DNA of 64,000 nt from Microglena sp. YARC (Eukaryota > Chlorophyta > Chlorophyceae > Chlamydomonadales > Chlamydomonadaceae): assembly GCA_022414725.1 (NCBI GenBank), contig CM039466.1:31162430-31226429 (forward strand), written 5' to 3'. Numbering within the stretch: position 1 is the stretch's first letter; every line of letters begins with the position of its first letter. The notes under the pieces are model-generated. The model was not told the DNA's origin. It saw only the letters and a program-made list of their open reading frames with translations, and ran no database searches. Of the stretch, positions 1 through 64,000 are shown piece after piece. Position numbers and translations under genes: made by a program.

Positions 1-810
1 TAGCAGCAGTACGGTAGGTACGGTAGGTACGGTAGTATGTGGTTGCAGTAGTACTGCTGCTACAACTGCTACAATCTGTAAGATACAGTACTACGGATGC
101 TGCAATTTGTGTAGCAGCAGTACAGTACTACGGATGTTGCAATTTGTGTAGCAGCAGTACAGTACTACGGATGCTGCAATTTGTGTAGCCGTAGTACAGT
201 ACTACGGATGCTGCAATTTGTGTAGCAGCAGTATAGTACTACGGATGCTGCAATTTGTGTAGCAGCAGCACAGTACTACGGATGCTGCAATTTGTGTAGC
301 AGCAGTACAGTACTACGGATGTTGCAATTTGTGTAGCAGCAGTACAGTACTACGGATGCTGCAATTTGTGTAGCCGTAGTACAGTACTACGGATGCTGCA
401 ATTTGTGTAGCAGCAGTACAGTACTACGGATGCTGCAATTTGTGTAGCAGCAGCACAGTACTACGGATGCTGCAATTTGTGTAGCCGTAGTACAGTACTA
501 CGGATGTTGCAATTTGTGTCGCAGCAGTACAGTACTTTGGAAGCTGAAATTTGTGTCGCAGCAGTACAGTACTACGGATGCTGCAATTTGTGTAGCAGCA
601 GTACAGTACTTTGGAAGCTGAAATTTGTGTGGCAGCAGTTCAGCAGGTAGCAGATTGTAGCAGGAGTACTGCTGCTATTATATATATGTTAGATACAGTA
701 CTACATGTACTGCAGTTTGTGCATGGCAGGTATGGTAGTCTGTGCAGCAGCAGTACGGTAGGTACGGTAGTGTGTCGTTGTAGCAGTACTTCTGATACAA
801 TCTGGTAGCT
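1..810. repeat. Minisatellite, 37-bp unit
   Basis: Tandem units of 37 bp, each containing a CAGCAGTACAGTACTACGG core followed by ATGCTGCAATTTGTGTA, run from about 61 to 625 (about 15 copies; checked by the distance 114 to 151). The edges (1-60 and 626-810) are diverged relatives rich in GTAGCAGCAGTAC. No gene is seen here. The words resemble those of the next array, so the two probably share an origin. Confidence 0.9.
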
Positions 811-827
811 ACATTACATGAAGTACT

Positions 828-2096
828 GTGGTAGTAGTATGTGGTATCAGCAGTATAATGGGCACAGCAGTATGTGATAGCAACAGTACAATAGGCACCA
901 TAGTATGTGATAGCAGCAGTACGATATGCAACGCAGTATGTGGTAGCAGCAGTACAATTGGCACCATAGTATGTGATAGCAGCAGTACGATATGCAACGC
1001 AGTATGTGGTAGCAGCAGTACAATAGGCACCATAGTATGTGATAGCAGCAGGACAATATGCAACGCAGTATGTGGTAGCAGCAGTACAATAGGCACTATA
1101 GTATGTGATAGCAGCAGGACAATATGCAACGCAGTATGTGATAGCAGCAGGACAATAGGCACCATAGTATGTGATAGCAGCAGGACAATATGCAACGCAG
1201 TATGTGATAGCAGCAGGACAATATGCAACGCAGTATGTAGTAGCAGCAGGACAATAGGCACCATAGTATGTGATAGCAGCAGTACAATATGCAACGCAGT
1301 ATGTGGTAGCAGCAGTACAATTGGCACCATAGTATGTGATAGCAGCAGTACAATATGCAACGCAGTATGTGGTAGCAGCAGTACAATTGGCACCATAGTA
1401 TGTGATAGCAGCAGGACAATATGCAACGCAGTATGTGGTAGCAGCAGTACAATAGGCACCATAGTATGTGATAGCAGCAGTACAATATGCAACGCAGTGT
1501 GTGATAGCAGCAGGACAATAGGCGCCATAGTATGTGATAGCAGCAGTACAATAGGCACCATAGTATGTGATAGCAGCAGGACAATAGGCGCCATAGTATG
1601 TAATAGCAACATTACAATAGGCACCATAGTATGTGATAGCAGCAGTACAATATGCAACGCAGTATGTGGTAGCAGCAGTACAATAGGCACCATAGTATGT
1701 GATAGCAGCAGGACAATAGGCGCCATAGTATGGAATAGCAACATTACAATAGGCACCATAGTATGTGATAGCAGCAGGACAATAGGCGCCATAGTATGGA
1801 ATAGCAACATTACAATAGGCACCATAGTATGTGATGGCAGCAGTACAATATGCAATGCAGTATGTGGTAGCAGCAGTACAATAGGCACCATAGTATGTGA
1901 TAGCAGCAGAACAATAGGCGCCATAGTATGTGATAGCAGCAGGACAATAGGCGCCATAGTATGTAATAGCAACATTACAATAGGCACCATAGTATGTGAT
2001 AGCAGCAGTACAATATGCAACGCAGTATGTGGTAGCATCAGTACAATTGGCAACTTAGTATGTGGTAGCATCTGTACTGCAGATAGTATATGGTAG
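828..2096. repeat. Minisatellite, 33-bp unit, open on both strands
   Basis: About 38 tandem units of 33 bp alternate two versions (…AATATGCAACGCAGTATGTG and …AATAGGCACCATAGTATGTG). Because 33 is a multiple of three and the unit lacks stops in several frames, long overlapping reading frames exist on both strands (422 and 433 codons). This is the expected by-product of the period and I do not call a protein, although expression cannot be excluded from sequence alone. Confidence 0.9.
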
Positions 2097-2139
2097 CAAC
2101 GGTACTTCACTCTGGGGCACCGGTTGAACAGGCCTTTTT

Positions 2140-2235
2140 TTACCGCTATATATAGCGATCGTTAGTTTTGACCCCGCTTTGGCAAAAATATCGCTATAAA
2201 AAAGGGGGGGGGGGGAGTCCCCCCCCCCACACACA
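2140..2235. repeat. Dispersed repeat B (GCGATCG…TCGCTATA) with poly(G)/poly(C) junction
   Basis: The segment around GCGATCGTTAGTTTTGACC recurs at about 8,195-8,250 and 10,322-10,380 with the same order: GCGATCGYTAG, TTGACCCCG, a TATCGCTATA-like word, then an A-rich and G-rich run. Here it ends in a G run directly followed by a C run (2,206-2,229). The start and end of the family are not defined by these copies. Confidence 0.6.
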
Positions 2236-2419
2236 CACCCTCCCACCCAGGTCCTGGTCTGGGTTGCAGAGCGGGTACGCCCTTGTATGACCATACTATG
2301 TAGGATCATGCAACGTCTTACACAGCCATGCAATGGGACTATTTATTTGTTTGGCTATGTGCAGCAGCTTCTAGACAGCTCCCTTTCCCCGTCCCTGTGC
2401 CAAAACTGAAGCTAGCTAG

Positions 2420-2735
2420 TGCATCTGAAAGCTGGTATGACAAGCATGATGCAGCTGGAAGCTTTGAATTTGGCCCAGTGGCTGGCTAATGGAGCTGGAT
2501 GGAAGCTGTCGTGCGTAGCCCACAATTATTTAAAACGAGCTGTTGCCATTAGGACAAGAATAGAAAACGAGATTATAAGTTCCGACGCAGGTTTCGCTGA
2601 ACTGGACCCCAGGTGTTACAACTAGAGCAGGCACTTGAGGAAGAATTATAAAAAAGGAACAGTGCTGCAATAGGACTGTCAACTTGTATGTTGGGACATG
2701 ATTACATGAGCCATGTGCAGCAGTATGTACGTTGT
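2420..2735. other. No gene recognised
   Basis: A 68-codon reading frame at 2,419-2,625 has no recognisable domain. The words resemble the GCTGCCTAGAAGCTGCTAC/TTTGGCCCAGTGG family seen near 36.5 kb and in the large satellite, so this is probably decayed repeat DNA. Confidence 0.4.
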
Positions 2736-2737
2736 AA

Positions 2738-2900
2738 CAGTACAGGGTAAGCCAAATAGGCTAAAGGGAGTTGCCCAACCATGGCAGGAGGGGCTATGAC
2801 AAAACGTAAGGGGAAATCATTGATGAACTGAACCCCAAAGAATCGTTTTACTGGCGGGGGGCCTGAGTCCGTGCTACAGGGGAAATTAATTCATGTGCAG
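2738..2900 (+). repeat. Dispersed repeat A, copy 1
   Basis: About 150 bp starting near ACAGTACAGGGTAAGCC, with the conserved words GCCAAATAGGCT, TTGCCCAACCATG, GATGAACTGAACCC and GTGCTACAG. The same order is found at about 5,604, 7,810, 13,560 (same strand) and about 10,690 and 59,855 (opposite strand). Several copies have a GTAT-type microsatellite just upstream. No coding content or terminal inverted repeat is evident; a SINE-like or MITE-like element is possible. Confidence 0.75.
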
Positions 2901-2969
2901 TAGACCACTTAGGCAGGGTCTTGTTAACACGAGCACTTCAGGAACCACTCATCTTTATAAGGCTCGCGT

Positions 2970-3050
2970 TGCGCTGCCTTAGTGACTTTCCCCAGCTGCC
3001 GCAATCGGGAGGGTTCCCATAACACCACGCCCCTCCAGACGTAATCTTTT
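2970..3050 (+). repeat. SINE-like 3' segment, copy 1
   Basis: The words CTTTCCCCAGCTGC, GGGAGGGTTCCC, TAACACCACGCCCCTCCAG and a terminal T run recur at about 9,940-10,010, and in weaker form at about 4,075-4,115 behind a tRNA-like segment. This suggests the 3' part of a short interspersed element. Confidence 0.45.
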
Positions 3051-3176
3051 TTGTGTGTTCCGGAACTTGGTTACATAGCTTCAGCCAGCAATTTGGCTGC
3101 TCGCCGTCTTCGACAGTAAAAACAATTTACCAGGAAAATGTAAACGCGAACAAATCATTGTTCCATTTGTTTATTT

Positions 3177-3384
3177 TGTGTTGGTGCTTCCAAACCGGGG
3201 TGAAAAATCCCCGTAGTACGTTGCACTGGCATGATGTGACCATGGTGCATGCATCGGCGGTGATTCTTTTCATTGTGGCGGTCCTACGGTGACTATAGCT
3301 AGCTCCGGCTTACGCTGTGGTATCCTTAAGATCATGTCCTGTGAGTAACTGCATTACACGGAATCACGGATGTAACAATTTCAA
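3177..3384 (+). mobile_element. 5'-truncated LINE copy (3' UTR only)
   Basis: This 208-bp segment matches the 3' UTR of LINE-1 at 25,670-25,886: the AACCGGGGTGAAAAA/CCCCGTA hairpin, CCTACGGTGACT, AGCTAGCTCCGGCTTACGCT, TGTGAGTAAC and the GATGTAACAATTTCAATT end. It is bracketed by an 11-bp direct repeat, TTTGTTTATTT (3,166-3,176 and 3,385-3,395), the hallmark of target-primed reverse transcription with early termination. No coding sequence is included. Confidence 0.9.
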
Positions 3385-3399
3385 TTTGTTTATTTCACC

Positions 3400-3920
3400 A
3401 TTTTGTGAATCATTCAGCAAAAGGATTCCTCTACATAATCTGGTGTGCAATCCAGAAGTCAGAGGTAGTGCGATGCTGCCTCTGTTTATCCATTAACGCA
3501 CCAGTATGCAGAGATTTGATCAAGCACATTTTGATAATTTTGCTACGATTTTTGATTGTATTGATAACGTGTATATTTCCCCTGGTAATTCATTTTACTG
3601 CCAAATACGGCGAGCAGCCAAATTGCTAGCTGGAGCTATATAAACCAGTTCAAGCACTAGGGCAGCCTTAAGGCTAGATATACCGTGTGCAAGAATGCTT
3701 TAATGTGAGTTAATTGTGGTATTGCCGAAGACGGTGAGCAATATTATAGGCAGGAGCCATATACCTAGATTCAAGTTCAAGAACCGTTTGTAAAAGAAGT
3801 CCACAACTTCTAGAAGTCAATGGACCCAATTGCCCGAGGGATTCTTCAAATTCAATGCTGCAAGGATCAACGCTGGCCTGGAAATGTTTGTAAACTGTTA
3901 ACATCCATCTGACTACATTC
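3400..3920. other. No gene recognised
   Basis: Short reading frames at 3,405-3,629 (+, hydrophobic) and 3,710-3,904 (-) show no domain. I see no splice-compatible structure here. Confidence 0.4.
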
Positions 3921-3924
3921 TTTA

Positions 3925-4115
3925 CTAGATGCTCGGTAGAGGTCGAAGAAACAAGAAAATGCGGGGTTCAAATCCCTGTGGGTGCGCGGAAGTGTTCCCG
4001 GTCGCTGTCAATTGCCATGGTAGCTTTGTCCAGGTAAGGTACCGGTAGTAACCTGTTCTCTACCGCCACAAGACGGGGCTCCCTTAATACCACACCTCAC
4101 TAGGCGTTCTCAGTA
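3925..4115 (+). repeat. tRNA-like SINE candidate
   Basis: GCTCGGTAGAG (D-arm/A-box-like, about 3,929) is followed by GGGGTTCAAATCCC (about 3,963), which folds as a T-arm and fits an RNA polymerase III B box. The anticodon arm does not pair, so it is not a tRNA gene. About 100 bp downstream comes GGGGCTCCCTTAATACCACACC, similar to the 3' segment at 2,970 and 9,940. Taken together this looks like a decayed tRNA-derived SINE. Confidence 0.4.
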
Positions 4116-4124
4116 CATTCTTTA

Positions 4125-4240
4125 CTGAGGAGTGTGGTGTGGCAGTACTTGCACTTGCAGACGGTGTGTGGTGTGGCAGTACTTGCAGATGGGGAGTAAT
4201 GTGGCAGTGCTTGTACCTGCAGACGGTGTGCAGCCTGAAG
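4125..4240. repeat. Short tandem repeat around GTGTGGCAGTACTTGCA
   Basis: Three imperfect units of about 35-45 bp contain GTGGCAGTACTTGCA and GCAGACGGTGTG. No gene is associated. Confidence 0.6.
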
Positions 4241-4670
4241 ACTGATGGGCCATGCCCGGGCCATGTAACCTATTATATTCAGGACAAGCGTGATCATGTC
4301 GGCAACTAAGGAATCTTCAACCAACCCGACAAGAACTCAATTACATTTGTATAATTTGACATTTATCATTAGAAAGTCATAAGCAGGCCAGAGTTGAACC
4401 AAGACAGCCCACACCACAATACTTCCAACCATCCTCTGATCAAAACAAGAAGCATATACATTGTTGCATCCAGTCATAGCTAAAACATGGAGGTTGAGGT
4501 TGGACGAGCCTTTTTAGCAAAATTGGCTACCCCGGCTATGGCTACCCCCTGGACTGTGACACATATTTACATGTGAAGGACCAAGCAGGATTCACAGATC
4601 GAACGGGGGGCCATCACTGACGGGTCATAAGATCAAACACTTAGGGATCACCAATCTTGGAGAGCTCCAT

Positions 4671-6340
4671 TTACTTCTTGCCGGGGCAAGTAGGGCAATC
4701 TGCAACAGTTGTTGGGCGGATGTTTGGGGTGGGTGGGGTGCGGTGTGGGGTAGGTTAGGTGGCGGTAGGGAGGGGGTGTGGTGAGTAGAGGAGGAGGGAT
4801 TGCAGCAGGGATGGGGTGCGGTGTGGGGTGTTTAGGTCAGATAGCAGAATGCAGAAAGGCAGCTAATTCACATGCAACCCTCCCATGCATATATGTATGT
4901 ATATATGATTGAATGTATGTATGTATGTATGCATGTAAGAGAGAGGATATTGTTACATACTCAGCAAGAATCAATGCCGAGACTGAACAGCGCCGGGGCA
5001 GCTGGACAGTTTTAAAAATGTAAATGTCGCAGTTCATTCTGCTTGTTTGTAGCAGGATAGCCTGCTACTAGCCTAACTTCTCGGGTCTGTCTTTTCGATA
5101 TGTCCCCATAGCCTGGCTTCGGCTACACTGATTTCGGAGCATGGTTGCAGACAAATCAATGGGGATTCGAATCATACTGCTGACAAGGGTCCGTAGTGTT
5201 TTACGAGTCAAAAGGAAAAGATTCCCAAAACAACCACGAACGATGCATCAACGTACAGTTGATGTGTACGACGTCCAGTTGTGGGCGGGAGTCTGTCATG
5301 AAAGTACAATCAAGAACGATCGAAGAAGTCTCGGTTCCAAAGGAAACTACGGTTCACGGTAGGTGGAGGTTGTTGTCCCGACTAAGCCCGGGCGGCAGGG
5401 GTTGTGTCCTGACGGAGACCAGATCGTGTAACTGAGCCTGGAATCGAGGACACTTCCGTATTAAAGGAGGGGGGAGTGTGGCAGGATAGCCTGCTACTAG
5501 TCTAAATTGACATCTCGAGTCTGTCTTTCCGATATGTCCCTATAGCCTAGCTTCGGCTACATTGTTGCACTGCCTGATCTTGCTTATAACCTGCCATCTA
5601 AATGTATGTAACAGTACAGGGGTAGGCCAAATAGGCTTAAAGGGCCCAACCATGACAGGAAAGGCTAAAAAGAAAAAGCACTGATAGAATGAATCCCAAA
5701 CAATCGTTTTGCTGACGGGGCCCTTAGTTTGTGCTACAGTAATACTTAAACTATATTATTGTTTTGCATGGGGACACCTTTGTAGCATGTTTAGAAATCA
5801 ACAAATGATTCAAAACCCACCACACACCAATGCGAAAATCCACCACAACGGCGGATAAAAAAATCAACGGCTGATTAAAAACCCACCACTCCCATGCGAA
5901 TAGATTTTAGACATTCTATGCATGGTAGCTGCTTCACATACAGCTAGGGAAAGGCTTAGTTAGTTAATGTTAGTGAATTAACAATAATAGTGAATGTTGG
6001 CTAATATTAGACAGACGAGCCGCCTGAACAGAATTTTGGATTTATTTAAGAAACTAGTATTATTGTGACACAGTAATAGTATGAGTGAATATTAGTTTGT
6101 CACTAATGTTAGTTGCCATTCCCTACATACAGCAGCTATGTTTCAAAATGCAAACAGCAATGATTTAGTGTGCATCAAATTAGGAATAGCCTGAAATGTG
6201 TATCATAAAAAGACCGTAAAGCGTTCTAACATAGACACAGCTGTAGCCTGTCCAGACATCAACAGGAGATTAAAAACCAACCACTCACACACATGAATGG
6301 CAGCTGGTCCACACGCACCCCACCTACTGTTTCTTCATGC

Positions 6341-6382
<42 letters not shown>

Positions 6383-9300
6383 CCACCGGCTCCAATTTTT
6401 TAGCCCCTATCCTGGCATATTTTTTGTTTGCGCCCTTTCACCCCACCCGTGCATTGAAGAGACATGAGAAAAACATTAAAAAGCAGTGACCCCACCTGTG
6501 CATAGACACTTCTCATAGGTAGCCAAATTACCGCGAGTCGCATCACAATGGCTCTCTCTGGTCTGTACGCATCATTCACCCCTCCCCACCCCCCCACCCT
6601 CCTTCCCCCCTACACACGCCCCACAGACACTTCTTACGGTAGCCAACTCACCGCAAGTAGCGCCGCATTGCACATTCCAGTTAGTATTCATCATTCATCT
6701 CCTCCTCCCCCCCCCCCCCCCACACACACACTTTACACGGATAGCAAACTTACTGCCAGTATCGCCGCAATCGCACTTTCCAGTCGTGCTACACCGTTCA
6801 CCCCCCCCCCCCCCCCTCCAACCTACACACCCAAGCCACAGACACTTCTCAAGGGTAGCAAACTCACTGCAAGTAGCGTCGCAATTGCACTCTTCGGTCT
6901 GTATGCATCCACCCCCCCCCCCCCCACCCACATACACTTTTCTCGGATAGCAAGCTTACCGCAAGTAGCGCCGCAATCGCACTTTCCAGTCGTGCTGCAC
7001 TGGCACGCCCCGCTGGCGCACTTAGGGCAGCTGAAATCATGGAGTCGAGTGATGGAAACAGCGGTTAGTATGCAGGGGAGTGACCAAGAAGCAAGAATGA
7101 CTGTGCATGGAGTGGAGTGAAGATGGAAAAAGCGCTTAGTACGCAGGGAGTGACCAAGAAGCAAGAATAAGTCTGCATGGAGTGGATTGAAGATGGAATC
7201 AGCGCTTAGTATGCAAGGGAGAGACAAAGAAGCAAAAATGACTGTGCATGGAATGAAGTGAAGATGGAAACAGCGCTTAGTATGTGGGGGAGTGACCAAG
7301 AAGTAGAAAGTATTGTGCATGGAGTGGAGTGAAGATGTTTCAGTGTATGTTGATCAGAGATTTGTTTTCGGCTACCAGTAGCAATCGCTACCCGAGACCC
7401 TGTTTTGACCTTCCGCAACCATGAGGCTCAAATCTCGGCCCCGCCCGCCAAACTTGCCCTTCGGGCCGCCTACCCAAATCGCTAGCAGGACTCCGACGTA
7501 GAAAGACTCCAAATCCCTTATCGCTACCAGAAGACCTCCTTCCGAAACGGAAAAAACTCTCATGTTGATTCAAGTTTCAGGGGCCCAAATCTACGTTTGT
7601 GGGCGGCTCCCTTGGCTGGCAATCTGGGCAAACCTAAAGTAACCTAGTGCACCTGGAAGCTGATATAATCAGGTCTTCAGCACTGATTGAATCTTGGGGC
7701 TCGGCCAGCTATGTGTGTGTGTGGGTATGTGTATGCATGTATGTGTGTGTGTGTATGTGTGTGTATGTTAGTGTGTGTGTGTGTCAGTATGTGTGTAAGC
7801 ATGTATGTTCACAGTCTAGGGGTAGGCCAAATAGGCTTAAGGGACTTGCCCAACCATGACAGGAAGGGCTATGACGAAAAAACACTGATGAACTCAATCC
7901 CAAACAATTGTTTTACCGACGGGGGTCGTGACTTCTTGCTACAGTGATAGTTTAATTCTGCAATACAGCTGTTAAATTTACTCACGTGATAGCCTTCGTG
8001 GATCCAGATCCAGGGCACTTGGGGCAATCTGCTCGCAGCGGAAAAGAAAAACAATGTTGTGTATGTCAGTGTTTGCATCGTGTGCTCGCGTGCACGTGTG
8101 CCTATGTGCACATTGGTGAGTGAGTGTGTTTAAGCCAAACTACTATGTGACCGTCTTTACAACAACCTATGAGTAGGGGCAGGGATACTCTTTTCCGCAA
8201 TCGCTAGTTTTGACCCCGTTTCAGCAAAATTAACGTATACAAAAGGGGGGCCATCAAAACATATGTGGGGAGGCGCAAGCCGTTAATTCTCTGATTTGGT
8301 CGTAGACCACGGAACTGTTGAAAAAAGTGCCTGGGGGCTGAGATATGGGGTGTCCCAAAGGGGGGGGGGGGGGGGGGTCGAGGCCGATCTCAGAATTTCT
8401 TCACAACTTCTCCGTTTGTGGTCAGAATCGAACGTGCCGCACACCATCGAAAACGCCTCGACGAAAGCGTTACGAATATGCAGTCGTTGGTCGATTACAC
8501 ACAGGGTGTAAGTAAGTGGATGTACTGGAAGGTACATCCTGTCTGGACGCCAACCAGAAATTCACAACCAGAGCCAACAGTTCCCGTCTTAGCAGTTCGA
8601 AGCTCAAGCAGCAGGAATCCGCGCTTGTTAACAGCAACGGATGAAAAGAGATGTAAAGGTCAAGGCCAGGGCCCAGGCCGAGGCTAGAGAAGCCCAGGCC
8701 AGATCGCCCACAACTCGAGCCGAGGCGCCTTCCGCACCCGAGCCATTGACGACAACTTGCAACATCTGCAATGCCGTGGTTCAGTGCCGAATGGGGCCGA
8801 ATATCAACAGCCTAGCCATAAGCGCCCATGTAGCTGAACAATAACTGGATCAGGCTAGACAAATAGTGTAATTTATGCGGGTGTTGGGTGGATGGAGGGG
8901 TGTTTCACTGCCTGAGGCCCCATTGGCCCAACACTGTTGTATCTCATGAGACTCCCCTGACCTGCCTCTGACTGATGTTATTTATGAACTATGAACTTTG
9001 TAACAAATGTAACTGCAGATAGAACTCACTTTGCAGCCTGCCTCTTATTATCAGAGATACTTTTGTGTGTGTGTGTTTGGGGTGGGGGGGCAGGGGCAGG
9101 GGTCGCTTATACATGAGCCAACCGACATTTTTAAGATGAAAAACTGATAGAGCTCGACTGGGTCAATATAAACCTAACTTTCATGAAATAAATATGATTG
9201 GTGAGGAGGATATAGGCCTTTAAAGCTAATAAGGGGGGGGGGGGGGGGGGGGGGGGGTAAGGGCAAAAAAAAAACTTCATAGCATGAGGTGTCAAAATAA

Positions 9301-12054
9301 ACTTCTTGATGACCCCTGTACAAAAGTAAAAAATTGTATGCTATCATATGAAATCATTCTTGCCTTTGGTCAGCATCTTAAAATATGCCAGTCCTCTATT
9401 AGTATTTATATATTCCAAGGGGCGCTTGCTAGTACCCCTAGCTTCTGATCTGACCTCATACACAGACTATGCTATATTGTATATCCATGGTCACTTTGGC
9501 CTAATCAGACTTCTGGCATCATATGATATCATACTGCCATTCCCTACCCCCAAGTTCCTGAGCTAATGATCTGACCTCATACACATACAAGTCTGGACTC
9601 GGACTTCTCTCGCCTCCCAAAGAAGCAGTGGCCCCAATGGAGTAGTCAACTGCTTCCTTTTTGGGCTACTCATAGCAGCTTAACGCCAGCCCTAATAGCC
9701 AGCCACTGGGTCAAACCAAATGCTTGCAGCTATTAGTATTTGTATTTGTAAGGGGGTGCTTGTTAGTGTAGTGCCGCAGCTCAAGCAACTTCTCCTTGCC
9801 TATGTCTTATAACAGGTTTTAAAGCAAGGTAGAGCAAAAATAAAGACAGTCAAAACCACTTTGACGTTAATATTGTCTTGCTAGCGCCGCAGCTTAAGCG
9901 CGGCACTACTAGGCACTAATTTAGAACCAACTGATGGTGAATTTCCCCAGCTGCGGCGTACGGGAGGGTCCCCTTAACACCTCGCCCCTCCAGGCATTAC
10001 CCTTTTTTATCACTAAGTTGACCCTGATTGGTGCATTCAAAAAATTGTTATTCTATACAGATTTAATGCGCCATGTGTGGAATCAACGAGTGTCTGAAAT
10101 TGCAATCGATTAAAACAGCAATACAGGGACCCCCACCAGGGCCTTAATTATAGCTTGCTTATACGAAGCGATTTAAACATACCCCTTAGCTAAAGCTAGA
10201 CAACAAATGTGTATAATCAATAAGTGCCTAAAACTATATCCCCCCCCCCTCCTGGAGAAGCCCTGGGTGGCCCCAGTGAGTATGTTTCTCATGGCATTCA
10301 TGACAGGGATTTTCCCCCTGCTTTACATAGCGATCGCTAGTTTCAACCCCGTTTTAGCGAAATTATCGCCATACAAAAAGTAAAGATTTTGTGTGTTTGC
10401 CTTAAATGGCCTAAAAAGCTATGAAAAGGTATAGGAAGCACTACAACCCTGTCCCTGGAGGAGGCCTAAATCCATGAGGCTAGAGAGAACCCACTTTCAT
10501 ACTTGAAACAAAAAACTTATTCATGTGAGAGCTACTCAGAACTAGAACTGTAGCACAAACTCAGGGCCCTTGTCGGTACAACATTTGTTTGGGGTTCAGT
10601 TCATCAATGCTTCTTATTTTTTAGCCTTTCCTATCACGGTTGGGCAAGTCCATTTAGCCTATTAGGCCTACCACTCGCCTGTAACATACATACGTGGCTA
10701 GAATATAGGTAAAAGAGCCCCCTCCCCCCGGCATTTCTAGCTGAAGCACTACAAGTGTTTGAAACTTAGCACTACAAGGGTTTAAAACTCACCGCAGCTA
10801 GGTCCACACTTGCACTTGACGCCGGTAGAGCACTTGCACTCTCCTGAAATGCACTTAGGGCAGCTGCAGGCAACGGGACAGGGGTGAGGAGTCATATCCA
10901 GCCGGAATGCGTAGGTTTTGTCGTTGTGCGGGTGGGGGTTATGTGTGTGTGTGCGTGTGTGTGTGTGTTTGGTGGTGGTGGTGGTGGTTGGTGGTGGGTG
11001 GGGGTGGGGGGGGCTGAGATGCATAAAAACATTGGCAGATAGGAAGATTAATGATATGTAGATACATTAATATAGAGTGAGAGCTACTTTGCTGTAATCC
11101 ATTCCAGTACTTGGATAACCAACTCAGCGCCACGAATCCTGAGAAACAAGAGTGCTAACAGCTGAGGGCAGCATGATGGGGGCCGTCCCCAACATGAAGA
11201 ATCGGCTACTACTTGTTAGATGTCGTGAGACTGATGCTGCTGCCGAAGACGGCGACATGCCTTTTGGCTGGGCATACGTAGTTTTGAACCGACGTGACCT
11301 AGGTTTCGGTTACTCTGTGGGATGGACGAGGGCGGGGGACGGTCCTGTCCCTGGGGGGACGGGGGACAGGGGACAGGGGGACAGGGGGGGGGGGGGGGGG
11401 GGGGGGGGGGGTAAATCACTCTCATTAATTGTCCTCCCTCCAAAAACAACCGACCAACACTGCGCAAACTACCCATTAATTACGCTCTTGACGCGTGGAC
11501 ATTTAACTTCACCCCTCCAGGGTCTTATTGCGCTGATGGCTACCCGCCAACCCGCCCTCCCGAGGGGGGCACCTCCATCTCTGCTAGCGTCATAGAGCGA
11601 GCTGAATGCGAATGCGAACGATTACGGCATCGACAGTTAATTACTAACAGGAAGTAGGAAGAAGAACCACCCCCGACACACACACCCAATCTGAAATCAG
11701 GATACTGTCACGCGAATCCGGGCGGACGGACGGACGGAGGGAAGGACGGACGGACGGACGGACGGACACCAATGATTGTATGCTGAGATTGGATCGAGCA
11801 TACTATGACAAGAATGGTACAAGAACCCTACCCAGCTCGGGCCAGTTATAAATGATGATGTCACTACAGAAGACTGGAACCATGTAACCAAGTTAAATAC
11901 TGGACTCACGTAGTCTTCTTCTTGCTGCAGCAGCTGCCGGCTGCGGATGTGAGCTTAGGGCCGTAGAAGTACGCAATGACACCAGCAGCGGCAACAGCGA
12001 CCACGCTGGTCAGAGCGACGACAGCAGTCTTGGTCTGTCGAGCAACAAGGGTCT
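4671..12054 (-). CDS. Membrane-anchored metallothionein-like protein, five exons (5' end missing)
   Basis: Five minus-strand exons join in phase: 12,054-11,910, 10,863-10,793, 8,028-7,986, 7,030-6,960 and 4,699-4,671 (TAA stop at 4,673-4,671). Every junction is AG|exon|GT with donors GTGAGT or GTAAGC. Exon 1 encodes one hydrophobic helix (about residues 10-30 of this part; …ALTSVVAVAAAGVIAYFYG) followed by SCCSKKK. Exons 2 and 4 are twin 71-nt modules, CPKC-x4-CxC-x5-CxC-x3-C (7 Cys each). Exons 3 and 5 are short linkers, DCPKCPG… and DCPTCPGKK-stop. Split codons give T, D, T, D at the junctions. The 20 cysteines in CxC/CxxC pattern are what metallothioneins use to bind zinc, copper or cadmium; the helix suggests attachment to a membrane. 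The start exon lies beyond 12,070 and was not found. Introns are 0.95-2.8 kb and full of repeats. Metal binding is inferred, not shown. Confidence 0.78.
4880..4935. repeat. ATGT/ATGC microsatellite
   Basis: Short repeats of ATGTATGT and ATGCATAT lie in the last intron of the metallothionein-like gene, just upstream of the TRIM-like element. Confidence 0.7.
5048..5561 (+). mobile_element. TRIM-like miniature LTR retrotransposon
   Basis: Terminal direct repeats of 80 bp (5,048-5,127) and 85 bp (5,477-5,561) begin TGT(A/G)GCAGGATAG and end TTCGGCTACA, so each starts with TG and ends with CA. A purine tract AAAGGAGGGGGGAG (5,463-5,476) abuts the right repeat, as polypurine primers do. A 5-bp duplication TTGTT flanks it (5,043-5,047 and 5,562-5,566). 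The 349-bp interior has no complete gag or pol; short frames at 5,141-5,435 are not recognisable. Size and structure fit terminal-repeat retrotransposons in miniature. The repeats differ at several bases and by small indels, so it is not recent. It lies inside the last intron of the metallothionein-like gene. Confidence 0.87.
5604..5745 (+). repeat. Dispersed repeat A, copy 2
   Basis: It has the same word order as copy 1: ACAGGGGTAGGCCAAATAGG, CCCAACCATGACAGG, ACAATCGTTTTGCTGACGGG and GTGCTACAG. Confidence 0.75.
5760..6340. other. Intronic AT-rich stretch, no gene recognised
   Basis: Contains a near-duplicate short motif (AAAACCCACCACnCnnATGCGAA at about 5,812 and 5,877) and TTAGTTAATGTTAGTGAAT words. 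No coding signal is seen. Confidence 0.5.
6343..6379. repeat. Poly(C) tract, 37 bp
   Basis: A pure run of 37 C on the plus strand (poly(G) in the sense strand of the metallothionein-like gene). Runs of this size can form quadruplexes and are prone to sequencing and assembly error. Confidence 0.9.
6500..6960 (-). repeat. Tandem array of partial metallothionein exons with splice donors
   Basis: Downstream of the intact exon ending at 6,960, four more partial copies end at about 6,868, 6,754, 6,652 and 6,532 (spacing 92-120 bp). Each keeps about 35 nt of the exon 3' end (GTGCRATTGCGRCGMTAC-like, then TGCR), a GT(A/G)A donor and about 35 nt of intron (TTTGCTATCCG, AGAAGTGTCTGTG). The 5' half of the exon and its acceptor are replaced by poly(G) runs on the sense strand. 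The copies read as pseudo-exons lacking an acceptor. They might act as decoy donors, but this is only an inference. Confidence 0.75.
7050..7342 (-). repeat. Four-copy 70-bp tandem repeat in intron
   Basis: GATGGAAACAGCGSTTAGTA recurs at about 7,052, 7,122, 7,190 and 7,261, giving a period of 69-70 bp. It lies within 25 bp of the splice acceptor of the exon starting at 7,030. Confidence 0.85.
7715..7805. repeat. GT-rich microsatellite
   Basis: TGTGTG and TGTATG repeats immediately precede a copy of dispersed repeat A, as at several other copies. Confidence 0.85.
7806..7950 (+). repeat. Dispersed repeat A, copy 3
   Basis: Words GGGGTAGGCCAAATAGGCTT, CCCAACCATGACAGGAAGGG and CAATTGTTTTACCGACGGGG followed by GCTACAGTGAT. 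It ends about 35 bp from the 43-nt exon 8,028-7,986 of the metallothionein-like gene. Confidence 0.78.
8190..8250 (+). repeat. Dispersed repeat B, copy 2
   Basis: CAATCGCTAGTTTTGACCCC, CAGCAAAATTA and an AAAAGGGGGG end match the family at 2,140 and 10,322. Confidence 0.6.
8360..8377. repeat. Poly(G) tract, 18 bp
   Basis: A run of 18 G on the plus strand in a gene-poor intron segment. Confidence 0.9.
8410..8850 (+). other. Possible decayed coding fragment, unassigned
   Basis: Overlapping short frames (8,418-8,687 and 8,641-8,844) include an Ala/Arg/Glu-rich stretch followed by TTCNICNAVVQCRMG near 8,755-8,800. The CxxC-x-R-x-G pattern is reminiscent of the C-terminal C2H2-like finger in some LINE-derived proteins, but no histidine pair follows in frame. 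I cannot assign it. Confidence 0.2.
9233..9257. repeat. Poly(G) tract, 25 bp
   Basis: A run of 25 G on the plus strand, flanked by A-rich DNA. Confidence 0.9.
9340..9760 (+). repeat. Dispersed relative of the 1.8-kb satellite unit
   Basis: GGCATCATATGATATCATAC, TATGATCTGACCTCATACAC-like words, GTCTGGACTCGGACTTC, CCCAAAGAARnAGnGG and GCCACTGGGTCAAACCAAA occur in the same order as in each unit at 36.7-45.7 kb. So part of that satellite unit exists elsewhere as a dispersed repeat rich in the palindrome CATATGATATCATATG. Confidence 0.7.
9870..10012 (+). repeat. SINE-like 3' segment, copy 2
   Basis: ATTTCCCCAGCTGCGGCGTACGG, then GGTCCCCTTAACACCTCG, CCCCTCCAGGCATTACCC and a T run match the segment at 2,970-3,050. 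Confidence 0.45.
10322..10380 (+). repeat. Dispersed repeat B, copy 3
   Basis: AGCGATCGCTAGTTTCAACC, then TAGCGAAATTATCGCCATAC and AAAAAG. This copy shows the short palindrome AGCGATCGCT intact. Confidence 0.6.
10545..10690 (-). repeat. Dispersed repeat A, copy 4
   Basis: Reverse-strand copy: CTGTAGCACAAACTCAGGGC, TTGGGGTTCAGTTCATCAAT, GGTTGGGCAAGTCC and TAGGCCTACC, ending at a short GTAT repeat. Confidence 0.75.
10925..11010. repeat. GT and GGTGGT microsatellite
   Basis: (GT)n followed by GGTGGTGGTGG and GGGTGGGGG, in the first recognised intron of the metallothionein-like gene. Confidence 0.85.
11384..11411. repeat. Poly(G) tract, 28 bp
   Basis: A run of 28 G preceded by GGGGACAGGGG repeats. 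Long frames read through it on both strands (147 and 86 codons), but they owe their length to the tract. Confidence 0.9.
11723..11766. repeat. GGAC microsatellite
   Basis: Imperfect (GGAC)n array of about 10 units. Confidence 0.9.
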
Positions 12055-12075
12055 CTGGTAAGTAATAGTCACGCC

Positions 12076-13230
12076 AAAAGCGCACAAAGGCGCAAATAAT
12101 GTATAATTGTGGCAGGACTCAACCTTAGTCGTGCCGCGTAGCAGAGTGAATGGACGGTATATCCAAGTTGATACTGTGTTCGGTTATTTGCTTCTCTTTC
12201 GCGGTGCCTCAGGGACATCGAGCGTCAATACCACAGTGCCATTTATCCACAGTGAACCGACGCTAAAAGCCTATCGACCCCCCCAAGAAACGCTCGACAG
12301 CACCCAGGGGTGACGGTATCGAGGCTAAGCAATAACGAGGCAAGAAGCACAGCATTGACGAGGTTCAGTAGCTTCACGCATCGATCGATCGGTCTTCAAA
12401 GCAGCACGTTGCGCACCAGGGCTTCACCAATATATAGCATGTTGGTTCCGACGGTGCATGTCAATACATGCCCTAGGATACCGACAGATGAAGGCCAACT
12501 AAGCCTTATACAAGTTCTTCTGCGTTCCAAAGCGGTTTTGGGAAAGCGCGAAAGGAGCCAAAGCTGCGGTAGCCAGCCGGCATCTGGAATCGAGTACGGC
12601 CTATTAATCAGCAATCAAAAGACGCACCATTTTAGAAGCGTGTGTGGGTGTGGAAGGTGAAGGGGAAGGAATTTTTCGAGACAAATGCCAAATAGTGAAA
12701 TCAGGGTTATAATGCCAATAGTGGTTGGGATGACTTTTGTAAGCCCTATGTGTCTTCGTTCTCGTTAGGTTTTTTTTTCTCCCGAGGCAGGGGCCCTGGC
12801 CGAAAGTCGGTCATTCCACTCCCACGATCGGAGACAAATCACAATCGAGCTAGAGACACAGGTGGACAGTGCTACGGTGAGGCCGAGTGAGGCTAACTTG
12901 CACCGAGTGACATTACCTAGGCGTGTCGCTGGTATTTGACGAGCGAGACGGGAGATCCCTCTGGTGAGATCCACCACCTGCGTCGGCTTCACTGCGATGG
13001 CAGGAGAGTTATGGCGCGGCAAGAATCATCGACGTGCATTGAGCAGGACTACAACCATGTCGAGACTATCATCCTGACGTGAGGGATAGCATTGTTATTA
13101 GAAAATTAGGGTTGTACAAGGGTTCTCCTAAGACTACCAGTATGTGGGTATGTTTTCAAAATCTACATGTTAGGACTAAAGAGCCTAAATCTGCGTTTCT
13201 TGGGCCAGAACCCACGTCTCATGAACCCAA
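12076..13230. other. Region upstream of the metallothionein-like gene; no exon assigned
   Basis: The missing first exon should lie here or further right on the minus strand, and must end one base into a codon. Minus frames at 12,396-12,614 and 12,765-13,022 have start codons but no compatible donor that I could settle on. No promoter motif is evident. Confidence 0.4.
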
Positions 13231-13439
13231 ACCTACATAATGGACACTCACAATGGAGTCACAATGGAGTCGTTAGAAGTAACGTTTTGGACGACCTTAA
13301 GTGCTATGTTATTTAGACATGCAATACGAGATTTTTTAGGTGCACGAGATTTCGAATGTAGAGGTGCAGTCCTTCAAAACAACCCAACTGAGAGTTATTG
13401 GGGAAATCCCCCCAATGCATTGCATTGTCATCCACAGGT

Positions 13440-13545
13440 CGTTGTTGGCCCAAGACAAGCCCGCTCCACAACATCGGAGACAACGAATCCAACAAATCCT
13501 CAGAAAATATTGCAGCAAGCAGGCATTGTTATCAGCACTAATTCC
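13440..13545 (+). repeat. Dispersed repeat C, copy 1
   Basis: GGCCCAAGACAAGCCCGCTC, CACAACATC, then CCAACAAATCCTCAGAAAA and GCAGCAAGCA match 59,298-59,395. In both places the + frame reads LAQDKPAPQH…QQILRK, so the repeat may derive from coding DNA, but the family is not recognised. Confidence 0.6.
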
Positions 13546-13554
13546 ATATTGTAT

Positions 13555-13700
13555 GTATGTATGTTACAGTCCAGGGGTAGGCTGAAGGGACATGTTAAAC
13601 TGTGATAAGAGGGGCTTAAAAAGAAAAAACATAGATGAACTGAACCCAAACAATCATTTTACTGACGAGGGCTCAGTTTGTGCTACAGTGATCATTTAAT
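13555..13700 (+). repeat. Dispersed repeat A, copy 5
   Basis: GTATGTATGTTACAGTCCAG, GGGGTAGGC, GATGAACTGAACCCAAACAA, TTTTACTGACGAGGGC and GTGCTACAGTGAT. The GTAT repeat abuts the 5' edge. Confidence 0.75.
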
Positions 13701-14320
13701 TCTACAAGATTATTAAATCATCATCTCACCTGGGATGATAATTTAATTGTGCGATTATTATTATTGCATTTTTTGTAAATTGTATAGTGTACTTCCATGA
13801 AAAGGAATCAGGATTCATGAAGAGCTTCATGCTGGAGTCTTCATCCATTAATTCAGTTTAAATTTCATTCTATAATAATACCTGCCAAGACACCCCCCAG
13901 ACCCTCACAAGATACACCCCACCATCAAAGAAGCTCCTCTTGCTCCAGCAAGCTGACATCCAACTATACCTAATTGATGATATCATTACCCCCACCCAAC
14001 TTTCCCCAGAACCTGTTGTCCCCTGTTTACTGCTTAGCCCCCTCTTCCCACTTGGTTTCACAAGCTACCTGGACCTCATCACCCTAGCGGGTACCCACCT
14101 GATTACCACTACTTAACTCAACCTGAGATTTGGCAAAACTGTCACCCACTACCAGAAGGCCTCCCTCAACAGGCTCAGCCTCCATCTTAGCCAGCACCAG
14201 CCACCCGGGGACTCACCCCCCAATACCACCTTGAAGAGCTCCAAACCCCTTTCAATGGCATGTAGAAGCCCTCCCCGTTGCCCATGATCTCCCCCCACCC
14301 CACCCACCCCCACCCCCAAA

Positions 14321-14369
14321 AAACCCTAAACCCTAAAACCCTAAAACCCTAAACCCTAAACCCTAACCC
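14321..14369. repeat. Interstitial telomere-like tract (CCCTAAA/CCCTAAAA)
   Basis: Seven consecutive CCCTAAA or CCCTAAAA units followed by CCCTAA and a C run. CCCTAAA is the common plant and green algal telomere repeat; CCCTAAAA is the Chlamydomonas type. It is internal, so it is not a chromosome end in this assembly. Confidence 0.85.
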
Positions 14370-14699
14370 CCCCCCCCCCACACACAACACAGATGCTAGA
14401 CCCTCCCCCCTAGTGTCCCTCCCCTCATGCAACCCAACCAACCCAACCGACCACACGCAATCACTACCATCAAGGATGCAGCCACCTAAAAGGTGCTGGG
14501 TATCATCAAATGCAACGGCACTGAGATCCAGGACACCCCCACTACAGGGTACTTCAAATGGCCAAATTGGCCAGCGCTTTAGCGCACTTGAAAACAAAAA
14601 AACTGCGCTTTGTAGAGCAATAAGCGCAAACATTGCTTGCAGCGCTTACAAGGGGTTGCAAAAAACTGCGCATAAGCATGCGCTTTGAATTACCCTGCC

Positions 14700-15040
14700 C
14701 CACTACCCATCTGCAGGTCCAGCATGGACCCATCACCATGCACCCGCCCCACTACCCATCACCATGCACCCACCCCACTACCCATCTGCAGGTCCAGCAT
14801 GGACCCATCACCATGCACCCACCCCACCTCCCATCTGCAGGTCCAGCATGGACCCATCACCATGCACCCGCCCCACCTCCCATCTGAAGGTCCAGCATGG
14901 ACCAATCACCATGCACCCACCCCATGTCCCATCTGCAGGTCTAGCATGGACCCATCACCATGCACCCGCCCCACTACCATCTGCAGGTCCAGCATGGACC
15001 CATCACCATGCACCCGCCCCACCTCCCATCCCACCTAGCA
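14700..15040. repeat. Minisatellite, 49-bp unit
   Basis: About seven units of 48-49 bp containing CATCTGCAGGTCCAGCATGG and ACCCATCACCATGCACCC. Spacing of GGTCCAGC at 14,791, 14,840, 14,889, 14,938 and 14,986 gives the period. Pro/His-rich frames through it are by-products. Confidence 0.92.
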
Positions 15041-15312
15041 CTAGGATATACTATTAAGCATGAGACACCCTCATGTCCCCCCATCCACATAGTTGAAGTC
15101 GGCTACTGCACTAACACCAACCACTCGGTTAAATATGCGGAAAAAGGTAATTAGCACAAGACCCTATCACAGGCTCTGAAAAACTTCCCAACAGGGGGGG
15201 ATGCAAGCTCAGCACCAAACTTCACACCCATGCCACTGTCTCCTTCAAGTCCATTGTTGCGTGCAGAAGAAACATGGAACAGGCCCAAAAACCTCCCCCA
15301 GGGAGATGATAG

Positions 15313-15363
<51 letters not shown>
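15313..15363. repeat. Poly(C) tract, 51 bp
   Basis: The longest homopolymer in the window: 51 C on the plus strand. It lies between LINE-0 and LINE-1. Its true length is uncertain with most sequencing methods. Confidence 0.9.
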
Positions 15364-15470
15364 TATTGGTGGTTGGGACCAGGGCAGTGAAGTCAAACGG
15401 GCTGGCCTCAACCTCACGCCTCATAACAAGGCATACAATTTATTTGTTTATTTATAATATGTTTCCAATC

Positions 15471-16000
15471 AAATTAAACTACACCATTCAAATTTCCCAC
15501 GTAACCTTCTCGCTACTCATTCTCCTTCTTAGCATTCGCGTAGCGCATTCGCATCCTCCTACGTCTGCGCTACCGAATGATACCACCTGCTCTCTGTTTC
15601 GTGCAGTTTTGGTCAACTCTCCCCGAAACTGCAACCAAACAGGAGCTCATGCTTCCGCAGAGGCGATGCTGCTATCGAAGTGGCTGTCTTCAACATCTGA
15701 CGCGAGTCGCAGCAATTGTTATCGCAGGGTGATATGCGGTTATTTTGGTCGGCTGCACCTCTGGGCAGATGGAAGTATGAATTTCCGGACAGAATGCGCC
15801 TCTCCCTGGACTTCCCAACAGGGGGGATGCAAAGCGTGTATCCCTGGTGCATTCTTGATGGTCGCTGCCAGGAGCGAAGGCTCCATGCAATCGAGAAACC
15901 TACTAACGAACACTTTCCCTCTCCATGCAGGTACCCAGGACAGCTACCTGCTTTTTCGAACGCGGACCTTCCCACCGAGCGTCACATTACCCTTCTGAAC
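15471..16000 (+). pseudogene. LINE-1 N-terminal hydrophobic region
   Basis: The frame open to 15,998 begins in the element with a hydrophobic stretch (HVTFSLLILLLSIRVAHSH) that looks like a signal peptide or membrane segment, followed by NDTTCS and a stretch with several cysteines. The only nearby in-frame ATG (15,460) overlaps the target-site copy, so the natural start was probably lost by truncation. LINE-2 has a similar block at about 57,500-57,380 (VVLLILLTSTAFQHH, then NDT), so the feature seems shared. Role unknown; a membrane or secretory function is unusual for a LINE and is not demonstrated. Confidence 0.5.
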
Positions 16001-16272
16001 GCGGACCCGCAGACCGATCGTCATAAACGACTCCTGGCAACTACCACAAATACTAAGGCCTCATCACTCGATCAGCTCAAGCGCGACACAACTTGCCCAA
16101 TCATGTTCAAAATTAGCCCCTGTGCCGCACAAGAATTGCATAAGCAAGGAGAGTCGAAACAAGAAAAGCCGAAGCAGGGTAAGATCCATACTAGCGGCAT
16201 TGCGACCTAGGTATGATCAGAGGATGGCCCAAAGACACTCCTGGGTAAATCCATACCTGAGCATGTGCCCTC

Positions 16273-16575
16273 GTGGTGATACCATTTCTAGTATTTTTCG
16301 GTGGTGGCTCACTCCCTATGCCTCAGACCATGGCCCAGGGGCTCATACTATGGAACATTATAATAGCGGGATGGGCATTAATCACCACATGCATCTACGA
16401 GACCCTGCCAGACTGCCCCCCCCCTACCCCAAAAGAGCTACTAGACGTAGTCAGGGAAGAGGCAGCAAGGCTTTTATCTATAAGGCACGGAGATGCTCAT
16501 GTAAGAAGACGTGGTCCCCTGCCGCCCCCTGCCTCATCATCGGAACCTCCATGCTATTATATTACCTCCCGGTAA
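16273..16575 (+). pseudogene. LINE-1 second hydrophobic segment
   Basis: A 100-codon frame contains a likely membrane helix, LWNIIIAGWALITTCIYE, followed by Pro- and Arg-rich sequence. LINE-2 has a comparable helix (LWITALLLLLFSLISTTHC, near 55,090-55,030) at the same place relative to the protease. Boundaries and start are uncertain. Frames at 16,122-16,802 overlap it and carry the Pro-rich linker that precedes the first protease copy. Confidence 0.45.
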
Positions 16576-16599
16576 CCACCTGCTTGTATTACCTCATGA

Positions 16600-17097
16600 C
16601 TCCCCAGGTCATCACCAGCCTCATACACCTCACCATCCTCACTAGCCTAATTACACCTCAACCCGCTTGCCTGCCCCCTCACCCCACCTGTAAAGGAAGG
16701 GGTCAGACCTCGGCCCCCACTCCATACCCCCTACCCCCCGCCCCACCCCTCATACTGGGAACCTCAAGTATTCGACCTCTGCCAGGCCCACTCTATGAAT
16801 AGCCAACTTGGGGGTCCCCAGGCCACCAACAGCCTCCCCCACCCAGCCATCCCCACCAGCCTAAACACATCCAGATCCAACTGCCCACCCCCACACCCCA
16901 CGTGTAGAGGAGGAGACCAACCCCCTCTCCCCCTCCCTCTTCTTCCCTCCCAACCCCACCTCCCATACTGGGAACCCCAAGCATATAATTTCTGCCACTC
17001 CCACGCCATAAATACCTACCTAGGAGGTCCGTACATAGAACCCCTAGCTATCCTCGCATACGCTGATCACCTCCGTCCACACCAGCCGCCGTAGAAT
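16600..17097 (+). pseudogene. LINE-1 duplicated N-terminal halves of the cysteine protease (copies A and B)
   Basis: A segment of about 230 bp is tandemly duplicated. Both copies carry a Pro-rich linker with CxPPHPTC(K/R)G and then the catalytic-Cys motif: SYWEPQ…LCQAHSMN (copy A, Cys at about 16,780) and PYWEPQ…FCHSHAIN (copy B, Cys at about 16,991). Copy A stops after the motif. Copy B runs into a TAG at 17,095-17,097 and continues in another frame in the next feature. The Q-x4-C-x2-H-x2-N spacing is intact in both. Confidence 0.75.
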
Positions 17098-18460
17098 TAG
17101 GGACGAGCACTACACAACTGGACACGGCCAGGGCAACTTCTCAGTCCCCCTGCTTAGCTCCTTCCTGCATCTACACCACCCCATTGTGGGCATCCTCACC
17201 CCGTTGTATAACCCCCCTTACACCCCTGCTCAGCTTCCCCTTCCTAACCATGGACACCGAGAGACATACCCCAAGGGCATCATGCCGGGCAGCACAAAGG
17301 AACAGATATTAGAGCGCCTCCACCCCCACCAGGCATGCATACTCAACTTCAGCACTGTATTATTTGGCCATGCAGCCACAATCAAACACTTCCAGGGTGA
17401 GTGGTACTTGATAGACTCTCTCAACCACCAACCCATTCTCCTGAACACCCCACGTAAATGGGCGAGCATCCAGGGCCACACCTATACACTACAACCAGGA
17501 CAACCCAATGAAGCATGGCTAGATCACAACCCCATCAACCCTATGGATGAGGACCTCCTGGAGGACCCCATGGAGGAGGACCAAGCCACAACCCCCACCC
17601 CCGCCGTACAAACAACCCAGACCACCCACCGCACCAATCTCCCATATTGGGAACCCCAAAACGACTCCAACTGCCAAATACACTCCATCAACATTTACCT
17701 GGGGTACAAAGCCCTTGATCTTGACGAAATCCTAGACTTTTCTGTAAAATTAGACACTCATGTGCGCAACTATACGTGCCAACAATGGACCCTTGAAGGG
17801 CACTATGACAGTCTCACTGGTAACTATACTAGCAATCTTATTAATTTCTACCTTTCTTCCAACAAATCTCACCTTGGCCTCCTTACTAAGCACACCAACC
17901 CAAGATACATTCCCCACCATATTAGCCCCCACACAAAAATTGCAGGGACTTCACTGACCTACTCTGAAGGTATCATGCTGGGCAGCTCACAGATGCAGAT
18001 CCTACAACGCATCCCTACCAACTTCTCTTGCTTCCTCCTACATTATCACTCTGGATATGGACATGCTAAAGCTATTAAGCAACTGGACGGTGAGTGGTGG
18101 AATATGAACTCTGAAGGCCCCTATCCCCTGAAGCCTCCTGACTGGCAACATCTTCAAGGGCACATTTACACCCTTACAGACACATCTGGACTACCCTGCC
18201 CTCAACTTTTCCAGCCTGAAATTTACTATGAACCAAACAACCCAACTCGCACTATCATTATAGACCTACCTACCACTCTTACTCACAATGCTACCGACTC
18301 CTCAGACCAGATAGATCTTACAGACCAGATGGATCTTACAGACTCCTCACAACTTCAACAACTTCTCTCAGACCTTCCACACCCTACAGATCACATTCAC
18401 CATGCAGATCCTACAGAGCCCCCAGCTCCTACAGAAACTGAGACCTTGTCTCTGATGATG
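17095..18460 (+). pseudogene. LINE-1 cysteine protease: rest of copy B and complete copy C
   Basis: One open frame holds the C-terminal half of copy B, with FGHAATIKHFQGEWYLIDS (His about 17,374), and a complete copy C: YWEPQNDSNCQIHSIN (Cys about 17,673) through YGHAKAIKQLDGEWWNMNS (His about 18,060). The order Cys…His…Asn/Asp is that of papain-fold enzymes. The spacing Q-x4-C-x2-H-x2-N and the W-x3-(D/N)-S after the His resemble the Josephin family of ubiquitin proteases. Cysteine-protease domains are known in Dualen-type LINEs. Copy C keeps all presumed catalytic residues. After about 18,450 the homologous frame shifts: the acidic/basic linker SDDEEPPKCKKPKR continues one frame away. Confidence 0.8.
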
Positions 18461-19510
18461 AGGAGCCTCCCAAATGTAAGAAACCTAAAAGAACCTCTAC
18501 CCGTTGCAACCCCACTTCCTTCCACTCAAACTCTACACATAAATCACCAACCACCAAAAAACCACCCAGGGATACAACTCAACCTCCCAAGACTAACCTT
18601 CCTATCCCTACTAGACCTGCCATACCCGACAGCAACAAGATGCGCCAGAGCAGGATCTTTGGAGCAGAACCTCCTAACAAAAAACCTGCTCCCCCCAGAC
18701 TCACCACAAAAACCCTTCCAACGAAAATAATTAAAATAACCCACACTACCTCATATCCTGTTCAACAGCAGCGAACTGCACTCTATCTCACTAACATTAT
18801 CATTTCCAACTGCAGAGGCATCTTCTCATCCTGGGAAACACTCTACGACCATATTCTAACTAATGAGCCAGACATTGCTATTCTCACCGAAACAAAACTC
18901 ACCTCTAACAACACAGGTATAATTAATATGATCAAACAAGACCTGTCTGACTACCACTTCCATCACAGCAGCAAAACCATTAAGCAAGCTACCAATGCAG
19001 ACAACATTGTAACCCGCTCAGCTGGAGTTATCACACTTATAAAAAAGACTCTTACTACACATCCAATTAAACATTAAGTCCCCACTGACATAGCTGGTCA
19101 TCTCACTCATCAAACTATTAACAACACTACCCACATTTTAGGCGTCTACATGCCCTGCAATGACCCTGCCAAAAGAGCCCGAATTCATGAACACATTCAC
19201 TACATTATATCCCAAAACCCCTCTCATCACTATATTGCAGGGGGAGACTGGAATGCAGCCTACTACCTTACTGATAGAAGCAACACAATCAAGCACCTGG
19301 AGGACCAGCCCCACTATCAACACCTTAATAAATATCCAATTCACATTCAACCGTCACCACGTCCCCATACTTACTCAGACAACACTTCCTACAGTAGCAG
19401 GATAGATGACATCATTCTCATCAACCCCCCAACTGCAACCACGGTGACAGAAGCTACACACCAAATGGGAGACACACTGGATCACTTGACCCTGGAACAA
19501 CACATTACCT
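18460..19510 (+). pseudogene. LINE-1 APE-type endonuclease
   Basis: The exonuclease-endonuclease-phosphatase fold is recognisable by its ordered motifs: SNCRGI (about 18,808), ILTETKL (catalytic Glu, about 18,873), GVYMPCND (Tyr, 19,142), GGDWNA (Asp and Asn, 19,243), SRIDDIILI (19,393) and DTLDHLTLEQ (Asp-His pair, 19,472). This domain nicks target DNA to prime reverse transcription. An in-frame TAA at 19,075-19,077 interrupts the domain between the Glu and Tyr motifs. LINE-2 lacks this stop at the same site. A basic linker (PPNKKPAPPR) precedes the domain. Confidence 0.92.
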
Positions 19511-22005
19511 CCTCTTTCTTTCCCCCTCCTAACCTTGACACACCACCTCACAATCCAACACCTCAATTGCAGCTTCCCCTCAAGCAACAAGACATGGCCA
19601 AAGCTAAAGAGGCCATCTCTAATCAATTTCTCCATCAATTTCAGCACAGCCACATTAACATAGATAAAGCCTGGACTATAGCACAAACTTTACTGGGAGA
19701 AGATAAAACATCTGCACACATTCAATCTATTAGACAAGAACTCAAAGCCACCATACCAGAAGACCTTAACAGCATGACAATTCATCTCATGGTCACTCTT
19801 CACCAAGCTCTCTCCATCATGACTGACACCTGCCCTACCAAGCCTAGTACACCAGGCACCTTCCTGCCAAGACAAACTGCTAAAACCTACAGAAGACTTA
19901 ACTACCATATTAAACACATTAAAGCACTCCGAACAGCTTCCAACCACCTTGACCAACAACAATACATGGAACTTAGAAGCACTCCACACACGGCAGGCAC
20001 ATACTCACCCACCACTAAAATTAAAATACAACAGCACTTTCAAAATTTACTCCTCTCTGACTATTGTCTCTCCTTAACTGCTGATATTAAACAAAGTATT
20101 ACAGAATTACGTCACATGCAGGTTGCACTCAAAGAGGAGAGAGCAACCGCCTCCATTAAGAAATTCCGACGCCGCTTCAGCACACAGGCACGACAAACTC
20201 ACAGGTATATTTTCTCTCCTGAAAATCACACACACACCCACTGCTCTACTGGACGCATCCACACACACACTCAGCACTAGCACCCAGGGTCTCCTGGAAG
20301 TTATGACTAAACATATGGAAAAACTCATGTCACCTCCCACTCCACCCATTTCAGATGACTAAACAAGACACGCCACCCCCCCTCCATGGGAAACACACAC
20401 AGACAAATACCACTTGGAAACTCCAGCCAACTCCATACAAAACACTGCCTCTCCCTACACCTTTCTCTCGTCCTCAACCACCTATGCTGACTATATTAGG
20501 AAACTCTCTACCAACAAAGCCACTGGCCCAGACGGCATACCTAATGAATGATTTATGTGCCTCCCACAGGAAATGCACCTCATCATACACAAACTCATGC
20601 AGCTAGTATGGATCCTGGGAGAAACACCAGACTGCTGGAAACCTCACACACAGTCATGCTCTACAAAAAATCAGATCCTTGCTTACCTCAAAACTACAGG
20701 CCAATAGGCCTTAACAATGCTGTAGCCAAACTCTGGACCTCCCTTGTTACTAACACTATTACTACCTACTCTGAAACCAACCACATTCTTAGCGCCTGCC
20801 AAGAAGGTTTCAGAAAAGACAAAAGTACCTATAGACAACTCTTGACCCTACTCCACAACATTGAGGACGCTGCCCTCTTCCACCAGGACCTCTATGCTGC
20901 CTACTTTGACTTTAGCTCTGCTTTTAACATGATTGACCACCAAAAACTTCTCTGCATCATGCACAGCTTGGGTTACACCCACGACACTATAGACACAATT
21001 AAAGGAATATACACAAACTCTACTACACATATTCTCCTTAACAATACACCTGGCTCCCCCATCCCCATCACTAGGGGCACCATCCAGGGAGATACTCTCT
21101 CCCCCCTACTCTTCATTATCTTTCTAGAACCCCTACACAGATGGCTCCGTTCTGGGGGACGAGGATACAGAGCAGCATCCCTACCCTCCAAAACAGCAGA
21201 TGAACACCACACCAGCAGCTTGGGGTATGCTGACGACACTGCTTTCCTAACCGGCAGCTCAGAGGACCTTCGCATCCAATGTGGTAAAGTTCAAACATTT
21301 AGCATCTGGTCGGGCATTCCTCTTAACGCCACCAAATGTGTGGTCAGTGGCATACTCCACAAATCACACCCCTCTCAACCTACTCACAACAACACTCTCA
21401 AACAAAGGCTAGATAAAATTCCACTAGGAAACTCCTATGCTACCTACCAGCCGCCTGACCAAGCCTACAAATACTTCACATCCCACTTACCTTAAATTGG
21501 AAAACTCAACTCCACTATACTATTGAAACCATTCACAATAAAGGGCTGAGTATCCTCACCAAAGCTAAAAACAGGGCGACCCCCACTCAATGCTTACGAA
21601 TAATTTCACAATGTGTCGGAGCAGCTATTAAATACCCCATGATAGTAGCTCCCTTCTCACTAATCGACATTCATGTCATTGACAGAGCAGTATTAAAAAC
21701 AGTTAAACTCTGCTGCTCCCTTCCCAGATATTTTCCGACAAGAGCACTCCACCTCCCTAAAGCAGAGGCAGGACTAGGGGTGCCCTCTCTACTCACTGAA
21801 TATACCCAGATTACTGCAACAGCCCTCACCCAGTCCATGAACGACCAAGGTCACCTGGGAATCCTCACTAGAGCTCTCCTTAATAAATCAACTTCCACCA
21901 TGACCAGTCTAGATCCTCTCTCTCTATCCCGCAAGCAACTTAAGTATGTGTCCCTAGCCCGCCAGCTGGAAATTATTAAAAAATCTGACAACGATTTCTT
22001 GGAAT
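19510..22005 (+). pseudogene. LINE-1 reverse transcriptase
   Basis: A helical linker leads to the RT. Fingers motif ATGPDGIPNE (about 20,520), YRPIGLNNAVAKLW (20,696), CQEGFRKDKSTYRQLL (20,798), YAAYFDFSSAFNMIDH (first catalytic Asp, 20,896), RGTIQGDTLSPLLF (21,073) and the YADD box LGYADDTAFLTG (21,222) are in order. The thumb follows to about 22,005. Catalytic residues are intact, but the frame is broken near 20,235 and 20,635, a TGA replaces a Leu codon just after PNE (about 20,551), and a further shift lies near 21,475. The stop at about 22,005 separates it from the next frame. Confidence 0.93.
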
Positions 22006-22077
22006 GACACAGAACTTCTTGACAAACTTAACATACACTCTCTTCCTCTCCCTCCACAGGCAATCCCTGTATCACTC

Positions 22078-24160
22078 ATGACTCCATTCCATGACCTGGA
22101 CATCTATTCATACCATGACCTGGTCACCCCCATGGGAACTCACCTTGTCAGCACTACAGATCTCTCTCTTATCACCTTACACAAAGTTACTAAACACCAC
22201 AAACGGTCCCTGAACCGCCTCACCGCTCACCTCTCCTCCCTCCAAACTGTCGCCTCCCCAATACACTCTGACCCGCTTCCCCTCTCACACCGACAACTTG
22301 CGCCCGGTTACGCAATTGCGCAGAACACAACCGATAACGTTAACTCTCCTGCTTCTATTGAACCCTCCACCCCACCCACCCAGCGTTACCAACCTCACGC
22401 CACTGCTACTGACGCAGACTACGAGGCGGATTCCATTGGGGACCTGGAAGGAAACCAATGGTGGGCGTGGGCCACGCAGACCGAAGGCAGTCACGCGCAC
22501 CAAGCATGGGGCTGCCCCAGCAGTGATGCCACCTGGTCAGCACGCCACTACTTGTGCAAATCCTGGATCCGTCACTCTTCCACCTCTAAATTTTACCGTG
22601 CATACAGAATAACTCCCACCTCACACCCTGACAGGATCCGCGAGGCCATGACATCCCCCGACAGCAGCGCACCTGCACCACCGGCGCGCCTGCTCCACCT
22701 TACCTACGGATCCCAATACAAAGCCCTGCACATTACGAGCTGGCGGGGCAAGCGCTCCTACAACGACGACAAACTAGTCACTTCCACTGTTGTCCACGTT
22801 CAATGGGCCCCAACCATCATGCACAACGAACATATCAACTCCTACACACACATGGGATACAGCATCCACCACAGCACACCTCTTACCTCCACTATCTCCA
22901 CCATACATTGGAAACCCCAATCTCACCATGCGTCTCACCTTGTTGAACTTTTGGGACAACCAGCATACGACCAATTAACCCACACTTTTAAAACTACTCC
23001 CCCATTAACCACACACCTCAACCCTAGGAAGGACACCCACCTTACTAACCTTCAACAACAAGGCCAATGGGCCACCTCCCTAGGATTTAATGCTGACAAC
23101 CACAACCTTGTTCACAAACTTCTGAAAATTGACACACACGACAGGCACCCAGACTGGGACATTCAACCACCCTCAGCCTACATTATACAAACAGGCATCC
23201 TCACCACTCTGGATGACCAATCCACACACACACACACCAACGTTTCATATCTTAATAACCCCACTAGTCACTGTCTTGGGCACATTCCCAACGACAGACT
23301 TACCTCTCTCAAACAAAACTATGACCACTTCAAAAATCACCACCCTACCAAATGGAACCAACTGACCCAAGGAGGGATATATCACACTGACTTAGCTGCC
23401 CTCTTCACCAGATACAGAGCTGCTCCTGCCGCCACCAACACTCTTTCTCCCCTCCTCTACCAAGCTGCAGCTGCCCTGGGCATTACTCACCATCGTACTT
23501 CTAACCCTCTTAGCTACGACCAAGGCCTCACCAGCTTCTCTTCTACCAGCCCTGCTGATCAGCTCTTTGGCTCTAACCAAGACCCCTTCCTTACCATCTG
23601 GACTGGGGGCTCCCTGGTGGACATTCCTAACTCCACTACACAAGCACACCAAGCTCTGAGGTGGGCCCTAGCCAGTGCTGACCATGCTGAAAATATTCTC
23701 AGCCCTACCTGCACCCTGATGCTCCTTCCTGACGACCTTGCTGCCCCCTACAAAACTCTCCTCCACCACTCATGGATTCACTATATTGACTCTAGACCAC
23801 AGTCTGAATTTTATATCACCTCTGAAATCTGGCTTGGCAGCAAATCTCACACTCCACCCTCCACCCAAAAACTGCACCTCATCCTTATATGTAACCCCCA
23901 CAGCCAAGATACCTACTTTCCTAAACTCCAAGATTTTATGAACCAATGGACATACTACATGCAAAGCCTCTCCTCATCATGGGAGCCCTCTACTATCACA
24001 CCACCTCCCACTCTTACCTCCTCTGACATTGTAATTACCTACCCACGGAAACTCAAATCTCATGTCAAAAAACCCCGGCAAACTCTACTCCACCAACACC
24101 CTCCTCCCTCTCTTCTTACCACTACTCACCTATGTCTCCACCTAGCTACCCCCTCCTCAG
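22078..24160 (+). CDS. LINE-1 long conserved region between RT and RNase H, function unknown
   Basis: An uninterrupted frame of about 690 residues precedes the RNase H domain in the same frame (825 codons in all). It is conserved in LINE-2 (49,552-47,650) in blocks: MTPFHDL, NQWWAWAT…, LLHLTYGSQYKxL, ITSWR, HVQWAP, MHN(E/D)HI, VHWKPQ, WATSLGFNADNHxLVH, LFTRY, ALRWALASADHAE and LLHHxWIHxxDSRP. Conservation between diverged copies suggests function. I recognise no catalytic motif. LINE-0 keeps a piece of its first block. It is probably part of the ORF2 polyprotein rather than a separate gene; the ATG at 22,078 may be fortuitous. Confidence 0.75.
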
Positions 24161-24610
24161 GCCTCCAGGTCTACACAGATGGTAGCCTAATAAAAGGCAA
24201 ACCAGGGCACCCTAGCAAAAAAGGTGCTGCAGTATATGTCCCGGCTGCAGGACAAAGCTACACCATCAACCCTGGGGGAATAGGGGCCACCAAAACTAAC
24301 AACAGGGCAGAACTGGTAGCCATCCACCAAGCCCTTCTCAACATTGACTATGACAAATCTCTTACACTCCATACAGACAGCCTCTGCTCTCTTCAACTTA
24401 TTAAAAAAATGATTCATGACCCTACCACAACAACCCGTTCTATTCATACTGAACTACTGCAATCAATTCAAAAACACCTCATTCAACGCATCCTGCATGG
24501 CTCCCACACCACTCTTTGTAAAGTCCGTTACCACACAGGTTATCCTTGGAAATGACAGGGCAGACATTCTGGCACGCAAGGCAGCTGAGCACCCTGCCTC
24601 CACCAATTTT
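24160..24610 (+). pseudogene. LINE-1 RNase H domain
   Basis: VYTDGSLIKG (first Asp, about 24,172), NNRAELVAIHQAL (Glu, 24,300) and LHTDSLCSLQL (Asp, 24,367) are in frame with the preceding region. The last motif, YHTG…LGNDRADILARKA, is split by a frameshift near 24,540. The domain removes RNA from RNA/DNA hybrids; it is found in several LINE clades including Dualen. All four acidic residues are present if the two frames are read in sequence. Confidence 0.92.
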
Positions 24611-25624
24611 ACTGACAACACTGGGGAAATCCCCCGCCACAATGTCTACTGGCCCACAGTTCAACCTCCTCGCACACCCATGGGAGATATTCTCCCACGC
24701 ATCCTAGCACCTAACCTTACACAAGGTATCACCTCTAACCTGCCCACTAGCTGCCACCTTGGCCAACACCCTCTTAAAGGGATTTATGCAACCACCTGGG
24801 CTGATAACACTCCCCACCAACTTCCTCATGCAAGTAACAAATTTTGGACCTCAACCCTTATCCAACATAAAACTAAATTCCACATCCTTAAAGCCCGCTG
24901 GGGTCGACTGTGGAACCGTAAACTTGCATTCCGCTGGAAACTCCCTTATATTACCAGCACTCACCCACCCACGAACTCCCTATGCCCCATCTGCCACTCC
25001 TGTGAGGACGGAGCGGGCCACATCCTGGCGGGCTGCACACACCGGACTTTCAAGGGGCTCTATATCAAGAGACATGACGCCGCAGTGCGACTCATCCACA
25101 AGGCCATTTGCACCGGAGCCCTGGGATCCCGCAGAATGATCATGGACGCTGGCAAGGAAGAGGACCTCCCCAGGGGGGTCCTGGGCAAACGTCTCCCTGA
25201 CTGGCTACGCCCCTCCACTATTACTGTGGAGGACTGGAAGAGAATGAGACCTGACCTCGCCGTCCTACCTGACATAGACTCTCCTACCTGTATGGCTGAT
25301 AAAGAACTCTGGGTTCTTGAGCTTGGATACTGCTCTGATACCAACCATGTTACTAAGTTTATCACTAAACACGCCCAGCATGTTGAATTAGTAAATGGCC
25401 TTAGATCGGCTGGATACCTCGTTCACTACGAAGTTATCACCGGTGGAACAACTGGTCCTATTCCAACCTCTTTTTTGACTTCCATGACCACACTTGGACT
25501 TAAGAGACCGTGTGCCCTTAAACTGGCGGACACAGTTCACTCCCACACAATCACTAGCTTTCAGAGTATTTTACAGTGCAGACGTTTTATGGAAGCTAAC
25601 CCCGGGTTGATACCCGGGGACTAG
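24610..25624 (+). pseudogene. LINE-1 C-terminal CCHC finger and restriction-like endonuclease
   Basis: The frame runs to the stop at 25,622-25,624. It has CPICHSCEDGAGHILAGC (C-x2-C-x8-H-x4-C, about 24,984), KRHDAAVRLIHKA (25,068), RPDLAVLPD (25,248) and WVLELGYCSDTNH (25,312), ending in a conserved CRRFME…PGD tail. A CCHC finger followed by R-H-N/D, then R/K-P-D and an acidic residue is the layout of the restriction-enzyme-like endonuclease in R2-type LINEs. Together with the upstream APE domain this makes a dual-endonuclease element. LINE-2 matches closely (46,876-46,184). Confidence 0.87.
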
Positions 25625-25886
25625 CACACAGACCGTGCCCCCCCTCAGGTTTTGTCTTGCCAGCTGCATTGTGCTGGTGCTTCCCAACCGGGGTGAAAAA
25701 CCCCCGTATTAAGCTGCACCGGCATGATGTGGCCACGATGCCTGCCGGTCAGGCATCGGTGGTGATTCTTTTTACTGAGGTGGCCCTACGGTGACTGTAG
25801 CTAGCTCCGGCTTACGCTATGGTGTCCTTAACTTCACGTCCTGTGAGTAACGGTATTACATGGATGTAACAATTTCAATTTCAATT
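25625..25886 (+). other. LINE-1 3' UTR and tail
   Basis: Contains an AACCGGGG…CCCCCGT hairpin, AGCTAGCTCCGGCTTACGCT and the terminal GATGTAACAATTTCAATTTCAATT. The same end is found in LINE-2 (reverse strand, 45,965-46,075) and in the truncated copy at 3,177-3,384, so it is probably the RNA recognition site for the RT. Confidence 0.88.
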
Positions 25887-25896
25887 GTTTCCAATC

Positions 25897-26415
25897 CTCG
25901 GCGTATAACATACATTTTAATATGAAATGCATATAACAAAAAGATATTGCTTTGCATAAAACAGTTGTTTCTCTAGGGTCCGCGAATTGTACGCCTCCTT
26001 AGGTGTCGCCATCCTATAATGATTCTAGCTACAGCATGCTGGTTGGTGTTTTCAAAGATGTTGCAAATCATGTTATCATGGTTGGTGATCAATATACCGG
26101 TACCAGTAGTTGCTTGCCTTGGATAAGATTGTGACCAGGGCAGTGCAGGACGCAGCGTCCTACGTCGCAGTACGCAACATGGGAGGGCCTGTTGAATCCC
26201 AGACGCAGGTTCAGGATGTTGGTTGCGTCTCACCCAGCATGATTGGCCCACCACCACTCCATTTCCGTGGGCTACGGGTTATGTTGGTAGTAGAACGCAG
26301 CCTTATGACTTGATTGCGTCCCAGGACGCAAACTACCAAATCGGGTGCGTCCCAGGACGCAAACTACCGAATTATGATGCGTCCCAGCGTTTGACGTACC
26401 CTGATTGTGACATCC
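25897..26415. other. Spacer with a short tandem repeat
   Basis: GCGTCCCAGGACGCAAACTACC is repeated with a period near 31 bp at about 26,308-26,390 (three partial units). No gene is seen in the rest. Confidence 0.55.
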
Positions 26416-26419
26416 CTTC

Positions 26420-27095
26420 CTAAACTTCGCTAATGAATATATTATCACCAAAAGGCCCATACATTTGGAGGCAAAAGTAGACGGGGCATTCTTTTTGGAA
26501 GTGTACTTCGTCCTCCACTATACTTACATCGCAGTACTTGCACATTCTCTCATGTCTCGGGGTATTAGCTCGCGCGCCAGAGATTATATTCAGAGTATGA
26601 TACCCCACCCTACATTTGATGAGCCCATTTTTCATGATGGAAGCTTTCATTTTATATCGGTCACGGCGCAATCCTTCACTTCTTGTGAAAAGGTTACAGC
26701 TGTAAAATCTCGTATATGTAGCGTATAATGGACATTCTACTATGAAATGCATTTCATCTTCGACCACTCTTCTACCGCCAACCACCATATCAAAGCACCT
26801 GCAAATCCTGCCAGAACGAGAGGTACTCATGTCTGATTCAATTTGAACATGAAGACGTAGTCTTGCTATGCATTAAAAACCATCCCTATTATTTAATCAG
26901 ATAATGTTTGTGCAACTATGGTTTCTATCCTTTGATATCATCAAATTTGCTTGCATAATAGTTTTAATACCGATTCCTTAGTTATCACCAAGATTCCTGG
27001 GGTTGTACCCAGGGATTGCCGGTCAATGTCTGTTATTTTAGAGATGCCTTCATATTTTCCGAAGTCAATCTTGATTTGTGAAGTCTGGTTACCTT
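26420..27095 (-). pseudogene. LINE-3 relic, C-terminal finger region
   Basis: The minus frame 26,830-26,420 contains GRICRCFDM…VEDEMHFIVECPLY and then a second RMCKYCDVSIVEDEVHFQKECPVY. The C-x2-C…EDExHFxxECPxY pattern is typical of the C-terminus of jockey-like LINE proteins. Two copies in a row suggest duplication or two relics joined. Upstream (26,830-27,095) the frame is broken. It is the downstream end of the same relic whose RT lies at 34,430-32,740, separated by the two insertions below. Confidence 0.7.
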
Positions 27096-27100
27096 GAATA

Positions 27101-27438
27101 TATCAGCATGAATAGCGGTGCTCTCGCTTGTTTTATGTCTTGGTGACTCCTCGTGTACTCCCTTAGAACTATCGGTCCTGACAGTACTATGTCAGCTTCC
27201 CGTAGACTGTGTCATTCTTCATGACACTGTGACGACTTCCTGTTGACTGCGTCATCGGTTCTTCTGACACGCGCTGTCTAGCGTGTACCCTGATCAGGTT
27301 CCAGGCTACCGCCCCCTTTCCTCCACTGGTGCCCCTTAATGGGTCTCCTGTGCTTGTAACTTATTCTCGTCTCCGCATTTATAGATTGGCGTGCTGCACA
27401 CACAAAGTCCACTCTCCGGAGTGTTATCCAAGCTGATA
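27101..27438 (+). repeat. 5' LTR of the copia-like element
   Basis: Begins TATCAGCATGAATAGC and ends ATCCAAGCTGATA. The primer site downstream was not identified. Confidence 0.92.
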
Positions 27439-28820
27439 GGTTATACGGCCCTTCATTTACTACCACTGCTTTTGCGATGCAACTTCCGCGAGGACCTCCC
27501 GCCCATTTTGAGAAACTCCATGACATGGATGGTCTTTCCTGGACGCGCGGGATGCGCAGTATCATTCTCAGCGATGGCTGCGACCAATCCTTCCAACGGA
27601 GGAACGGCTCCTCTTGATGATTGGCTAGACGTTTGTGCACCAGCTGCCTCTGCTAGCGGTCATGAGAGTCCTTCCGCCATCGTGGAAGTACCCCCCCCCC
27701 CGTCATTCCTCCATCTTCTCTTCTTTTCCTCCCCTGCCGTCTGTCGCCTCCTCCCGTCTGTCGTAGATGACTGTGACGTGCAGACTCAAGTCGGCGACTA
27801 GCCTGGACATCGGTGGAGATACCCCGTCTTCGTCTGCTCGCGTCCTTGACGTCGCTAACCTTTCTCCGGTGTTTGAGGCTCTGCCTGCATACCGGAGGTT
27901 GCCAAGCCGACCAAGCTCCCTGCTGATGTCTACGTCGTCTTTGCCCCCTTTGCTCTGCCCAGTCGACGGTCGGCTCCTGGCATGAGCTTGCGCTCTAGTG
28001 GCTCTGTGCTACCTTGTGGAGAAATTTTTCGATCAAACTGGCGGATCGCCGGCACTGCCGTAGGATTCGCCAGAGGAGGACGACCTACGCGTATGGACCT
28101 GGACATTCTGGAGGTGGTAGGAAGCAGGGGGGTATGGTCAGCACCACTACGGGTGCTGCTCCCTCTACCCCCCAACCGGTTGAGTCGAGCGATAGAGGGG
28201 GGACTTGAGATTGACTGATCATCGACGGCGGGATATTAGGACCTTTACATGCCTCGGCTCTGCTCTTCGCATCCTAGCGATAAATGTTCGAATTCTGCCC
28301 TTGCGATTTGCGATTTTCTGCCATTGGTGCGATTTTCTGCACCAGGTGCGACTTGCTGCACTGTCATTCTCGTCTCCTTTTTCCCATACCTCAAATCTCG
28401 ACTTCGACCTAACGCTTCCCCACCTTCTGTGATCCCAGGTCTCGCAGCGCCGGACTTCGCCCATGCTACAGGCCGCAGTGGACGCCGTCCTGGCCCTAGT
28501 CCAGCGGCCGTGGAGGATCTTTGGCATGATATCTTGGTGGATATTTTTCTCTCTTAGGCTCCTTGTGACCCCTGGGTGCGTTCCGTGGTTCGACAGAGGT
28601 TACTACTTTGTCTTCCCGTGCCCCTGGTTCCCCCCTTAGGTGTATGCCTTAGCTACGTGAGTTTGGGTTCAAGTGTTTGAGTTCTGATAGGGCTTAGGAT
28701 TTTTTAGTTAAGTGGTATAGAGGCATGGTTGATCTCGATTAGTTGGGGCATGCATGAGTTGTTGATGATGACACTGCTCAGCATGGTGCTAGTGTGTTAT
28801 CTTTGCAATCGCGTGTTCAT
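27439..28820 (+). pseudogene. Copia-like interior, gag/protease region not recognisable
   Basis: Short frames (27,391-27,801; 27,767-27,985; 27,982-28,218; 28,249-28,557) cover this stretch without a clear Gag, zinc knuckle or protease motif. A first product could start at the ATG near 27,574 (MAATNPSNGGTAPLDDW). I cannot support a function. Confidence 0.35.
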
Positions 28821-28824
28821 CTAG

Positions 28825-29045
28825 GGAGACAAGACTCCTTCGGAGCTTTTCTTTGGGGTTGCACCTGATGTGTCGTTGTTGCGTTTGTTTGGTTGCCCTT
28901 GCTATGTAATCTTAGTATTGGGCAGTCACGCAACAAGCTAGTTAGAAAGGCATTATTTGGTAGACTGGTTGGGTATTCCCTGGTGAGTAAGGGTTATTAT
29001 ATTTGGGTTTCCAATGTTGCGCCAGTTAGTAGTGAGTAGTGATGT
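28825..29045 (+). pseudogene. Copia-type integrase C-terminal fragment
   Basis: Two overlapping frames read TPSELFFGVAPDVSLLRLFG and, after a frameshift near 28,940, KALFGRLVGYSLVSKGYYIW. The T-P-x-E-L-x-x-G…P-x-x-x-L-R-x-F-G-C and G-x-x-V-G-Y-S…S-K-G-Y-x-I-W patterns are characteristic of Ty1/copia integrases just before the RT. This is the basis for the superfamily call. Confidence 0.8.
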
Positions 29046-31110
29046 ACTCTCTATCTCCAGTTCAGTTCTAAACTGTCTTTCTGGGTTCTCCCATTAGTAT
29101 GGGTCCCCGTGCCCGCTTGCATCCCTCCTGTCATCAAACGGTGATATGTTATGTGTTACCGGTAATTCCCTACGCCCTTTAACAACCCCAATTGTTGTTG
29201 GCTGGCCTGGCTGGGATGTATCATTGTTGCATTCTAGACCAGGGCCTGATCTTGCTGTATTGTGTGTGAAGTTTTAGGGCGGGTGGGAGTTGGATATCCA
29301 ACTATAATCTTAGCCGAATCTCAGGGGGTCGCCAGGCCCTCCTCTGTGCCACGTTTTAGCGGTGAAGCTTTAGGATTTAGACAGCCTTCGATCATAGTGG
29401 TACCTGGATCAGGTCCATTGACTAATAGTCGCCAACCTCCGACCACCTCGGATGGCTCGCGGGTGTCGATAATTCCGACGCCTCCTGTCGTCCCTGGTGG
29501 ATTACTCGGGTCAAGCCCATGTGATGATGTAGCCGTTGCCGAATGGGTAAGTGATGATCTTGAACACTGGTCTAGCTTGATACTGCGTATGGCTGGGGTG
29601 TTACAGTCAACCCAGGATTCATTGTTTTAGGTGCTGCTGGTTCTCATACGTAGGTTAACATGGCCCTATGTGTGAGTGCCTATTCCTCAGCACCTCCTAG
29701 ACTGACTTATAGGGTAGTCTAGATTGGTGGAGCGTTACGACGCTTTGTTTAGGCAGCTTCCTTTCAGCTGTCTTTCTTGGTTTTGGTGGAAGGTGGTACT
29801 TAATTCAGACCACCGTTATAGCGTCTTGATGGTTTCTGACTCTTAGTTCCATAGGCAGATGGTTCGTTCGGTGGAGCTCATCTTAGATTAGCTATTTCTT
29901 TTTACTCCACACTGTTTTTAGATCACCAGCCCCTCATGTGATTGGAACTTTTTGTGGAGTGTAGTAGTTGTTTCCCTTCGGATTTTACTGTGAATTGGTG
30001 GGCTGGGTAATCTTGCAGTTGTACTTGCAGATGTACCGCCGCTCACCTCTTTCTTGTTTTCCGAGTGTATTTCAAGCGCCCTTTCAGTCCATCCTTTGCA
30101 GTAAATTCTTTGAAGTCCTTTTTATGCGTTTACTATTTTTCAGGTGGACAATAGGTTTTATGTACTATGGTTGTACATCTACCCTTCTATTGTTCATTGA
30201 ACTGTGTTTCCTTTGTTGGTTACAAGTTTCTTGAAAATTTTAACTTCGCATCCTTTGGATTTTTTCAGTTGCTGCAAGTTTGGTTTGCTTTAGTTAGGCG
30301 CTTGGTTTGTCTTGAGTGCATGAGTTCTTTGCGGTGCGATACCCACCTCCTAGAATGTTTTAGTTAGTGCCGTAACTGGGGATTTATGATAATTAACTTT
30401 CATAAATCTTCTTACTTCCATCTTTGAGTGAGAAACCAGTTCATCATGGTTTTTTCATCCCAACCTAGTCATGGATTCTATGCTAAGAATAGTTTTTAAG
30501 GTAGTGGATTTTTCCATCGATTTTTTTTTTTCCATCGTAGTCTTTAGTGTCCTCTTGTCTGCGTCCTTTAGGTTTTGATTCTCTCGTGTGCTGTTCTCAC
30601 ACGATATTTCAATCCGTCTCTTTGGTTATCATTGATTGGCGTTAGGTTCCTATTCCCGGATCGGGTTTTCTATACCGTTGTTCCCCAACTTTGATATACG
30701 TTTTTTTCAGTCTTCTCTTTAGGTTAAGTTCTCGGTTCTTTCAGTCACCGTTGTTCCCCTTCCTTTGGTATTAGGATTGATTTCTGTTTGGCCTCCCTGT
30801 GATTTTCTGGTTTGGTGCCTACTATTCTGGATGAATAGTATTTTTGCGCTTACCATGGATGGTTACATTTCCATTTTGGTCTCAGCTCAGCTCGGTATGA
30901 CCCAAGTTTTTTGCTGCTACATTTTCGGAGTACTACAGTGGTTTTTGGTTCATCCTTTCTCATCCTTTTATTTTAGACAAGGCTTTCTTCTGGTTTCCTG
31001 TTTTTCCGCCGTTCCTTCATAATTTTTGTTTGCTCCCAGTTTATAGTTCTATGTCCCCAGTGCCATAGGTGGAGTACTAGTATTGTATGTCACCTGCGTC
31101 ATAGGTGGAG
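29046..31110 (+). pseudogene. Copia-like interior, degenerate pol/non-coding
   Basis: A 122-codon frame (29,262-29,630) with Ser/Pro-rich sequence fits the variable linker between integrase and RT. No RT or RNase H motif was recognised after it; 29.9-31.1 kb is T-rich with many stops. GTCATAGGTGGAG occurs just before the 3' LTR and could be the purine primer. Confidence 0.45.
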
Positions 31111-31448
31111 TATCAGCATGAATAGCGGTGCTCTCGCTTGTTTTATGTCTTGGTGACTCCTCGTGTACTCCCTTAGAACTATCGGTCCTGACAGTACTAT
31201 GTCAGCTTCCCGTAGACTGTGTCATTCTTCATGACACTGTGACGACTTCCTGTTGAATGCGTCATCGGTTCTTCTGACACGCGCTGTCTAGCCTGTACCC
31301 TGATCAGGTCCCAGGCTACCGCCCCCTTTCCTCCACTGGTGCCCCTTAATGGGTCTCCTGTGCTAGTAACTTATTCTCGTCTCCGCATTTATAGATTGGC
31401 GTGCTGCACACACAAAGTCCACTCTCCGGAGTGTTATCCAAGCTGATA
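31111..31448 (+). repeat. 3' LTR of the copia-like element
   Basis: Matches the 5' LTR with four substitutions and no indel; it is followed by the GAATA duplication. Confidence 0.92.
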
Positions 31449-31453
31449 GAATA

Positions 31454-31819
31454 ATACCAGAGAAACGTTTTATTACACCTCATCTCTTGGTGCATCTTAG
31501 TAATCCACGAGACCAGCATTGTTTGTTGCTATGTCTGGTTGCCATAAGAACATTCGTTAGCAAGGCTCTTTTCACAAAATCATCGTCCTTTCGATCAACG
31601 ATTGCATTCCAAAAAGCCAAAAGCCAAAATTGTCTAAACCATTGAGCCTATGTAGGTGAGCTACCGAGTTCATCGAGGACCAAGTCGGTAAGCATTATCT
31701 TGAACGCCGAGCCCTTTTTATAAACGTATTCTGAATACCGGTAGTTTCACATTTCCCTTCCCGACCGTATTTATATTACCCAGACGGTTTGGAACCCACA
31801 TTTCACATCCGTAGTTAAG
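31454..31819 (-). pseudogene. LINE-3 relic, post-RT segment
   Basis: On the minus strand, directly after the hAT-like insertion, the frame reads ILNYGCEMWVPNRLG, matching the conserved P-x-L-x-Y-G-x-E-x-W motif behind the RT of jockey-like LINEs. The rest up to the copia-like element is broken by stops. Confidence 0.7.
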
Positions 31820-31827
31820 GATATGTT

Positions 31828-32705
31828 TAGGGCTGTCAATATCGTACGTTATTTTCAATTGCCGTACGATATATCGTGATTTTTATACCCTTTTGGGGGA
31901 ATATCAGTATAAGACCAAGGGGATATAACAGGGAATACCGTTTACACGTCCATACACTTAAAATCAAGTCAAATGAACCAAGACTGAGGGAGATAGAAAC
32001 ACGATAATATCGTGGTCTGTTATCGTGCGGTATATCGTGATATATCGTACGATATGGGGCGATATACTGAACTCCCTGGCCCAGACTCAGGTGCTCTTGA
32101 CGATAATCGAACCGCCGACCTCCCGAGTGTAAGATATTTTCGTGGACCACAGGACCACACTGACAAAAAGGAAAAAGAGAAGATCACAATGGCCACTTAT
32201 CCTGGCAGTGGAAACACCACCGCCCCCGAGGTAACGGACTCCGAACACCACCGTCTTCCGGCAGTGGGGATCGAACATCTCCCGGTAGGGAACTTCTCCC
32301 GTAGTTATGTTTGTGCAATCTAAGAGTACTGTGCGGTTGGAATAACCTTGTGAGCATGAAATCACAGCGATAGCTTACAGGTTTGAGACCACCCACGGCC
32401 TAGTTTTTCTTCCACCAACATACTTTGAAAACGTGGCTCGGGAACTAGGGGTAACATGACCCTTGTCACGTACGCTCAGCATACGATGACAAGACAACCT
32501 CGAAAATATCGAACGAGATCGATACGGGGCATTTATGATCTCATTTACCCTGCCCTCTGTCGGGAGAATATTTATCGTACGATACAGCACGGTAAACCCC
32601 TTCACCAGCACGATATGTCTCGGCGTATGATCACTTCTCATAATAAGCATAGCGTTCGGTACGCGATAGAATAAATATCGTGCGATACAAAGCTTGACGG
32701 CCCTA
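31828..32705. mobile_element. hAT-like non-autonomous DNA transposon, 878 bp
   Basis: Ends are TAGGGCTGTCAA (31,828) and TTGACGGCCCTA (32,705), an inverted repeat with one mismatch, followed inward by ATCGYACG-type words. Flanks GATATGTT (31,820-31,827) and CATATGTT (32,706-32,713) form an 8-bp duplication with one mismatch, the size hAT elements make. No transposase is seen; short frames inside have no domain. Interior palindromes such as ATATCGTACGATAT are frequent. Removing the element and one flank copy joins the LINE-3 relic in frame. Confidence 0.85.
32060..32165 (-). other. tRNA-like segment inside the hAT-like element
   Basis: On the minus strand TGGTCCTGTGGTCCACG (A-box-like) is followed about 30 nt later by GGCGGTTCGATTATCG (B-box-like). 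The anticodon arm does not pair well. It may be a captured tRNA-derived fragment; weak evidence. Confidence 0.25.
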
Positions 32706-32713
32706 CATATGTT

Positions 32714-34480
32714 ATTTAAGTGTGCCGTAAAGTTAAACTAGGATATTGGCCTTTGCGAGATCCATCTCGTTGCACCGTTTCCAGAGTGCACAAGTAGCCC
32801 TGTTGGCGGAAAGACGTTGTCGCTGGCATCGTGTGTGCAGCCATTCCTGCCGTGTTTACCCTTGAAGATAATTCCTAAATAGACAAACTCCTCCGCAATG
32901 ACAAGTTTTTTGCCTTTAAACTGCCCTTCATGGGTCATTCTTCCAGTCACTATTAAATAATACAACTTAAGATTTAGATATGTTGACTTCCATCTTGTAC
33001 ACTTGACAGAATTTTCCAGACATTTGAGCATAATCTGTAAGCCTGACGGTGACTCGCTCACAATACCTAGATCATAGACATACAGGACAGCTCAGTAAAT
33101 GTTATCAGCAATTCTGATACCTTCCTCTTCACCACATTTATCTATAAAGTCTCCAATTGGTCAATAAAGAAACCTAATAAAAGCTGGGAGAGATTATATC
33201 CTTGTTTAGCACCTGCCTCTGCTAAGAAGGCAGAGCTCATACGATTGCCTACATAATCTCATAAGGACTTGTTTATACATGATTATGAGGGTATTCAGGT
33301 AGTTGCCGTGGATACCCATCTGTACAAGGCAGCTCCAAAGGATATTTCTGTTGACACTCTCATAAGCATGCCTAAATTCTATTCCAGGGTTATCAATTAA
33401 AAGACCGTTTAAAAAAATGATGAAGCGCCACTGTGTGGAGCTCTGTACAAGGCAGCTCCAAAGGATGTTTCTGATGTTGACACTGTCACAAGCCTTCCTT
33501 AATTCCATTCCAGCTTTATCAATAAAAACACCGTTTATCAATAAAAAACACCGTTTATCAATAAAAACACCGTTTATCAATAAAAAACACCGTTAATCAA
33601 TAAAAACACCGTTTATCAATAAAAAACACCGTTTATCAATAAAAACACCGTTTATCAATAAAAAACACCGTTTATCAATAAAAACACCGTTTATCAATAA
33701 AGAACACCGTTTATCAATATAAACACCGTTTTTTAAGTTGATAAAGCTCCACTGTGTGGCGCGGTGCTCGTATCTGGTCTCAAACCAAATTGGCCGACAG
33801 CACGTTTGTCATTGTTCTTGGATATTCAAAACCATAGGGACAATTTCCCCCTCATATTCAAAACCATAGAGACAATTTTAGGTAGGACTGATCCATCCGA
33901 AATTCCTCTCTAGTTATCATACTCAGTGAGGGATCCTTTGGATTCAGGAACATGGGTAATGGCACTATCTGCACATTGAGTAGGATAGTCATCACTCGGG
34001 ATGCTATTGAACACTTTCGTGATGATAGGGACTAATATGTTTTGAGTTGGGGGGAAGAAGGGGAATTTCCCTTTACTATTTGGTCTAATAGGAATATAGA
34101 ACTCAGCAGGTATACCAACTACTACTCTACTCCAACGGCTTTGTTCCGTTGAAGTTTTGTAAGCTCCATATTGTCCTCAGCCTCAGAGATGGGGATATTC
34201 AACACGCTTGCAGCTGTAATGTCTGATTCTGGGACATCAGTTACTTCTACCTGAACATGCTCACTAGATTGGAAGGTGCTTGCAAAGTTTAGTATGTACT
34301 TAGCCCATTCATCCACATTCACAAGGGGAAATTTGCTGCTACCTCCCTTATACTTCTTCCAGAACAAACGTGGACTCTTCGAAGATTTTGACACTTCTGG
34401 ACAGCGATTTCTGTCAGCTTCCAGACGCACTAGGTCACATTTGCATTGGCTGAATAGCCAGTCAAGGGAGCTACCGAAAA
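32714..34480 (-). pseudogene. LINE-3 relic, reverse transcriptase
   Basis: Minus-strand motifs in order: LNIPISEAEDNMELTKLQRN then KAVG (34,205-34,125), AYESVNRNILWSCLVQMGI with MYKQVLMRL (33,370-33,260), LYVYDLGIVSESP where YADD is expected (about 33,090), LQIMLKCLENSVKC (33,040) and FVYLGIIFKG (32,890). The order fits a jockey/CR1-like RT. The catalytic YADD is lost and there are many stops, so this is an old dead copy. A ~130-bp block around the first catalytic motif is duplicated (33,300-33,420 and 33,430-33,560). Confidence 0.8.
33520..33735. repeat. Minisatellite (19-20 bp) grown from RT coding DNA
   Basis: About ten units of TTTATCAATAAAAACACCG (19 or 20 bp, differing in the A run). 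On the minus strand the unit reads INGVFIDK, the sequence that sits just before the RT catalytic motif in the adjoining relic, so the array seems to have expanded from that site. Confidence 0.85.
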
Positions 34481-34960
34481 GCTGCTGCTTTTAGCTGAGG
34501 AGAAAAACACTGTATCCAAGCTTGGACCCTGTAAGCTGTTTAGCTACTGGACTACAATATTCGAACACACACACATAGGGGTCGGCTATGTTATATGGTG
34601 CTAGTGAATAAATAATATTAGATAATATAAGGATAATATTATATAATATTAGTCACATTAGCATTGGCTGAATAGCCAGTCAAGGGAGCTGCCTAAAAGC
34701 TGCTGCTTTTAGCTGAAAAGGAAAACACTGTATCCAAGCTTGACCCCTGTAGGCTGTTTAGCTACTGGACTACAATATTTGAACACACATACATAGGGGT
34801 TGGCCTGGGGTCGGCTATATAATATGAGTGAATAAATAAGGGGTCGGTTATATAATATATATTATAATTTAAAATATATATTAGAATAATAAGAGTGAAT
34901 AAATAAGGGGTTATATAACATGCGTGAATACATAGGGGGTTATATAATATAGGGGTCGGC
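34434..34960. repeat. Direct duplication of about 217 bp plus AT-rich spacer
   Basis: CATTGGCTGAATAGCCAGTC, AAGCTGCTGCTTTTAGCTGA, CACTGTATCCAAGCTTG and TTTAGCTACTGGACTACAAT occur at 34,444 and again at 34,660. TATATAATAT and GGGGTCGGCTAT words repeat between and after them. No gene is seen. Confidence 0.75.
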
Positions 34961-34969
34961 ATCGGCATC

Positions 34970-35470
34970 TTTAGCCACTTTAGCGAATCATTTGGGTATC
35001 CAGGCAGGAAGCCGTACTTCTCACCGACACCAAGTGCGACTACTCTTTTATAGGAGTGGCAACGCGATGCCAACTGGATTCTCGGTGTTGCTGATTTGTG
35101 TTGGGAGACCCACATCCTGGGGTGAAATACCCATAGTGTGCGCCATATTGTAATCCTATCCATATCTCAGTTTTTTATAAATGTATTTCTAATTAATGGG
35201 GGGTAAACCTTCGTTCTGTGGCCAACACACTCCGCCAATTTTTAGCATTGCTTGCGACGCTGCATAGGACTTGTTTCTCTTATGCGGCACGTCAAAAATT
35301 GAGCGACTCGGTGCGTCCCCAGTGCGATGCCCTAACCCCTCCAGACCGCACGCTCCACTCGGAGCCCGGGGGATCCGGGGGGGCCTTTCTGACTAGTTTA
35401 GCCTTACCCATGCGACCTCATGCAGCGAAGGAATGGCGAACAGCTGCACCAAAAAAACAGTATTGCTCAT
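34970..35470. other. No gene recognised
   Basis: A 137-codon plus frame (35,218-35,631) and a 133-codon minus frame (35,163-34,762) have no domain; both run partly through repeats. Confidence 0.4.
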
Positions 35471-35489
35471 TGCACTTCCTGGGTTCATT

Positions 35490-35905
35490 ATTCAACACGC
35501 AGACATTCATGCCTACATACATAGTCCCACCCGTTCGCGTGCAGTTCGCACGCACGAAGGCATGCATGCATATATACATACATAGTCCCACCCGTTCGCA
35601 TGCACGCAGACATGCATGCATACATACTTAGTCCCACCCGGTCACATGCACGCAGACATGCATGGATACATAGTCCCACCCGTCCGCATGCACACAGACA
35701 TGCATGCATACATACATAGTTCCACTCGTTCGCATGCACGCAGACTTTCATGCATACAGACATAGTTCCATGGTTCCGTTCGCATGAGCTCATACATGCA
35801 CGCAGACATACATAGATCTACTCGTTCGCATGCACGCAGACATTCTTGCATACATACATAGTTCCTCCTGTTTGTTTGCATGCACACATGCATGCAGACA
35901 TGCAT
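35490..35905. repeat. Minisatellite around CATACATAGTCCCACCCG
   Basis: About eight imperfect units of roughly 45-55 bp with CATAGTCCCACCCGTTCGCA and TGCACGCAGACATGCATGCA. Met/His/Cys-rich frames through it on the minus strand are by-products. Confidence 0.8.
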
Positions 35906-35989
35906 CATACCGTACATGCAAACAAAAGTGAACGCAGCTAGATATAAATGTAGCTAGATGTGAAGACCGTATGGGGCAGATTTGCTAGG

Positions 35990-36310
35990 TAAAATTGAAT
36001 CCCTTCCCTGATTCGAACCATTCAAACCACATGTGGCTTGGCTTGAATGGCTTTGTGGCTTTATGGATTGACGTTGCAGGATTGAACCTACAACCAGGTG
36101 CTCTCTCTCTCTCATAACCCGATGTGTCATTGTTAGGGAATGGCAACATGACATCATATGATATCATGTCATCATATGATCTCATATGATGCCGGCAGTC
36201 TGACTAGGCCAAAGTTACCATTTAAATACAATATCATGTGATACAATTTGTATGATATCATATGATATCATACTCGCCTTAGGTCTGTTTCATATGATTT
36301 GCCGATCCCT
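35990..36310. repeat. Palindrome-rich dispersed repeat with tRNA-like box
   Basis: 36,135-36,300 has repeated CATATGATATCATATG words and an inverted match to GCCTAGTCAGA…GGTAACTTTA of the 1.8-kb satellite. Just left, the minus strand carries GTAGGTTCAATCCTGC (T-arm-like, about 36,085) and GGTTCGAATC (about 36,020). A SINE-like origin is possible but unproven. Confidence 0.45.
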
Positions 36311-36359
36311 AGTCATTGTCCCCTTTCACCCATGACCAAGAAGGGTACCAATTATAATG

Positions 36360-36675
36360 ATTGATACCCTCTTTAGTCATCTGTTTCTTTTTTGGGCTAC
36401 GCGCAGCAGCTTCCACCCAGCTCCATTAGCCAGCAACTGAGTCAAGCCCAAAGATTACAGCTGCACAGGAATGCTTGTCATGTCAGCTTTCATACACACT
36501 AGCTAGCTTAAGGTTTGGCCCAATGGTGGGTGAAAGGAGCTGCCTAGAAGCTGCTACTCATAGGCCAAAAATGAAACAGTGCCTTAGTCAGTATACACTT
36601 ATTTAGGCGCACACAAACAATGTAACTTCATGTCATTGCCAGAGTCTTTCCATGTCATTGCTTATGTCAGTTCAT
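36360..36675. other. Decayed dispersed repeats, no gene
   Basis: GCAGCAGCTTCCACCCAGCTCC and GCTGCCTAGAAGCTGCTAC-type words link this stretch to 2.4 kb and 9.6 kb. A short duplication GTCAGTTCATG(A/G)CATTTCC begins near 36,665. Confidence 0.5.
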
Positions 36676-39600
36676 GGCATTTCCAAGGTCAGTTCATGAC
36701 ATTTCCAATGCCAATAAGCTGCGGCTCGTAGCTGAAAAGAAAAACACTGCCCAAGCGCCAAGTAGGGACCAGCATATCATATGATGTTGACAAAAGGCAA
36801 GTATGATATCATATGGTATCATACAAACTGCATCATATGATATTGTATGTAAATGGTAACTTTAGCCTAGTCAGAATGCCGGCATCATATGATATCATAT
36901 TGACATTCCATATCTCCAAGTACCCGAGCTTATGATCTGACCTCATACACGGACTAGTGTGGACTCGGACTTCCCTTTCCCCCAAAGAAATAGCGGACCC
37001 TAAGGACTAGTCCACGGTTTATTTTATGGGCCACATAAAAGAAACCAATGACATGGCAGCTTCACGTCAGCAGCCACTGGGTCAAACCAAAAGCTTGCAG
37101 ATGCATTGAAATGCCAGATTTATGAGGCACTAGCTAGCTTCACGTTTGGCTCAAGGACAGGGAAAGGGAGCTGCCTAGAAGCTGCTACGCGTAGCCCATA
37201 AAAGAAACAATAGAGTCCTCAACGAAATTACTGTCTTGACCGAATCTCAACACAAGTATTCCTATAAATAATTAGACGTTCCCCTTTCCTCAACACTGTA
37301 TCACTACCTGTTTTTTAAGGAAAGGAATCAGTGTCTGTATGTAGCACCATTGTGATCTTAGCAGTCCTTAGGGTGCTCCTAGCAGCCTCCTCGACCCACA
37401 TAAGGCTGAAGCGCAGCACACAAAATACCAAGGTGCGCAACGTAGCACTTGTGCTACAAGTAGCACCTTGACTAAAAGCCTGGTGATGGCGGTACAATTG
37501 AAAATTGTCCTGCCTTGCCACGGGGCGTGAGTTTAAAAAATCCTTTCCGTTCGTTTGCACTGGGGAATGGTTACTGTGGGTTTTGCGTTTGCAGACTGCT
37601 ACTGAGCCCGGAGTCAGACTACCGCGAAACAGCACGGAGGAAAGATCTCGGCCCCTTTCATGGCGGCAAGTGGCACGTTGAAGAAAAAGCTTGAATGCTC
37701 TGCCTGACTCCTTGAAACATGCGATTGCTGTTTCGGACATCTTGCCTAAGGTCCTTGGCTACGCTCTTAATCCGGAGTATGCAGGATGGATTAAGCACCC
37801 CCCTTGAGCTCTCGATAATAGTGATAAGTGTTAAAGAGACAGCACATCCAACTGAACCAAAGTATGCAGGATGGATTAAGCATTTCCACTGTGCTCTCGG
37901 TAATAGTTTTAAGTGCCAAAGAGTGAGCACCATTCAACTTGATCCGGAGTATGCAGCATGGATTAAGCAACCCCATTGTGCTCTCGATAATAGTGATAAG
38001 TGTTAAAGAGTGAGCACCATTCAACTTGATCCGGAGTATGCAGTATGGATTAAGCAACCCATTGTGCTCTCGGTTATAGTGATAAGTGTTAAAGAGTGAG
38101 CACCATACAACTTGATCCGGAGTATGCAGCATGGATTAAGCAACCCCATTGTGCTCTCGGTAATAGTTATACGTGCCAAAGAGTGAGCACCATACAACTT
38201 GATCAGAGTATGCAGGGAGCAGCATGCGGCCAACACTCTGCTCTACATGCTGGGCACAGCATCACGTGTTTGTTCTGCCAAGGGCCTCTTTTCGCTCCTG
38301 AGTGCCGCACACGAGTTTGCTTACGCACCGTTAGAGCTGTCAACAGCTGTGAGGCGTACCCTGGAGCTTGTTCTGCCGAGGGCCTCTTTCGCCAGAGTGC
38401 CGCACGCAAGTTGTTTACACACCGTTAGAGCTCTCTAGACAGGTTTGAGGCGTGCCGTGGAGCTTCTTTCCGCTGGCATGGCATTTCCAAGGTCAGTTCA
38501 TGACATTTCCAATGCCAATAAGCTGCGGCTCGTAGCTGAAAAGAAAAACACTGCCCAAGCGCCAAGTAGGGACCAGCATATCATATGATGTTGACAAAAG
38601 GCAAGTATGATATCATATGGTATCATACAAAACTGCATCATATGATATTGTATGTAAATGGTAACTTTAGCCTAGTCAGAATGCCGGCATCATATGATAT
38701 CATATTGACATTCCATATCTCCAAGTACCCGAGCTTATGATCTGACCTCATACACGGACTAGTGTGGACTCGGACTTCCCTTTCCCCCAAAGAAATAGCG
38801 GACCCTAAGGACTAGTCCACGGTTTATTTTATGGGCCACATAAAAGAAACCAATGACATGGCAGCTTCACGTCAGCAGCCACTGGGTCAAACCAAAAGCT
38901 TGCAGATGCATTGAAATGCCAGATTTATGAGGCACTAGCTAGCTTCACGTTTGGCTCAAGGACAGGGAAAGGGAGCTGCCTAGAAGCTGCTACGCTTAGC
39001 CCATAAAAGAAACAATAGAGTCCTCAACGAAATTACTGTCTTGACCGAATCTCAACACAAGTATTCCTATAAATAATTAGACGTTCCCCTTTCCTCAACA
39101 CTGTATCACTACCTGTTTTTTAAGGAAAGGAATCAGTGTCTGTATGTAGCACCATTGTTGATCTTAGCAGTCCTTAGGGTGCTCCTAGCAGCCTCCTCGA
39201 CCCACATAAGGCTGAAGCGCAGCACACAAAATACCAAGGTGCGCAACGTAGCACTTGTGCTACAAGTAGCACCTTGACTAAAAGCCTGGTGATGGCGGTA
39301 CAATTGAAAATTGTCCTGCCTTACCACGGGGCGTGAGTTTAAAAAATCCTTTCCGTTCGTTTGCACTGGGGAATGGTTACTGTGGGTTTTGCGTTTGCAG
39401 ACTGCTACTGAGCCCGGAGTCAGACTACCGCGAAACAGCACGGAGGAAAGATCTCGGCCCCTTTCATGGCGGCAAGTGGCACGTTGAAGAAAAGCTTGAA
39501 TGCTCTGCCTGACTCCTTGAAACATGCGATTGCTGTTTCGGACATCTTGCCTAAGGTCCTTGGCTACGCTCTTAATCCGGAGTATGCAGGATGGATTAAG

Positions 39601-42600
39601 CACCCCCTTGAGCTCTCGATAATAGTGATAAGTGTTAAAGAGACAGCACCATCCAACTGAACCAAAGTATGCAGGATGGATTAAGCATTTCCACTGTGCT
39701 CTCGGTAATAGTTTTAAGTGCCAAAGAGTGAGCACCATTCAACTTGATCCGGAGTATGCAGCATGGATTAAGCAACCCCATTGTGCTCTCGATAATAGTG
39801 ATAAGTGTTAAAGAGTGAGCACCATTCAACTTGATCCGGAGTATGCAGTATGTATTAAGCAACCCCATTGTGCTCTCGGTTATAGTGATAAGTGTTAAAG
39901 AGTGAGCACCATACAACTTGATCCGGAGTATGCAGCATGGATTAAGCAACCCCATTGTGCTCTCGGTAATAGTTATACGTGCAAAGAGTGAGCACCATAC
40001 AACTTGATCAGAGTATGCAGGGAGCAGCATGCGGCCAACACTCTGCTCTACATGCTGGGCACAGCATCACGTGTTTGTTCTGCCAAGGGCCTCTTTTCGC
40101 TCCTGAGTGCCGCACACAAGTTTGCTTACGCACCGTTAGAGCTGTCAACAGCTGTGAGGCGTACCCTGGAGCTTGTTCTGCCGAGGGCCTCTTTCGCCAG
40201 AGTGCCGCACGCAAGTTGTTTACACACCGTTAGAGCTCTCTAGACAGGTTTGAGGCGTGCCGTGGAGCTTCTTCCGCTGGCATGGCATTTCCAAGGTCAG
40301 TTCATGACATTTCCAATGCCAATAAGCTGCGGCTCGTAGCTGAAAAGAAAAACACTGCCCAAGCGCCAAGTAGGGACCAGCATATCATATGATGTTGACA
40401 AAAGGCAAGTATGATATCATATGGTATCATACAAACTGCATCATATGATATTGTATGTAAATGGTAACTTTAGCCTAGTCAGAATGCCGGCATCATATGA
40501 TATCATATTGACATTCCATATCTCCAAGTACCCGAGCTTATGATCTGACCTCATACACGGACTAGTGTGGACTCGGACTTCCCTTTCCCCCAAAGAAATA
40601 GCGGACCCTAAGGACTAGTCCACGGTTTATTTTATGGGCCACATAAAAGAAACCAATGACATGGCAGCTTCACGTCAGCAGCCACTGGGTCAAACCAAAA
40701 GCTTGCAGATGCATTGAAATGCCAGATTTATGAGGCACTAGCTAGCTTCACGTTTGGCTCAAGGACAGGGAAAGGGAGCTGCCTAGAAGCTGCTACGCTT
40801 AGCCCATAAAAGAAACAATAGAGTCCTCAACGAAATTACTGTCTTGACCGAATCTCAACACAAGTATTCCTATAAAATAATTAGACGTTCCCCTTTCCTC
40901 AACACTGTATCACTACCTGTTTTTTAAGGAAAGGAATCAGTGTCTGTATGTAGCACCATTGTGATCTTAGCAGTCCTTAGGGTGCTCCTAGCAGCCTCCT
41001 CGACCCACATAAGGCTGAAGCGCAGCACACAAAATACCAAGGTGCGCAACGTAGCACTTGTGCTACAAGTAGCACCTTGACTAAAAGCCTGGTGATGGCG
41101 GTACAATTGAAAATTGTCCTGCCTTACCACGGGGCGTGAGTTTAAAAAAATCCTTTCCGTTCGTTTGCACTGGGGAATGGTTACTGTGGGTTTTGCGTTT
41201 GCAGACTGCTACTGAGCCCGGAGTCAGACTTACCGCGAAACAGCACGGAGGAAAGATCTCGGCCCCTTTCATGGCGGCAAGTGGCACGTTGAAGAAAAGC
41301 TTGAATGCTCTGCCTGACTCCTTGAAACATGCGATTGCTGTTTCGGACATCTTGCCTAAGGTCCTTGGCTACGCTCTTAATCCGGAGTATGCAGGATGGA
41401 TTAAGCACCCCCCTTGAGCTCTCGATAATAGTGATAAGTGTTAAAGAGACAGCACCATCCAACTGAACCAAAGTATGCAGGATGGATTAAGCATTTCCAC
41501 TGTGCTCTCGGTAATAGTTTTAAGTGCCAAAGAGTGAGCACCATTCAACTTGATCCGGAGTATGCAGCATGGATTAAGCAACCCCATTGTGCTCTCGATA
41601 ATAGTGATAAGTGTTAAAGAGTGAGCACCATTCAACTTGATCCGGAGTATGCAGTATGGATTAAGCAACCCCATTGTGCTCTCGGTTATAGTGATAAGTG
41701 TTAAAGAGTGAGCACCATACAACTTGATCCGGAGTATGCAGCATGGATTAAGCAACCCCATTGTGCTCTCGTAATAGTTATACGTGCCAAAGAGTGAGCA
41801 CCATACAACTTGATCAGAGTATGCAGGGAGCAGCATGCGGCCAACACTCTGCTCTACATGCTGGGCACAGCATCACGTGTTTGTTCTGCCAAGGGCCTCT
41901 TTTCGCTCCTGAGTGCCGCACACGAGTTTGCTTACGCACCGTTAGAGCTGTCAACAGCTGTGAGGCGTACCCTGGAGCTTGTTCTGCCGAGGGCCTCTTT
42001 CGCCAGAGTGCCGCACGCAAGTTGTTTACACACCGTTAGAGCTCTCTAGACAGGTTTGAGGCGTGCCGTGGAGCTTCTTCCGCTGGCATGGCATTTCCAA
42101 GGTCAGTTCATGACATTTCCAATGCCAATAAGCTGCGGCTCGTAGCTGAAAAGAAAAACACTGCCCAAGCGCCAAGTAGGGACCAGCATATCATATGATG
42201 TTGACAAAAGGCAAGTATGATATCATATGGTATCATACAAACTGCATCATATGATATTGTATGTAAATGGTAACTTTAGCCTAGTCAGAATGCCGGCATC
42301 ATATGATATCATATTGACATTCCATATCTCCAAGTACCCGAGCTTATGATCTGACCTCATACACGGACTAGTGTGGACTCGGACTTCCCTTTCCCCAAAG
42401 AAATAGCGGACCCTAAGGACTAGTCCACGGTTTATTTTATGGGCCACATAAAAGAAACCAATGACATGGCAGCTTCACGTCAGCAGCCACTGGGTCAAAC
42501 CAAAAGCTTGCAGATGCATTGAAATGCCAGATTTATGAGGCACTAGCTAGCTTCACGTTTGGCTCAAGGACAGGGAAAGGGAGCTGCCTAGAAGCTGCTA

Positions 42601-45600
42601 CGCGTAGCCCATAAAAGAAACAATAGAGTCCTCAACGAAATTACTGTCTTGACCGAATCTCAACACAAGTATTCCTATAAATAATTAGACGTTCCCCTTT
42701 CCTCAACACTGTATCACTACCTGTTTTTTTAAGGAAAGGAATCAGTGTCTGTATGTAGCACCATTGTGATCTTAGCAGTCCTTAGGGTGCTCCTAGCAGC
42801 CTCCTCGACCCACATAAGGCTGAAGCGCAGCACACAAAATACCAAGGTGCGCAACGTAGCACTTGTGCTACAAAGTAGCACCTTGACTAAAAGCCTGGTG
42901 ATGGCGGTACAATTGAAAATTGTCCTGCCTTGCCACGGGGCGTGAGTTTTAAAAAATCCTTTCCGTTCGTTTGCACTGGGGAATGGTTACTGTGGGTTTT
43001 GCGTTTGCAGACTGCTACTGAGCCCGGAGTCAGACTACCGCGAAACAGCACGGAGGAAAGATCTCGGCCCCTTTCATGGCGGCAAGTGGCACGTTGAAGA
43101 AAAGCTTGAATGCTCTGCCTGACTCCTTGAAACATGCGATTGCTGTTTCGGACATCTTGCCTAAGGTCCTTGGCTACGCTCTTAATCCGGAGTATGCAGG
43201 ATGGATTAAGCACCCCCCTTGAGCTCTCGATAATAGTGATAAGTGTTAAAGAGACAGCACCATCCAACTGAACCAAAGTATGCAGGATGGATTAAGCATT
43301 TCCACTGTGCTCTCGGTAATAGTTTTAAGTGCCAAAGAGTGAGCACCATTCAACTTGATCCGGAGTATGCAGCATGGATTAAGCAACCCCATTGTGCTCT
43401 CGATAATAGTGATAAGTGTTAAAGAGTGAGCACCATTCAACTTGATCCGGAGTATGCAGTATGTATTAAGCAACCCATTGTGCTCTCGGTTATAGTGATA
43501 AGTGTTAAAGAGTGAGCACCATACAACTTGATCCGGAGTATGCAGCATGGATTAAGCAACCCCATTGTGCTCTCGGTAATAGTTATACGTGCCAAAGAGT
43601 GAGCACCATACAACTTGATCAGAGTATGCAGGGAGCAGCATGCGGCCAACACTCTGCTCTACATGCTGGGCACAGCATCACGTGTTTGTTCTGCCAAGGG
43701 CCTCTTTTCGCTCCTGAGTGCCGCACACGAGTTTGCTTACGCACCGTTAGAGCTGTCAACAGCTGTGAGGCGTACCCTGGAGCTTGTTCTGCCGAGGGCC
43801 TCTTTCGCCAGAGTGCCGCACGCAAAGTTGTTTACACACCGTTAGAGCTCTCTAGACAGGTTTGAGGCGTGCCGTGGAGCTTCTTCCGCTGGCATGGCAT
43901 TTCCAAGGTCAGTTCATGACATTTCCAATGCCAATAAGCTGCGGCTCGTAGCTGAAAAGAAAAACACTGCCAAGCGCCAAGTAGGGACCAGCATATCATA
44001 TGATGTTTGACAAAAGGCAAGTATGATATCATATGGTATCATACAAACTGCATCATATGATATTGTATGTAAATGGTAACTTTAGCCTAGTCAGAATGCC
44101 GGCATCATATGATATCATATTGACATTCCATATCTCCAAGTACCCGAGCTTATGATCTGACCTCATACACGGACTAGTGTGGACTCGGACTTCCCTTTCC
44201 CCCAAAGAAATAGCGGACCCTAAGGACTAGTCCACGGTTTATTTTATGGGCCACATAAAAGAAACCAATGACATGGCAGCTTCACGTCAGCAGCCACTGG
44301 GTCAAACCAAAAGCTTGCAGATGCATTGAAATGCAGATTTATGAGGCACTAGCTAGCTTCACGTTTGGCTCAAGGACAGGGAAAGGGAGCTGCCTAGAAG
44401 CTGCTACGCGTAGCCCATAAAAGAAACAATAGAGTCCTCAACGAAATTACTGTCTTGACCGAATCTCAACACAAGTATTCCTATAAATAATTAGACGTTC
44501 CCCTTTCCTCAACACTGTATCACTACCTGTTTTTTAAGGAAAGGAATCAGTGTCTGTATGTAGCACCATTGTGATCTTAGCAGTCCTTAGGGTGCTCCTA
44601 GCAGCCTCCTCGACCCACATAAGGCTGAAGCGCAGCACACAAAATACCAAGGTGCGCAACGTAGCACTTGTGCTACAAGTAGCACCTTGACTAAAAGCCT
44701 GATGATGGCGGTACAATTGAAAATTGTCCTGCCTTGCCACGGGGCGTGAGTTTAAAAAATCCTTTCCGTTCGTTTGCACTGGGGAATGGTTACTGTGGGT
44801 TTTGCGTTTGCAGACTGCTACTGAGCCCGGAGTCAGACTACCGCGAAACAGCACGGAGGAAAGATCTCGGCCCCTTTCATGGCGGCAAGTGGCACGTTGA
44901 AGAAAAGCTTGAATGCTCTGCCTGACTCCTTGAAACATGCGATTGCTGTTTCGGACATCTTGCCTAAGGTCCTTGGCTACGCTCTTAATCCGGAGTATGC
45001 AGGATGGATTAAGCACCCCCCTTGAGCTCTCGATAATAGTGATAAGTGTTAAAGAGACAGCACCATCCAACTGAACCAAAGTATGCAGGATGGATTAAGC
45101 ATTTCCACTGTGCTCTCGGTAATAGTTTTAAGTGCCAAAGAGTGAGCACCATTCAACTTGATCCGGAGTATGCAGCATGGATTAAGCAACCCCATTGTGC
45201 TCTCGATAATAGTGATAAGTGTTAAAGAGTGAGCACCATTCAACTTGATCCGGAGTATGCAGTATGGATTAAGCAACCCCATTGTGCTCTCGGTTATAGT
45301 GATAAGTGTTAAAGAGTGAGCACCATACAACTTGATCCGGAGTATGCAGCATGGATTAAGCAACCCCATTGTGCTCTCGGTAATAGTTATACGTGCCAAA
45401 GAGTGAGCACCATACAACTTGATCAGAGTATGCAGGGAGCAGCATGCGGCCAACACTCTGCTCAACATGCTGGGCACAGCATCACGTGTTTGTTCTGCCA
45501 AGGGCCTCTTTTCGCTCCTGAGTGCCGCACACGAGTTTGCTTACGCACCGTTAGAGCTGTCAACAGCTGTGAGGCGTACCCTGGAGCTTGTTCTGCCCAG

Positions 45601-45693
45601 GGCCTCTTTCGCCAGAGTGCCGCACGCAAGTTGTTTACACACCGTTAGAGCTCTTTAGACAGGTTTGAGGCGTGCCGTGGAGCTTCTTCCGCT
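36676..45693. repeat. Higher-order satellite, five units of about 1,805 bp
   Basis: The landmark GGCATTTCCAAGG starts at 36,676, 38,480, 40,284, 42,090 and 43,896, giving periods of 1,804-1,806 bp. Each unit holds in order: a CATATGATATCATATG palindrome block shared with 9.3 kb and 36.2 kb, a stretch with GTAGCACTTGTGCTACAAGTAGC, about six subrepeats of 86-87 bp (…CTTGATCCGGAGTATGCAG…) and two or three subrepeats of about 97 bp (…GTGCCGCACGCAAGTT…). Units are nearly identical; most differences are single-base indels, often in homopolymers. Long minus frames arise because 87 bp is 29 codons; I do not call genes. Confidence 0.95.
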
Positions 45694-45964
45694 GAGCGCC
45701 TCTTTCGCGCTTCAGTGCCGCACGCCAGTTGCTTAGGCACTGTTAGGGCTCTCGACAGCCGTGAGGCGTACCCTAGTAGCTTGTTCCGCTGAGCGCCTCT
45801 TTCGCGCTTCAGTGCCGCACGCAAGTTGACTACGCACTGTTAGAGCTATGGACAGCCGTGAGGCGTACCCTATTAGTTCATTCTGCAGAGCGCCTCTCTC
45901 GCGCTTCAGTGCTGCACACAAGTTGACTACACACCATTAGAGCAATGGACAGCCGTGAGGCGTA
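45694..45964. repeat. 97-bp satellite, left of LINE-2
   Basis: GAGCGCCTCT landmarks at 45,694, 45,791 and 45,888 give a 97-bp period. The third unit is interrupted after GTGAGGCGTA by LINE-2. Confidence 0.9.
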
Positions 45965-46183
45965 TTGAAATTGAAATTGAAATTGAAATTGAAATTGTTA
46001 CATCCAAGAAATATAAATACTCTAGGGACGTGAGATTAAGGACACCACAGCGTACGCAGAAGCTAGCTGTAGTCACCATAGATAAACACAAAAAATATCC
46101 AGTACTAATTGTGATCCCACCCGTAACTGACTGAGAGTCATTTCAGTCAGTCACGTGGGTGGCACTAGCTGGACCAAAAAAAG
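45965..46183 (-). other. LINE-2 3' UTR and AATTTC tail
   Basis: Minus strand: CTAGCTTCTGCGTACGCTGT, GGTGTCCTTAA, GGATGTAACAATTTC and then five AATTTC repeats ending at 45,965. It corresponds to the LINE-1 end. Confidence 0.88.
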
Positions 46184-46960
46184 TTAATCTCCGGCGGGGT
46201 GGTGTTCCATGAATCTACGACATTGTAAAATAGTCTGAAAGCTGTCAACAGAGTGGTGGTGCAGCTGGTCTGCTAATGTAAGAATTTCTAAATTGGTAAG
46301 ACCAAGGGTGGTCATGGAGGTCACAAAGGTTCTGGGGATGGTGCCAGTGGTACCAATGGTAACAACTAGGTAGTGAACAAGGTAGCCAGCTAGTCTTAGG
46401 CCGACCACCAACTGGGTGTGTTGGGCATGTTTATCCTCTGCCTTAGTGGCATGGTTGGTGTCAGAGCAGTATCCCAGCTCTAGAATCCAGATTTCCTTGT
46501 CAGCAGCAATGGTGGGTGAGTCCACCTCGGGCAGGATGGCGAGATCTGGCCTCAGTTTGGGCCAGATCTCTGCTGAGATGGAGGGAGGGCGTAACCAGTC
46601 AGGCAGTGTTTTGCCAAGGACTCCGCGGGGGAGGTCCTCCAGCCTACCTGCGTCCATGATAACGCGGCGGGATCCAAGGGCGCCTTTGCTGATGGCCTTG
46701 TGCAGTAAGTGGACAGCTGCGTCATGACGCTTGATGTACATGCCCTTGAAGGTGGCGTGTGTGCAGCCAGCAAGAATGTGGCCAGCTCCGTCCTCGTGGG
46801 TGGTACAAATAGGGCATGTGGGGGGAGGTGGCAGGGTTGGGGTTGTTAGCATAGGGCACCTTCCAGCGATAGGCAAGCTTCTTGTTCCACAGTCGGCCCC
46901 ATCTGGCCTTGAGGATGCAGAACTTAGTTTTGTGGGTGATGTGAGAGGATGTCCAGAATT
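46184..46960 (-). pseudogene. LINE-2 CCHC finger and restriction-like endonuclease
   Basis: The frame 46,876-46,184 shows CPICTTHEDGAGHILAGC (C-x2-C-x8-H-x4-C), KRHDAAVHLLHKA, RPDLAILPE, WILELGYCSDTNH and a C-terminal CRRFMEHHPAGD, matching LINE-1. The frame change near 46,850 separates it from the upstream part (WGRLWNKKLAYRWK). Confidence 0.87.
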
Positions 46961-47214
46961 TATTGCTGGAGTGGGGTAGATGCAAGGGGTGTTATCAGCC
47001 CAGGTGGTGGCATATATGCCTTTGAGGGGATGTTGTCCGAGGTGGCAGCTAGTGGGAAGGTTAAGACTGATCCGTTGGTGAGGTTAGGTGCTAAGGCTCG
47101 TGGGGGAGTTGTGCCAAGAGGTGTGCAGGGGGGTTGGACAGTGGGCCAATAGGTGTTGTGGCGGGGTTGTTTCTCCAGTGGTGTCGGTGTATCGTACAGA
47201 TGCTGGGTTGGTGG

Positions 47215-47640
47215 CTGCATTGCGTGCTAGTGCATCTGCTCTATCATTGCCCAATATGCCAGTGTGTGAGCGTACTTTGCAGAGGGTAGTGTGTGATCTG
47301 CCAGAATGCGTTGGACAAGGTGAGTGCGGATAGAATGCAGGAGTTCAGAGTGAAGAGAACGTGTAGAGGTAGTAGGATCTTGAAATCATTTTGTTAATGA
47401 GTTGGAGTGAGCAGAGGCTGTCAGTGTGCAGGGTGAGGTCAGTATTATAGTCAATGCGTGCTATGGCTTGATGGATGGCCACTAATTCAGCCCGGTTGTT
47501 AGTTCTGGTGGCGCCTTGGCCTCCTGGGTTAATGGAATAGCTCATACCAGCCACAGGTATGTAGACCCCTGCACCTATTTTGCTGGGGGTGCCAGGGGCT
47601 CCCTTGATCAGGCTGCCATCAGTATAGACCTGCAGACCTA
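47215..47640 (-). pseudogene. LINE-2 RNase H domain
   Basis: VYTDGSLIKG (about 47,625), NNRAELVAIHQAI (47,500), LHTDSLCSLQL (47,430) and LGNDRADALAR (47,250) give the four acidic residues, spread over two frames with a shift near 47,390. Confidence 0.9.
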
Positions 47641-47649
47641 GGGTAGGTA

Positions 47650-49707
47650 TGGCTGGGTAGTGGCAGGGGTAGATAACTGTGGGGAGCAGAGGGGGGGCAG
47701 TGGTGGGTGGTAGGCTGCCAAGGCAGGGTAGTGAGGGATTTAAGAGTCCTGGGGTAGGTGATTTGTGTGTCTGAAGAGGTAAGGGTAGGATGTGCAGGGA
47801 GGTTATGTGGTTCCCAGTAGGGTGAGATGCTGAGCATGTGCTGTGACCAGATGTCTTTGAACCCCTGGAGACGGTTTAGGTATTCAGGTTGGCTGCTTGG
47901 GTTGCTGATGATGAGAATGTGGAGCTTGTGGGAGGAGGTAGGGTTGTGATGTTTGCCCCTAGCCAGGTTTCAGAGGTGCAGTAGATTTCAGAGAAAGGTC
48001 TGGAGTCCACGTGATGGATCCAGGGGTGGTGCAATAGTTTCTTGTAGGGGGCATTATAGTTGTCTGGGATGAGTAAGACAGTGCATGTTGGGATGTGTTG
48101 TGCTTCTGCGTGGTCAGCACTGGCTAGAGCCCACCTGAGTGCCTTGTGTGCATCGGTGACGGAGGTAGGGATGTCCACCAGTGATCCCCTGTCCAGATGC
48201 TGTGGAAGAGATCCCCGTTGGCTCCAAAGAGCTGGTCAGCTGGGTTCATGGAGGAAAATTCTTCATAGGCAGAATCTAGGTTGAGTGGGGTAGCAGTGCG
48301 GTGATGGGTGATGTTGAGGTGTAGGTTAGCTTGGTGCAGGGCTGGGGGAAGAGTGTAGGTGGAGGCAGGGGTGTCCTTGTGTCTGGTGTATAGGGCTGCA
48401 AGGTCAGGTAGGAATCCTCCTTGTGTGAGTTGGTTCCAAGTTGAAGGGCGTGTAGTTTTATTGTATTCATAGTGTGTGTGGAGGGAGGTGAGAAGGGTGT
48501 TGGTACTATGAACCACACATTTCCCGGTGGGGTTATAGAGGAATGTAGTGTCTGCATGCGTGTGGGTTGATGGCCTTCTGAGCCAGTGAGGGATGCCAGT
48601 TTGGGCTGTGTGTTTGAGTGGTGATTGGATGTCCCAGGTAGGGTTTCGGTCATGAGTGTCTATGTGAAGAAGTTGTGGACAAGGGCATGGTTATCAGCGT
48701 TGAAGCCAGGTGTAGTGGCCCATTGTCCCTGTTGCTGGGAGTTAGTAAGGTGGGAGTCTCTTCTGGGGTTAAAATGGGTTGTGGTGGTGGGTGTGTCTTT
48801 GAAGGCCTGGAGAAGGGTGTCATAGGTGGATTGGCCCAGCATAATGATGAGGTGGGTGGTGTGGTATGGTTGTGGTTTCCAGTGGACCTCAGAGGTGGTG
48901 GGAGTAATTGGGTTACTGTGAAGGATAGTGTAACCAATTTGGGTGTATTGACTGATATGGTCGTTGTGCATGGTGATGGGGGCCCATTGGAGGTGGGCAG
49001 TGGTGGTGATGCTGGTGTCCCTAGTGTCCATGGTCCGTTTGCTGCGCCAGCTGGTGATGCTGAGGGGTTTGTACTGGTTACCATAGGTGAGGTGAAGGAG
49101 ACGGGTAGGGGGGGATGGGGATCCAGGGGTAGGGTGGAGCATTGCTGCCTTGAGAAGATCAGGGTTGGAGACCTTAGTGATGTTGTAGTGCTTAAAGAAG
49201 GGCTTGGCTGGGCCGCGGATGATGGCCTTGCAGAGGTGAAGGCGGGATGCCCAGGTTGTCGCGGCTTCATTGTTGCCCCATGCTTTACCGTAGTGGTCGA
49301 CGTTGGCGTTCCATTCGGCTGTGGAGTTGCAGGTGGTCCACGCCCACCATTGTTCCCCGCTGAGGTCTCGGAGAGGGTCTGCTGTGTAGTCCGCTTCCTT
49401 GACAGGAGGTTGCGCTCGGCTGGTGGGGTAGCGCTGAGTTGGGGTGGAGGCCGGGCGGGCGACAAACATGTTCTGCGCATCGGCTGACGGTTTGGGTGGG
49501 ATGGTGTATGACGAGGTAAGTTGTCGCTGCGGTAATGGAAGAGGGTTGGCATGGCTGAAGGAGGGGAGCAGGTCGGGGCTGTTGCCAGTGAGGTGTGCTG
49601 TAAGGAGGTTGAGGGAGCGCCGATGGTGCTTTGTGACTTTGCCCTGTGTGATAAGAGGGAGATCCGTGGTAGTGATAAGGTGAGTGCCTGCTGGAGTAAC
49701 CAGGTCG
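47650..49707 (-). pseudogene. LINE-2 conserved region between RT and RNase H
   Basis: Counterpart of LINE-1 22,100-24,160, broken into frames 49,469-48,660, 48,516-48,124 and 48,178-47,876. Shared blocks include EQWWAWTT, LLHLTYGNQYKPLSITSWR, LQWAPITMHNDHI, VHWKPQ, NADNHALVH, ALRWALASADHAE and HVDSRP. Function unknown. Conservation of blocks despite divergence elsewhere argues for past selection. Confidence 0.72.
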
Positions 49708-49713
49708 TGGTAT

Positions 49714-50234
49714 TACATTACATTACATTACATGTTAAAGTCTACTTGACACCGCGAGGGTGTATGAGACTCTGTGCTTTAAACAAAAAGAAAAAGCACC
49801 CACAAAGCAAAAAACCCATTACATCAGGGGTGTGTCGAGGACAAACAAACCAAACTCCCAACCACCGTTTTGGTGGCGTAGGTATTAAACCCCTTAGAGC
49901 CGGACCCAGATCTCAACCACTTACAATGGCGGAGGTAAGAAGCTAACGAATGAGAAGTCACAAGAAGAAGAAAAAAAGGGATGATAAATTACGGTGCCAC
50001 TAAGCAGTCCAGGGCTTCCTGTCTTGCTCTTCTACAAGTAGAAAGATAGTCGGCTAGGTTGCTCCAAAAAGACTTAGTGCCATTTCCATTCATAAAGGTT
50101 CTGAATGTGGAATCGCAGAATTCCACATTCCATACGGTTAAGTTGGTATCCTCATGGACATGCCTATAAATATCTGTAAACAGCTTCTGGTAGCGGAGGC
50201 GAATATCATTATAAAAAGGGCACTCAAACATATA
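49714..50234 (-). mobile_element. 5'-truncated LINE nested in LINE-2
   Basis: A 521-bp insert flanked by a 6-bp duplication TGGTAT (49,708-49,713 and 50,235-50,240). On its sense (minus) strand it ends in (TAATG)n and carries an 80-codon C-terminal fragment with FECPFYNDIRLRYQKLF, the H/E-C-P-x-Y motif of jockey-like LINE proteins. Removing it reconnects the LINE-2 sequence that matches LINE-1 across TACCAYGACCTGG. So a different LINE family entered LINE-2 after LINE-2 arrived. Confidence 0.88.
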
Positions 50235-50240
50235 TGGTAT

Positions 50241-52456
50241 ATATAGATCCCTAGATCGTGGAAGGGAGTCACAAGGGAGACAGGGATGTGAGCAGGTTGA
50301 GGGAGTACTGATTGGATGTTGAGCTTATCCAGGAGTTCTGTGTCATTCCAGGTAATTTGGATGTTTGAATGGTCTAGGAGTTGAAGTTGCCGGGCAAGAG
50401 ATGAGTATTGGAGGAGTTTGGGAGAGAGAGAGGTTGGAGTGAGAGTGTGGAAAGTTTTGAAGGTTTTAGTGAGGAGAGATTTGGTTAGTATGCCAGGCGT
50501 CCAGTGTCATTCATGGCGTGGGTGAGGGCAGAGGCAGTAATTTGTGTGTATTCAGTGAGGAGAGAGGGGATCCCTAGGCCTGCCTCTGTTTTGGGCAGGT
50601 GTTGTGCCCTAGTGGGGAAGGACATGGGAAGGCTGCTGCACAGTTTGACTGTCTTAAGTACTGCTTTATCTATAATGTGGATGTCTGTGAGAGAGAAGGG
50701 GGCTACGATCATAGGGTATTTGATGGCTGCTCTGATGCATTGTGTGATTATGCGTATGCATTGTTCAGGGGTTGCCCTGCTTTTAGCTTTGTTGAGTATA
50801 TGTAGGCCTTTGGTGTGGATAATGTCAAGGGTGGCATGCAGTTGGGTTTTCCAGTTGAGGGTGAGAGAGATGTGGACTCCTAAGTATTTGTAGGCTATAT
50901 CTGGTGGTTGATAAGTGGCATATGTGTCTCCAAGGGCTATTTTGTCCTGGAGTCTTTGTTTGAGGATATCAGTGTGGGTGGGGTTTGAGGGGTGTGTCTT
51001 GTGAAGGATGCCACTGACCACACATTTGGTAGCATTGAGAGGGATGCCAGACCAGGTGCTGAACAGTTGGACTTTACCACATTGGATGCGGAGGTCCTCG
51101 ACCGTTCCAGTGAGGACTGCGGTGTCATCCGCGTACCCCAGGCTGCTGGTGAGGTGCTCGTCAGCCTCCGCGGTGGGAAGGGAGGCAGTGCGGTATCCCC
51201 TACCTCCTGAGCATAGCCATCGGTGGAGGGGTTCAATAAAGATGATGAAGAGGAGAGGGGAGAGTGTGTCCCCTTGGATGGATCCCTGGTGATGGGGATG
51301 GGTTGACCAGGTGTGTTGTTAAGGAGGATGTGAGTGTTGGAGTTGGTATAGATCCCTTTGACTGTGTCTATGGTGTCGTGGGTGAATCCAAGGTTGTGCA
51401 TAATGCAAAGAAGTTTTTGGTGATCTATCATGTTGAAGGCAGAGCTAAAGTCAAAGTAAGCTGCGTACAAGTCTTGTTGGAAGAGGGAGGCATCCTCTAT
51501 GTTGTGAAGGAGGTTGAGGAGCTGCCTATAGGTGCTCTTGTCTTTTCTAAATCCCTCTTGGCAGGTGCTGAGAATATGATTGGTTTCTGAGTAGGTGGAA
51601 ATTGTGTTGGTGATGAGAGAGGTCCAGAGTTTAGCCACAGAATTGTTAAGTCCTATGGGTCTATAGTTCTGGGGAAGGTACGGGTCAGATTTTTGTAAAG
51701 CATAACTGTGTGAGAAGTTTTCCAGCAGTCTGGGGTTTCTCCCAGGATCCAGGAGATTTGCATAAGTTTGTGAATGACAGTGTGCATTTCGGTGGGGAGA
51801 CACATCAGTAATTCATTGGGTATCCCATCTGGTCCTGTGGCTTTATTTGTGGCCAGTTTTCTGATGCAGTCGGTGTAGGCAGTTGGGGATGAGAGGTAGG
51901 TGTAGGGTGAGGCAGTATGCTGAATAGAGGTGGCGGGGGTTTCGAGTTGAAATTTGTCAGTGTGTGTTTCCCAGGGGGGAGGGGTAGAGTAGGCAGTGTA
52001 GTTGCCATTGGGTGGGGGCACAGGGGGAGACATGAGTTTGCCCATGTGTTTGGTCAAAAGGTCAAGGAGATCTTTAGTTTTAGTATGAAGGGTTCCAGTT
52101 TGCTGGTTAAGAAGGACAGTGGGAGAGTGGGGCTGGCCGTCTGGTTTGAAGATGTGTCTATGCGTAACCCGCGCCTGTGTATTAAGGCGATGGCAAAACT
52201 TCTTGATGGCCTTGGTGCTTCTTTCCTCCTTTTGCAGGGCTTGGATAGTGCGTAGCTCCTGGATAGTGTGTTGTATGTCATCAGTGAGTGATTGACGGTA
52301 TTGGGTAAGAAGGGGGTTGTGGAGGAGAAGGAGTTGGACTTGCGTTGTAGTTTGTAGAGGGCAGTCTGGAGGAAAGGATGGGGAAAAGCGCAGGTTATCA
52401 TATCCAGATTGGTCCATGGAGTAGGATTGGGTGCGGAGAGTTTTAATGTGTTTCAC
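50241..52456 (-). pseudogene. LINE-2 reverse transcriptase
   Basis: Motifs on the minus strand: ATGPDGIPNELLMCLP (about 51,840), YRPIGLNNSVAKLW (51,665), CQEGFRKDKSTYRQLL (51,570), YAAYFDFSSAFNMIDH (51,470), then a frameshift near 51,285 and LGYADDTAVLTG in the next frame (about 51,130). The thumb reads KCVVSGILHKTHPS to MNDTGRL. Catalytic residues are intact. Confidence 0.92.
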
Positions 52457-52459
52457 GTG

Positions 52460-53700
52460 TTGGTTAAGTTGTTGGTAGGATTTAGCTGTCTTTCTGGGAG
52501 GAAGATGCCAGAGATGGTTTGTTTAGTGGGGCAAGTCTCTATCATTATACTGAGGGCTTGATGCAGGGTGGTCATAAGGTGGTCGGCCATACTGTTGAGG
52601 TCTTCTGGAAGTGTAGTCATCAGTTCCTGCCTGATGGATTGAATGTGAGAGGCAGTCCTGTCTTCCCCAAGAAGGTCCTGAGCAGTTTTGCCAGGCGGAT
52701 TCTATGTTAGTGTGGGAGCTCAGGAATTGGTGGAGGTATTGAGTAGTGATGGCTTGCCTAGTTTTCTCTTTGTCTGATTGTTTAAGAGGGAGGAGGAGCT
52801 GAGGGGAGGTGTAGGTGTTGGTTGGAGGTATGGCAGGAGGGGGGAGGAGAGTGGAGGTGAGGCGTTGCTCAAGTGCATGGTGGTCTAGGGTGTCCCCCAT
52901 TTGGTGGGTGCTTTCAGTGGTGTGGGTGCCCGGAGGTGAGTTGATGAGCAGGATATCATCAATACGACTGCTGTAGGGGGTGTTGTTGCTGCAAGAAAAG
53001 TATGTGTGAGGTCTGGGTTGTGGTTGTGGAGTGATACAGAGTTGAGAAATGTGTTGCTGGTGAGAAATGTCATCTGGATATTTGGTTAGACTGCTTCTGT
53101 CAGTGGTGTGGCATGTGGCATTCCAGTCCCCAGCTAGGATGTAGTGGTGGGTAGGATTTTTCTCAGTAATGTGGTGGATGTAGGAGTAGATGTTCTCTCT
53201 TTTGGGGGCATCGTTACAGGGCATGTAGACGCCCAGGACATGGGTTATGTTGTTTACGGTTTGGTGAGTAATGTGTCCAGAGAGTTCGACTGGAGTTTCA
53301 TGATTGACTGGGTGAGCAGTGACTGTTTTCCTGATTAGGGTAATGACCCCTGCTGAGGGGGTGACTATTTTGTCAGGGCTGGTAGCTTGGAGAGTAGTTT
53401 TGCTGTTGTGGTGGAAGTGATAATCATGCATGTCTGATTTAATCATGTTTAGAATGGATTTTCTGTGTGAGAGTAGTTTGGTTTCAGTGAGAATTATTAT
53501 ATCATTATCCCTGGATCTAATGTGATCATCTATGACTTCCCAGGAGGATCCAATTCCCCTGCAGTTGATAGTGGTGATGTTAGTGTCATTAAGAATGTGT
53601 TCCTGCTGTTGGACAGGGTGGTCTGAGGTTTGTTCAGAGTATTTAGGCTTACTACGTTTCACCGGTGAGGTGGGCTTGGTAGTGCTGATGGACTGCTGCT
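52460..53700 (-). pseudogene. LINE-2 APE-type endonuclease and linker
   Basis: The frame 53,662-52,523 contains TINCRGIGSSWE, ILTETKL, LGVYMPCND, AGDWNA, SRIDDILLI and DTLDHHALEQ: the full ordered motif set, uninterrupted. A basic linker (VKRSKPKYSE) precedes it, and a frameshift near 52,690 disrupts the helical linker to the RT. Confidence 0.92.
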
Positions 53701-54700
53701 TCTTGGACGGGGGGGGAGCTCCAGGGATCCGGGTCTGTCTGAGCTTGTTGTATTCAGGGATGGTAGGCCTGCTGGGGGTGGGGAGCCTTGCTGCCTGTAT
53801 TGGGGGGGGAAGGTAACTTCGTGACCGTTTTTTAGTGGTGGTAGTTTTCTTGGATTTTTTTAGATTTTTTGGTAAGAGGTGTAGGGTTTCTTACGTTTTG
53901 CGTGGGATTCATCCTCAGATACTAGATTAGATAATGTCATCATCTTCGTCTGTGGGTGTTTCAGTGTTATTTTGAGTGGTAGGGATTGTTTGATCTGGTG
54001 GTGAAGGTGGTGGATTGGTGTAGGTGTTGATCTGTTGAGAGTCTTCTAGGATGGTACCATTGGTATTAGGGTGGGGATTGGTTGGATCAAAATAGAGATC
54101 AGGTTGAAATGGATGGCCATGGAAGGAGGGTGTAGCCTGGCTAAGAGTGTAGAAGCGCCCCTGGAGCTGGTGCCAGTCTTGGGGGGTTAGGATGGTGGGT
54201 ACAGAGATTTCAGAGTCAAGGTTGTACCATTTATTGTTGTAGTATTTGATAGTGATTGCATGACCATAGCCATTGGACCAGTAGTGCGTATGAATTTGGT
54301 GCTATTGATGGGAATTCTGCTAAGGATTTGTTGTTTGGTGCTACCAAGTTGGATGCCTGTTTCATAGTTTTCTTCAGTGTTAGGAGATGAGGTGTGTAGT
54401 GGTGTGTATGGGTGGTTCCTGTGGCTGACCAGGTATCCAGTGCCAGTCTGCTTGGTGAAGGTGTAGTAGTCAATAAGGGCATTATTATGGTTTCCAGAGG
54501 GGTTGAGAAAATATGATCCCATAACCTTCCAGTGATTATCAGTGGCTCTAGTGACTTGAGTGTGGAGTTTGTTAGCAAAGTCTAGGACTAGATTGATATC
54601 CATGGCTTTGTATCCAAGGTAGGCATTGATGGAGTGAATTTGGCAGTGAGAGGCTGTTTGGGCTTCCCAGTATGGGGCAGACTCAGACTTACTTTGTAGG
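53700..54700 (-). pseudogene. LINE-2 cysteine protease (single copy) and acidic linker
   Basis: Minus strand: PYWEAQTASHCQIHSIN (Cys about 54,655), a middle part with GIQLGSTKQQILSRIP, then after a frameshift near 54,290 NGYGHAITIKYYNNKWYNLD followed by S (His about 54,262). Q-x4-C-x2-H-x2-N and the His and W-x3-D-S motifs match LINE-1 copies B and C. An acidic stretch (TDEDDD) and a basic one (AKRKKP) follow before the endonuclease. Only one protease copy is present here, so the duplication is specific to LINE-1. Confidence 0.8.
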
Positions 54701-55260
54701 CGTCTGCTTCCTCTGGGTCTACCTCCTCTGAGTGTGGGGGGTGTAGGAGGAGTGGAGAGGGGGCAGCTGTAGGGGTACTTACTGCTGTGAGCATCCTCCT
54801 GAGTATCTGAGCTGTCTATGGGTAGAGTGAGCGCAGGAGAGATAGGGGAGGGAAGAGTGCAGGCAAGGTATAATCTGTTACAAGTTGTAATCTCAGCACA
54901 GGAGTGGCAGGCTGTGCCTTTGGTCTGGCAGGGGTTCACATTATAAGGAGATAGTGTCCAGAGGGGCTCATATCCATGTCTATTTTTCTATTTTTGTTGC
55001 TCTTGCTATGGATGTTTCCACTGGGACAGTGGGTAGTGCTGATAAGAGAGAAGAGCAGGAGGAGCAGTGCTGTTATCCAGAGGTCCAGGGGGTTTGCTAC
55101 TTCCTGTGTCCCTTGAAGGTGTTGGCTTTGGGGTAAGCCTTGTTGGCTGTGGTGCTGGCAACCTGTGGAGTGGTGAGTGTTTTGATGTTGTTGGTTTTTG
55201 GTGGCAGGGATGCAGGTGTAGAAGGTACTATAGGGTTTGGTTTGATTGGGGTTTACCTTG
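54700..55260 (-). pseudogene. LINE-2 membrane helix and Cys-rich linker
   Basis: The frame 55,598-54,936 ends with LWITALLLLLFSLISTTHC, a likely membrane helix. The next frame (54,939-54,187) starts with CQTKGTACHSCAEITTC, a cluster of cysteines, and a Pro/Ser-rich linker to the protease. LINE-1 has a comparable helix and Pro-rich linker in the same place. Confidence 0.5.
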
Positions 55261-56641
55261 AGAGCAGCTGTTTGGAGGAAGCTGCTCCAGTCATTTCCCA
55301 GTTCAGGGTCTGCTGGGGTGTTGCAGTGCTCACTGGTGATGGCACCTGCTCCAAAGATGTCATCATCATCAGCGGCTTCATAGGGTGCAGGTGGCCAAGC
55401 TGCAGGTGGATCAGGGGTTTCATGGTTGAGGAGCATGTCAACAATGGCCTTCTGGTAGGTGGTGACATGGTATTCGGGGGGGTGTCCATCCAGGGAGGTC
55501 TTGAGAGCCTTCCATTGGTCCAGGTCACCCTTGGTGTGGGGGTCAAGGGGGCCTTTTCCTTGGCGGAATTCTTGGAGATCTCTCTCCTGATCATCCAAGT
55601 GGCCAGGCAGTTCCAGATCTTGCCTGGCTTGCCCTTGGTCATGGCAGTGTCGTAGTCAGGGAGGAAGGAGGGCCTGAGGGTGTAGGTAGAGCCACCAGAA
55701 TGGAGGATGCCTCTGGTGGAGAGGAAGGTTATCAGGACTGTAGCTCTGTTTAAGAGCATGAGGTGGATGCCTCGGTTGGCTTGTGTTGACCTGGTGATAG
55801 GATCATGTAAGTAGAGAGGGATGCCCTCCCTGGTGACAAGGGAGTTGTTAATGTGAGCAGCGGTGGTGACATAATCGCTGCAGATCTTTTCCCTGGAGAT
55901 GATTTCCCACAGGTCTGGTGAGTGTAGGTCCTCATCAAGGCCCTCCAGCTCCTTGGGGAACATCCTCCTCAGAGTAGCGAGGTAGTGCCTGTTGGATTCC
56001 ATGATGACTTGGTGCAGTCCAAGGCGGTCTTCAAGGTTGACGATCTGGTCAGTCTTCAAGATCACTGAGCACTGGTAGGCATCTGAGGGGATGTTGGAGG
56101 GGCTGATGAAGAGGCTGTAGTGGTCAGTCCTCCTGATGTGGAGGGGGAGCAGGGACTCAATGGACTCCTTGATTGCGGGAGTGGCGCACATGGCGCTGGT
56201 GACAGTCCTCTTGTCGCGAGTGGTCTCTACCAGCATGAAGTTGAGTGAGTTATGCACTGTCATGGTGTCGTCGTGGTCTTCTTTGTTAATCAAGGCGAGC
56301 TGGAGGATGACCTCGAGCTTCACAAGCCAGTTGGGTTTGTCTTCTGCTTCGATGTTCCTCCAGTCGGAGTGCATGTAAGCTTCAGAGGCTCGGCGAACCT
56401 CCTCGATGTCGTGGAAGTCGAGGTGGTCAGGAGGGGGATAAGTCACTGGGACAGAGAAGCTGAGGGGAGGTGATGGTGAGGTGAGTTTCCTGGGGGGTCC
56501 TGCGACTTCCGCATCATCTGCGGCGTTGGTCTTCTGCCCCTTGGCCTTCTTGGTGGGAGGGGCATGGTCATGGCCAGGGGCATCAGGGTTGGAGAAGGGT
56601 GTGGGAGGGTCAGTGACATCTGTGCCCTGTGCTTCTGTCAT
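55260..56641 (-). pseudogene. LINE-2 ORF1-like protein
   Basis: A 462-codon frame starts at 56,641 with an acidic/Pro-rich N-terminus and a possible nuclear signal (PPTKKAKGQK), then a well-composed globular region from about residue 65 to 360 (e.g. LEVILQLALINKEDHDD, EKICSDYVTTAAHINNS). After about 55,590 the meaningful sequence continues in a neighbouring frame (DDQERDLQEFRQGKG… to FGAGAITSEHC). No zinc knuckle or RRM was recognised. As the upstream ORF of a LINE it is probably the RNA-binding or assembly protein. No clear match was found in LINE-1. Confidence 0.55.
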
Positions 56642-56649
56642 ATGCTCAT

Positions 56650-57960
56650 CTCCCCCTTCAGCTAGGGGGTCTGGAGATGCCCCTGGGGCTGGTGGGTGTG
56701 CAGGGTTGGTTGTTCTGCCAGGGGGATAGCCTCATGCTGGTGGTGTTGCCAACAATGCCTCCCAGCACCACCTTGATAATCTTGGCATCTTGGGGAATGC
56801 CGTGGATGGGGTAAGTCACAACTGTTTGGTCGCTCAGCTCGGCCGCGAAGGGGTCGATGTTATGGAAGACTGATTCGTCGTTGGGTGACGGAGGGTGGAT
56901 GGTTGCGTTAATTTCCTCGTGGGTCGCATAGACTCGGATGGCTCGCTGTAGGTGAGTATCCAGGAAGACGTGGCGTTGCGCGGTGAATCCTCGGGGGGGG
57001 TAGAGGACGTCCCCTCTGGATTCGAGCACAGGCTTGGTGCCACTGAGACCTGTCGAGGAGATATTGTTATTTGCGAGGTTCGGATAGCTGCCGTCAGGCT
57101 TATGCTTTCCATTTTGGGGGCTGCCGTCAGGCTTTTGCCCCCATTGAATCTGCAGGATTCAATAGGACTCTCACCTTCGCCACGATGGACGGTATTTATC
57201 CCAGTAAGGGTGGATTTGGGGGAGATGTTGGTTTGGATGGAATGTGTTGTTGCGGAGCAGGGAGACGCAGCAATGGTCGAAGGGAGGTTGAGGGTCGGTG
57301 CGTGAGTACAGGTCGTTACTGGGGAGGCACGACTCGTAGTTCTCACCTGTGAGGAGCTTAGATTGGAAGGGGCCATATCGGAGCATTGTATCGTTGGAGG
57401 GTTGTGGGGCTTGAGAGTTGCAAGTGTTGTGGTGTTGGAAGGCTGTGCTTGTTAGGAGGATAAGAAGGACAACGATGTGGATCGTCGCGTTGGAGATGGT
57501 ATCTTTTCCATAGTAGGGTTTGGTGGTGATTTTTGATTGTTTGATGCTGGAAGTGGAGATGATATTTTTTTGATGGTGGTCAGGATTCGTCGGAGGGTGG
57601 TGACGATCATCGTGGGATTTGGTATGCAGGTGCCCCATCCTGGAATATCTGTATAGCAGGTGTTCCAGGATCGCTTCGCGACAGCGTGTCCGCTCGAAAC
57701 GTGGTGTTGTTCTTCTTGTTTGGTGTAGATTTGGTAATCCGCCCGGTACGGGGATTTGGTGGTAGAATTTGGTTGGGTGATGCTGGCAGAGGCGTTGGGC
57801 GCTTTGATATTCCCTACCTTTTTCCATGGGTTTTGCTGCGCTCTGGTGCTTCCAGAGCGCTGCTTCCCTGGATTCGAACTGCTCGCTCGCCGACAGTTGA
57901 GATGGATCACTTTGGAGGAGGTGGAGGTGGGGAGCGGTGGATCTGAGATGGGGGCACATT
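56650..57960 (-). pseudogene. LINE-2 N-terminal region with hydrophobic segment
   Basis: The frame 57,959-57,171 carries IHIVVLLILLTSTAFQHH (signal- or membrane-like, about 57,480-57,430), then NDTMLRYGPF and several cysteines (ESC, DHCC). It is similar in place and pattern to LINE-1 15,500-15,640. A later frame (57,029-56,658) reads VFLDTHLQRAIRVYATHEEI and VTYPIHGIPQDAKIIKVVLG, which looks like a folded domain but is unassigned. Frames are broken near 57,180 and 56,660. Confidence 0.45.
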
Positions 57961-58099
57961 GCTCATTTCCCTCGCGGGTGTGATCGTTACAAAGCCTAGC
58001 GTCGCGGCATTCCGAATCCAGTTTCCGCTAATGCGGAGGGGAAGTAGCGCCTACGGAATCTGCTCTCGATGTTTGTCGGTTGTTAAGGAGGATCCTTAT
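57961..58099 (-). other. LINE-2 5' leader
   Basis: Region between the target duplication and the first long frame. LINE-1 has no equivalent, which supports slight 5' truncation of LINE-1. No promoter motif was recognised. Confidence 0.5.
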
Positions 58100-58215
58100 G
58101 TGAGGCGTACCCTATTAGCTCGTTCCGCTGAGCGCCTCTTTCGCGCCTCAGTGCGGCACGCAAGTTGACTACGCACCGTTAGAGCTCTCGACAGCTGTGA
58201 GGCGTACCCTAGTGC
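58100..58215. repeat. 97-bp satellite, right of LINE-2
   Basis: GTGAGGCGTACCCTATTAGC, GAGCGCCTCTTTCGCGC, GTGCSGCACGCAAGTTGACT and a second GAGGCGTACCCTAGTG. It is the continuation of the interrupted unit plus part of another. Confidence 0.88.
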
Positions 58216-58500
58216 GAGTGCTCTCATTTGGTGGGAGAATGTACTTCACCAACATCAGCTGGATGGGGTTCTCCTCCTGGAGGGGTGGGAGGAGAGAGAT
58301 TGTGAGTGTGGGCAGGGCCGGTTGCGGTGGGCAGGGCTGGATGGGCAGGGCTGGCTGGGTGGGGGGTATCAACTAAAAGCTTCTTTCTGGGAAGGAGGGG
58401 AGGAATTGTGAAAAGGGGCAGGGCTGGTTGGGGAGGAGGGGAGGGGGGTAGCAAATAAAAGCTTCTTTATGGGAAGAAGAGGAGGAATTGTGAATGGGTG
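58216..58500. repeat. G-rich tandem repeat
   Basis: GGGCAGGGCTGG and AAAAGCTTCTTTMTGGGAAG words recur in two or three imperfect units of about 80 bp. No gene is seen. Confidence 0.6.
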
Positions 58501-58534
58501 AGGGCTGGTTGGTATTGTTTCTGTGCTCACTATG

Positions 58535-58680
58535 CCTTCATTTTTTTTAAATTATTATTATCATTTTTATTATTATTATTATTATTATTATTTCCACTAA
58601 ATCACCATGCCTTTGAGGGGGAAGGTACCCAAACTTGCCTCAAAAGGCATATTAGAGGTGCCGATAACAGCTTCGTGTCT
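58535..58680. repeat. ATT microsatellite and dispersed repeat D, copy 1
   Basis: (TTA)n is followed by CACCATGCCTTTGAGGGGGA, CCCAAAC, CTCAAAAGGCATATT and GAGGTGCCG. The same words are at 59,421-59,520. Confidence 0.75.
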
Positions 58681-59040
58681 GAGGCCAAGCTGACAACTCA
58701 TTGTCTGATGGTTAAACTATGAGGCCATGCTGACGACTCATTGTTTGATGGTTAAACTATGAGGCCATGCTGACGACTCATTGTTTGATGGTTAAACTAT
58801 GAGGCCATGCTGACGTCTCATTGTTTGATGGTTAAACTATGAGGCCATGCTGACGACTCATTGTTTGATGGTTAAACTATGAGGCCATGCTGACGACTCA
58901 TTGTTTGATGGTTAAACTATGAGGCCATGCTGACGACTCATTGTTTGATGGTTAAACTATGAGGCCATGCTGACGTCTCATTGTTTGATGGTTAAACTAT
59001 GAGGCCATGCTGACGACTCATTGTCTGATGGTTAAACTAT
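58681..59040. repeat. Minisatellite, 40-bp unit
   Basis: Nine near-perfect 40-bp units of GAGGCCATGCTGACGACTCA plus TTGTTTGATGGTTAAACTAT. It starts inside dispersed repeat D (GTCTGAGGCCAAGCTGAC). Confidence 0.95.
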
Positions 59041-59076
59041 ACATAAGGAACACAACATTGCATTACATTAGTCAGG

Positions 59077-59409
59077 TTGCTTCTAGATTCGGCTGGCCCG
59101 AGGCCCATGTGTGACCAACTGCTCCAACCGACACCAAACTATGCCGACCCATATCTCATCGAAAACTTGCTCAATCGAAAAGTTCCGAACAGCTGCGAGC
59201 TAGTTACGCTTCTCTCTTACCGCTGTCAAAACGGTGATTTTTTCGGAGGGGGTCATTCTGTCTACAAAACGCCCTACATTGTCCTCGACATGCCAATGTT
59301 GGCCCAAGACAAGCCAGCTCCACAACATCCGGGAGGGGTATTCCAACAAATCCTCAGAAAACGAAAAGCAATATATACTGCAGCAAGCAAGAATTACTAT
59401 CAACACTAA
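59077..59409 (+). repeat. Dispersed repeat C, copy 2, open as 110 codons
   Basis: The 110-codon frame includes NRKVPNSCELVTLLSYRCQN and MLAQDKPAPQH…QQILRK. The second part matches 13,440-13,545. It could be a fragment of a mobile-element protein; no family recognised. Confidence 0.4.
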
Positions 59410-59420
59410 TCCCACTAACT

Positions 59421-59520
59421 CACCATGCCTTTGAGGGGGAAGATACCCAAACGCATAGCTTCAAAAGGCATATTTGAAGTGCCGGAAAACAGCATAGTGT
59501 CTAAAACCATGCTATCAAGC
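59421..59520. repeat. Dispersed repeat D, copy 2
   Basis: CACCATGCCTTTGAGGGGGA, TTCAAAAGGCATATTTGAAG and TGCCGGAAAACAGCATAGTG match 58,600-58,680 but without the 40-bp array. Confidence 0.7.
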
Positions 59521-59613
59521 TGCTGACCGCCATCTGGCGTTAAGCTCTTGCTCCTCCTCTGATGCTTGCTCCTTGAAGCAGCCCCAATTGTTCTGTCATG
59601 CAGCCTACAGGGA

Positions 59614-59635
59614 GGGGGGGGGGGGGGGGGGGGGG
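59614..59635. repeat. Poly(G) tract, 22 bp
   Basis: A run of 22 G on the plus strand. Confidence 0.9.
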
Positions 59636-59729
59636 TAAAATAATTAGTAACAAATGTGACAAGAAAACATGTGTGTATTAATAAATGTGACAATAATCGT
59701 AATGTTAAATAAGCTACATAGCACGAACT

Positions 59730-59855
59730 CCGACCCCCCGTTGATTACAATTTGTTGGGGTTCAGTTCACTGGTGCTGGTTGCTAAGCTTCTTTTCCTGT
59801 TTGTAAGCTTGGGCAAGTCCCTTAAGCCTATTTGGCCACCCCTGGACTGTAAAAA
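59730..59855 (-). repeat. Dispersed repeat A, copy 6
   Basis: Reverse-strand copy with TTGTTGGGGTTCAGTTCACT, GGGCAAGTCCCTTAAGCC and TATTTGGCCACCCCTGGACT. Confidence 0.72.
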
Positions 59856-59935
59856 ATGCTTACGTGCATCCTAACGTGGGGGACGGCAGTGGAACTTGGA
59901 TAAATGATCAACACAACTGTCATCGAAGACTTAAT

Positions 59936-59986
59936 GTACATGCATGCATGCATGCATGCATGTACGTACGTACGTATGTATGTACT
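59936..59986. repeat. CATG/GTAC microsatellite
   Basis: (ATGC)n followed by (GTAC)n and (GTAT)n; self-complementary and able to form hairpins. Confidence 0.9.
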
Positions 59987-60009
59987 AGTACATTGCCCGT
60001 GTGGCCGGT

Positions 60010-60360
60010 GGCCACCCTCCACCCATCCCACCCAGGCCCTGGGTTCTGGTCTGGGTAACGGGTTACGTCCTTGTATGTACTCCCCAGAGAGGTACTCCCC
60101 TACCCCCACCCGCACCCCTCATCTTCCCCTTGGCATACACACAGTCAAGATATTTCCCCCAACGCATGCCCCCCCCCTTCCCCTCCCACCCCATCTACAC
60201 TCTTTCTCTTTCTCCCCCCTCCCCCCACCCCAGTCATTTCCACCCATGGTGGCCACTCTCGACCCTCCCCCCCCCACCCCCCCCTCTCTTTTCCCAACCA
60301 CCGGCACGCATGTGTCATCCCCTTCTCCCTACCTCACCCCTTCCACTCCAGCTGTGGGCC
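60010..60360. repeat. Pyrimidine-rich stretch with repeat shared with 2.2 kb
   Basis: CCCACCCAGGCCCTGGGTTC, TGGTCTGGGT and TACGTCCTTGTATG match 2,240-2,290. The rest is C/T-rich; Pro-rich frames through it are by-products. Confidence 0.5.
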
Positions 60361-60649
60361 TAGATCATGCAGAAATACGAAGTGGATATAGAGTAGGCTG
60401 CGAATCCAACCAGCCAATAGCTTGCGAAAGCCGACCCCGCTGAGAAAACCAGGCGTGCGCAATCACAAAGCGACATACCTGCATCTTCTTCTTTGCGTGG
60501 AACATAGTTGGGTCTGCAGCTGTTGTTTTGACAAGGAAATATCAGCCAGTCTTATATCGCAACATGCTAAGCAACCGATTTATCAATGCTTGCAACAATG
60601 AAAAGATATTAGATGAGGGGTGCAAGGGCCATATCGTGTAGGGTAGGCA

Positions 60650-61110
60650 TACCAGTGGAGGTCTGAAGAAATTCAAAAATATCTCCAAAGAATTGCTTGC
60701 CGATCAGACAATGCGATGGCATGACGTTGATGCAGAGGATGATATATTGCGAATTGCGCGCGGCAGCCTGCATCGCAGCATGAGGTTCACGTCTTGCCTG
60801 ATTATTAACCTGGCGTTGATTTTCAGGACTGGTTGCATGAGCTTCCCGCCTGGCCTGGTTGTAAGTCCCGCGCTGCTGTGGGTTAGCAGCATCTGCTCAA
60901 CGCCGACGCTGGTTTGCATGGCTCCTTTCCTCGTCGGTCTGAAGAGCTCGCCTTGCGCGCTGAGTGGCTGCGTACGCCGCCCTTCTGACATTCAAAATTT
61001 GTTGGTCGTGCAGTAGGTTGGTAGCATCAAGAAGCAGGAGGTATATTATCAACCTGAGCGCCATATTTGGTTTATTTGGCGAGAAAGCGAACAGAGTGGA
61101 CGAAGGATTG
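60650..61110 (-). pseudogene. Arg/Ala/Gln-rich reading frame, broken, unassigned
   Basis: On the minus strand a frame starting MALRLIIYLLLLDATNLL has a hydrophobic start and then a repeating pattern: RRAAYAATQRARRALQTDEE, ANQRRR, a stop near 60,895, and in the same frame ANPQQRGTYNQARREAHATS and ENQRQVNNQARREPHA. Such R/A/E repeats of about 15-20 residues precede the helicase in some Helitron-type proteins, but no Rep or helicase motif is visible here. The call is tentative. Confidence 0.3.
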
Positions 61111-61126
61111 AATTTTTGTTTCAGGC

Positions 61127-61444
61127 ATGGTACGGAAAGCAGACCCAACAGCGAGACAGTTGTGGTACGTGAACGTGAAAGGTAAGGCTGTGTGTAAAGG
61201 TTGCGGAGAAGCGAAGGGCATAGGAGCAGTCCCCGCAGTCGTACAGTACAGCAGGCCGTGTCCGATGTCTGATGTCTGTCGAGTACTACAATTGACTGTG
61301 CCCCCCTGCCCCCCGCCCTCCTATGACACAGGGAACGAACGGAAAAAAAAGGAGAGTGAAATCCTTGTATGTTTACATAAACGTATATATATATATATAT
61401 ATAATATGTACTCTGTACATGATAACAAAAACCTCTGCATATGA
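61127..61444 (+). other. Short open frame, unassigned
   Basis: A 105-codon frame begins MVRKADPTARQLWYVNVKGK and has CKGCG (CxxC) soon after. It ends in an (AT)n microsatellite (61,381-61,403). No domain is recognised. Confidence 0.2.
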
Positions 61445-61574
61445 CTCCCTACAAATGAGGACAGAGCCTTGAATACCAGGCTTGACTGTAAAGAGAACAA
61501 TCAATCGCAACAGGAGGTGAACGCTCAAACGCAGCGCAATTTGCGCATCTTCACCATGGAATTGTCCTGACAGA

Positions 61575-61735
61575 CAGGCAATACCAGCACAAGCAATACT
61601 AACACGAGCACTACACAAACAAGCACTACTAACCAAGCACTACACAAACAAGCACTACTAACACAAGCAATACTAACAAGCATTACAAACACAAGCATTA
61701 CAAAAACAAGCAATACCAACACAAGTAATAGCGCT
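61575..61735. repeat. Short-unit minisatellite (ACAAGCAnTACnAAC)
   Basis: About ten imperfect units of 12-18 bp around ACAAGCACTACTAACACAAG. Confidence 0.85.
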
Positions 61736-61789
61736 AGTGTACTCTCCTCAGACTTGCTTTATAGCAATTCGCGCACCGCGGTGCATTAT

Positions 61790-64000
61790 GCCATTCAGTC
61801 CCACGCCACGCCACCCAACCCTAACCCACCCCACCAACCCACCCCTAACAACACACCCTAACCCAACACACCCTCCTAACCCAACACACCCTAACCCACC
61901 CAACCCAACCCTACCTCACCCATCCCTAACCCAACACACCCCTAACCCCTAACCCAACCCTAACCCACCCAACCCAACCCTACCTCACCCCACCCTAACC
62001 CAACACACCCTAACCACACCCAACCCTAACCCCACCCAACCAACCCTACCTCACCCCACCCTAACACCCTAACCCAAACACACCCTAACCCACCCAACCC
62101 TAACCCACCCAACCCAACCCTACCTTCACCCCACCCCTAAACCCAACAACCCACCCTAACCCACCCAACACCCTAACCCACCCAACCCAAACCCTACCTC
62201 ACCCCACCCTAACCCACCCACACACCCACCCACCCTAACCCACCCAACCCTAACCCACCCAACCCAACCCTACCTCACCCCACCCTAACCCAACACACCC
62301 TAACCCACCCAACCCTAACCCACCCAACCCAACCCTACCTCACCCCACCCTAACCAACACACCCTAACCCACCCAACCCTAACCCACCCAACCCAACCCT
62401 ACCTCACCCCACCCTAACCCAACACACCCTAACCCACCCAACCCTAACCCACCCAACCCAACCCTACCTCACCCCACCCTAACCCAACACACCTAACCCA
62501 CCCAACCCTAACCCACCCAACCCAACCCTACCTCACCCCACCCTAACCCAACACACCCTAACCCACCCAACCCTAACCCACCCAACCCAACCCTACCTCA
62601 CCCCCACCCTAACCCAACACACCCTAACCCACCCAACCCTAACCCACCCAACCCAACCCTACCTCACCCCACCCTAACCCAACACACCCTAACCCACCCA
62701 ACCCTAACCCACCCAACCCAACCCTACCTCACCCCACCCTAACCCAACACACCCTAACCCACCCAACCCTAACCCACCCAACCCAACCCTACCTCACCCC
62801 ACCCTAACCCAACACACCCTAACCCACCCAACCCTAACCCACCCAACCCAACCCTACCTCACCCCACCCTAACCCAACACACCCTAACCCACCCAACCCT
62901 AACCCACCCAACCCAACCCTACCTCACCCCACCCTAACCCAACACACCCTAACCCACCCAACCCTAACCCACCCAACCCAACCCTACCTCACCCCACCCT
63001 AACCCAACACACCCTAACCCACCCAACCCTAACCCACCCAACCCAACCCTACCTCACCCCACCCTAACCCAACACACCCTAACCCACCCAACCCTAACCC
63101 ACCCAACCCAACCCTACCTCACCCCACCCTAACCCAACACACCCTAACCCACCCAACCCTAACCCACCCAACCCAACCCTACCTCACCCCACCCTAACCC
63201 AACACACCCTAACCCACCCAACCCTAACCCACCCAACCCAACCCTACCTCACCCCACCCTAACCCAACACACCCTAACCCACCCAACCCTAACCCACCCA
63301 ACCCAACCCTACCTCACCCACCCTAACCCAACACACCCTAACCCACCCAACCCTAACCCACCCAACCCAACCCTACCTCACCCCACCCTAACCCAACACA
63401 CCCTAACCCACCCAACCCTAACCCACCCAACCCAACCCTACCTCACCCCACCCTAACCCAACACACCCTAACCCACCCAACCCTAACCCACCCAACCCAA
63501 CCCTACCTCACCCCACCCTAACCCAACACACCCTAACCCACCCAACCCTAACCCACCCAACCCAACCCTACCTCACCCCACCCTAACCCAACACACCCTA
63601 ACCCACCCAACCCTAACCCACCCAACCCAACCCTACCTCACCCCACCCTAACCCAACACACCCTAACCCACCCAACCCTAACCCACCCAAACCCAACCCT
63701 ACCTCACCCCACCCTAACCCAACACACCCTAACCCACCCAACCCTAACCCACCCAACCCAACCCTACCTCACCCCACCCTAACCCAACACACCCTAACCC
63801 ACCCAACCCTAACCCACCCAACCCAACCCTACCTCACCCCACCCTAACCCAACACACCCTAACCCACCCAACCCTAACCCACCCAACCCAACCCTACCTC
63901 ACCCCACCCTAACCCAACACACCCTAACCCACCCAACCCTAACCCACCCAACCCAACCCTACCTCACCCCACCCTAACCCAACACACCCTAACCCACCCA
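61790..64000. repeat. 65-bp satellite of telomere-like words, runs off the window
   Basis: From about 62,230 the sequence is a very regular array with a 65-bp period (ACCCTACCTC starts at 62,981 and 63,046). The unit is built of CCCTAACCCA, ACCCAACCC, CTACCTCACCCC and ACACACCCTAA. The first 450 bp (61,790-62,230) is a more diverged edge. About 27 regular copies are present. It uses TAACCC words but is not a simple telomere repeat, so it is best seen as a subtelomere-like or other tandem satellite. C/A-rich on this strand, with no gene. Confidence 0.93.

Follow-up and report, generated by a model that had tools for sequence, protein, structure and literature searches.

Ulp1-like and OTU proteases are already known from transposable elements, and cysteine proteases occur in elements of the Dualen group. 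Ulp1-like proteases are placed N-terminally in the NeSL and Utopia LINEs (PMC4640811), while Ginger1 is described as carrying OTU or Ulp1 and Helitrons as carrying OTU (PMC2836005). Dualen is described as encoding both an APE endonuclease and a restriction-like endonuclease (RLE), with RNase H reported in Dualen as well (PMC4640811). In a literature search covering titles and the openings of abstracts, no Josephin was recognised in a transposable element. To our knowledge, eukaryotic Josephins (PF02099, with ataxin-3 and JOSD2 as examples) do not occur in mobile elements.

Bacterial Josephins include the so-called clippases, for which an irreversible cleavage of ubiquitin is stated in PDB titles and in PMC12224918, and is reportedly described in a 2025 study by Hermanns et al. 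According to a further study, SnJos1 and SnJos2 have Ala as the gatekeeper residue that follows the catalytic His (A346 and A348, respectively), cleave ubiquitin chains slowly and do not react with ubiquitin probes, and the addition of an aromatic gatekeeper did not improve them (PMC10643670).

The window analysed here is a 64-kb stretch of DNA, taken at its full length, with LINE A on the plus strand and LINE B on the minus strand. Judged by its sequence, positions 17639-18253 encode a Josephin-family (ataxin-3-like) cysteine protease domain, named dom2 in the following (Table 1). The original prediction was right on the identity of this domain, while much of the surrounding anatomy had been overlooked. 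The Josephin is a domain in the polyprotein of a high-copy LINE that encodes APE, reverse transcriptase (RT) and RNase H as well, and perhaps a restriction-like endonuclease. Like the Ulp1 and OTU enzymes of other elements, it is a cysteine protease of the ubiquitin/SUMO type that a transposable element carries; unlike them, it belongs to another protease family, occurs in tandem and is accompanied by RGG and SUMO-type motifs. The Dualen/RandI LINEs likewise combine APE, RT and RNase H, and the present LINE has a candidate RLE region, seen by eye; it differs from them by its Josephin domain. Bacterial Josephins are separate proteins, whereas the LINE Josephin is part of a retrotransposon polyprotein and is doubled in one lineage.

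Table 1. Coordinates of the two LINEs and their domains and motifs in the window
Feature	Position	Strand	Evidence or remark
LINE A, third, partial unit (Cys box only)	16753..16812	+	
LINE A, RGG codons 5' of dom1 (CRGGDQ)	16906..16914	+	
LINE A, dom1, upstream tandem Josephin, frame-broken	16960..17521	+	open relatives in L022, L011
LINE A, dom2 Josephin	17639..18253	+	Pfam, PDB profile, predicted fold
dom2, putative oxyanion Gln	17657-17659	+	
dom2, putative catalytic residues	Cys 17672-17674, His 18062-18064, Asn 18107-18109	+	
LINE A, SUMO-interacting-like motif (DLVSDDEE)	18442..18465	+	dom2 frame differs here; in frame in many relatives
LINE A, APE endonuclease region, approximate, more than one frame	18789..19875	+	similarity to LINE B APE
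LINE A, reverse transcriptase	20548..21495	+	PF00078 E 4.2e-26
LINE A, RNase H	24163..24543	+	PF00075 E 1.7e-11
LINE A, candidate for a zinc knuckle plus restriction-like endonuclease, with the motifs CPIC-x8-H-x4-C and RPD-x14-D..E	24983..25321	+	by eye only
LINE B, APE endonuclease	52523..53662	-	PF03372 E 3.8e-10
LINE B, single Josephin domain, frame break ~54287	54074..54678	-	Cys, His, Asp retained
LINE B, RGG codons (LRGGRPRG)	54721..54729	-	
LINE B, ORF resembling the N-terminal part of the L033/L034 polyprotein ('gag-like', our own label)	55253..56641	-	by eye

In the window translation of LINE A, the Q-x4-C-x2-H-x2-N Cys box (QNDSNCQIHSIN) and the GHA..K stretch with the following W-x3-N-S (GYGHAKAIKQLDGEWWNMNS) both stand in frame 2. 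LINE B carries QTASHCQIHSIN and GYGHAITIKYYNNKWYNLDS, with its frame break between the two boxes. The Cys-, His- and Asn-box motifs were thus found in both LINEs where they had been predicted. The order Gln...Cys...His...Asn/Asp is present with Josephin spacing, as had also been claimed: the distances from Gln to Cys (5) and from His to Asn (15) are identical to those of ataxin-3 in a sequence comparison. The proposed Cys-His-Asn triad stands for its Cys and His, but the third residue is Asn in some lineages only and Asp in others. Over the six frames of the window, a regular expression for the Cys box gave five matches against a mean of 0.20 (maximum 1) in 60 Markov-1 random sequences; four of these lie inside LINE units, and the remaining one, which contains a stop, is due to chance. 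The His/Asn pattern alone, with four matches in the window against a random mean of 6.3, was not above chance, and therefore the case for a Josephin rests on the entire domain.

Josephin was the best family by Pfam, by profile search of the PDB, by HMM-HMM comparison and by predicted fold. At a Pfam gathering cut-off of 26 bits for Josephin (PF02099), the window ORF at 17186-18727 was matched in two stretches (E 3.6e-8, 33.8 bits), and a copy elsewhere in the genome gave E 1.9e-12. Loci with both domains open scored 47.7 bits (L022) and 44.7 bits (L011). When scanned alone, dom2 (23.2 bits) and six single-domain frames (14.8 to 22.3 bits) stayed under the cut-off; the B-type domain of L076 gave 29.1 bits by itself and 20.5 bits within its whole 2588-aa frame. 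No Pfam Josephin match was obtained for P0001, and an NCBIfam scan returned nothing useful. A scan of the genome with the Josephin family gave six places above the cut-off, at 27.9-31.7 bits. The strongest of these (G000:C1:151324589-151324678, 31.7 bits) matches model positions 1-30 only and may be an exon belonging to a Josephin gene of the host.

A PDB search with dom2 alone gave nothing significant. With a 5-row profile, six of eight matches at E <= 10 were Josephins, and with a 13-row domain profile there were six matches at the same threshold. The latter were headed by the bacterial clippase PaJOS (1.3e-4) and continued with ataxin-3 (0.0019-0.0024), an ataxin-3-like protein (0.035) and JOSD2 (0.32). 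HMM-HMM comparison against JOSD2 and ATXN3 together reached 93.2% with 8 rows including fragments and 89.6% with 13 rows, and shuffle controls had maxima of 0.99 (200 shuffles) and 6.26 (150 shuffles); the alignment extends past the triad and takes in the GN block. Singly, with 8 and 13 rows, hhalign gave 58.5 and 60.4 for ATXN3 and 66.2 and 16.8 for JOSD2. With a pLDDT of 45.9, the first AlphaFold model was of low quality and its VIA list did not discriminate; its Foldseek list was nonetheless headed by BpJOS and ataxin-3. For a second model of moderate confidence the best-matching folds were Josephins, with PcJOS and PaJOS among the five closest and BpJOS lower, and the predicted structure has the Josephin variant of the papain fold.

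With eukaryotic Josephins the LINE domain shares the order and spacing of the triad, the GN block, the (D/N)-S motif and the fold, but it is 25-27% identical to them over about 135-139 aligned positions. It also lacks the aromatic residue that follows the catalytic His in ataxin-3 and JOSD2. Instead, Ala stands directly after this His in all 49 rows of the main set and all 26 B-type rows, as it does in SnJos1 and SnJos2. An Ala after the His is not known to define the clippases.

The lineage of LINE A has tandem Josephins. In the window copy, dom1 runs in frame 1 to ~17082 and in frame 2 thereafter, retains Cys, His and Asp, and is ~36-37% identical to dom2; a 26-nt repeat is common to all three LINE A units. 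That the tandem could be an accident of the window copy was considered and rejected, because 29 of the 30 A-type loci (L001-L030) have dom1, whole or in part, ahead of dom2 (L006 is without it, and L002, L010 and L016 show a part only). Both domains are jointly open without a stop in three of ten loci inspected (L008, L011 and L022). One Josephin domain is seen in LINE B and in the non-A lineages.

The window copy of LINE A is not intact, its downstream coding sequence being distributed over several frames. Its APE region matched PF14529 at E 0.0025, below the cut-off, while PF03372 was found in LINE B, P0001 and L076, and PF00075 in LINE A and L031. The best PDB matches of the LINE A RT were to R2, then to others including L1. 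The candidate restriction-like endonuclease region had no PDB match (zf-RVT E 0.69), and the LINE B ORF at 55253..56641 had no match in Pfam. Just upstream of LINE A, 21 residues at 15083-15145 match the C-terminus of LINE B at 52%, perhaps as the remnant of another related LINE. Between the two LINEs, five 87-bp tandem arrays about 1805 bases apart form a large nested repeat (37766-45435), and a 130-bp satellite of CCCTAA-like telomeric words (61888-64000) continues past the window end. Minisatellites of 37 bp (84-643) and 33 bp (835-2077) are found near the start; the latter is open in several frames and thus gives rise to spurious long ORFs.

Copies elsewhere in the genome give a more complete view of the architecture. 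In L076, Josephin, APE and RT share a single 2588-aa open frame, and in L031 RT and RNase H follow the Josephin in one 2296-aa frame, where the APE part is recognised by resemblance to P0001. In L033, L034 and L048 the frames extend further upstream, across a region with no recognised family, called gag-like from its position, and across a hydrophobic stretch, with one internal stop each in the upstream frames of L033 and L034. This stretch is transmembrane-like (e.g. CFLVIDFYSTLLIVPLLLA) and lies in frame ahead of the RGG in L033, L034, L048 and L076. At least 153 genomic matches were found for dom2 (150 of 1604 candidates scored) and at least 150 for LINE B (150 of 1330 scored), the two lists overlapping at their divergent end. 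The top 50 dom2 matches are 93-100% identical and the top 32 LINE B matches 97-100%; such near-identical copies suggest a recent expansion of both LINEs, and the Josephin-bearing LINE is abundant and apparently recently active. The copies fall into about six lineages (A to F, grouped by identity, with C and F close). In the protein database there were four relatives in all, P0001-P0004, and none were seen in phages, plasmids, IMG/VR or GTDB contigs at the sensitivity of those scans.

The main set has 49 rows from 48 different places, L006 and L031 being one and the same; L001 is the window copy. In this set Cys is kept in 47, His in 47 and Asn/Asp in 48. In the B-type set (n=26, L051 being the window copy), Cys and His are each kept in 26/26 and Asp in 25/26. 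The choice of loci, by best match or by open frame, means that old copies are not sampled at random. In L050, 81.5% identical to dom2, the catalytic Cys is replaced by Ser within an open 703-aa frame. Of 28 pairs of representatives, 26 allowed dN/dS to be calculated; it was 0.09-0.52 in these and 0.09-0.32 in 23 of them, with many dS values near saturation; the six nearer pairs (dS 0.35-0.53) gave 0.18-0.32. The Josephin domain is under purifying selection, with dN/dS mostly 0.1-0.3.

The linker between Josephin and APE holds a conserved motif, [VI]xLVS[DTE][DE]E (e.g. L022 at about 2302, and L076), which we take to fit the consensus of phospho-regulated SUMO-interacting motifs. Of the 49 loci with a Josephin, 43 match its regular expression (42 of 48 places), some of them in a frame other than that of dom2; among the B-type frames, 12 of 26 do. 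Shuffles gave 0.1 matches, against 19 in the 195,189 forward-frame residues. As many of the copies hardly differ from one another, the independent evidence amounts to a handful of lineages. The linker is otherwise variable, apart from LVS, TTK, KKP and LPT, kept in 6/6 representatives, and RIFGA, which is found in 5/6 (e.g. L022 at about 2515) and is mostly followed by (E/G)xPxKK. Several DLTL-type repeats, similar to additional motifs of this kind, precede it in L038.

Since the domain belongs to the Josephin family and its triads are retained under purifying selection, a live enzyme is likely, and family membership makes ubiquitin cleavage its most likely activity. We put at about 60% the probability that it is an active protease which would recognise the RGG tail of ubiquitin and, docked through SUMO, remove or clip ubiquitin from the element's own or host proteins. 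A fold merely retained for binding ubiquitin or other proteins would agree with the missing aromatic residue after the His and with the divergence of the family. Such a dead or structural Josephin is nevertheless improbable, given that the triad residues Cys, His and Asn/Asp persist in almost every copy examined and in each domain of the tandem, and that bacterial Josephins likewise carrying Ala after the His do cleave ubiquitin chains, albeit slowly (PMC10643670). Another papain-like family (OTU, Ulp1/C48 or USP) or a chance motif is barely credible. It is true that the Cys box is common to papain-like folds, and that USPs and C39-type peptidases rank after the Josephins in the fold lists, in which the lack of OTU is no proof against it. 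However, neither the Josephin pieces (E <= 10) nor the ORF (E <= 5) had a Pfam match to OTU, Ulp1 or USP, hhalign to OTUB1 remained near zero (0.28% with 8 rows and 0.08% with 13), and every match of the 13-row profile in the PDB was a Josephin. The better fit to OTU or the absence of a papain-like core that would have spoken for this reading was not encountered.

A more serious rival, though still on the unlikely side, is that the Josephin serves as a polyprotein protease which would cut at an RGG upstream of itself, after RGG (DUB-like) or between R and GG (clippase-like), and so free the N-terminal part from protease-APE-RT. The Josephin is located between the N-terminal region and the APE/RT part, the position one would expect of a protease in a retroelement, and the RGG resembles the tail of ubiquitin. 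This tripeptide occurs once, 18-20 residues ahead of the first Josephin box (YWE[AP]Q), in 8/9 frame pieces (two of the nine contain one stop), at 19 residues in 24/26 B-type loci, and in 18/20 upstream contexts inspected. It is the sole tripeptide common to 7/7 representatives (lineage D supplies two) within 60 residues upstream, and its codons differ synonymously (AGA, AGG, CGG). On the other hand, the cleavage is putative and RGG may instead serve in RNA binding; it is preceded by a variable residue (L, P, C, R, S), the frame pieces examined hold no second RGG between Josephin and APE, L041 and L060 have lost it, and L031, with an unrelated 5' side, has none upstream. Reading the RGG codons as a 3' splice site, with YAG ahead of AGGAGG, seemed possible in the window copies but was rejected: E-lineage loci have CTACGG without YAG, and L033, L034 and L048 are in frame throughout. 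Self-processing is compatible with ubiquitin cleavage, and one protease could do both.

In the favoured reading, ubiquitin removal or clipping, the Josephin would recognise ubiquitin's RGG tail and act close to the RNP of the element or to its target site, on the element's proteins or on host factors at the insertion site. The SUMO-interacting-like motif may bring it to SUMO-marked chromatin or RNPs that are targeted by ubiquitin, and these would thereby be shielded from degradation. It is a doubtful but conceivable extension that a ubiquitin-tail protease was taken as the polyprotein protease, so that it would both cut a ubiquitin-mimicking RGG and strip or clip ubiquitin from SUMO-marked targets to which the motif docks it. 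If so, it would counter host defence by a logic like that of coronavirus PLpro.

With the LINE Josephin, a further deubiquitinase-type family joins the short list of ubiquitin/SUMO-type proteases borne by transposable elements, and several testable lineages are available, including natural tandem pairs. The finding suggests that a retrotransposon interferes with the cell's protein tagging or cuts its own proteins by the same chemistry. If the domain cleaves itself free at the RGG, it would show how a deubiquitinase turns into a polyprotein protease; if it is active, ubiquitin control as a battlefield between LINE and host would become directly testable.
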